36,226 bases of DNA from Chloroflexi bacterium ADurb.Bin325. Lineage in GTDB: Bacteria; Chloroflexota; Anaerolineae; CG2-30-64-16. The DNA lies in contig MWBF01000005.1 of assembly GCA_002068935.1 (NCBI GenBank), positions 1 to 36,226 on the forward strand. Direction: 5' to 3'. Shown here piece by piece: positions 1 through 36,226 of the stretch. Below the pieces are notes generated by a model. The model was given only the letters and a program-made list of their open reading frames with translations, had not been told where the DNA came from and did no database searches. Numbering within the stretch: the first letter of the stretch is position 1; each line of letters opens with the position of its first letter. The translations under genes and the position numbers were made by a program.

Positions 1-273
1 ATCCACGCGGCCCAGGTTGGGGTGGGGCGGCTCGTCATAATGCGCGGGGTCCACGTCCACCCCGCCCGCCAGCAGCAGGCCATCCAGGCGTTCGAACAGG
101 TCGCGCAGGATGGGCAGCGGCAGGTTCAGCGGAATCGTGATCGGCAGGCCGCCCGCGGCCGCGATGGCCGCGGTATAGCTGCCCTCGAAACGGTAGGTAT
201 AGGGGCTGAAGGCCTCCGGGCCGAAGGCGGTCGACGCCGGGATGCCGATCAGGGGATGAGATGTGTTCGTCAC
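1..273 (-). CDS. Peptidase C26 / class-I glutamine amidotransferase-like hydrolase (N-terminal part)
   Basis: The first 91 codons of a gene that runs off the window. It starts at GTG 273 with CAGGAG 7 bases upstream. The protein opens with a short beta-strand motif (LIGIPA), then a GGLPITIPLNL block and LDGLLLAGGVDVDP, which is the pattern of gamma-glutamyl-GABA hydrolase (PuuD)-type members of peptidase family C26. In this family the catalytic Cys-His-Glu triad lies further downstream, outside the window, so activity cannot be checked. Members hydrolyse gamma-glutamyl amides in the cytoplasm. The exact substrate is unknown; family assignment is fairly secure, the PuuD role is not. Confidence 0.75.
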   Translation of the reverse strand, partial: MTNTSHPLIGIPASTAFGPEAFSPYTYRFEGSYTAAIAAAGGLPITIPLNLPLPILRDLFERLDGLLLAGGVDVDPAHYDEPPHPNLGRVD

Positions 274-317
274 GGCTGCTCCTGAAAGTTTCAGCGGCGG
301 TGCGAGTTTGCGCCGCG

Positions 318-347
318 ATTATACCCCCGGTTCGCGCGGAGGGTCAA
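318..347 (-). promoter_or_regulatory. Sigma70-type promoter for the C26 hydrolase gene
   Basis: On the minus strand TTGACC and a perfect TATAAT are separated by 18 bases. The predicted start near 311 gives a leader of about 38 bases before GTG 273. Confidence 0.6.
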
Positions 348-422
348 AGGTTGGCCGGAGGCATCCTGCGGCCAGCGCGCCGGCGTCCGCGCGCGCTGGC
401 GGCATCGTCGCCCGGCCAGAAT

Positions 423-451
423 TTGCCCATCGCGGCATCGTCAGATAAAAT
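423..451 (+). promoter_or_regulatory. Promoter upstream of tRNA-Ala
   Basis: TTGCCC and TAAAAT are separated by 17 bases, about 50 bases before the tRNA-Ala gene and pointing toward it. Confidence 0.5.
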
Positions 452-501
452 AGACTGACAATGGAGGGCCGGATGTGTTTCGTTCGGGCCTCGATCGCAC
501 C

Positions 502-574
<73 letters not shown>

Positions 575-650
575 CTGAAGGCCGCGGCGTCGCACAGGAT
601 GAAGATGCCGGAAGCGCCCTGAGCGGGAGCCGTCGCATCCTGTGCGAAGT

Positions 651-835
651 GGTCATGCCCCTGTGGTCACCGTCCAGGATGAAAATGTCGGAAGCACCCT
701 GAGCGGAGGGCGTCGCGCAGCGACGCACGCAGTCGAAGGGGCGGCCCTCATGTCCGCTCCTTTGACTGGCCTTTCGTCGTCAGCCACGTCGAGCCGGACA
801 ACCCGCTCAGGATGCTCCGTCTCGTTTATGGGAAG
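651..835 (+). repeat. Dispersed repeat family R, long composite copy 1
   Basis: About 185 bases nearly identical to 22147-22342. It is an imperfect long palindrome: a forward unit (CACCCTGAGCG ... GCAGTCGAAGGGGC) followed by an inverted unit (GCTCCTTTGACTGGCC ... CCGCTCAGGATGC). A degraded unit precedes it at about 594-650. Between the tRNA-Ala and tRNA-Gly genes I see only such repeats and the tRNA-Gly promoter. ORFs read across these units give meaningless peptides such as RHPERSEAQSKD, a known signature of spurious ORFs. Confidence 0.8.
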
Positions 836-844
836 CTTGCGAAG

Positions 845-880
845 GCATCCTGAGCGGAGCGAAGCGCAGTCGAAGGATGC
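845..880 (+). repeat. Repeat family R, short hairpin copy
   Basis: GCATCCTGAGCGG ... CAGTCGAAGGATGC; the ends GCATCCT/AGGATGC can pair. Same family as 651-835. Confidence 0.75.
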
Positions 881-969
881 GACTCGGAGTCGAAGGGACG
901 GCCATTTTCAAAGCGGTGCGGGCGCAGCCGCAGGACGCCCGACCTGTTTGGAAGCTGTTGGCGTCGTTC

Positions 970-997
970 TTGACAGCTTGCCGGAAACGGGTATAAT
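970..997 (+). promoter_or_regulatory. Strong promoter for tRNA-Gly
   Basis: Perfect TTGACA and perfect TATAAT with a 16-base spacer, 29 bases before the tRNA-Gly gene. Confidence 0.85.
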
Positions 998-1026
998 GCG
1001 CCCTGTAGGCTCACATAAGCTGATCC

Positions 1027-1098
1027 GCGGGTGTAGTACAGTGGTAGTACGTCTCCTTGCCAAGGAGAAGGTCACGGGTTCGAATCCCGTCACCCGCT
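1027..1098 (+). tRNA. tRNA-Gly (anticodon GCC)
   Basis: Acceptor GCGGGTG/CACCCGC, D arm GTAC/GTAC, anticodon stem TCTCC/GGAGA with loop TTGCCAA (anticodon GCC), T arm ACGGG-TTCGAAT-CCCGT, discriminator T. Confidence 0.97.
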
Positions 1099-1144
1099 TA
1101 GCGCTTACCGGGATGGCTGATAGCAGATCGCTCGCCCTGATAGC

Positions 1145-1162
1145 GTAACACGCCCGTGTTAC
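1145..1162. repeat. Perfect palindrome between tRNA-Gly and tRNA-Phe
   Basis: GTAACACG and CGTGTTAC separated by two bases. Followed by GGCCTTCTGCATCGGCC and a T-rich stretch, so it could be a weak terminator for tRNA-Gly or an operator; undecided. Confidence 0.4.
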
Positions 1163-1192
1163 CGGCCTTCTGCATCGGCCATTTCTTATCTT

Positions 1193-1265
1193 GCCGAGGT
1201 AGCTCAGTTGGTAGAGCACGCGACTGAAAATTGCGGTGTCCCCAGTTCAAGTCTGGGCCTCGGCA
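1193..1265 (+). tRNA. tRNA-Phe (anticodon GAA)
   Basis: Acceptor GCCGAGG/CCTCGGC, D arm GCTC/GAGC, anticodon stem CGCGA/TTGCG (one G:T pair) with loop CTGAAAA, T arm CCCAG-TTCAAGT-CTGGG, discriminator A. Confidence 0.96.
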
Positions 1266-1324
1266 CTCGAATGGGTTGACCGCCGGGCAAGCTCGACCGT
1301 CGAGCCACCCCGGAGATCAAACAA

Positions 1325-1395
1325 TCGGGGGTCGTTCAACGGCAGGACAGCAGCCTTTGGAGCTGCGTATCGGGGTTCGAATCCCTGCCCCCGAG
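1325..1395 (+). tRNA. tRNA-Gln (anticodon TTG)
   Basis: Acceptor TCGGGGG/CCCCCGA, D arm GTTC/GGAC, anticodon stem GCAGC/GCTGC with loop CTTTGGA, T arm CGGGG-TTCGAAT-CCCTG, discriminator G. The weak T1:A72 pair and G73 are known glutamine identity elements. Confidence 0.95.
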
Positions 1396-1455
1396 CTGGA
1401 AGGGGGCAGGAAACGAGCGTTCAATGAGCGTCACGCCCGTCAGCGCCCAATGCAT

Positions 1456-1529
1456 GGTGGCCATAGCTCAATTGGCAGAGCACCTGGTTGTGGCCCAGGA
1501 GGTCGTGGGTTCAAGCCCCACTGGCCACC
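1456..1529 (+). tRNA. tRNA-His (anticodon GTG)
   Basis: Acceptor GTGGCCA/TGGCCAC, D arm GCTC/GAGC, anticodon stem CCTGG/CCAGG with loop TTGTGGC, T arm GTGGG-TTCAAGC-CCCAC. A genomically encoded G at -1 (1456) faces C73 (1529), the histidine identity pair. Confidence 0.96.
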
Positions 1530-1647
1530 CCTCCGCAAGGTGTCCGGCGTCCCGATGGGATGGCCGGACATTTCGGTTAAACCGGGGCCGCCGCGGCCCC
1601 GGCCGATGAGCTGCGGCCTGCCGCAGCCGGGATCATCGCGCTGCGGC

Positions 1648-1710
1648 GATTGAAGGTCGAAGATTGGAGATTGGCCCGAGCGGGCAATCGGCAATCTTGA
1701 ATCTTCAATC
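1648..1710. repeat. Imperfect inverted repeat before the HNH gene
   Basis: GATTGAAG and AAGATTGGAGATTG on the left pair with CAATCGGCAATCTT and CTTCAATC on the right around GCCCGAGCGGGC. Similar GATTGAAGATTGAAGATC text occurs at the end of lysS (about 24688-24710), so this is another short dispersed sequence. Confidence 0.6.
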
Positions 1711-1720
1711 GAGAGACGTC

Positions 1721-2224
1721 ATGCAGCGCGTCCTGGTCCTGAATGCAACTTACGAACCGCTGAGCGTCATCTCCGTCCAGCGAGCCGTCGTCCTGCTCCT
1801 GAAAGAGAAGGCGGAGCTGGTGGAGGCCGCCACGGAATATCTGCACGCGGCCTGCACGCGCGTGCCCGTGCCCCTCGTCATCCGCCTGGTCTACTACGTC
1901 CGCATCCCGCACCCGGTCATGCTCACGCCCACGCGGCGCAGCGTCGCGCTGCGCGACCGCTACACCTGCCAGTATTGCGGCCAGACCCCCGGCCGCAATA
2001 TGCTGACCATCGACCACGTCATCCCGCGCAGCCGCGGGGGCCAGACCACCTGGGACAACATCGTCGCGGCCTGCCGCGCCTGCAACATGCGCAAGGGCGA
2101 CCGCACGCCCGAAGAGGCGGGCATGAAGCTCCGCAAGCGCCCCGGCCGGCCGCATTACCTGGCCTTCCTGATGTTCTCCGAGGCCGGCCCCCGCGATGTG
2201 TGGGAGAAGTATATTTACGGCTGA
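1721..2224 (+). CDS. HNH endonuclease family protein
   Basis: 167 residues. The N-terminal part (MQRVLVLNATYEPL) is typical of the small HNH proteins common in Actinobacteria, Cyanobacteria and Chloroflexota. The HNH/zinc core is complete: C83-x2-C86 (CQYCG), the DH pair at 98-99 (TIDHVIPRSRGG), N113 (WDNIVAAC) and C118-x2-C121. ATG 1721 is chosen because homologues start there and GAGAG lies 8 bases upstream; an in-frame ATG at 1664 would translate through a repeat. The family is predicted to cut or nick DNA; physiological role unknown. It stands alone and is convergent with the minus-strand RNA unit at 2299-2472. Confidence 0.88.
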   Translation: MQRVLVLNATYEPLSVISVQRAVVLLLKEKAELVEAATEYLHAACTRVPVPLVIRLVYYVRIPHPVMLTPTRRSVALRDRYTCQYCGQTPGRNMLTIDHVIPRSRGGQTTWDNIVAACRACNMRKGDRTPEEAGMKLRKRPGRPHYLAFLMFSEAGPRDVWEKYIYG

Positions 2225-2298
2225 AGGCTGGCGGGAGAAGCAGCCCGTTTCCGACCGGCAGACGCCCGGCTCCCGCGAGGGGTCGGGCATCTGTTATT

Positions 2299-2344
2299 AA
2301 AAAGACAGGGTCCGGAGCGGGGATTGGACCCGTCCCGGACCCTG
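2299..2344 (-). terminator. Intrinsic terminator of the minus-strand RNA
   Basis: Perfect 10-bp stem (2335-2344 with 2306-2315, CAGGGTCCGG/CCGGACCCTG) followed on the minus strand by TCTTTTT. The large loop contains a secondary GGG/CCC stem. Confidence 0.75.
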
Positions 2345-2360
2345 CTTGGGCACCGTAGCA

Positions 2361-2417
2361 CTACCCATTGAGCCGAGGTGATGCTACGGTGCCACACTTA
2401 CGACTACTTTGGTCCAT
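2361..2417 (-). CDS. Candidate small protein or leader peptide, 18 residues
   Basis: Reads MDQSSRKCGTVASPRLNG and stops at TAG inside the loop of stem A. AGGAGG lies 8 bases before ATG 2417. Another ATG at 2423 would add two residues but sits too close to the ribosome-binding site. The site itself is part of stem B, so translation would depend on which stem forms. No homologue is recognised. The well-spaced ribosome-binding site is the main support; chance occurrence in a structured RNA remains possible. Confidence 0.35.
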   Translation of the reverse strand: MDQSSRKCGTVASPRLNG

Positions 2418-2478
2418 TTGCATCACCTCCTCGGCAGTAGGATGGCGAGGTAAGGGCGTCCTGTCGGACGCAAGGGTC

Positions 2479-2506
2479 ATTATCACTGGAAACGTAGATT
2501 TGTCAA
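2479..2506 (-). promoter_or_regulatory. Promoter of the minus-strand RNA
   Basis: Perfect TTGACA (2501-2506) and GATAAT (2479-2484) with a 16-base spacer; predicted start near 2472, exactly at the 5' hairpin. Confidence 0.75.
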
Positions 2507-2569
2507 ATGGCCGAATGGGGCAAGCGGATGCCCCACGCGCCTCCGCGCGCGGGCACTTGGCATCGCTGT

Positions 2570-2629
2570 GCATCCTTCGACTGGCCTTGCGCCGTCGGCG
2601 GTGTTGAGCCGCCCACCCGCTCAGGATGC
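2570..2629 (-). repeat. Repeat family R, inverted copy
   Basis: GCATCCTTCGACTGGCC ... CCGCTCAGGATGC, the reverse orientation of the 651-835 unit. Ends GCATCC/GGATGC can pair. Confidence 0.75.
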
Positions 2630-2644
2630 CCGGACGGGGGGGGG

Positions 2645-2729
2645 CACGGTCAGAGACCGGCCCCAGCATCTTTCGCCGGCCCCAGCATCTTTCGCCGGCT
2701 CTGGCCGGTCTCCGACCGAGCCAGGGGGC
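2645..2729. repeat. Palindromic repeat family P, rearranged copy with tandem insert
   Basis: CGGTCAGAGACCGGCC (2647-2662) and GGCCGGTCTCCGACCG (about 2703-2718) flank two direct copies of a 19-base unit (CCAGCATCTTTCGCCGGC). Compared with the other family P copies the arms face the opposite way, as if this were the junction of two adjacent elements. Confidence 0.7.
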
Positions 2730-2743
2730 AAGACTGCCAGGGG

Positions 2744-2802
2744 TATCCTTCGACTGGCCTTGCGCCGTCGGCGGCGTTGGGCCGTCCACCCGCTCAGGAT
2801 GC
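2744..2802 (-). repeat. Repeat family R, inverted copy
   Basis: Near-duplicate of 2570-2629 (TATCCTTCGACTGGCC ... CGCTCAGGATGC). The stretch 2507-2853 contains only family R and P repeats and no convincing gene. Confidence 0.75.
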
Positions 2803-2853
2803 CCGCGCGGGCGGGCATTTGGCCTGGCCGGGCCGCTACTGCGGCGCGCGATG

Positions 2854-2862
2854 TGCTACAAT
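2854..2862 (+). promoter_or_regulatory. Extended -10 promoter for murF-alr
   Basis: TGCTACAAT is an extended -10 element. No good -35 is seen at 17 bases. A start 7-8 bases downstream would fall on or next to ATG 2870, implying a leaderless message. Confidence 0.5.
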
Positions 2863-2869
2863 GGGACGC

Positions 2870-5485
2870 ATGATCCAACTGAACGACCTGCTGGCTGCGA
2901 CCGGCGGCGCGCTGCACTTCCGCGGCCCCGCAGCCGCGTTCACTTCCTTCTGCTGGGACTCGCGGCTCGCGCAGCCGGGCCAGCTCTTTGTCGCGGTCAA
3001 GACCGAGCGTGCCGACGGGCACGACTACATCCGCCACGCGCTCGACCGGGGCGTGACCGGCGTCCTGTGCGAGCGGCCGGTCGATCCCGCGCCGCAGGCC
3101 GCGGCCGTGGTCGTCGTGCCCGATACGCGGGCCGCGCTCCAGGCATGGGCGCGCCTCGCGCTGGCGCGGCAGCAGGTCGAGGTCATCGGCGTCACCGGCA
3201 GCGTCGGCAAGACGACGGCCAAGGAGGCCATCGCGCACGTGCTGGACGGCGGCGCGGGCGCGAGCATCTTCCGCAACCGCGCCAATTACAACGGGCTTTA
3301 CGGCCTGCCGCTGGCCCTCGGCGAGCTGCGGCCCGACCAGCACATCGCCGTCCTCGAGATGGCCGCGGACCACTTCGGCGAGATCGCGCGGCTGTGCGCG
3401 CTCGCGCCGCCCCGCATCGGCGTCGTGACCACGGTCGAGCCCGCGCATCTCGCGACGTTCGGCACGCTGGAGGCGATCGCGCGCGAGAAGGCCGCGCTGA
3501 TCGCGGCGCTGCCCGCGGATGGGCTGGCCGTGCTCAACGCTGACGACCCGCGCGTGGCCGCGATGGCCGCGCAGTCCGCCGCGGCCGTCGTCACCTTCGG
3601 CACGGAGGCCTGCGCCGGCCGCGCGAACATCTGCGCGCGGGAACTGGTCGTCTCGCGCGAGGGCCTGGATTTCGTGGCGCACACGCCCGCTGGCCGGCGC
3701 AGGCTGCACATCCCGCTCCTGGGCCGACATCAGGTCTATGCCGCGCTGGCCGCGCTGGCCGTGGCGCTGCATCGGGGGATCGACCTCGATGCAGCGGTCG
3801 CGCGGCTGAGGACGCTGCCGCGCGTGCCGGGCCGCCTCTACCCGCTCGCGGGCGTGGCCGGCAGCCTGCTGCTGGACGACTCCTACAGCTCCAGCCCCGC
3901 GGCGGCCGAGGCCGCGCTGGACACGCTGGCCGCGGTCGAGGGCCGGCGCAAGGTCGCGGTGCTGGGCGACATGCTGGAGCTGGGCGATTACGAGGCCGCG
4001 GGGCACGAGGAGGTGGGCCGCAAGGCCGCGGCGTGCGTGGATCTGCTCGTCACGCGCGGGGAGCGCGGTCGGCGCATCGCGGAGGCCGCGCGCGCCGCGG
4101 GCCTGCCGCCGGAGCAGGTGCTCATCACCTACACCGCGGAGGATGCGGCGCGCGTGGTGCGCGAGCGGCTGGGGCCGGGCGACGTAGTGCTGGTCAAGGG
4201 TTCGCTGGCCGCGCGCATGGAGCAGGTGGTCCGCCTGCTGCTGGCCGAGCCGGCCGATGCGCCGGCGCATCTCGTCCGCCAGGACGCGGGCTGGCAGGCG
4301 GTCGTCACCGTCTCGTCGCAGCGGCCGACCTGGCTGGAGATCGACCTGGGCGCCATCGCAAACAACGTCCGGCGGCTGAAGGCGCTGGCCGACCCCGCGG
4401 GGCTGCTGATCTCGCTCAAGGCGGACGCATACGGCCACGGCGCGATCCAGGTTGCGCACACCGCGCTGCACAACGGCGCGACCTGGCTCGGCGTCGCGAC
4501 GTTCAGCGAGGGCGTCGCGCTGCGCCAGGCTGGGATCGATGCGCCGATCCTGGTGCTCGGCTATACGCCCGCGTGGCAGGCGCGTGACCTGCTGCGCCAC
4601 GACCTGACCGCGACCGTGTTCGACCTGGAGGTCGCGGCCGCGCTGAGCCGCGCCAGCGTCGCGCTGGAACGACCCGCCCGCGTCCACGTCAAGGTGGACA
4701 CGGGCATGGCGCGGCTTGGCGTGTTTCCGGATGCGGCGCTGGAGTTCGTCCGCGCCCTGGCCGCGCTGCCCGGCGTGGCGGTCGAGGGCGTCTTCACGCA
4801 CCTGGCCGTGTCGGACGGCGAGACGGAGTTCGAGGTCGAGTACACCGCGCGCCAACTGGCCGCGTTCCACGGCCTGCTGGACAGCCTGGCCGCCGCGGGC
4901 ATCCGCATCCCGCTCGTCCACGCGGCCAACAGCGCGGGGCTGCTGGCCGCGCAGGGCGACCGGCTGCGCAATGCAGTCGCGGCGCACGCGGCCGGTGCGC
5001 CGCTGGCCGCGCACACGCTGGCGCGCGCGGGGATCGCTGTCTACGGGCTGGACCCGTCGCCGGGCGTGCGCTGTCCGGAGGGCTTCCGGCCCGCGCTCGC
5101 ATGGAAGACGCAGATCGCGCAGGTCAAGACACTGCCGCCGGGCAGCTATGTCGGCTACGGCGCGACCTATCGCACGGCGGGCGAGGAGCGGATTGCGGTG
5201 ATCCCGGTGGGCTATGCGGATGGGTTCCGCCGCGCGCCGCAGCACTGGGGCGAGGTGCTCGTGCGCGGGCAGGCCGCGCCGATCGTGGGCCGGGTGTCGA
5301 TGGATCAGACGATGATCGACGTGACGCACATCGCGCACGTGCGCCAGGGCGACGAGGTCGTGCTGATCGGCCGGCAGGGCGACGCGGCGATCACCGTGGA
5401 GGATGTGGCGCGCCGGCTCGGCACGATCAACTACGAGGTGGTCTCGGCGATCCTGGCGCGCGTGCCGCGCGAGGCTCTGCCTTGA
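2870..5485 (+). CDS. murF-alr: Bifunctional MurF ligase / alanine racemase fusion
   Basis: 871 residues in one frame. Residues 1 to about 470 are UDP-MurNAc-tripeptide:D-Ala-D-Ala ligase, with P-loop GVTGSVGKTT at 107-116 and the usual C-terminal VLVKGS block. Residues about 482-871 are a complete PLP alanine racemase: WLEIDLGAI start, SLKADAYGHG with the PLP lysine K517, GYGATY with the second catalytic base Y763, and GRVSMDQTMID. The racemase makes the D-Ala that (after Ddl) the ligase joins to the peptidoglycan precursor, so the fusion couples consecutive cytoplasmic wall-synthesis activities. Such fusions are well known in Bacteroidota. The open frame extends upstream to 2507, but that part is repeat DNA; ATG 2861 overlaps the -10 box, so ATG 2870 is preferred. 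No Shine-Dalgarno site. Confidence 0.93.
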   Translation: MIQLNDLLAATGGALHFRGPAAAFTSFCWDSRLAQPGQLFVAVKTERADGHDYIRHALDRGVTGVLCERPVDPAPQAAAVVVVPDTRAALQAWARLALARQQVEVIGVTGSVGKTTAKEAIAHVLDGGAGASIFRNRANYNGLYGLPLALGELRPDQHIAVLEMAADHFGEIARLCALAPPRIGVVTTVEPAHLATFGTLEAIAREKAALIAALPADGLAVLNADDPRVAAMAAQSAAAVVTFGTEACAGRANICARELVVSREGLDFVAHTPAGRRRLHIPLLGRHQVYAALAALAVALHRGIDLDAAVARLRTLPRVPGRLYPLAGVAGSLLLDDSYSSSPAAAEAALDTLAAVEGRRKVAVLGDMLELGDYEAAGHEEVGRKAAACVDLLVTRGERGRRIAEAARAAGLPPEQVLITYTAEDAARVVRERLGPGDVVLVKGSLAARMEQVVRLLLAEPADAPAHLVRQDAGWQAVVTVSSQRPTWLEIDLGAIANNVRRLKALADPAGLLISLKADAYGHGAIQVAHTALHNGATWLGVATFSEGVALRQAGIDAPILVLGYTPAWQARDLLRHDLTATVFDLEVAAALSRASVALERPARVHVKVDTGMARLGVFPDAALEFVRALAALPGVAVEGVFTHLAVSDGETEFEVEYTARQLAAFHGLLDSLAAAGIRIPLVHAANSAGLLAAQGDRLRNAVAAHAAGAPLAAHTLARAGIAVYGLDPSPGVRCPEGFRPALAWKTQIAQVKTLPPGSYVGYGATYRTAGEERIAVIPVGYADGFRRAPQHWGEVLVRGQAAPIVGRVSMDQTMIDVTHIAHVRQGDEVVLIGRQGDAAITVEDVARRLGTINYEVVSAILARVPREALP

Positions 5486-5511
5486 TCTTCGGACGTCGGA
5501 ATAGACCGCCC

Positions 5512-5538
5512 CTCCGATCTCAGGAGTCGAGGTCGGAG
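5512..5538. terminator. Hairpin between the convergent murF-alr and Gfo/Idh genes
   Basis: CTCCGATCTC pairs with GAGGTCGGAG (one G:T) around a 7-base loop, in the 55-base gap between two converging stop codons. No T run, so it may slow or protect both transcripts rather than act as a classic terminator. Confidence 0.4.
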
Positions 5539-5540
5539 CG

Positions 5541-6530
5541 TTACTCCACCTGCACCGGCCCCCGCTCCCGGCCCGACCGGTAGACCGCGTCGAACAGCGC
5601 GACCGCCTGTCGGCCGTCCTCGCCGGTCACCGCGGGCGGGCGATCCTCCACGATGGCCGCGACGAAATCGGCCACCTGCCGCCGGGTGTAGTCGCTCATG
5701 ATGTCCAGCGTCGCAATCCGGGCGCGATCCTCCGCCTGCCAGCCGGGCAGCAGCTCCAGCTCGCCCGCGACGGTCCACAGGTCGTTGATCGGCGGCTCCA
5801 CGGCCGCGGCCTGGCCGACGAAGAACATCGAGCCGCCGTCCGTCTGCACGCCGACCGTCGCGCCGTTCGAGCCGTGGACGTGGATGTTGCCGTAGATGCC
5901 GGGGTTCTGGCAGTTGCTCACGACGAGGCTGCCCAGCGCGCCGTTGCGGAAGCGCAGCGCGGCCACCGCGGTGTCCTCCACCTCGATATACGGGTGCGTC
6001 AGGTTGCCCCAGTAGCCGCACACCTCCTCGACCGGCCCCATAAACCACTGGAACAGGTCGAGCTGGTGCGAGGTCTGGTTGACGAGCACGCCGCCCCCCT
6101 CTGCATCCCACTTGCCGCGCCAGGGGTCCATCGCATAGTATTCCGGCCCGCGCCAGCCGAGCACGGTCACGGTGCCGAGGATCGGCCGGCCGATCTTGCC
6201 CGCGTCGATGGCGTCCTTGACGCGGCGCACCGGCTCGTACCAGCGCCGCTGGCTGACCACGCCGCGTCTCGCCCGGAGCGCGGCCACGGCCTGCGCCGCG
6301 TGCTGCGGGTGGGGCGTGCAGATGATGGCCGCATCGACCGCCGGGTCGGCCAGCAGCTCGGACAGGTCGGTGTACGGCTGCGCGGCGTACTGCGCGGCGA
6401 AGGCCGCGGTGCGCTCCGCGTTGCGCCCGCAGACCGCGGCCAGCCGCGCGCCGGGCAGCGCGGCCAGGATGCGCGCGTGGATGTGGCCCACCTTGCCGGG
6501 GCCGATGATGGCAAAACCGAGCTCGCTCAT
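5541..6530 (-). CDS. Gfo/Idh/MocA-family oxidoreductase, internal segment missing
   Basis: 329 residues. The N-terminal Rossmann fold (FAIIGPGKVGHIHARIL) and the C-terminal domain (GGGVLVNQTSHQLDLFQWFMG; catalytic-type His) are clear. The family oxidises or reduces sugars and inositols with NAD(P). The text jumps from HAAQAVAALRA directly to RRGVVSQRRWYEPV, so about 30-35 residues that normally hold the GKHVLVEKP motif (catalytic/cofactor Lys) are absent, in frame. ATG 6530 has GAGG 8 bases upstream; a GTG at 6542 is the alternative. It is the last gene of the uxaE operon, 126 bases after the zinc dehydrogenase. It may be inactive, or the deletion may be an assembly error. Confidence 0.88.
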   Translation of the reverse strand: MSELGFAIIGPGKVGHIHARILAALPGARLAAVCGRNAERTAAFAAQYAAQPYTDLSELLADPAVDAAIICTPHPQHAAQAVAALRARRGVVSQRRWYEPVRRVKDAIDAGKIGRPILGTVTVLGWRGPEYYAMDPWRGKWDAEGGGVLVNQTSHQLDLFQWFMGPVEEVCGYWGNLTHPYIEVEDTAVAALRFRNGALGSLVVSNCQNPGIYGNIHVHGSNGATVGVQTDGGSMFFVGQAAAVEPPINDLWTVAGELELLPGWQAEDRARIATLDIMSDYTRRQVADFVAAIVEDRPPAVTGEDGRQAVALFDAVYRSGRERGPVQVE

Positions 6531-6565
6531 GGGCATCCTCACGGGCTTGAGCCGTCCGTTACTTG

Positions 6566-6627
6566 TTACTCATTACTCGTTACTCATTACTCATTACGTA
6601 CAGGAACGAGTAACGAGTAATGAGTAA
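6566..6627. repeat. 20-bp perfect inverted repeat inside the sugar-acid operon
   Basis: TTACTCATTACTCGTTACTC (6566-6585) and its exact complement (6608-6627) with a 22-base loop that continues the TACTCAT motif. It separates the zinc dehydrogenase and Gfo/Idh genes and could stabilise or attenuate the message. Confidence 0.8.
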
Positions 6628-6656
6628 ATTGATTCCTTGCGTCTTGGCGGTTCTTT

Positions 6657-7676
6657 CTACGGCTTGAGCACGATCTTGATGGCGTCGAGCTGGCCCTTTG
6701 CCAGCTCCGTGACCACGCGCGGCCCCTCGGCCAGCGGCAGGACGTCCTCCACGAGCGCCATCACATCCACGCTGCCGGAGCGGATCGCCTCGATCGCGTC
6801 GCCGAACTCGCGGTTGAACGCATACGCGCCCCGGATGGTGATCTCGCGCGTGACGATGGAGGGCATGTTGATCTCGATCATGGGCTGCGAGTTGCCGATC
6901 CAGGTGACATGCCCGCCGGGGCGCACCAGCTCGAGCGACTGCCGCGCGGTCGCGGCCGCGCCCACCGCCTCGATGACGACCGGCGCGCCGGATGGCCCCG
7001 CGTGCTCGTGCACGGCCGCGGCCAGATCCGCCTCACGCGGGTTGACGGTCACGTCCGCGCCGAGCCGCCGCGCGACCTCCAGGCGGTGCGGGCTGAGGTC
7101 GGTGACGATGATCTTGCCCGCGCCCTTCAGCCGGACGGCCATCAGCGTCAGCAGGCCGATGGTGCCCGCGCCGAAGATCAGCACGGTGTCCATGAGCTGG
7201 ATGGGGGTCAGGTTGGCCGCGTGCATGCCCACGGCCAGCGGCTCGACCATCGCGCCGGCCTCCCAGGAGACCTCCGCCGGCAGCGGGTACAACTGCCGCG
7301 CGGGCACGCGCACCGCCTCCGCGTATGCGCCGTCGGTCGTCATCATGCCGAGCCCGCTGCGGTTCAGGCAGATGTTGGGCAGGCCCGCGCGGCAGTTGGC
7401 GCACGCGCCGCACGAGATGGTCGGCAGCACGGTCACGCGCGCGCCCGGCTGCCAGCCGCTCACGCCCGCGCCGACCGCGCTGACCTCGCCGGAGAACTCG
7501 TGGCCCATGATCATGGGCGGGATGCGCCGGCCCGTGGAACCGGTGAAGCCGTGCACGTCCGACCCGCAGACGCCGACCGCGCGCACCGCGACGATCACCT
7601 CGCCGGACTGCGGCTCAGGGTCGGCCACCTCGCGCAGCGGCATCTGCCACGGCGCCTCATACACCAGTGCTTTCAT
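6657..7676 (-). CDS. Zinc-dependent medium-chain alcohol/polyol dehydrogenase
   Basis: 339 residues, the usual length of the MDR superfamily (threonine, sorbitol and galactitol/L-galactonate dehydrogenases). Catalytic zinc ligands C37 and H59-E60 (GHEFSGEV); structural zinc site C89, C92, C95, C103 (CGACANC ... C); nucleotide motif FGAGTIG followed by an acidic residue in IIVTDLS, favouring NAD. ATG 7676 has AAGGA 8 bases upstream. It lies 31 bases after the epimerase gene and is probably co-transcribed from the uxaE promoter, suggesting oxidation of a sugar acid or polyol. Exact substrate unknown. Confidence 0.9.
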   Translation of the reverse strand: MKALVYEAPWQMPLREVADPEPQSGEVIVAVRAVGVCGSDVHGFTGSTGRRIPPMIMGHEFSGEVSAVGAGVSGWQPGARVTVLPTISCGACANCRAGLPNICLNRSGLGMMTTDGAYAEAVRVPARQLYPLPAEVSWEAGAMVEPLAVGMHAANLTPIQLMDTVLIFGAGTIGLLTLMAVRLKGAGKIIVTDLSPHRLEVARRLGADVTVNPREADLAAAVHEHAGPSGAPVVIEAVGAAATARQSLELVRPGGHVTWIGNSQPMIEINMPSIVTREITIRGAYAFNREFGDAIEAIRSGSVDVMALVEDVLPLAEGPRVVTELAKGQLDAIKIVLKP

Positions 7677-7707
7677 GTCTGATCCTTCCGTCTGTCCCGT
7701 GGTTATC

Positions 7708-8694
7708 TCAGAACGCCCGCTCCATGCGTGCGATAAGCTCGTCCATCACCCGGTCGTACTCCTCGTTGACGACCTGTCGCGCCGGGTCCGCGTCGTACCA
7801 GGCGACGATCTCGCGCGCGCCCGCGCTGAACGGCGTGGTCGCGGCATAGTCGGGCACGAAGCGCTTGATCTTGCTGTTGTCGAACACCGCGCTGTATGTC
7901 TTGTCGCCCAGCAGGCCCGCGCCCCACTGCGGGTGATAGCGCTCGATGATCGTGGAGGGCACGTGGACCAGGCGCAGCTCCGCGCCCGCGGCGCGCGCCA
8001 GCGCAGCATAGATCTGGTTCCAGCCGAGCCATTCGTCAGAGGTGATGTGGAACGCCTCCGCGATGGCCCGCGCGTTGCCGAGCAGCCCCACCAGCCCCTT
8101 GGCCAGGTCGCGCGCGTGGGTCAGCACCCACAGCGAGGTCCCGTCGCCGGGCACGACGACCGCCTTGCCCCGGCGCAGCCGGTGTATGCCCGTCCAGCCG
8201 CCCGCGCCCGGTACCTTTGTCCGGTCGTAGGTGTGAGCGGGGCGGACGATGGTGTACGGGAACTTCTCCTCCCGGAACGCGCGCACCAGCCGCTCCTCGC
8301 CCGCGATCTTGTCGCGCGAGTACTGCCAGAAGGGGTTGTCGAGCACGGTCGACTCGGTGATGGGCAGGCTGGAAGGCGGCTTCTGGTAGGCCGACGCCGA
8401 GCTGATGAAGACGTACTGATCCGTCCGCCCGCGAAAGAGCGCGATGTCCGCCTCGACATGCTCCTGCGTGAATGCCACCCAATCCACGACCGCGTCGAAC
8501 CTCCGGCCGGCCAGCGCGGCCCGCGCCGCGGCGTGATCGCGGATGTCCGCGTGTATGACCTCCGCGCCCGCGGGGACGGGGTGCACGGCGGAACGGCCGC
8601 GGTTGAGCAGCGTCAGCTCGATGCCGCGCGCCAGCGCCAGCTCCGCGCAGGCCGTGCTGATGACCCCGGTCCCGCCGATAAACAACACCCGCAT
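7708..8694 (-). CDS. NAD-dependent epimerase/dehydratase family protein
   Basis: 328 residues of the extended short-chain dehydrogenase (Rossmann) type. The N-terminal cofactor motif is VLFIGGTGVIS, a variant of GxxGxxG. The middle contains SSASAY and the downstream YSRDKIAGE (YxxxK catalytic pair), and later VRPAHTYD. Similar proteins are annotated as nucleotide-sugar epimerases or as reductases acting on free sugar acids. ATG 8694 has GGAGG 6 bases upstream. The open frame continues upstream antisense-like through the uxaE gene, which is a high-GC artefact. Operon position between uxaE and the zinc dehydrogenase suggests sugar-acid metabolism. Confidence 0.87.
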   Translation of the reverse strand: MRVLFIGGTGVISTACAELALARGIELTLLNRGRSAVHPVPAGAEVIHADIRDHAAARAALAGRRFDAVVDWVAFTQEHVEADIALFRGRTDQYVFISSASAYQKPPSSLPITESTVLDNPFWQYSRDKIAGEERLVRAFREEKFPYTIVRPAHTYDRTKVPGAGGWTGIHRLRRGKAVVVPGDGTSLWVLTHARDLAKGLVGLLGNARAIAEAFHITSDEWLGWNQIYAALARAAGAELRLVHVPSTIIERYHPQWGAGLLGDKTYSAVFDNSKIKRFVPDYAATTPFSAGAREIVAWYDADPARQVVNEEYDRVMDELIARMERAF

Positions 8695-8712
8695 ATCACA
8701 CCTCCAGATATC

Positions 8713-8812
8713 AATAGAACGCTGATGACGCTGATGACCATGATAAACAGGAAAATCAGCGTGAATCAGGCTTATCAGGGCCAACCGCAGGTTGGCACAT
8801 CTGCGTTCTATT
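8713..8812. repeat. Hairpin-rich spacer between uxaE and the epimerase gene
   Basis: AATAGAACGC (8713-8722) and GCGTTCTATT (8803-8812) form a 10-bp outer pair that includes the uxaE stop codon; inside are GCTGAT/ATCAGC and the tight hairpin CCAACC-gca-GGTTGG. The inner CTGATGACGCTGATGACC repeats look degenerate. No gene is seen. Confidence 0.6.
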
Positions 8813-10307
8813 CCACCTTCACCAGCGGCTCGAGATGGCGCACGAAGTGGCGTTCGAGCGCGGCGTAGTGCTCCTCCTCGTGCGCCACCAGGCCGGCGAA
8901 GAGCCGCGCCTTGAACTGCTCCGTCGTCAGCACGGAGCCGAACGTCACGTGGAGCACCTGCCGCGCATCGAACTGCTCCAGCAGGCCGGGCAGCTCGGCG
9001 TCGGCCAGCGTCTCGGGCCGCGGCACGCGGTCGAGCGAGCCGGAGACGTGATAGCTCGCGCGATCCGTCTCGTAGTGCTCGATGGCGAACGCATAGATCT
9101 CGCGGAACAGCGCGGGATCGAACCCCGCGGTCGCGCGCAGCGCCTCGAGATAGCTGGTGCCCGCGGTCTTGAGGTGCAGCAGGCCGCGCGCATGGGCCGC
9201 GGCGCGCTCGTAGATGCTGAACTTGTCGGAGCCGGTGTGCAGGCTCAGCTTGTAGGGGCCGAAGTGGGCCGCGATGGCCGCGTGGCCGGCGAAGTCCGCA
9301 TCGAACTCCGCCAGGCTGCCGATGTAGTCCACGCCCTTCTCGAACCGGCCGACGTAGCGTGGGGCCAGGCTGACCCAGCGCACGCCCAGCCGGTACAGCT
9401 CGTGGGCCACGAAAAGGTGTTCGGCGTGGGTGGTCGGCGTATCCGTCTCGTCCACCGACACCTCCAGCTCGCACGGCCGGCCGGCCATGACCGCCAGCAG
9501 GTGATGATACATCGCGGCGACGTGCGCGACCGCGCGGCCGTATTTGACCGCGGCGCGGTAGAGCGTCACCTCGTCGAGGCTGATCGCACGATCCGCGAGG
9601 TCGAAGCGCCGTCCTGCATAGCGCTCGGCCAGCGCGGACGGCGAGCTGTCGAGCTGCGCCCAGGGCAGCGCCAGGTAGCGCTCGCGCAGCGTCGTGGCGT
9701 TCCCGCGGTCCGCGGTCGGGTCCACGTGCTCGCCGGGGTCGATGGTGAAAAAGGTGAAGCCGGCGGCCGCGCAGCGGTCGATGTCCTCCAACGTCTTGAG
9801 GTGATCCGCGTCCGCGCCGACCGGCTCGCGCCAGCCGGCCTGGAACGCGCCCCACAGCGCATCGTCCATCACATCGTCGGGCGACCGGCCGGTGCGCGTC
9901 ATCTCGCGGATGGACTGCTGGGCAAAGATCATCGCGATGGGGCTGGCGGGGCTGTCGCCGCGCATCCGCCGCGCGGCGCGCGCATGGCCCGGCGTCGCGA
10001 GGCCCAGCCGATCGCCGCAGCCCGCGGAGGTCGCCAGGCCGAGCGGGACGGGCCGGAGCCAGGGCAGCGCATCGCGCAGCGCGGCCGCGTTCGCGTGGGT
10101 CAGCGGGCACAGGAGCAGGCGGCGACCGGCAACCTCGCTGTGTTCGCCCGCAAAGCCCGGCGGCAGTGCGGCGTCGGTCGCGGCGAGCAGGCCCAGGCGC
10201 TTGTCGCCGGGCGCCAGGCGGGCCAGGAAGCAGGTCACGCCTGCACTTTCGACCACAGAATCGGTATACACAGGGAGGTTGACATCGGCAATGGCGAGAG
10301 GGGTCAT
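8808..10307 (-). CDS. uxaE: Tagaturonate epimerase family protein (UxaE-like)
   Basis: 499 residues. The sequence around residue 350 (LSLHTGSDKFSIY), the VSVDETDTPTTHAEH segment and the overall length match the UxaE family, in which the Thermotoga enzyme epimerises D-tagaturonate to D-fructuronate, linking galacturonate breakdown to the fructuronate/KDG branch. His, Asp and Glu residues likely bind the metal, but I cannot assign them individually. ATG 10307 has AAGGA 8 bases upstream; TTG 10313 is too close to it. First gene of a four-gene minus-strand operon with two dehydrogenase-type enzymes and an epimerase/reductase. No uronate isomerase, kinase or aldolase is nearby. Confidence 0.78.
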   Translation of the reverse strand: MTPLAIADVNLPVYTDSVVESAGVTCFLARLAPGDKRLGLLAATDAALPPGFAGEHSEVAGRRLLLCPLTHANAAALRDALPWLRPVPLGLATSAGCGDRLGLATPGHARAARRMRGDSPASPIAMIFAQQSIREMTRTGRSPDDVMDDALWGAFQAGWREPVGADADHLKTLEDIDRCAAAGFTFFTIDPGEHVDPTADRGNATTLRERYLALPWAQLDSSPSALAERYAGRRFDLADRAISLDEVTLYRAAVKYGRAVAHVAAMYHHLLAVMAGRPCELEVSVDETDTPTTHAEHLFVAHELYRLGVRWVSLAPRYVGRFEKGVDYIGSLAEFDADFAGHAAIAAHFGPYKLSLHTGSDKFSIYERAAAHARGLLHLKTAGTSYLEALRATAGFDPALFREIYAFAIEHYETDRASYHVSGSLDRVPRPETLADAELPGLLEQFDARQVLHVTFGSVLTTEQFKARLFAGLVAHEEEHYAALERHFVRHLEPLVKVE

Positions 10308-10355
10308 ATGCAATTCCTTTGGTGAACCTGGGTTGATCGACGTTCGCGCCCAAGT

Positions 10356-10384
10356 ATTTTAACATGGTGTCGCCGCGTAGGGAA
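10356..10384 (-). promoter_or_regulatory. Probable promoter of the sugar-acid operon
   Basis: TAAAAT in the context TGTTAAAATAC, with a weak TTCCCT at 17 bases. The same TATGTTAAAATACC-like -10 region precedes rnpB. Predicted leader about 42 bases. Confidence 0.45.
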
Positions 10385-10406
10385 ATAAGGATTTATCCGG
10401 AAACTG

Positions 10407-10457
10407 CTGGGGCCGGTCTCTGACCGTGCCCCTGGCTCGGTCGGAGACCGGCCAGAG
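10407..10457. repeat. Palindromic repeat family P
   Basis: CTGGGGCCGGTCTCTGACCG and CGGTCGGAGACCGGCCAGAG pair around TGCCCCTGGCT. It lies between the divergent promoters of the sugar-acid operon and the glycerol dehydrogenase gene. Confidence 0.85.
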
Positions 10458-10527
10458 CGGATTTCGAGCAGGTTCGAGGCTGTCGCAGGCGCGCCGCTGC
10501 TGGCTGCGCCGGGGGCGGCGAAAAATC

Positions 10528-10556
10528 TTGACATTTATGGCGCGACAGCCTATAAT
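10528..10556 (+). promoter_or_regulatory. Consensus promoter of the glycerol dehydrogenase gene
   Basis: Perfect TTGACA, 17-base spacer, perfect TATAAT. The leader would be about 115 bases. Confidence 0.88.
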
Positions 10557-10571
10557 GTGAATATTGTCGCG
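10541..10571. promoter_or_regulatory. Candidate operator over the gldA -10 box
   Basis: CGCGACA (10541-10547) and TGTCGCG (10565-10571) form a 7-bp inverted repeat centred on the -10/+1 region. A repressor here would block the otherwise near-perfect promoter. The regulator is not in the window or cannot be named. Confidence 0.5.
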
Positions 10572-10676
10572 TAAGGATAACTATCTCGATCTATAGCGGC
10601 ACATGCAGTTTCGAGAAGCTGCACAACTCGCAATGCCGGCCCATCGAGGCCATAACCCCATTCAACGGAGGATCGC

Positions 10677-11768
10677 ATGATTACGACGACGATTTTCCCC
10701 GGACGCTATGTCCAGGGCTATGACGCAGTCCAGCTTCTGGGCGAGGAGATGGCGCGGCTGGGCAAGCGCGCCCTGCTGCTGGTGGACCCCTTTGTCAGCC
10801 AGAACCTGCTGCCGTCCTTCCTGCCCGCGGTGCAGGCTCAGGTGGAGGCGCAGGTCGAAACCTTCGGCGGCGAATGCTCTGACGAGGAGATCGACCGCCT
10901 GACCGCGCTGGGCCGCTCGGCCAAGATGGAGATGGTCGTCGGCGTGGGCGGCGGCAAGGCGCTCGACACGGCCAAGGCCACCGCGTATGCGCTCGGCGTC
11001 CCGGTGATGGTGGTCCCCACTATCGCCTCCACCGACGCGCCCTGCTCGGCGCTCTCGGTGATCTACACCGTCGATGGCGAGTTCAAGCGCTACCTGCTGC
11101 TGCCCACCAACCCCACCGTGGTGCTGGTGGATACGCGGATCGTCGCCCAGGCGCCGGTGCGCTTCCTGGTCAGCGGCATCGGCGACGCGCTGGCGACCGT
11201 CTTCGAGGCCCGCTCGTGCCAGGCCAAGTATGCGGGCAACATGACCGGCCGGCTGGGCTCGATGACCGCCTACGCCCTTGCCGAGCTGTGCTACGAGACC
11301 CTGCTGACCTACGGCGAGCAGGCCGTCGCGGCCTGCGCCGAGCACGTGGTTACGCTCGCGCTGGAGAAGGTCGTCGAGGCCAGCACCCTGTTGAGCGGGC
11401 TGGGGTTCGAGTCGGGCGGGCTGGCCGCGGCGCACGCCATCCACAACGGCCTGACCGCGCTGGCCGGCACGCACCACTACTTCCACGGCGAGAAGGTCGC
11501 CATCGGCGTGCTGGCCTCCCTCTTCATCAGCGGCCAGGACCCGGACGTGATCGACGATGTCTACGGCTTCTGTGAGGCGATCGGCCTGCCGACCACGCTG
11601 GCCGGGATCGGCCTGGGCGACGCCAGCGATGCGGATCTGATGCTGGCGGCGGAAAAGGCCTGCGCCCCCGGCGAGACCATCTACAACGAGCCGTCCCCGA
11701 TCACCCCGCTGGCCGTCTTCCAGGCGCTCAAGGCCGCCGACGTGGAGGGCCGCCGCAGGAAGGGCTGA
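10677..11768 (+). CDS. gldA: Glycerol dehydrogenase
   Basis: 363 residues, the usual GldA length (iron/zinc-containing alcohol dehydrogenase fold). It opens with IFPGRYVQGYDAV, has the NAD-binding VGVGGGKALDTAKA at about 89-101, and metal ligands D170 (GIGDALATVFEA), a His in AAHAIHNG (about 253) and H270 (HHYFHGEKVAIG). The family oxidises glycerol to dihydroxyacetone with NAD+, or reduces DHA, in the cytoplasm. ATG 10677 has GGAGG 7 bases upstream. It is a single-gene unit with a consensus promoter; no DHA kinase is adjacent. Confidence 0.93.
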   Translation: MITTTIFPGRYVQGYDAVQLLGEEMARLGKRALLLVDPFVSQNLLPSFLPAVQAQVEAQVETFGGECSDEEIDRLTALGRSAKMEMVVGVGGGKALDTAKATAYALGVPVMVVPTIASTDAPCSALSVIYTVDGEFKRYLLLPTNPTVVLVDTRIVAQAPVRFLVSGIGDALATVFEARSCQAKYAGNMTGRLGSMTAYALAELCYETLLTYGEQAVAACAEHVVTLALEKVVEASTLLSGLGFESGGLAAAHAIHNGLTALAGTHHYFHGEKVAIGVLASLFISGQDPDVIDDVYGFCEAIGLPTTLAGIGLGDASDADLMLAAEKACAPGETIYNEPSPITPLAVFQALKAADVEGRRRKG

Positions 11769-11772
11769 ACCC

Positions 11773-11832
11773 GTCCGAAAACGCTGGGGCCGGTCGCTGA
11801 CCGCGCCCCAGGCCCGGCCGGCGACCGGCCGG
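11773..11832. repeat. Palindromic repeat family P between convergent genes
   Basis: CCGTCCGAAAACGCTGGGG-type left end, then GCCGGTCGCTGACCG and CCGGCCGGCGACCGGCCGG arms. The stem could act as a bidirectional barrier between gldA and the racemase gene. Confidence 0.8.
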
Positions 11833-11858
11833 AACAATCCTCGAATCGATTCGCAAAT

Positions 11859-12635
11859 TCAAACCAGGGGCTTCAGCCGGTCGGGGTAGGTCTCGCGGAT
11901 CAGCGCGCGGGCCAGCGCCAGGGTCGGATCGACGGCGGGCAGGCCGTGGAGGGTGCGCTCCGGCAGCGCGAGCGAGACCTCCGTGCAGCCCAGGATGATG
12001 GCCTCCGCGCCGGCCGCGCGCAGGTGTTCGGCCGCGGCCAGCAGTTCGCCGCGGGCGCGCGGCGTCACCGGGCTGGACTGCGCCTTGATGCCGTAGGCCG
12101 GATCGTAGATGGCGGCCTGCACGCGCGATTGCACGTCGTCCGCGGGCGCGAGCGCGACGACGCCGAGCGGCCGCAGGATCGCCGGGTAGACGCCGGCGCG
12201 CGCAGTGCCGGTCGTGCTCAGCACGCCGACCTGCCGCACGCCCGGCTGCGTCTCCGCCAGGAGGCGGGCCGTCTCGCGGATCATGTGCAGGACGCGGGCG
12301 CGGCTGCCCGTGCGCGCAAGCTCCGCCAGCAGCACGTCGAAGATGCCCGGCGCGTGCGCGGTGTTGCACGGGATGCCTATCGCCGTAGCGCCCAGCGCCT
12401 CCAGCCCGCGCACGACCTCCGCGAGCGCAAAGGCCGGGTTCTCCGGGGTCTCGCCCAGCAGATACGCGGTGCGGTCGGCGATGGTGTGGGGCAGCGACAG
12501 CAGCGCCAGGGGCAGGTGTTCCTGGTCGCTCTGCGCGCGCGTCTGGCCGAAGACCTTGGCGGCCAGATCGAGGCCGGCGTAGGGGCCGACGCCGCCGACG
12601 ATGCCGATCAGCGGCGCGGGGAGGCTCACAGCCAT
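11859..12635 (-). CDS. Aspartate/glutamate racemase family protein
   Basis: 258 residues. The Asp/Glu/hydantoin racemase superfamily is shown by the N-terminal LIGIVGGVGPYAG, first catalytic cysteine C90 (IPCNTAH) and second cysteine C217 (LGCTEVSL). These enzymes interconvert L- and D-amino acids without PLP by a two-cysteine mechanism in the cytoplasm. ATG 12635 is chosen because homologues begin just before LIGIVGG; its ribosome-binding site is weak. It lies 40 bases after the DppC-like permease and is likely the last gene of the importer operon, hinting that the imported compound is an amino acid, a peptide or a D-amino acid derivative. Substrate unknown. Confidence 0.88.
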   Translation of the reverse strand: MAVSLPAPLIGIVGGVGPYAGLDLAAKVFGQTRAQSDQEHLPLALLSLPHTIADRTAYLLGETPENPAFALAEVVRGLEALGATAIGIPCNTAHAPGIFDVLLAELARTGSRARVLHMIRETARLLAETQPGVRQVGVLSTTGTARAGVYPAILRPLGVVALAPADDVQSRVQAAIYDPAYGIKAQSSPVTPRARGELLAAAEHLRAAGAEAIILGCTEVSLALPERTLHGLPAVDPTLALARALIRETYPDRLKPLV

Positions 12636-12675
12636 GGGCGGACGCAGGCGGGCGTCGTCATGCCGGCGGACGCGC

Positions 12676-13572
12676 TCATAACCGCATGCGCGGGTCGAGC
12701 GCATCGCGCAGCCCGTCGCCCAGCAGGTTGAAGCCCAGGACGGCCAGCAGGATGGCCAGCCCGGGGAACGCGGCGACATGGGGGGCCAGCACGAGATAGT
12801 CGCGACCGTCGCTCAACATGGCGCCCCATTCGGGCGTGGGCGGCTGCGCGCCCAGCCCCAGGAAGCTCAGGCTGGCGGCGGTCAGGATGGCGGTGGCGAT
12901 GCGCATCGTGACCAGGACGATCAGCGGCGCGAGGATGTTGGGGAACAGGTGCAGGCGCATGATGCGGTTGTCGGTCGCGCCGACCGTGCGCGCCGCGACG
13001 ATGTACTCGTTCTGCCGCACCGACAGGACCGACCCGCGCACGACGCGCGTAAACGTCGGCACGGAGAAGATCGCGACCGCGATGATGACGTTGTTCAGCC
13101 CCGGCCCGATGGCGGCAATGATGGCAATCGCCAGCAGCAGCCCCGGAAAGGCGAGCAGGATATCCATGAAGCGCATGATCAGCAGATCCGCAAGCCCGCC
13201 GTAGAAGCCCGAGATGAGGCCCAACACCGAGCCGATCAGCCCGGCGAGGAATGCGCCCAGGAAGCCGATGCGCAGCGAATAGGACGCGCCGTAGATGATG
13301 CGGCTGAAGATGTCGCGGCCGTGGACATCGGTGCCGAGGAGGTGCTGCATGGAGGGCGGCTTGACGCTGTTGCGCAGATCCTGCTTGATGGGGCTGTAGG
13401 GCGCAAGCAGCGGCGCGGCCAGCCCCGCGATGATGAGCAGCAGCACGATGACGCCCCCGAACACCGCGGCCCGGTTGCGGATGAGCCGCGCCCACGCATC
13501 GCGCCACAAGCTGCGCGAGCGCTGCGCGAGCACGAGATTGGCGGCGGCGGCCGTGGCATCAACCGTTGTCAT
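12676..13572 (-). CDS. Peptide/nickel-type ABC transporter permease (DppC/OppC family)
   Basis: 298 residues. It has the OppC-type cytoplasmic start followed by one membrane segment (VIVLLLIIAGLAAPLL), the periplasmic HLLGTDVHGRDIFSR motif diagnostic of DppC/OppC, and the EAA-like loop (EYIVAARTVGATDNRIMRLH) that contacts the ATPase. About six membrane helices are visible. ATG 13572 has GAGG 8 bases upstream and overlaps the end of the DppB-like gene by 14 bases, showing translational coupling. The cytoplasmic ATPases (DppD/DppF) are not encoded nearby. Confidence 0.94.
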   Translation of the reverse strand: MTTVDATAAAANLVLAQRSRSLWRDAWARLIRNRAAVFGGVIVLLLIIAGLAAPLLAPYSPIKQDLRNSVKPPSMQHLLGTDVHGRDIFSRIIYGASYSLRIGFLGAFLAGLIGSVLGLISGFYGGLADLLIMRFMDILLAFPGLLLAIAIIAAIGPGLNNVIIAVAIFSVPTFTRVVRGSVLSVRQNEYIVAARTVGATDNRIMRLHLFPNILAPLIVLVTMRIATAILTAASLSFLGLGAQPPTPEWGAMLSDGRDYLVLAPHVAAFPGLAILLAVLGFNLLGDGLRDALDPRMRL

Positions 13573-14485
13573 AATGTATCCTCGGATCGAGCCAGGCGTA
13601 GAGGAGGTCGACCAGCAGGTTGACCAGCACGAACTGGGCGGCCAGTATGAGCAGGATGCCCTGGACCATCGGATAATCTCGGAAGGCAATCGAGTCGACA
13701 AGCAGGCGGCCCACTCCGGGATAGGCGAACACCGTCTCGGTGATGACCGCGCCCGCGAGCAGGAAGCCGAACTCCAGCCCGATGACCGTGACGACCGGGA
13801 TGAGGGCGTTCTTGAGCGCGTGCCGGTAGATGACGACCTGCTCGCGCAGGCCCTTTGCCTTTGCGGTGCGGATGTAGTCCTGGTTCAGCACCTCGAGCAG
13901 GCTGGAGCGGGTGACGCGCGCGATAATGGCCGCGGCCCCGACCCCCAGCGTGATCCCCGGCAGGACGAGATGCCGCCAGTCCCCGCGGCCGCTGGTCGGC
14001 AGCCAGCGCAGCTCGACCGCAAAGATCCACATCAGCATCAGGCCGAGCCAGAAGGAGGGCGTGCAGATGCCGAGCAGCGCCACGATCATGCTGGTGTAAT
14101 CCCACGCCGAGTTGCGCCGCGTGGCCGCGATGATGCCGGCGCTCAGCCCGATGATCACGGCGATGACGATGCTGACCAGCGTGAGCTGCGCGGTGGCGGG
14201 CAGGCGCAGCCCGATCTCATAGGTGACGAGGTTGTGCGTGCGCGTGGAGCGGCCCATGTTGCCCTGCAACAGGTTGCCGAGCCACATGAAATACTGTTCC
14301 GGCAGGGGCCGGTTCAGGCCGAGCGATTCGCGCAGCATCTCGACATCGGCCTGGGTGGCGTCCAGCCCGGCCATCAGCCGGGCCGGGTCGCCGGGGACCA
14401 TGTGCAGCAGCAGGAAGACGGCAATCGACACCCCGATCAGCGTCGGGATGATGATCACCAGCCGGCGAAGGAGATAGGTGAACAC
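13559..14485 (-). CDS. Peptide/nickel-type ABC transporter permease (DppB/OppB family)
   Basis: 308 residues beginning MFTYLLRRLVIIIPTL, the classic DppB start. Hallmarks: LHMVPGDPA after helix 1, GNMGRS, the EAA-like loop DYIRTAKAKGLREQVVIYRHALKNALIPVV and a final LDPRIHY. GTG 14485 is preferred over GTG 14494 because AGAGG is 8 bases upstream and it gives the family-typical N-terminus. Partner of the DppC-like protein; together they form the membrane channel of an oligopeptide, nickel or glutathione-type importer. Confidence 0.94.
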   Translation of the reverse strand: MFTYLLRRLVIIIPTLIGVSIAVFLLLHMVPGDPARLMAGLDATQADVEMLRESLGLNRPLPEQYFMWLGNLLQGNMGRSTRTHNLVTYEIGLRLPATAQLTLVSIVIAVIIGLSAGIIAATRRNSAWDYTSMIVALLGICTPSFWLGLMLMWIFAVELRWLPTSGRGDWRHLVLPGITLGVGAAAIIARVTRSSLLEVLNQDYIRTAKAKGLREQVVIYRHALKNALIPVVTVIGLEFGFLLAGAVITETVFAYPGVGRLLVDSIAFRDYPMVQGILLILAAQFVLVNLLVDLLYAWLDPRIHYDNG

Positions 14486-14567
14486 GCGTGCCACCTCTTA
14501 GGCCGGCTGCGGACGGATGGCGGCTGACCAGCCGCCCGCAGCCGATCCTGCAAACCAATGGTGCGGC

Positions 14568-16142
14568 CTACTTGTAGTAGCCTTTGCGATAGTAGCCGAT
14601 GCCGTCGGGCTGGATCCACATATCGCCGACCTTGTTGCTGATGCCGCCCAGGACGGTCGTGCGCCACAGGAAGATCCAGGGCGCCTCCTCCATCACGATC
14701 TCCTGCGCCTTGGCGTACGCCTCCAGCCGGACTGCCTCGTCCGCGGTCCCCAGGGCCGTCTTGATCTGCTCGTCGAACTCCGGATTGTCCCAGAACGCGA
14801 GGTTGAAGGAGACCGGCGGGATCGACTCCTTGGACAGCAGCGGCCGCAGGCCCCAGTCCGCATCGCCGGTGGACGGTGACCAGCCGGCGAAGTTCAACAT
14901 GCTCTGGTTCTCCTCGGGCGGCTTGAACCGTTCGGCGTTCAGCGTGGCCGCCTCCATGTTCATGATCTCGACCTCGACGCCGATATCGGCGAGCTGGCCC
15001 TGGATGGCGACGGAAACCTGCTTGGCATCGGTCGCGTCCGAGGCCCACAGCGTCGTCTTGAAGCCGGACACGCCGGCCTCCGCCAGCAGCGCCTTCGCCT
15101 TTTCGGGGTCATACTCGTAGGTCCTGGTCGACTTGTAGCCCCAGACGCGCGGCGCGAGCGGCGAGTCGATGACCTGGCCGTAGCCCGCCAGCACCGAGTC
15201 GATGATGGCCTGCTTGTCGATCGCATAGTTGAGCGCCTGGCGCACCCGCTTGTCGGTGAACGGCTCCTTCTGGGTGTTCATTGCCACCCAGTAGGTGTAG
15301 ACCGATTCGTTCTCGACGATGGAGGCGTCCGAGCTGCCCTTGACCAGCTCGACCTGCGGATAGGGCACCTGGTTGATGAACTGGGCGTCGCCGGCCTGGA
15401 GCATGCTGATGCGCGTGCCGGCCTCCGGCACCGGCTTGATGATGAAGCGATCCACCTTGCCGGCCTGCTCCGGGTTCCAGTAATCCGCAAACTTCTCGAC
15501 GGTCAGATGATCGCCCGGCACCCACTCGACGAACTTGTAGGGGCCCGTGCCGACCGGGGCCTTGCCGAACTCCAGCGCCTCCTCGCCCAGCTTGGCCGCC
15601 AGCGGGCTGACGATGCCGCCCGCGGGATGCGCAAAGGTGGCGAGCATCGCGCCGAACGGCTCGGACGTGGTGAACTTGACGGTGTACTCGTCGATGACCT
15701 CGGTCTTCTCGATGATGCGATAGAGGCCGTAGCGGATGAGCTTGTTGTCGGGGTTGGTGACGCGGTCGAAGTTATATTTGACTGCCTCTGCGTTGAACGG
15801 CGCGCCGTCGTGGAACTTGATGCCCTTGCGCAGGTAGAAGGTGAACGTGGTGGCGTCGTCGGATGCCTCCCAGCGCTCGGCCAGCATGGCCTCCATCTCC
15901 ATCTTCTCGTTGAAGCCGATGAGGCCTTCGAACATCAGCTTTTCCGGCCCGTAGGAGGCGTTGTCGTTGGTGTGCTGCGGGTCCAGGCTCACGAGGTCGG
16001 CGTACTGCGCGATGACGATCTCGGTCGGTTGGGCCGCGGCGGCCGGCGCCGCGGCTGCTTCGGCCCCAGCAGCGGGGGCCGCGGACATGCCGGCCAGCCG
16101 GAAGAACTTGCGCCGGCTGATGCGTTTCGTCTCTGTGGTCAT
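14568..16142 (-). CDS. Peptide-type ABC transporter substrate-binding protein (SBP family 5)
   Basis: 524 residues. SBP_bac_5 features: VSLDPQHTND near the start, LAERWEASDDATTFTFYLRKGIKFHDG, GTGPYKFVEW and ending YYRKGYYK. The N-terminus has a Tat-like SRRKFFRLAG motif. Unusually, the expected hydrophobic stretch ending in a lipobox cysteine is missing: LAGMSAA is followed directly by an Ala/Pro-rich linker. ATG 16142 has GGAGGAG 8 bases upstream. First gene of a minus-strand operon with DppB/DppC-like permeases and a racemase. It would deliver the ligand outside the membrane; with this N-terminus its anchoring is doubtful. Confidence 0.92.
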   Translation of the reverse strand: MTTETKRISRRKFFRLAGMSAAPAAGAEAAAAPAAAAQPTEIVIAQYADLVSLDPQHTNDNASYGPEKLMFEGLIGFNEKMEMEAMLAERWEASDDATTFTFYLRKGIKFHDGAPFNAEAVKYNFDRVTNPDNKLIRYGLYRIIEKTEVIDEYTVKFTTSEPFGAMLATFAHPAGGIVSPLAAKLGEEALEFGKAPVGTGPYKFVEWVPGDHLTVEKFADYWNPEQAGKVDRFIIKPVPEAGTRISMLQAGDAQFINQVPYPQVELVKGSSDASIVENESVYTYWVAMNTQKEPFTDKRVRQALNYAIDKQAIIDSVLAGYGQVIDSPLAPRVWGYKSTRTYEYDPEKAKALLAEAGVSGFKTTLWASDATDAKQVSVAIQGQLADIGVEVEIMNMEAATLNAERFKPPEENQSMLNFAGWSPSTGDADWGLRPLLSKESIPPVSFNLAFWDNPEFDEQIKTALGTADEAVRLEAYAKAQEIVMEEAPWIFLWRTTVLGGISNKVGDMWIQPDGIGYYRKGYYK

Positions 16143-16299
16143 GGTTGGTCTCCTCCTATCACTATGTGACACAAAGCAAAAACGGTAGCCGATTGCGGTC
16201 ATGACAGCGAGACGCCGAGACGAGGTAGGGAGGGGGCTGCGAAGGCTGTCCGGCGCGTGGCTGCAACATCCACTGCCACACTGCAGGATCGCATGGGGT

Positions 16300-16328
16300 A
16301 TGATAATCGGTTTTTTGGCAAACGCCAA
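16300..16328 (-). promoter_or_regulatory. Promoter of the peptide importer operon
   Basis: TTGGCG, 17 bases, TATCAT on the minus strand, the same pair as at 22072-22100. The -35 is part of a small hairpin TTGGC-aaac-GCCAA. Predicted leader about 150 bases. Confidence 0.6.
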
Positions 16329-16420
16329 ATGGAAAAAAAGCGCGACGCTTCAGCGTTTAGGGCGGCCGACGAGACCTGAGGCGGAGGCCCCGGTTTGTAG
16401 TAGGCGCTTTGGCGCGCCCA

Positions 16421-16496
16421 TCCGAAAAAACGCTAGGGCCGGTCTCTGACCGTGGCCCTGGCCCGGCCGACAACCGGCCAGAGCAGGTTATTCGGG
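16421..16496. repeat. Palindromic repeat family P with outer TTTCGG-type arms
   Basis: TCCGAAAAAACGCTAGGG ... GGCCGGTCTCTGACCG ... CCGGCCGACAACCGGCCAGAGCAGGTTATTCGGG. The outer CCGAA/TTCGG and inner arms both pair. Confidence 0.8.
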
Positions 16497-16497
16497 T

Positions 16498-16540
16498 AGG
16501 TGCTTTTAGCGCCCGCTGGCATAGGGCGCTAAAAGCACCT
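16498..16540. repeat. 17-bp perfect hairpin downstream of katG
   Basis: AGGTGCTTTTAGCGCCC (16498-16514) and its exact complement (16524-16540) with a 9-base loop. It lies about 45 bases past the katG stop and may end or protect that transcript, although no T run follows. A relative, GTAGTAGGCGCTTTGGCGCGCCC, is at 16397-16419. The rest of 16143-16586 holds only the promoter and repeats. Confidence 0.75.
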
Positions 16541-16586
16541 GCTACCAACCGCGCAGCCGTGATTTTGCGAAATCAGGCGGCTGCGA

Positions 16587-19285
<2,699 letters not shown>

Positions 19286-19307
19286 CCAGTTGCGAGCTAT
19301 AGTCTAC

Positions 19308-19322
19308 GGATAACCGTTATCC
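19308..19322. promoter_or_regulatory. PerR/Fur-type operator (7-1-7 palindrome)
   Basis: GGATAAC-C-GTTATCC, perfectly symmetrical, with the 7-1-7 geometry of Fur/PerR boxes. It sits immediately downstream of the -10 box, over the predicted start point. Confidence 0.8.
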
Positions 19323-19351
19323 ATAGTAATCGATTTTCGGAAAGCTGTCAA
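19323..19351 (-). promoter_or_regulatory. Promoter of perR-katG
   Basis: Perfect TTGACA, 17-base spacer, TACTAT on the minus strand, abutting the palindromic operator. Confidence 0.85.
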
Positions 19352-19460
19352 ATCGCGCTTGCATGGGGCGGGAATTCCAAGCCTTAGACAGGATTCACAG
19401 GATTTACAGGCTGGACGGGGCGGGCGAACGCCATTATGCGCGGCAATTCTCGAACAGATC

Positions 19461-19522
19461 GGAGCGTCCTGAGCGCAGGGCGTCGCTACGCGACGCACGC
19501 AGTGCGGACGCAGTCGAAGGGG
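19461..19522 (+). repeat. Repeat family R
   Basis: GAGCGTCCTGAGCGCAGGG ... CGCAGTCGAAGGGGCG. The central part (GTCGCTACGCGACGCACGCAG) matches the copy at 22187-22245 almost exactly. Upstream, ACAGGATTCACAGGATTTACAGG (19390) is a short degenerate direct repeat. Confidence 0.75.
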
Positions 19523-19606
19523 CGACCGTGTTCGGGGCCGGACGCGAAGGGCCGCCCGAAACGCGCGGTCCCGGACGGTCCCTCGTCTGATTCTCGATCG
19601 GTTCAG

Positions 19607-19688
19607 TGCCGACGGGGGGATTTGAACCCCCACGAGCGTAGCTCAGCAGATCCTAAGTCTGCCGCGTCTGCCATTCCGCCACGTCGGC
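19607..19688 (-). tRNA. tRNA-Leu (anticodon TAG)
   Basis: Class II tRNA of 82 bases. Acceptor GCCGACG/CGTCGGC, D arm with GGCGGAATGGCAGAC, anticodon loop containing TTAGGAT, long variable arm GAGCTACGCTC, T arm GGGGG-TTCAAAT-CCCCC, discriminator A. It lies 50 bases downstream of rnpB on the same strand. Confidence 0.96.
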
Positions 19689-19738
19689 CCGGGTTTCGCA
19701 CGAGGCGCCGCTTCGCCGAGCGCCGTCTTGCGAAACAT

Positions 19739-20240
19739 GCTTGCCGGATCATACCCCCGATTCTGTCCGGCCCTGGGTCATGCCCTGGGCCTGCCGCCAT
19801 CTGTCTCACACGCCCGCTCGCGCGGGCGCATGGCTGCGCCTGGCCTGGCGGGTGTTGCCCGCCTTCACCGGCGCGGCTGCGATGAGACCGATAAGCCGAG
19901 GCCGCGCCTCAGCCCCCGGCCCACTCACCTTGCTTCCAGCCGCACGCTCGCCCGGCCGGCGACATTGCTGCCGCCGCCGGTGGGCTCTTACCCCACCGTT
20001 TCAGCCCTCACGGCCGAGGCGAAGACGTCAGCCCTCGCCTCGGCTTCGCGGGTTTGCTTTCTGTTGCGGTTGTAGTCAGCGCCAGCCACAGGGCCGAGGG
20101 CCTTATGGCTTGCAGCGCTGCCCCCACTTGTGATTTCGTGGGGCGGCTTTCCCCGCCGGACAGCGAGCTGCCCGGACGGAGCGGAAGTCGGGAAGTTCCT
20201 TCCCGGGGCCAGGCCCCGGGGCGGCGGCTCACCGGCAAGC
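19739..20240 (-). ncRNA. rnpB: RNase P RNA
   Basis: Catalytic RNA that trims 5' leaders of tRNA precursors. The 5' and 3' ends pair perfectly (GCTTGCCGG 20240-20232 with CCGGCAAGC 19747-19739), giving helix P1. Conserved blocks in order: AAGGAACTTCCCGACTTCC (20201-20183, CR I), AACAGAAAGCAAACC (about 20065-20051, CR II/III), GGGGTAAGAGCCCACC (about 19995-19980, CR IV) and GGACAGAATCGG (19768-19757, CR V). About 502 bases, longer than the roughly 350-450 of most bacterial forms, with extra GC-rich helices between CR IV and CR V. The helix class is not certain. ORFs across this region are artefacts. Confidence 0.9.
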
Positions 20241-20246
20241 AATGGT

Positions 20247-20275
20247 ATTTTAACATAAGAGGGGTCGGGCGACAA
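20247..20275 (-). promoter_or_regulatory. Promoter of rnpB
   Basis: TTGTCG, 17 bases, TAAAAT, placing the start within a few bases of the P1 helix. Confidence 0.7.
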
Positions 20276-20316
20276 AGTGAGCAGGGTGCTGCGGGGAGCC
20301 GCTTCTGTTAGCGCCG

Positions 20317-21003
20317 TCAGCCTGCCTCGGCGACGTCTTGCAGCGCGTCCAGATCGACCAGGACGACCTTGCCGCGGCGCGTGCGGATGAACTCCTGGCG
20401 GCGGAACTTGCTCATCACGCGGATCGCGGTCTCGACGGTCGTACCGGTCATGTCCGCGACATCCTGGCGCGTCAGGGGCATCTCGATCACGCGGCCGTCC
20501 GGCGTATCCGCGCCCGCGCTCGCGCCCAGCTTGAGCAGGACGCGGGCGATGCGCTGCTCGACCCGCTCCACGGCCAGGCTGCGGATCTGCTCGGCGGAGC
20601 CGCGCAGCCGCGTGCCCATGTCGTTGATGACGGCCAGGGCAAAGACCGGGTAGCGGGTGACGAGGGTCAGGCAGTCGTTGCGCGCGATGACGAGCAGGCT
20701 GCAATGCTCGATGGCCTGGGCCGTGCCAGGGTAGCCGCCGCCATCGAAGACCGCGACCGAGCCGAGCATCTGGCCCGGGCTGACCACGCGCAGGACCACG
20801 TCCTTGCCGTCGGTCGAGTGGCGCAGCACCTTGATCTTGCCGGTCTTGACGACGTAGAGGGCTTCCGGCGCTTCTCCTTCCAGAAAGATGTAGTCATCCT
20901 TCTGATACTGGCGTTCGCTGAACAGATCGATGACCTTATCCCAGTCTCGCTCTGACAGGCCGGCGAACACCGGCAACGCCATGAGTATATCGCGCCGATC
21001 CAT
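20317..21003 (-). CDS. Crp/Fnr-family transcriptional regulator
   Basis: 228 residues. Residues about 1-120 form a cyclic-nucleotide-type beta-barrel (DDYIFLEGEAPEALYVVKTGKIKVL; SPGQMLGSVAVFDGG), joined by a long helix to a helix-turn-helix (TRQDVADMTGTTVETAIRVMSKF). Glu and Arg of the VETAIR recognition helix match the residues that read TGTGA-type half sites. No FNR-type cysteine cluster is seen. The barrel lacks a clear cAMP signature, so the ligand is unknown. ATG 21003 has GGAG 6 bases upstream. A symmetrical site between its promoter and start codon suggests autoregulation. Confidence 0.93.
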   Translation of the reverse strand: MDRRDILMALPVFAGLSERDWDKVIDLFSERQYQKDDYIFLEGEAPEALYVVKTGKIKVLRHSTDGKDVVLRVVSPGQMLGSVAVFDGGGYPGTAQAIEHCSLLVIARNDCLTLVTRYPVFALAVINDMGTRLRGSAEQIRSLAVERVEQRIARVLLKLGASAGADTPDGRVIEMPLTRQDVADMTGTTVETAIRVMSKFRRQEFIRTRRGKVVLVDLDALQDVAEAG

Positions 21004-21026
21004 TCCTGACTCCGGGGAGAATGTAA

Positions 21027-21042
21027 TATGACGCGGGTCATA
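21027..21042. promoter_or_regulatory. CRP-type palindrome in the regulator's leader
   Basis: TATGA-CGCGGG-TCATA: two half sites with the 5-6-5 spacing of Crp-family operators (TGTGA-N6-TCACA). It lies just downstream of the predicted start point, a position for repression. Confidence 0.65.
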
Positions 21043-21051
21043 AACGAAGTG

Positions 21052-21080
21052 ATTATAGCACGGCAGAGGGGCAATAGCAA
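21052..21080 (-). promoter_or_regulatory. Promoter of the Crp/Fnr-family gene
   Basis: TTGCTA, 17 bases, perfect TATAAT with TG extension (TGCTATAAT). Confidence 0.8.
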
Positions 21081-21130
21081 TAAAATGGGGTGCTCGTGAA
21101 CGCCGGGAACGGGGCCGGCCGCGCGGCCGC

Positions 21131-21177
21131 GGACACGGAGGGCATGGGGACAATCATCCCCTGCGCCCTCCGTGTCC
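21131..21177. repeat. Inverted repeat
   Basis: GGACACGGAGGGC (21131-21143) and GCCCTCCGTGTCC (21165-21177), with GGGGA/TCCCC inside: a nearly uninterrupted hairpin. Confidence 0.75.
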
Positions 21178-21199
21178 TCTGCGGCAAAGAGCGTAGAAC

Positions 21200-21327
21200 C
21201 TATCCGAAAACCTGCTGGGACCGGCCTCACCCCCTCGGCTCCCCCTCTCCTGACGTGCGAGCCGAAGGCTCGCACGTCAGGAGAGGGGGATGGGGGGTGA
21301 GGTAAACCGGAGCGAGTTTTCGGATAG
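21200..21327. repeat. Nested double palindrome
   Basis: Outer arms CTATCCGAAAAC (21200-21211) and GTTTTCGGATAG (21316-21327) pair perfectly; inside are family P remnants GGGACCGG and CCGG, then CCTCACCCC/GGGGTGAGG, and at the centre a 23-bp perfect stem (21241-21263 with 21267-21289) closed by a GAA loop. The central hairpin replaces the usual family P core. Nothing else is seen in 21081-21331. Confidence 0.85.
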
Positions 21328-21331
21328 ACAC

Positions 21332-21421
21332 TTATTTCTCCGGCGCGATGGCGTAGGCCCTGCCGTCGAGGACGACCGTCACCCGGTCGCCCAGGGCCAG
21401 ATAGCGGCCCAGGCCGTGCAT
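21332..21421 (-). CDS. Candidate small protein, 29 residues
   Basis: Reads MHGLGRYLALGDRVTVVLDG then RAYAIAPEK. GAAGGAGAG lies 7 bases before ATG 21421, a strong ribosome-binding site. It is 78 bases downstream of the NTF2-like lipoprotein gene on the same strand and could be its operon partner. The alternating V/T/V/V/L pattern suggests one small beta hairpin. No homologue is recognised; it could be a relic of a larger protein cut by the adjacent palindromes. Confidence 0.35.
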   Translation of the reverse strand: MHGLGRYLALGDRVTVVLDGRAYAIAPEK

Positions 21422-21499
21422 GGCGCTCTCCTTCTCGCAACGGGTTGTGCCGACGCTACTGAGGGTGAGACGCTGCGCACGGCGCGAGGGTTCCCGCGG

Positions 21500-22036
21500 C
21501 TATTCGGCTTCGAGGTTGTAGGTCAGGCTGCTGATCCACCAGCGGCCATCGCGTTTCACGAAGGTCCAGCGGTCGCCGCCCGGCGAGACCTCGCTGCCGA
21601 TCGTGGTGGTGCCGATTGCCGTGGCCGTGGCGCCCTCGTCCTCGCCGTCGACGGTGATGGCGACGTGCGGGTCGCCGGCGGTCTGTGGGTTGCCGGGGAA
21701 GACGAGCACGACATAACGCTCACGAATCGCATCTCGGCCCACCCATCGCGCATCGTCCGTGGGGTCGTCCGGCGTGTGTTTCGCATCGGTCACGACCGCA
21801 TCCGCGGCCCACAGGCCCATCAGCCCTTCGATGTCCTGGCTGACCAGGTCGCGGCCCTCCAGCACGACGAGCTGGCGGATGGCCTCCTCCGCGGTCGCGG
21901 GCTGAGGCGTGGGCGTATAGTTGGCTCGCGTGGGCCGCGCGCCCAGGGATGAGGCCGGCCGCTGCGCGTTGCACGCGCCTACGGCGACCAGGATGAGCAG
22001 CAGGCCGGAGAAGAGGATCCGCAACTGAGACGGCAT
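21500..22036 (-). CDS. NTF2-like (SnoaL/DUF4440-type) lipoprotein
   Basis: 178 residues. The start is a lipoprotein signal with hydrophobic stretch LFSGLLLILVAV and lipobox VGAC (Cys22), followed by a Pro/Thr-rich linker. From about residue 55 the pattern AIRQLVVLEGRDLVSQDIEGLMGLWAADAVVTDA and the late GDRWTFVKRDGRWWISSLTY match the cone-shaped NTF2/SnoaL fold, where a small ligand binds in a pocket. The protein is probably anchored on the outer face of the membrane. Function unknown. ATG 22036 has GGGAG about 11 bases upstream. A good promoter precedes it. Confidence 0.75.
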   Translation of the reverse strand: MPSQLRILFSGLLLILVAVGACNAQRPASSLGARPTRANYTPTPQPATAEEAIRQLVVLEGRDLVSQDIEGLMGLWAADAVVTDAKHTPDDPTDDARWVGRDAIRERYVVLVFPGNPQTAGDPHVAITVDGEDEGATATAIGTTTIGSEVSPGGDRWTFVKRDGRWWISSLTYNLEAE

Positions 22037-22071
22037 GACGCAGAGCTCCCAGATAATCGTGGTTGCTGCGG

Positions 22072-22100
22072 ATGATAGCATCGCCGCGCGATTCCGCCAA
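22072..22100 (-). promoter_or_regulatory. Promoter of the NTF2-like lipoprotein gene
   Basis: TTGGCG, 17 bases, TATCAT with TG extension (TGCTATCAT). Confidence 0.7.
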
Positions 22101-22146
22101 GATAGGTGGCCGGTGGTCCGCGGCGCATAGGTGGCCTGGGCGAAAT

Positions 22147-22342
22147 GGTTATGGCCCTGGGGCTGCCGTCCAGGATGAAAATGTCGAGAGCACCCTGAGC
22201 GCAGGGCGTCGCTACGCGACGCACGCAGTGCGGACGCAGTCGAAGGGGCGGCCCTCACGTCCGCTCCTTCGACTGGCCTTGTGTCGTCAGCCACGTCGAG
22301 CCGTACACCCGCTCAGGATGCTCCGTCTTATTCATGAGAAGC
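22147..22342 (+). repeat. Dispersed repeat family R, long composite copy 2
   Basis: Nearly identical to 651-835 in sequence and order: forward unit, then inverted unit (CTCCTTCGACTGGCC ... CCGCTCAGGATGC). It contains an additional TGCGGACGCAG insert also found at 19461-19522. A degraded third unit follows at 22345-22392 (GCACCCCGGGCGG ... GCAGTTGAAGGATGC). The stretch 22101-22470 holds only these repeats. Confidence 0.85.
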
Positions 22343-22470
22343 CTATGGAAGCACCCCGGGCGGAGGACGCAGTGCGGATGCAGTTGAAGGATGCCTTCGT
22401 TCAGGAGACCTCCGCACAGACGTCCCGCGCGTATTGGCATCCGGGGCCCCTGGATGTGGTTTTCGGCGAT

Positions 22471-22499
22471 TTGCATTTCCCGCGCGGCTGGCGTATAAT
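22471..22499 (+). promoter_or_regulatory. Promoter of the greA-lysS operon
   Basis: TTGCAT, 17 bases, perfect TATAAT. The predicted start near 22506 is about 206 bases before greA. Confidence 0.8.
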
Positions 22500-22505
22500 C
22501 CCAAC

Positions 22506-22632
22506 CGTTCGAGCCGTCTAGTCAGGACGGCTGTCTCTATTCTCATGGGCCGTCCAGGTTGCGCCGGCCCCAGGCCCGAGACGCCACGGCACTGACCTGC
22601 AACTGCGGGAGCCTGCCGGCGGCGCTTTTTTT
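22506..22632 (+). ncRNA. Leader RNA with internal terminator upstream of greA
   Basis: The leader starts with an AGCCGTC/GACGGCT hairpin (about 22509-22535) and ends in a GC-rich stem, GCGCCGGCCCCAGGC (22561-22575) with GCCTGCCGGCGGCGC (22611-22625, 12 of 15 paired), followed by seven T (22626-22632). This is a plausible intrinsic terminator 80 bases before the greA start, so the leader is either an attenuator or a separate small RNA of about 127 bases. It matches no riboswitch or T-box consensus that I know. Confidence 0.55.
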
Positions 22633-22711
22633 AGCCCCTCCCGGGCACGGCTGCCACGGACATGTTGCACATGCCCGTCATGCAAGCTGAATTTCAGAGG
22701 CAACGCAAGTC

Positions 22712-23185
22712 ATGGATGAACCGAACAGTGATTATCTGACCGCCGAGGGGATCCAGAAGCTGCAAGAAGAACTGGATTACCTGGTCAACGTCCGCCGGCC
22801 CGAGGTCGCCCGCCAGATTGCGGAGGCCAAGGCCGACGGCGATGTCTCGGAGAACGCCGGCTACGACGAGGCCAAGAATACGCAGGCTTTTGTCGAGGGC
22901 CGGATCCTGACCCTCAGGAATATCCTGGCCAGCGCCAAGGTGATCGAACACGATGGGCCGAAGGAGACCGTCACCATCGGCTGCAAGGTCACGATCCGCG
23001 ACCTCGAGTACGGGGACGAGGAGACGTACACCATCGTGGGCTCCACCGAGGTCGATCCCGGCAACGGCCGCATCTCCTATAAATCGCCCATCGGCTATGC
23101 GTTGATGGGCCACCGCATCGGCGAGCTGGTCAGCGTCGAAGCGCCGGCCGGCAACGTGGAGTTCGAGATCGTAGCAATCGCCTGA
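22712..23185 (+). CDS. greA: Transcription elongation factor GreA
   Basis: 157 residues, the standard length. The N-terminal coiled coil (YLTAEGIQKLQEELDYLVNVRRPEVARQI) carries the two acidic tip residues in ADGDVSENAGYDEAK, which reach into the RNA polymerase active site and stimulate cleavage of backtracked RNA. The C-terminal FKBP-like domain includes SPIGYALMGHRIGE. ATG 22712 has AGAGG about 11 bases upstream. It is followed after 20 bases by lysS, a common pairing in bacteria. Confidence 0.97.
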   Translation: MDEPNSDYLTAEGIQKLQEELDYLVNVRRPEVARQIAEAKADGDVSENAGYDEAKNTQAFVEGRILTLRNILASAKVIEHDGPKETVTIGCKVTIRDLEYGDEETYTIVGSTEVDPGNGRISYKSPIGYALMGHRIGELVSVEAPAGNVEFEIVAIA

Positions 23186-23205
23186 GCCAAAAAGGACGAG
23201 ACCCC

Positions 23206-24699
23206 GTGGACGACGCCGAACATCTGAACGAACAGCAGCTCCTGCGCCGCGACAAGCTGTCCGCGCTGCGCGACCTGGGCGTGGACCCCTATCCGCCGCG
23301 CCTCCCTCGCGCGCGCACGCACACTAACGCCGAGGCCATCCGGGCCTACAGCGAGGGCCGACTGGCCGCGGACGAGCCGGTCACGCTCGTGGGCCGGCTG
23401 CTGACCGTGCGCGTGATGGGCAAGGCCGCGTTTGCGCACATCGAGGATGGCAGCGGCCGCGTGCAGATCTATCTCAAGCGCGACGTGTTGGGCGCTGCGG
23501 TCTACGACGAGCTCTTCAAGAAGCTCATCGACCTGGGCGACTTCATCACGGTCACGGGCGTGATGTTCACCACACGCACCGGCGAGGTCTCGTGCGAGGT
23601 GCGGGAGCTGGGGCTGCTCAGCAAGATGCTGACCCCGATGCCGGACAAGTGGCACGGCGTGCGCGACGTCGAGACGCGGCTGCGCCAGCGCTATGTAGAC
23701 CTGCTGGCGAACCCCCAGGTGCGCGATGTGTTCCGCACGCGCGCGGCCATCATCCGCGCCATCCGCGACTATCTGGATGGGAACGGCTTTCTCGAGGTCG
23801 AGACGCCGGTGCTCCAGCCCATCTACGGCGGCGCGGCCGCGCGGCCCTTCACCACCCACCACAACCAGCTCGACCAGGAGCTGTTCCTGCGCATCAGCTT
23901 CGAGCTCTATCTGAAGCGGCTGCTGGTCGGCGGATACGAGCGCGTGTACGAGATCGGCCGCGACTTCCGCAACGAGGGGATCAGCTTCAAGCACAACCCG
24001 GAGTTCACCCAGCTCGAGTTCTACGAGGCCTACACCGACTACCACGGCATGATGCGCCGGGTCGAGGAGATGGTCGCGGCCATCAGCCGGGCGGTCAAGG
24101 GCGGGCTGAACATCACGTATCAGGGGCGCGATATCGACCTGACCCCGCCGTGGCCGCGCATCACCATGCGCGATGCGATCCTGGGGGCGACGGGCGTGGA
24201 CTATGCGCTCTATCCCGACGCCAGCTCCCTGGCCGCGGCCATCCGCGCGGCCGGCCTGCGCTACGAGCCGCTGGCCAGCCGGGGCAAGCTGATCGACGGG
24301 CTGTTCGGCGACTACGTCGAGGCGACCCTCGTCCAGCCGACCTTCATCATCGATTACCCGCTGGACATCAGCCCGCTGGCCAAGAAGAAGGTCGATGACC
24401 CGACCACGGTCGAACGGTTCGAATACTTTATCGCGGGGATGGAGCTGGGCAACGCGTTCACCGAGCTGAACGACCCCATCGACCAGCGCGCCCGGTTCGT
24501 CGAGCTGCGCGCTGCGCTGGCCGGCCAGGACGAGAACGCGCACCCGCTGGACGAGGACTTCCTGAACGCGCTCAACTACGGCCTGCCGCCGACGGGCGGC
24601 TTCGGCACCGGCATCGACCGCCTGACCATGCTCTTCACCGACCAGCCGAGCATCCGCGAGGTCATCCTGTTCCCGCACCTGCGGACGATTGAAGATTGA
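23206..24699 (+). CDS. lysS: Lysyl-tRNA synthetase, class II
   Basis: 497 residues. The N-terminal OB-fold anticodon-binding domain (VTLVGRLLTVRVMGKAAFAHIEDGSGRVQIYL) is followed by the class II catalytic core: motif 1 region (FLEVETPVLQPIYGGAAARPF), motif 2 (EIGRDFRNEG then HNPEFTQLEFYEAY) and motif 3 (GFGTGIDRLTMLF). It charges tRNA-Lys with lysine. GTG 23206 has AAGGA about 10 bases upstream and is the only start fitting the family N-terminus. Co-transcribed with greA. The stop codon lies in short GATTGAAGAT repeats. Confidence 0.97.
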   Translation: MDDAEHLNEQQLLRRDKLSALRDLGVDPYPPRLPRARTHTNAEAIRAYSEGRLAADEPVTLVGRLLTVRVMGKAAFAHIEDGSGRVQIYLKRDVLGAAVYDELFKKLIDLGDFITVTGVMFTTRTGEVSCEVRELGLLSKMLTPMPDKWHGVRDVETRLRQRYVDLLANPQVRDVFRTRAAIIRAIRDYLDGNGFLEVETPVLQPIYGGAAARPFTTHHNQLDQELFLRISFELYLKRLLVGGYERVYEIGRDFRNEGISFKHNPEFTQLEFYEAYTDYHGMMRRVEEMVAAISRAVKGGLNITYQGRDIDLTPPWPRITMRDAILGATGVDYALYPDASSLAAAIRAAGLRYEPLASRGKLIDGLFGDYVEATLVQPTFIIDYPLDISPLAKKKVDDPTTVERFEYFIAGMELGNAFTELNDPIDQRARFVELRAALAGQDENAHPLDEDFLNALNYGLPPTGGFGTGIDRLTMLFTDQPSIREVILFPHLRTIED

Positions 24700-24728
24700 A
24701 GATCGAAGGGGAAGCAGGAGGACGCGCA

Positions 24729-24776
24729 GTGAAGCTGCCGTGTGATCTTCCTTCTTCCTTCTGCCGTCTTCCCTGA
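24729..24776 (+). CDS. Candidate 15-codon upstream ORF before the GH57 gene
   Basis: GTG 24729 has AGGAGG 7 bases upstream; the ORF (MKLPCDLPSSFCRLP) ends at TGA 24776, five bases before the ATG of the glycoside hydrolase, which has no ribosome-binding site of its own. This arrangement would allow re-initiation. The region is GAAGG/CCTTC repeat text, so chance is possible. Confidence 0.25.
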   Translation: MKLPCDLPSSFCRLP

Positions 24777-24781
24777 TTTTC

Positions 24782-26986
24782 ATGCATCCACTCTACATCG
24801 CCTTTGTCTGGCACATGCACCAGCCCGATTACCGCGACCTGCGGACGGGCGAGATCCCCATGCCCTGGGTGCGGCTGCATGCGGCCAAGGACTACCTGCA
24901 CATGGCCGAGGTGCTGGCCCGCTATCCCGCAGTCCACGCCACCATCAACATGGCGCCATCGCTGACCGAGCAGATGCTGGCCTGGGTGGAGGACGCCGAC
25001 GATGCGCATGCGGACGACCTGTGGCGGCTGGCCGAGCAGGAGACCTGGAGCACCGCGGACAAACGGCGCATCATCGACCTCTGCTTCAGCATCAGTTGGG
25101 ATCGGGTCATCCGCAGCTACCCGCGCTATGCGCAACTGCTGGATCGCCGGCCCCAGGCGTTGGCCGACCCCGAGACGTTCACCGACCAGGACATCCGCGA
25201 TCTCGTCGCCTGGTTCAACCTCGTCTGGATCGACCCCGGCTGGCGCGACCGCGACCCGGGGCTGAAGCGCCTCGTCCAGCAAGGCCAGGGCTTCACGCTG
25301 GCCGATGTGCGGATGATCCACGCGGCCCAGCGGCGCATCGCCGCGGGCGTGGCGCCGCTCTACCGCCGCCTGGCGGCCGCGGGCCAGCTCGAGCTCAGCG
25401 CGTCGCCCTACTTCCACCCGATCCTGCCGCTGCTGGTCGACACCGACGTCGCCGGCCGCGCGACGCCGGGCCTGCCGCTGCCCGAGCCGCCCTTCTGCGC
25501 GCCGGAGGATGCGGCCGCGCAGTTGCAGATGGCCGTCGCGTCGCACACCGCGCATTACGGCGCGGCGCCCGCGGGGCTGTGGCCGTCGGAGGGGGCCGTG
25601 TCGCCGGAGATCCTGCCGCTGGTGCGGCTGGCCGGGTTCAACTGGCTCGCGTCCAGCGAGACGATCCTCAGCCGCAGCCTGGGCCGGCCCCTCGACCGCG
25701 ACGGCAGCAGCCTGCTGACCGACCCGCGCACGCTCTATCAGCCGTACCGCGTGCTGGCCGGCACGGAGCTCGGCCCCTACATGATCTTCCGCGACCAGGA
25801 GCTGGCCGACCGCATCGGCTTCCTCTATCAGCATCTGCCCGGCCAGCAGGCCGCTGAGGATCTCATCTACCGGCTGCTGGAGATCCGCCGCCGGCTGAAC
25901 GACACGCAGACGCCCTATCTCGTCAGCATCATCCTCGACGGCGAGAACTGCTGGGAGCACTACGAGCGGAACGGCGACATCTTCCTCGAAGCGTTCTACG
26001 GCGAGCTGAGCCGCCGGCCGGAGCTGCGTGCGGTCACGGTCAGCGAGTATCTTGCGCTGCGCCGCCAGCCCGCGGCCACGCTGGCGCGGCTGGCGACCGG
26101 CTCGTGGATCGGCGGCGACCTGACGACCTGGATCGGCGACCCGGAGCATAACCGGGCCTGGGCCGCGCTGCGACGGACGCGCGAGCACATCGTGGCCTAC
26201 ACGGCCAAGACTGCCGGCGCCGCGGCCGACGAAGAGGTCGCGGCCCGGTTGCAGCGGGCCTGGTACGCGCTCTATGCGGCCGAGGGCAGCGATTGGTTCT
26301 GGTGGTATTCGCACCGCAACTCCTCGCAGCAGGACGCGCTGTTCGACCGGCTGTACCGCAACGACCTGATTGCAGTGTTCGAGGCGCTGGGCGACCCCGC
26401 GCCGGAGTGGCTGGCCCAGTCGATCCGCCAGGCGCCCGCGGCCGCCGACCATCGCCCGGCGCAGGGGTATATCAGCCCCCTGCTGACGGCCGCGGCCTAT
26501 CCGAGCATGGACTGGGCCGATGCCGCGCAGTTCCAGCCGGCCTCCGCCTCCACGGGCACGATGCAGCGCGGGGATCGCGGCGCGATCGAGCGGCTGTTCG
26601 TCGGCCATGACCAGCACAACCTCTATCTGCGGCTGGATCTGCGCGCGGCGCTCGACGCCTACGACCTGGCAATCTATCTGTCCGGCGCTGCGGACGGCCC
26701 GACCGGGCAGCAGATTCGCGCGCACTACCGTTACCCGGCCGAGCCGCCCGCGCAGTTGGCCGTGCAGTGGGAAGTGCACCGCGAGCCGGGACAGGCCGCG
26801 CCGTTCCTCTATCGCGCGGACGGCCACGGCGGCTGGAGCGCGGTGGGGCCGGTCGTCGCCGCGCTGGGCGAGAAGACGCTGGAGGCGAGCATCCCCCTGG
26901 CCGCGCTCGGCCTGGCCCAGCCCGACGAGGCCGAGGCGCAACTGCCCGAAACCGCGATGGGGACGGTCACGCTCGCGCGGTTCTGA
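24782..26986 (+). CDS. Glycoside hydrolase family 57 protein
   Basis: 734 residues without a signal peptide, hence cytoplasmic. The GH57 catalytic barrel occupies about residues 1-420: start FVWHMHQPDY, a YFHPILPLL motif, nucleophile E270 (LWPSEGAVSPE), acid/base D386 (ILDGENCWEHY). Residues about 480-530 include GSDWFWWYSHRN, another family motif. The last 170 residues (ERLFVGHDQHNLYLRL ... AIPLAALGL-type) form a beta-sandwich resembling the glucodextranase C-terminal domain. GH57 enzymes act on alpha-1,4 or alpha-1,6 glucans, so storage-glucan turnover is likely; amylase, pullulanase or branching activity cannot be told apart. ATG 24782 is the only in-frame start nearby. Confidence 0.9.
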   Translation: MHPLYIAFVWHMHQPDYRDLRTGEIPMPWVRLHAAKDYLHMAEVLARYPAVHATINMAPSLTEQMLAWVEDADDAHADDLWRLAEQETWSTADKRRIIDLCFSISWDRVIRSYPRYAQLLDRRPQALADPETFTDQDIRDLVAWFNLVWIDPGWRDRDPGLKRLVQQGQGFTLADVRMIHAAQRRIAAGVAPLYRRLAAAGQLELSASPYFHPILPLLVDTDVAGRATPGLPLPEPPFCAPEDAAAQLQMAVASHTAHYGAAPAGLWPSEGAVSPEILPLVRLAGFNWLASSETILSRSLGRPLDRDGSSLLTDPRTLYQPYRVLAGTELGPYMIFRDQELADRIGFLYQHLPGQQAAEDLIYRLLEIRRRLNDTQTPYLVSIILDGENCWEHYERNGDIFLEAFYGELSRRPELRAVTVSEYLALRRQPAATLARLATGSWIGGDLTTWIGDPEHNRAWAALRRTREHIVAYTAKTAGAAADEEVAARLQRAWYALYAAEGSDWFWWYSHRNSSQQDALFDRLYRNDLIAVFEALGDPAPEWLAQSIRQAPAAADHRPAQGYISPLLTAAAYPSMDWADAAQFQPASASTGTMQRGDRGAIERLFVGHDQHNLYLRLDLRAALDAYDLAIYLSGAADGPTGQQIRAHYRYPAEPPAQLAVQWEVHREPGQAAPFLYRADGHGGWSAVGPVVAALGEKTLEASIPLAALGLAQPDEAEAQLPETAMGTVTLARF

Positions 26987-26992
26987 TCTCGC

Positions 26993-27021
26993 TTGGCGCG
27001 GCGGCCCGCGTGTGCTATACT
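26993..27021 (+). promoter_or_regulatory. Promoter of the pantothenate operon
   Basis: TTGGCG, 17 bases, TATACT with TG extension (TGTGCTATACT); predicted start near 27028. Confidence 0.75.
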
Positions 27022-27027
27022 CCCCTT

Positions 27028-27192
27028 CGTCCGCCGACCCGCGAGGGCGGCGAGCAGCGTTGCACTATCATAACCCGTCGCTCGTATCGCGTCTGCGACC
27101 GAGACGGCAACCCTATGCCAGCCGGGCCGGGCCTCTCCCCCGCCGGGCGAACGACATGTCTTGCCAGCCCCCGCAGCCGCGGGGGCTTTTTT
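27028..27192 (+). ncRNA. panB leader RNA, candidate pan motif with terminator
   Basis: About 165 bases between promoter and terminator. Stem-loops: CCGCC/GGCGG near the 5' end, then GTCGCTCG (27077-27084) pairing with CGAG-A-CGGC (27100-27108) with a single bulged A, and GTTGC/GCAAC that could close around it. The known pan RNA motif, found upstream of panB/panC/panD genes in Chloroflexota, Firmicutes and Deltaproteobacteria, is made of one or two stem-loops with conserved bulged A residues, so location and one bulged A fit. I cannot confirm the consensus by eye. Confidence 0.5.
27166..27192 (+). terminator. Intrinsic terminator in the panB leader
   Basis: AGCCCCCGC-agcc-GCGGGGGCT followed by six T, a textbook terminator, only 22 bases before the panB start codon. 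Expression of the operon therefore requires read-through or anti-termination. Confidence 0.88.
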
Positions 27193-27213
27193 GTCGGGGC
27201 ACAGGGAGGCGAG

Positions 27214-28101
27214 ATGGCGCGCAAGAAGGTGACGATCCTGGCGCTGCAAGAGAAGAAGGCGCGCGGGGAGCCGATCACGATGGTGACGGCCTACGACTAC
27301 CCGTCCGCGCTGGCCGCGGACCGCGCGGGGCTGGACGCCGTCCTTGTCGGCGATTCGTTGGGCATGGTCGTGCTGGGCTACGACTCCACGGTGGGGGTCA
27401 CGATGGAGGAGATGCTGCACCACTGCAAGGCCGTGCGCCGCGGGACGCAGTTCGCCTATCTGATCGGCGACCTGCCCTTCCTCTCGTATCAGGCCGACCG
27501 CGCGGAGGCCGTGCGCAACGCCGGGCGGTTCCTCAAGGAGGCGGGCATGGATGCGGTCAAGCTGGAGGGGGGCCGCGAGATGGCCGACACAGTGCAGGCC
27601 ATCGCGGCCGCGGGCATCTCGGTCGTCGGGCACATCGGCCTGACGCCTCAGTCCGCGGGCAAGCTGGGCGGCTACCGGGTGCAGGGCCGGACCGCGGCCG
27701 ATGCGCAGCGGCTGCTGGACGACGCCCGCGCGCTGGAGGCCGCGGGCGCGGCCATGCTCGTGCTGGAGATGGTGCCCGACCGCGTGGCCGGGCGCATCTC
27801 GCAGCAGCTCCGCATCCCCACCATCGGCATCGGCGCGGGCCGCGGCTGCGACGGGCAGGTGCTCGTGCTGCACGACCTGCTCGGCATGTTCGACCGCTTC
27901 ACCCCGCGCTTCGTCCGGCGCTATGCGGAGCTGTTCCCGCAGATGGAGCGCGCGCTGGCCGAGTATTGCGCGGACGTGACAGCCGGGCGCTTCCCCGCGG
28001 CCGAGCACGCATTCCCGATGGACGATGCGGAGTGGGCCGCGTGGGTGGACGAGGAAGGCCCCCACCCCAGCCCCTCCCCCGCTTTGCGGGAGAGGGAGTA
28101 G
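27214..28101 (+). CDS. panB: 3-methyl-2-oxobutanoate hydroxymethyltransferase
   Basis: 295 residues. PanB transfers a hydroxymethyl group from methylene-tetrahydrofolate to ketoisovalerate, giving ketopantoate, the first committed step to pantothenate. Motifs: MVTAYDYPSALAADRAGLD, LVGDSLGMVVLGYDST (Mg-binding Asp), VKLEGG, GHIGLTPQS and IGIGAGRGCDGQVLVLHDLLG. ATG 27214 has AGGGAGG 4 bases upstream; reading further upstream would cross the terminator. The last 14 residues (PHPSPSPALRERE) are not PanB-like and come from a GC-rich repeat hairpin (about 28063-28101). Followed by panE, panC and coaX. Confidence 0.96.
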   Translation: MARKKVTILALQEKKARGEPITMVTAYDYPSALAADRAGLDAVLVGDSLGMVVLGYDSTVGVTMEEMLHHCKAVRRGTQFAYLIGDLPFLSYQADRAEAVRNAGRFLKEAGMDAVKLEGGREMADTVQAIAAAGISVVGHIGLTPQSAGKLGGYRVQGRTAADAQRLLDDARALEAAGAAMLVLEMVPDRVAGRISQQLRIPTIGIGAGRGCDGQVLVLHDLLGMFDRFTPRFVRRYAELFPQMERALAEYCADVTAGRFPAAEHAFPMDDAEWAAWVDEEGPHPSPSPALRERE

Positions 28102-28204
28102 GGAGAAGGCCGTAGCAGGCTGCCCGCGTCAAGGTTATGACCACCCCGCTTGATATGGGCAGTTACTTTTATCCTCTTTTGTGGTTTATATTAGGAGGAT
28201 CGCC

Positions 28205-29131
28205 ATGCGCGTGCTGATCCTGGGCACGGGCGCGCTGGGATGTCTGTACGCCGCGCGGCTCGCGGCCCAGGCGGACGTGGTCATGCTGGGCGCCTGGGCC
28301 GAGGGCGTGGACGCGATCCGCGCCGCGGGCATCCGCGTGATCGACCCGGACGGCCGCGCCTGGGTCGCGCGCGTCCGCGCCGAGCACGACCCGGAGGCCG
28401 CGCCGACCGCCGATGTCGCGCTCATCCTGGTCAAGAGCCACCAGACGCGCCGCGCGGCCGCGTGGGCGGCGCGGCGGCTGGCGCGGGACGGCCTGGCCGT
28501 GACGCTGCAAAACGGGCTGGACAACCTGCCCGCGCTCGTGGAGGCGGTCGGCGCGCCGCGCGGCGCGGTCGGCGTCACTTACAACGCGGCCACGCTACTC
28601 GGCCCGGCCGCGGTGCGCCACGTCGTCAGCCTGCCGACCTATCTCGGCCTGCTCCCCGCGCGGCCGTGCGCCGGGCCCGCGGACGCGGCCCAGGCGCGGC
28701 TCGGCGCGCTGGCCGGGCTGCTGAACGCTGCGGGGCTGGCCGCGCAGGTCAGCGCGGATGTCGAGGCGCGCCTGTGGGGCAAGGCCGTCGTCAACGCGGC
28801 CATCAACCCGCTGACCGCGCTGTGGCGCGTCGCCAACGGCGAGCTGCTGGCGCGGCCCGAACGCCGGCGGCTGCTCGCGGGGCTGGCCTGCGAGGCGGCC
28901 GCGACCGCGCGGGCGCGCGGGGTCGCGCTGCCCTTTGCTGACCCGGTCGCATACGTCGAATCGGTCTGCGAGGCGACCGCGGCCAACCGGTCGTCGATGT
29001 TGCAGGATGTGGAGCGGGGCCGGCCCACCGAGATCGACAGCATCAGCGGCGTCGTCGCGGCCGAGGCCCGCCGCCTGGGCGTCGCGGCCCCGCTGACCGA
29101 GGCGGTGTGGCGTCTGGTGCAGGCGCTGTGA
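28205..29131 (+). CDS. panE: 2-dehydropantoate 2-reductase
   Basis: 308 residues, normal length. The N-terminal NADPH site reads ILGTGALGCLYAARL. Catalytic residues are present: Lys in ARLWGKAVVNAAINPLTAL, Asn in the same block, Ser in NRSSMLQDV and Glu in RPTEIDSISG. It reduces ketopantoate to pantoate. ATG 28205 has GGAGG 7 bases upstream. The 100-base gap after panB contains an unusually AT-rich stretch (28155-28195) with TATATT, possibly an internal promoter. Confidence 0.95.
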   Translation: MRVLILGTGALGCLYAARLAAQADVVMLGAWAEGVDAIRAAGIRVIDPDGRAWVARVRAEHDPEAAPTADVALILVKSHQTRRAAAWAARRLARDGLAVTLQNGLDNLPALVEAVGAPRGAVGVTYNAATLLGPAAVRHVVSLPTYLGLLPARPCAGPADAAQARLGALAGLLNAAGLAAQVSADVEARLWGKAVVNAAINPLTALWRVANGELLARPERRRLLAGLACEAAATARARGVALPFADPVAYVESVCEATAANRSSMLQDVERGRPTEIDSISGVVAAEARRLGVAAPLTEAVWRLVQAL

Positions 29132-29169
29132 TCTCGTCGCGAGGGACACGGAGAAAGCAGAGCTTTTCT

Positions 29170-29245
29170 GCCACGGATCTCGCGGATCAGGCGAAATGGT
29201 CCGACGATAGAGGCCTGATCTGTGTCAATCGGTGTAATCCGTGGC
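29170..29245. repeat. Inverted repeat between panE and panC
   Basis: GCCACGGAT/ATCCGTGGC (29170-29178, 29237-29245) encloses ATCAGGC/GCCTGAT (29186-29192, 29213-29219). Text of the CACGGATTACACGGAT kind recurs in many genomes. The whole 168-base gap 29132-29299 is non-coding. Confidence 0.75.
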
Positions 29246-29299
29246 GCAAAACTCTCCTCTGAGTCCTCTGTGCTCTGTGGCTTACTTTTCGAGGTGCAG

Positions 29300-30154
29300 A
29301 TGCAAGTCGTCGAAACCATCAGCGAAGTCCGCCGGATCCGCCGCGTCGGGCCGGGGAGCTGGGGGCTTGTCCCCACGATGGGGTTTCTCCACGCGGGCCA
29401 TCTCGCGCTGGTCGCGCGGGCGCGGCAGGAGAACAATCACGTCGGCGTGTCCATCTTCGTCAACCCGACGCAGTTCGGGCCGCAGGAGGATCTGGCCGCC
29501 TACCCGCGCGACCTGGCGCGCGACCTGGCGCAGTTGGAGGCGGCCGGCGCGGATCTCGTCTGGGTTCCCGCGGTCGAGGAGGTCTACCCGCCGCACTTCC
29601 AGACGTATGTCAGCGTCGAGGAGGCGGCGCGGCCGCTGGAGGGCGCGGCGCGGCCCGGCCACTTCCGCGGGGTCGCCACGGTGGTCGCCAAGCTGTTCAA
29701 CGTCTTTCAGCCGGACCGCGCCTACTTCGGCCAGAAGGATGCGCAGCAGGCCGTGGTCATCCAGCGCATGGCCGCGGATCTCGCCTTTCCGCTGGACGTC
29801 GTCGTGTGCCCGACGGTGCGCGAGCCGGACGGGCTGGCGCTCTCGTCGCGCAACGTCTATCTGACGCCGGAACAGCGCGCGGCCGCGCCGGTGCTCTACC
29901 GCGCGCTGTGCGCGGCGCGCGACGCCTGGCAGGCGGGCGAGCGCGCTGGCGGCCGCCTGCGCCGGATCATGGCCGACGTGCTGGCCGCGGAGCCGCTGGC
30001 GCGCGTCGATTACGTCAGCGCGGCGGACCCGCTCACGCTGGCCGAGCTGGAGGCCGAGGCGGAGCCGCCGCGCGGCGTCCTCCTTTCGATGGCCGTCCGC
30101 ATCGGCCGCGCGCGACTGATCGATAACATCCTCATCGCGGACGCAGACCCGTGA
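29300..30154 (+). CDS. panC: Pantothenate synthetase
   Basis: 284 residues. Class I nucleotidyltransferase fold: ATP motif PTMGFLHAGHLALV (HIGH-like), FVNPTQFGPQEDLAAYPRD, YFGQKDAQQAVVIQRM and LALSSRNVYL (KMSKS-like loop). It joins pantoate and beta-alanine using ATP. ATG 29300 has GAGG 5 bases upstream; the open frame upstream runs through repeat DNA. Third gene of the pathway operon; the beta-alanine source (panD) is not in the window. Confidence 0.96.
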   Translation: MQVVETISEVRRIRRVGPGSWGLVPTMGFLHAGHLALVARARQENNHVGVSIFVNPTQFGPQEDLAAYPRDLARDLAQLEAAGADLVWVPAVEEVYPPHFQTYVSVEEAARPLEGAARPGHFRGVATVVAKLFNVFQPDRAYFGQKDAQQAVVIQRMAADLAFPLDVVVCPTVREPDGLALSSRNVYLTPEQRAAAPVLYRALCAARDAWQAGERAGGRLRRIMADVLAAEPLARVDYVSAADPLTLAELEAEAEPPRGVLLSMAVRIGRARLIDNILIADADP

Positions 30155-30260
30155 GCCGGAAGCCGGCCCGAAAATGATCGAACGCCTCATTCCGTCCCCC
30201 TTGGCCCGCAGATCAGGACGGGGCGGAAGTGAGGCAAAGCGAAAGAGACAGGAGCGCGCC

Positions 30261-31028
30261 ATGTTGCTTGCGATCGACATCGGCAACACGAACATCACCC
30301 TGGGGCTTTATCGGCAGGACATGCTGGTCGCGACATGGCGGCTGGCCGCGGTCCACGAGCGGATGTCCGACGAGTACGGCATCCTGCTGACACAGCTCAT
30401 CGCCCATCGCGGCTTCGACCCGGCGGAGGTGCGGGAGGTCGCGATCGCCAGCGTTGTGCCCACGCTGACCGGCACGTTCCGCCGCGTCGCGGTGGACTAT
30501 CTGCGGCAGGAGCCGCTCGTCGTGGACGCGGGGGTCAAGACCGGCGTGCGCATCCGCTACGAGAACCCGCGCGATGTGGGCGCGGACCGGGTGGTGGACT
30601 GCGCCGCGGTGCAGGCGAAGTACGGCGGGCCCGCGTGCGTGGTGGACTTCGGCACCGCGACGACGTTCGACGGCATCTCGCGCGCGGGCGATTATCTGGG
30701 CGGGGCCATCGCGCCGGGCATCGGCATCGCGGCCGAGGCGCTGTTTGCGCGCGCGTCCCGGCTCTACCGGGTGGAGATTGCGCCGCCGGCCCGCGCGATC
30801 GGCACGAACACCGCCGCGGCCATGCAGTCCGGCATCTTCTTTGGCTATGTCGGGCTGGTGGAGGGGCTGGTGGCCCGCTTCCGCCGCGAGCTGGGCGACG
30901 ATATGAAGGTCATCGCCACCGGCGGGCTGGCGGAGGTCGTCGCCAAAGAGACCGCGGTCATCCAGTACGTCGACCCGTGGCTCACGCTCGACGGCCTGCG
31001 CATCATCTACAGGATGAACCGCGCGTAG
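30261..31028 (+). CDS. coaX: Type III pantothenate kinase
   Basis: 255 residues, the usual CoaX size. ASKHA-fold motifs: phosphate 1 AIDIGNTN (Asp6), ENPRDVGADRVV, phosphate 2 DFGTATTFD and GGAIAPGIG. It phosphorylates pantothenate, starting CoA synthesis, and unlike type I enzymes is not inhibited by CoA and needs a monovalent cation. ATG 30261 has AGGAG 7 bases upstream. It follows panC by 106 bases and completes the panB-panE-panC-coaX series. Confidence 0.96.
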   Translation: MLLAIDIGNTNITLGLYRQDMLVATWRLAAVHERMSDEYGILLTQLIAHRGFDPAEVREVAIASVVPTLTGTFRRVAVDYLRQEPLVVDAGVKTGVRIRYENPRDVGADRVVDCAAVQAKYGGPACVVDFGTATTFDGISRAGDYLGGAIAPGIGIAAEALFARASRLYRVEIAPPARAIGTNTAAAMQSGIFFGYVGLVEGLVARFRRELGDDMKVIATGGLAEVVAKETAVIQYVDPWLTLDGLRIIYRMNRA

Positions 31029-31071
31029 GTGGTGTTCCGGATTATGGGCCTTTAGCGGGAAGATGTCGGGG

Positions 31072-31235
31072 GGTGAAAGCAGCCTGGCCCCCATCCCCCA
31101 GCCCCTTCCCGCAGGGTTGGGGACGGGTAAGTGCCTGGGAGGTCGGTGAAAGCAGCCTGGCCCCCATCCCCCAGCCCCTTCCCCCGTCCCGACGGGGGAA
31201 GGGGGCGCGCCCTCCCCTGCGCAGCGGGGGAGGGC
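31072..31235. repeat. 39-bp direct repeats followed by two hairpins
   Basis: Two identical 39-base copies (31072-31110 and 31145-31183) starting GGTGAAAGCAGCCTGGCCCC. The second merges into a 14-bp hairpin (31175-31188 with 31191-31204, 2-base loop), followed by another (GCCCTCCCC ... GGGGGAGGGC, about 31209-31235). They lie downstream of coaX and may end its transcript. Confidence 0.8.
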
Positions 31236-31348
31236 AAGGGTGGGGGCCATCGTCCGCGACCCGACTCAAAGCATAGAATCAGATTTCGTCTCTGAACTTA
31301 CTGTCTTCTGCGCGCGAATCCGCTATACTGGGCCTGATTTTAGTGTTT

Positions 31349-31424
31349 GGCCGAAAACTCGCTGGGGCCGGTCTCTGACCGTGCCCCTGGCTCGGTCAGA
31401 GACCGGCCAGAACAAGTTTCGGCC
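31349..31424. repeat. Palindromic repeat family P, most complete copy
   Basis: Outer arms GGCCGAAAACT and AAGTTTCGGCC, inner arms GGCCGGTCTCTGACCG and CGGTCAGAGACCGGCC around GCCCCTGG. It lies in the msrA leader, between a possible -10 (TATACT, 31324-31329) and the gene. Confidence 0.85.
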
Positions 31425-31451
31425 AGGTTCTCAGTTGTCAGGAGCAACGAT

Positions 31452-32015
31452 ATGACAGGACAATCACAGGCGGAGGCGGCGAGCCATGAGACGGCCGTCC
31501 TGGGCGGCGGGTGTTTCTGGTGTCTCGAGGCGGTCTATGACGAGGTGCGCGGGGTGACGGATGTCGTGTCCGGCTATGCGGGCGGATACGTGGCCAACCC
31601 GACCTATCAGCAGGTCTGCACCGGCACGACCGGCCATGCCGAGGTGGTCAAGCTGACGTTCGACCCGCAGGTCATCAGCTACCGGGAGATCCTCGAGGTC
31701 TTCTTTGCGATCCACGACCCGACGACGCTGAACCACCAGGGCGCGGACGTGGGGCCGCAGTACCGCTCGGTTATCTTCTACTACGACCTGGCCCAGCAGC
31801 AGACCGCGGAGCAGGTGATCCACGAGCTGGAGGCGGCCCGGCTGTTCAGCCAGCCCATCGTGACCGAGGTGACGCCGTTCCAGGTCTTCTATCCCGCGGA
31901 GGAGTATCACCAGGAATACTTTGCACGCAACCCGGCGCAGGGCTACTGCCAGTTCGTGATCGCGCCGAAGGTCAGCAAGTTTCGCAAGGAGCACCTGGCG
32001 CGCTTGAAACGTTAG
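31452..32015 (+). CDS. msrA: Peptide methionine sulfoxide reductase MsrA
   Basis: 187 residues. MsrA reduces methionine-S-sulfoxide in proteins. The catalytic motif GGGCFWC contains the nucleophile C21; other family blocks are VVSGYAGG, YQQVCTGTTGHAE, FAIHDPTTLNHQGADVGPQYRS and AEEYHQEYFARNP. ATG 31452 has AGGAG 7 bases upstream; an open frame extends upstream through the family P repeat but is not real. The resolving cysteine is not obvious near the C-terminus beyond the Cys in GYCQF. Apparently a single-gene unit; the next gene has its own promoter overlapping the stop codon. Confidence 0.96.
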   Translation: MTGQSQAEAASHETAVLGGGCFWCLEAVYDEVRGVTDVVSGYAGGYVANPTYQQVCTGTTGHAEVVKLTFDPQVISYREILEVFFAIHDPTTLNHQGADVGPQYRSVIFYYDLAQQQTAEQVIHELEAARLFSQPIVTEVTPFQVFYPAEEYHQEYFARNPAQGYCQFVIAPKVSKFRKEHLARLKR

Positions 32016-32044
32016 TTGACACGTGTTGGACACGACATTATACT
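32016..32044 (+). promoter_or_regulatory. Promoter of the sugar ABC importer operon
   Basis: Perfect TTGACA, 17 bases, TATACT, beginning one base after the msrA stop codon. Confidence 0.88.
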
Positions 32045-32073
32045 CGGCTTGTACGGTTCACACGGACAAGCCG
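32045..32073. promoter_or_regulatory. Inverted repeat at the importer start point
   Basis: CGGCTTGT (32045-32052) and ACAAGCCG (32066-32073) separated by 13 bases, directly after the -10 box. It is either an operator for a LacI/ROK-like repressor or a 5' stabilising hairpin; the palindrome ACACGTGT lies in the -35/-10 spacer. Confidence 0.5.
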
Positions 32074-32121
32074 CACAGAGAATTGCGCTTCGTGCATCAT
32101 CATGAGGAGGGAGGGCAGACC

Positions 32122-33471
32122 ATGTCTCGACGTTATCTGTATTTGCTCAGCGCGCTGGTCATCATGGCCGTCATCGCTTCCTGCGCGCCGGTTCCGACCG
32201 CGCCCGCGCCGGAGGCCCCCGCAGCAGCGCCGGCGTCAGCCGAACAGCCCGCAGCCGAGGGCGCGCCCGTCACCCTGACCTGGGGTTTCTGGGGCAGCCC
32301 GGAGGAGAAGGCCAGCCACGAGCGCGTGGCTGAGGAGTACATGAAGACGCATCCGAACGTCAAGTTCGAGTATTTCTTTGCGCCGTGGGACGAGTATTTC
32401 ACCACCCTTAAGACCCGCTGGGCCGGCGACCCCGCGTCGATCCCCGATGTCCTGTTCCTCTGGCCGACGCCGTCCTACGCCGCGACCGGCGTGCTGGAGA
32501 ACTTGCAGCCTTACATCGAGAAGAGCGGCTACGACCTGTCGGACTACTGGCCGTATCTGCTGGATTCCGCGCGCTACGAGGGCAGCGTCTACGGCCTGCC
32601 GCGCGATATCGAGGCGCACGCGCTCTACTACAACAAGAAGCTGTTCGACGAAGCCGGCCTGGCGTACCCGACCGACGACTGGACCTGGGATGACCTGGTG
32701 GCCGCGGCCGAGAAGCTGACCAAGCGCGACGGCGATCGGGTGACGCAGTACGCGCTGGGCATGGAGGGCGGCAAGTGGGCGCTGTGGGTCGGCCAGGCGG
32801 GCGGCATCATGCTCGACGACCTGACCAACCCCTCGAAGTGCACGCTCGACACGCCGGAGGCGATGAAGGGGTTGCAGTTCTTCTATGACCTGATGGACAA
32901 GGGCTATGCGATGCGCAGCGCGACGCTCGGCCAGCAGGGCGGCGACGCCGCGGTATTCGAGACCGGCCAGGTCGCGATGATCATCCAGAACTCGTCGCGC
33001 GTGCCGGTGTTCAACGCCAACAGCAACCTGGATTACGACGTGGCCGCCGTGCCGGTCATGGCCGGCGGCAAGCGCTACGACTTCAACGGCGGCGCGGCCT
33101 GGGTCATCAGCGCGCGGTCGGACAACAAGGAAGCGGCCTGGGAGTTCCTGAGCTGGCTGCAAAGCAAGGGCGGCGGCGAGTCCATGTACACGCGCAACGG
33201 CGAGATCTTCCCCGCGCTGCGCTCGGTCGCCAACAGCGATGACTTCCTGGCCAGCCCCAAGCCGGCCAACCGCAAGGCGTTCCTGCTCGCGGCGGAGGCC
33301 GCGCAGCCGGGCGGCTTCGCCTACTTCCCCGAGTGGGACGAGCTGAGCGGCTCGATCATCGGCCCGCAGCTCGACCGCCTGTGGGCGGGCGAGGCCACGC
33401 CGGCGGAGGTTGTGCCGGAGCTGTGCAAGGCCGTCAACCAGTTCCTGGTCAATAACGGATACCCCAAGTAG
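32122..33471 (+). CDS. Sugar ABC transporter substrate-binding lipoprotein
   Basis: 449 residues. Signal peptide with lipobox IASC (Cys21) followed by an Ala/Pro-rich linker, so it is anchored outside the membrane. The mature part is SBP family 1 (UgpB/MalE-like): LTWGFWGSPEEKASHERVAEEY, YGLPRDIEAHALYYNKKLFDEAGL, ETGQVAMIIQ and FNGGAAWVISARSDNKEAAWEFL. It captures a mono- or oligosaccharide (or glycerol-phosphate-type ligand); which one cannot be told. ATG 32122 follows a GGAGGGAGGG tract. Followed by two cognate permease genes; no ATPase is encoded, so a shared MsmX-type ATPase is likely. Confidence 0.93.
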   Translation: MSRRYLYLLSALVIMAVIASCAPVPTAPAPEAPAAAPASAEQPAAEGAPVTLTWGFWGSPEEKASHERVAEEYMKTHPNVKFEYFFAPWDEYFTTLKTRWAGDPASIPDVLFLWPTPSYAATGVLENLQPYIEKSGYDLSDYWPYLLDSARYEGSVYGLPRDIEAHALYYNKKLFDEAGLAYPTDDWTWDDLVAAAEKLTKRDGDRVTQYALGMEGGKWALWVGQAGGIMLDDLTNPSKCTLDTPEAMKGLQFFYDLMDKGYAMRSATLGQQGGDAAVFETGQVAMIIQNSSRVPVFNANSNLDYDVAAVPVMAGGKRYDFNGGAAWVISARSDNKEAAWEFLSWLQSKGGGESMYTRNGEIFPALRSVANSDDFLASPKPANRKAFLLAAEAAQPGGFAYFPEWDELSGSIIGPQLDRLWAGEATPAEVVPELCKAVNQFLVNNGYPK

Positions 33472-33476
33472 GGGGT

Positions 33477-33612
33477 TGGAGCACGAAGGCCCGAAGGGCG
33501 TGAAGGATACGAAGCACGAAACACGCGAGGTGCGGGGGCGCGAGGGCATTTCGACTGGCCCTTCGCGTCTTCGTGCTTCGCGTGCTTCGGCGCCTTCGGC
33601 GCTTCGTGATCC
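33477..33612. repeat. GAAGCACGAA/TTCGTGCTTC inverted repeat between binding protein and permease
   Basis: The left part (GCACGAAGGCCCGAAGG ... GAAGCACGAA) pairs imperfectly with the right part (TTCGTGCTTCGCGTGCTTC ... GGCGCTTCGTG). It covers the region where the permease start codon should lie. Confidence 0.75.
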
Positions 33613-34555
33613 GGAGCCGCGCAACCCCGCCTACGAGCGCCGCCTCCGCTGGTACCGGTGGCAGCGGAGGTACGAGGGCTACTTTTTTCTCGCGCCCAAC
33701 ATCACCGGCTTCCTGCTCTTCACCGCGTTTCCGGTCATCGCCTCGCTCGCGCTGAGCATGTTCCGCTGGGATCTGCTGACGCCGCCGGTCTATGTCGGCG
33801 CGGCGCAGTTCCGCGAGCTGCTGTTCACCGACCCGCAGTTTGCGCGCGTGGCGCTCAACACCTTCTACTTCACCTTCGGCACGGTCCCGCTGCGCGTGAT
33901 CCTGTCGCTGGCGTTGGCGCTGGCGCTGAACCAGGGCCTGCGCGGGACGACCGCCTACCGCGTCGTCTACTTCATGCCGGTCGTCACCTCGCTCGTTGCC
34001 GCGGCCCTCGTGTTCCAGTGGATCTTCAACGGCAACTTCGGCATCCTCAACACCTTCCTGCGCAACCTGGGCGACCTCTTTGGCCTGCGCATCAGCCCGC
34101 CCGACTGGCTCAACAGCACGCGCTGGTCGATGCCCGCGGTGATGATCCTTAACCTGTGGAAGAACGTCGGCTTCACGATGGTCATCTACCTGGCCGGCCT
34201 CCAGGCGGTCCCGCAGGAGCTGTACGAGGCCGCGGAGGTGGACGGCGGCGGCGCGTGGGCGAAGTTCAGACACATCACACTGCCGATGGTGTCGCCGACG
34301 ACCTTCTTCGTCGTCATCATGTCGCTGATCTGGGCCTTCCAGGTCTTCGAAGAGGCGTACATCATGACCAAGGGCGGGCCGGCGTTTGCGACGACGACCC
34401 TGGTCTATTACATCTATCTCAACGCCTTCCGCTGGTCGCGCATGGGCAAGGCCGCGGCCCTGGCCTGGCTGCTGTTCGCGGTCATCTTCATCTTCACCTT
34501 CTTCCAGGTGCGGATGCAGCGGCGCTGGGTGCATTACGAGGCGGAACGTGAATAG
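33500..34555 (+). CDS. Sugar ABC transporter permease (MalF/UgpA family), start uncertain
   Basis: From the first membrane segment (YFFLAPNITGFLLFTAFPVIASLAL) to the end, a typical six-helix MalF/UgpA-like permease with the EAA loop ELYEAAEVDGGGAWAKFRHITLPMV that docks the ATPase. The first 45 or so residues before NPAYERRLRWYRWQRRYEGY come from the repeat at 33477-33612. Possible starts are GTG 33500 and GTG 33530; neither has a convincing ribosome-binding site. The frame is open back to 33410 inside the preceding gene. It forms the channel with the next permease. Confidence 0.88.
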   Translation: MKDTKHETREVRGREGISTGPSRLRASRASAPSALRDPEPRNPAYERRLRWYRWQRRYEGYFFLAPNITGFLLFTAFPVIASLALSMFRWDLLTPPVYVGAAQFRELLFTDPQFARVALNTFYFTFGTVPLRVILSLALALALNQGLRGTTAYRVVYFMPVVTSLVAAALVFQWIFNGNFGILNTFLRNLGDLFGLRISPPDWLNSTRWSMPAVMILNLWKNVGFTMVIYLAGLQAVPQELYEAAEVDGGGAWAKFRHITLPMVSPTTFFVVIMSLIWAFQVFEEAYIMTKGGPAFATTTLVYYIYLNAFRWSRMGKAAALAWLLFAVIFIFTFFQVRMQRRWVHYEAERE

Positions 34556-34570
34556 CGCGCTCAAGACGTT

Positions 34571-34692
34571 ATGGCCGGTCTCTGACCGTGCCATCGGGGA
34601 TCGGCTGCGGCTCGGCAGGCTGTGGCTCGGTCGGAGACCGGCCACAGCACGACCGGCCACAGCACGACCGGCCACAGCACGAACAGCCACCG
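34571..34692. repeat. Palindromic repeat family P with tandem 15-bp units
   Basis: GGCCGGTCTCTGACCG ... CGGTCGGAGACCGGCC, followed by three tandem copies of CCGGCCACAGCACGA. It lies between the two permease genes. Confidence 0.8.
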
Positions 34693-34708
34693 CACATGGG
34701 GGCCGATC

Positions 34709-35545
34709 GTGAGCAGGCGCGGGGTGTTGCAGCCGGGGCGCATCGCGCTGCACGTCGTGCTGATCGCGGGCGGCTTCTTCATGCTGGCGCCGCTGCTGTG
34801 GATGCTCTCGACCTCGCTCAAGGAGCCGGGCGACATCTTCATCTACCCGCCGCAATGGATCCCCGACCCGGTCGTCTGGCAGAACTATCTGAAGACCGTC
34901 AGCATCATGCCGTTCGGCCGCTTCTATTTCAACAGCGTGGTGCAGGCGGCCGGCGTGACCGTGCTGCAACTGCTGACCTCGTCGCTGGCCGCGTTTGCCT
35001 TTGCGCGGCTGCGCTTCCGCGGGCGCGACCTGCTGTTCCTGCTCTATCTCGGCACGATGATGATCCCCTTCCCGGTGACGATGATCCCCAACTTCATCGT
35101 GGTCCGGCTGCTCGGCTGGATCGACACCTTCAAGGCGCTCATCCTGCCGCCCGCGTTCTCCGCGTTCAGCACCTTCCTCCTGCGCCAGTACTTCCTGTCG
35201 CTGCCGATCGAGCTGGATGACGCGGCCTACGTGGACGGCGCATCGTCGTTCCGCATCTGGTGGCAGATCCTGCTGCCGCTGACCGGCCCCGCGGTTGCGA
35301 CGCTCGCGATCTTCACGTTTCTCGGCCAGTGGAACAACTTTCTCTGGCCGCTGATCGTCACCAACTCGGAGCACATGCGCACGCTGCCGGTCGGCCTGGC
35401 CGCGTTCCAGGGCCAGTACCGCGTCGAGTGGCACCTGCTGATGGCCGGCTCGGTCATCGCGCTGGTGCCCGTCCTGGCCATCTACATCATCGGCCAGAAA
35501 TGGTTCGTCCGGGGCATCACGCTCACGGGCATGGGCGGGAGGTAA
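34709..35545 (+). CDS. Sugar ABC transporter permease (MalG/UgpE family)
   Basis: 278 residues with six membrane helices. MalG-type features: LAPLLWMLSTSLKEPGDIF after helix 1, AFAFARLRFRGRD, MIPFPVTMIPNFIVVRLLGWIDT and the EAA loop ELDDAAYVDGASSFRIWWQILLPLTGP. GTG 34709 has GGGGG 6 bases upstream; an upstream ATG at 34622 would translate the tandem repeat (TGHSTTGHST) and is rejected. Works with the MalF-like permease and the lipoprotein. Confidence 0.94.
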   Translation: MSRRGVLQPGRIALHVVLIAGGFFMLAPLLWMLSTSLKEPGDIFIYPPQWIPDPVVWQNYLKTVSIMPFGRFYFNSVVQAAGVTVLQLLTSSLAAFAFARLRFRGRDLLFLLYLGTMMIPFPVTMIPNFIVVRLLGWIDTFKALILPPAFSAFSTFLLRQYFLSLPIELDDAAYVDGASSFRIWWQILLPLTGPAVATLAIFTFLGQWNNFLWPLIVTNSEHMRTLPVGLAAFQGQYRVEWHLLMAGSVIALVPVLAIYIIGQKWFVRGITLTGMGGR

Positions 35546-35548
35546 ACG

Positions 35549-35977
35549 GTGATTTCGCTGACGACGGCGCGAAAGCTGAAGGAGGCGGGCCTGGCGTGGG
35601 AGCCGCAGCAGGGGGATCGGTTCGGCCTGGCCGACCGCGACATGGATGACCGCGTCTTCGTCATCAACGACATGGCCGCGATGGTCGAGACGCTCCAGGG
35701 CTTTCCCGCGGTGATGTTTCACGGCACGCCTGAGTGGGCGCTGGATTATGTGTTTCTCGGCGATGTGATCTGGCTGCCGGAGGAGGGCCATCTGCGCCAG
35801 CGGCTACAGGCCGCGCTGGAGGGCACGCCGACGCCGGAGTTCGACCTGCTCTACGCCGACGGGGTCTATACCTGTCGGCTGGCCTGGCGGGGCGAGGCGC
35901 TGGCCTTCCGCGCGGCCGACGCCGCGGAGGCGTATGCGCAGGCGCTGCTGCGGGTGCTGGCGGCAAACGGGGAATGA
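35549..35977 (+). CDS. Conserved small protein of unknown function
   Basis: 142 residues. GTG 35549 has GGGAGG 6-7 bases upstream and lies three bases after the permease stop, so it is translationally linked to the importer operon. The start MISLTTARKLKEAGLAWEPQQGD and the block GTPEWALDYVFLGDVIWLPEEGHLRQRL resemble a widespread family of uncharacterised short proteins, also found in Firmicutes. No signal peptide or membrane segment; mixed alpha/beta, Trp-rich. Function unknown; the operon position may be incidental. Confidence 0.8.
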   Translation: MISLTTARKLKEAGLAWEPQQGDRFGLADRDMDDRVFVINDMAAMVETLQGFPAVMFHGTPEWALDYVFLGDVIWLPEEGHLRQRLQAALEGTPTPEFDLLYADGVYTCRLAWRGEALAFRAADAAEAYAQALLRVLAANGE

Positions 35978-36030
35978 GGCAGCACGCATGAGCCGCCATT
36001 GCCCGTCACCCGTCGCTCATCCGCACGGCT

Positions 36031-36226
36031 TTATTCCTCGTTCGTGATCCCCAGCTCCTGCCACTCCTCCGGCGTATTGATGTTCGCAAACGACCGCAGC
36101 GCGGGATCGAACGGCGTCATCTCGTCCGGGCTTACATAGCGCACCCGCACATCTTCGAAGAAGCTGATGACGCGGCGGCGGCCCGCGTCGAGCTGCGCGC
36201 GGATGGCCGGGAGGCAGGCGCGGCGG
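36031..36226 (-). CDS. mobA: Molybdenum cofactor guanylyltransferase-like protein, C-terminal part
   Basis: The last 64 codons of a minus-strand gene. The end reads RRRVISFFEDVRVRYV ... SFANINTPEEWQEL; the ANINTPEE block preceded by a short FF.D..V strand is the C-terminal hallmark of MobA, which attaches GMP to molybdopterin. The catalytic N-terminal GxSxRMG motif would lie beyond the window. A related MobA-like nucleotidyltransferase is possible. It converges on the small conserved gene, 53 bases away. Confidence 0.75.
   Translation of the reverse strand, partial: RRACLPAIRAQLDAGRRRVISFFEDVRVRYVSPDEMTPFDPALRSFANINTPEEWQELGITNEE

Follow-up and report, generated by a model that had tools for sequence, protein, structure and literature searches.

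What might a short stretch of DNA with the anatomy of a leader-peptide attenuator do when no gene follows it? The question is raised by positions 2299-2506, on the minus strand, of the window, by which we mean the whole stretch of 36 226 nucleotides analysed here (contig MWBF01000005.1, from a draft assembly of Chloroflexi bacterium ADurb.Bin325). An initial annotation had described a promoter, a hairpin at the predicted start, an RNA of approximately 174 nt closed by a terminator with a T run, two stems (A and B) that share bases, and an AGGAGG sequence in stem B ahead of an 18-codon ORF ending in the loop of stem A; it left the choice between a free regulatory RNA and a switchable micropeptide gene.

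The predicted transcription unit

Every one of these parts could be located in the window, the RNA itself remaining a prediction. The features, with SD standing for Shine-Dalgarno, are:

2479-2506, minus: sigma-70-type promoter, TTGACA (2506-2501), 16 nt, GATAAT (2484-2479); consensus score 11/12
2299-2472, minus: predicted small RNA of approximately 174 nt (2472-2299), its extent and predicted start site taken from the promoter and terminator positions
2456-2471, minus: 5' hairpin GCGTCC-GACA-GGACGC at the predicted 5' end (computed fold)
2438-2447, minus: upstream motif CGCCATCCTA, conserved in relatives as GCYATCC or GCCGTCC; SD-paired in the computed fold
2420-2431, minus: segment 1, the extended SD AGGAGGTGATGC, complementary to the 16S tail ATCACCTCC
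2431-2426, minus: SD core AGGAGG
2361-2417, minus: micro-ORF MDQSSRKCGTVASPRLNG, 18 codons plus TAG; ATG at 2417, stop TAG (2363-2361) in the stem A loop
2375-2384, minus: segment 2, the anti-SD GCATCACCTC; pairs with segment 1 as stem B, its first 4 nt lying also in stem A
2381-2393, minus: stem A, 5' arm GGCACCGTAGCAT; covariation in 6/11 pairs
2349-2361, minus: stem A, 3' arm, or segment 3 GTGCTACGGTGCC; covariation in 6/11 pairs
2393-2381 / 2361-2349, minus: stem A (2:3)
2429-2420 / 2384-2375, minus: stem B (1:2), SD to anti-SD inside the ORF
2299-2345, minus: intrinsic terminator, a 12-bp stem with a nested 4-bp stem, then CTTTTT at 2304-2299 (computed fold)
approximately 2345-2334 / 2316-2305, minus: terminator stem arms

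The 174-nt RNA folds with a computed energy of -87.5 kcal/mol (z = -6.9 against shuffled sequence). The 5' hairpin is specific to the clade, because the 5' parts of the element differ among relatives. A T-arm-like sequence, GGGTCCAATCCC, gives the 3' part a superficial likeness to a tRNA, but it belongs to the terminator; ARAGORN and Rfam call no tRNA there, and the terminators of relatives are unrelated to it. A 6S RNA (RF00013) was likewise rejected, as its covariance model gave no match at the unit, and the 6S RNA of the genome lies elsewhere (G000:C203).

Distribution in the Chloroflexota

A plain DNA search of 60 genomes detected homologs in each of the nine further family members sampled and in approximately 20 additional genomes of the class; two matches (L027 and L031) proved false on reading. 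The covariance model R1, built from 23 of these homologs, matched 240 of 396 genomes of the class, almost always with a single copy in each, and reached other families of the phylum weakly, where the sequences showed the same plan on inspection. A second model, R2, seeded solely on families of the phylum outside the class, matched 87 of 400 phylum genomes and recovered the window locus, which is absent from its seed, at identical coordinates. Together the two models matched 135 of the 400, a lower bound, although matches near E = 0.01 were not all read individually and a few may be false. They placed the element identically in 42 of the 42 shared genomes compared, an agreement whose independent part is the six class genomes absent from the R2 seed, the seed itself having come from R1 matches. 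Phylogenetic non-independence of the genomes affects every count given here.

Twelve genomes of other phyla gave no match at E <= 0.01, and approximately 59 true loci emerged when 85 000 named species genomes were scanned by pattern; each belonged to the Chloroflexota (Anaerolineae, Caldilineaceae, Thermoflexus and unclassified members). A dozen pattern matches elsewhere, in actinobacteria and proteobacteria, had no ATG, ORF or stem and were discarded as chance, and no viral copy was found by pattern in IMG/VR. Nearly all of the retrieved elements keep one plan: a sigma-70 promoter, a very strong SD, a micro-ORF of approximately 14-22 codons, an anti-SD within the ORF for which the SD and a 3' arm are alternative partners, a stop codon in the intervening loop and, usually, a terminator thereafter. 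One genome carries two copies whose peptides differ (G666:C4 and G666:C7; L101 and L251).

At its gathering threshold, Rfam 15 reported nothing but tRNAs for either the window or 19 homologous loci, and at a permissive threshold only chance-level matches; a literature search for Chloroflexi small RNAs and stand-alone attenuators found nothing that matched. The comparison confirms that the flagged unit is real and conserved far beyond chance, the transcript itself being predicted, and that it belongs to a previously unlisted family of putative small RNA genes, usually single-copy, in many Chloroflexota.

Two pairings for one segment

The stem A pairing (2:3) was intact in 96% of alignment cells, with six of its 11 pairs changed on both sides; none of 500 shuffles gave covariation as high. 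The 1:2 pairing was intact in 100% of cells in the class alignment set. In alignment A3, which holds the families of the phylum outside the class, segment 2 (columns 58-67) pairs with the SD region in 99.5% of cells and with the 3' arm in 94.3%, and in the latter pairing six of 11 pairs are altered on both sides. These families thus have two mutually exclusive helices with one common segment of approximately 10 nt, whereas in the window the overlap is only approximately 4 nt (2384-2381). The earlier statement that the stems share bases therefore stands, as does their mutual exclusion in the other families, but 'cannot coexist' was too strong for the window genome, in which a trimmed pseudoknot holding both stems at once is possible.

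Substitutions of segment 2 in A3 are compensated in the 3' arm and tolerated as G-U pairs against the constrained SD. The pair formed by A7 of the SD with the anti-SD is A-U in 86 cases, G-C in six, G-U in two and mismatched in none, where the SD side is highly constrained and covariation of the SD pairing comes from few families; a clade in which the SD is lengthened to GAGGAGG often has a matching CTCCTC. In 117 of 136 elements, the SD and the body of the ORF were more complementary than in 99 of 100 shuffles. On this comparative evidence both pairings are conserved, that with the 3' arm by covariation and that with the SD by changing solely in compatible ways. The check proposed with the initial annotation, a search for conservation and covariation of the stems in relatives, thus found phylum-wide conservation, covariation of stem A and a conserved SD/anti-SD pairing that includes replacement of A-U by G-C.

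The upstream motif (GCCATCCTA or GCCGTCC) is conserved through most of the phylum. As a candidate second arm masking the SD, it pairs with the SD in the minimum-energy fold, yet no better than shuffled upstream sequence.

The micro-ORF and its peptide

The ORF was found in the homologs except in single cases. Of the AGT (Ser) codons, 171 are in frame and three are not, and the sequence GTAGT lies 4, 7, 10, 13 or 16 nt from the ATG, constant in phase but variable in codon number. Because AGT keeps to the frame in this ratio despite its varying distance from the ATG, we judge the micro-ORF, by comparative criteria, to be translated, which gives the leader a short translated ORF with an SD. Serine accounts for 31% of codons 2-8 (AGT 169, AGC 56, TCN 13) and NGT codons for 35%, the codon-usage background being rough (four ORFs of the window, one of them in the wrong frame, with 15 stops). 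The preference for NGT, and for AGY over TCN serine codons, may reflect slow decoding, low structure or the sensing of one tRNA.

The stop codon (TAG 72, TAA 52, TGA 12) was placed in the 2:3 loop by script for 101 of 110 elements and on reading for 108, compared with 22 expected after shuffling; the script took the terminator for stem A in seven of the 110, and the counts are given both ways. Single exceptions without the loop stop are L014, L098, L187 and L191. All three frames are used to read segment 2 (82, 31 and 4 cases, one of the four being a wrong-strand artefact), with translations such as ..VASP.., ..GIT.. and ..HHL..; therefore, its RNA and not its peptide is conserved.

These results bear on the possibility that the product is the peptide itself, hydrophilic, serine-rich and 14-22 residues long, and that the pairings merely tune its translation in a self-limiting way. 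Conservation of the ORF, its start, its in-frame serine codons and its stop would all be expected of such a micropeptide gene, and synonymous single changes in codons 2-8 (35%, compared with 18% expected) are a mild sign of constraint at the protein level. However, clades differ in the frame used for the second half of the peptide, and the residues after the anti-SD show no conservation, the shared motif being limited to M-(D/S)..S(S). We consider this explanation unlikely, though worth keeping in mind. The initial proposal, which offered a switchable micropeptide gene and a free regulatory RNA as alternatives, is well supported as a pair. Of the two, the RNA is favoured, since clades differ in the frame in which they read the anti-SD but agree in preserving it as RNA.

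Sequences of one other family (L203, L204 and L205, and also L094) have a similar SD and an ORF of 11-12 codons, their homology to the element being uncertain. Their stop codon lies in or at the loop of a hairpin with T-rich sequence directly after it, as if 2:3 were the terminator.

The SD invites a different explanation, that the RNA serves as a ribosome decoy or a gauge of 30S subunits, in which the 10-nt SD of an abundant RNA would capture free 30S subunits or 16S tails in numbers set by the anti-SD loop. The sequence AGGAGGTGAT is close to the strongest SD that the 16S tail permits and is nearly invariant (alignment A1), the tail GGATCACCTCC is present in relatives, and segment 2 mimics it. 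A pure decoy, however, needs neither in-frame codons nor a stop in the loop, and we regard this role as improbable.

Genomic context

A promoter scoring at least 10/12 lies upstream of 111 of 136 elements, compared with two of 136 after shuffling. A simple scan found a terminator-like hairpin after the ORF in 83 of 136 elements (27 in shuffled sequence), and strong terminators numbered 67 against three. The neighbouring genes, named by eye from their translations, vary: 15 loci, the window among them, have a convergent HNH-type gene as 3' neighbour, nine have a same-strand HypE/AIR-synthase-like gene, and others a PfkA-like or unrelated gene; the upstream neighbours likewise switch by clade. 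Comparison thus shows the element to be a putative independent transcription unit with its own promoter, and bears out the description of an attenuator-like layout with no gene behind it, since no downstream gene is conserved across clades.

A cis-acting attenuator of a downstream gene would explain that layout, and the nine loci with a HypE/AIR-synthase-like gene could be taken as examples of it. An attenuator would, however, control the gene directly behind it, whereas here the context varies by clade, is often convergent and includes no conserved same-strand partner; nor is the terminator one of the competing helices, its hairpin being separate in the window and, with L094 and L203-L205 as possible exceptions, in most homologs; the 2:3 helix and the terminator do not overlap in most elements. 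We think this explanation very improbable. A type I toxin mRNA, suggested by the short ORF and sequestered SD, is barely credible, as the peptides are hydrophilic and have no membrane helix, no antisense promoter-like site was found over the unit, and the element occurs as one conserved copy at stable places, unlike a plasmid-like or island-like spread, with none in IMG/VR by pattern.

Three other features of the window lie nearby. Five consecutive tRNA genes (Ala, Gly, Phe, Gln, His; positions 503-1531, plus strand) stand upstream of the HNH-type gene. One open frame at 2507-5485 (plus strand) resembles MurF and then alanine racemase, and may be a fusion. An imperfect 71-nt repeat, ATCCTTCGACTGGCCTTGCGCCGTCGGCGG...CACCCGCTCAGGATGCC, occurs at 2572-2642 and 2745-2815; the genome contains 64 matches to it, frequently paired at close range, and it looks like a dispersed repeat of the REP type.

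Proposed working of the switch

We believe that the locus is probably the gene of a stand-alone RNA switch of the leader-peptide type, and one member of a Chloroflexota-wide family. More tentatively, and with slightly less than even confidence, we propose a phylum-wide stand-alone attenuator whose fold would depend on the ribosomes traversing its own micro-ORF and which would report the status of translation to other genes in trans, whether initiation, decoding of AGU/NGU codons or termination. During synthesis of the RNA, segment 2 would first shut the SD (1:2); segment 3 would emerge next, and the more stable 2:3 hairpin could then displace 1:2. If a ribosome occupied the start, or were slow to pass the early Ser/Cys/Arg NGU codons, it would cover segment 1 and so favour 2:3, the formation of which would free the start site from segment 2. 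A ribosome at the loop stop would instead cover segment 3 and allow segment 2 to return to the SD, so that each rapid round of translation would tend to switch the RNA off. The RNA would in this way record the start of ribosomes on the micro-ORF and their passage through it.

Folding of the window, L100 and L068 RNAs is consistent with this order of events: with the RNA made up to segment 2, the SD is closed by segment 2; the full-length fold prefers 2:3 (by 7.6 kcal/mol in the window), and 2:3 remains or forms when a ribosome is placed on the start region in the calculation. Part of the SD remains bound to the upstream motif when the full-length RNA is folded, and 2:3 alone is therefore no guarantee of an open start site. 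We infer the ribosome-driven switching from the anatomy of the element and from minimum-energy folds, which ignore pseudoknots.

The output would most likely be in trans because no gene lies behind the element, the alternative conformers exposing or hiding the anti-SD and the 10-nt SD. As output we place an RNA acting in trans ahead of the peptide, given that the latter's second half shows no conservation at the protein level.

Relation to known systems

The element shares with the trp and his leader-peptide attenuators a short ORF with a strong SD, mutually exclusive pairings, a decisive ribosome position and a terminal terminator. It differs in having no structural gene behind it, a terminator hairpin separate from the competing helices, and a codon bias towards AGY serine and NGU codons rather than towards one amino acid of a downstream pathway. 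In translational attenuators of the ermC type, alternative helices also hide or free an SD according to the ribosome in a short ORF, but the hidden SD is that of the downstream resistance gene and not, as here, that of the micro-ORF itself. Dual-function small RNAs are likewise stand-alone, with a small ORF and a Rho-independent end; in the Chloroflexota element, however, the extent of the ORF is tied to the switch by the loop stop and the anti-SD inside the ORF. That an attenuator can have an output in trans is indicated by rnTrpL/peTrpL of Sinorhizobium meliloti, whose leader peptide is described as acting in trans (PMC7298713); as described there, it comes from the leader of the trp operon, whereas the Chloroflexota RNA appears as an independent gene in every clade, and we claim no sequence relation. 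Another structured RNA candidate of this phylum is the Chloroflexi-1 RNA (RF01698), whose only reported source is Chloroflexus aggregans (PMC2864571). Rfam gave no match to it in the window or in the 19 homologs.

Biological significance

The Chloroflexota are abundant and largely uncultured, and, as far as we are aware, information on their small RNAs is very sparse. A single-copy RNA retained throughout the phylum likely has a core job, and the models described here provide a ready covariance family for annotation. The combination of an anti-SD within the ORF, a stop codon in the loop and no gene behind would mean that the sensing half of an attenuator has been split from its usual output in cis, and this split would allow a direct test of whether attenuator logic works as an independent regulator in trans.
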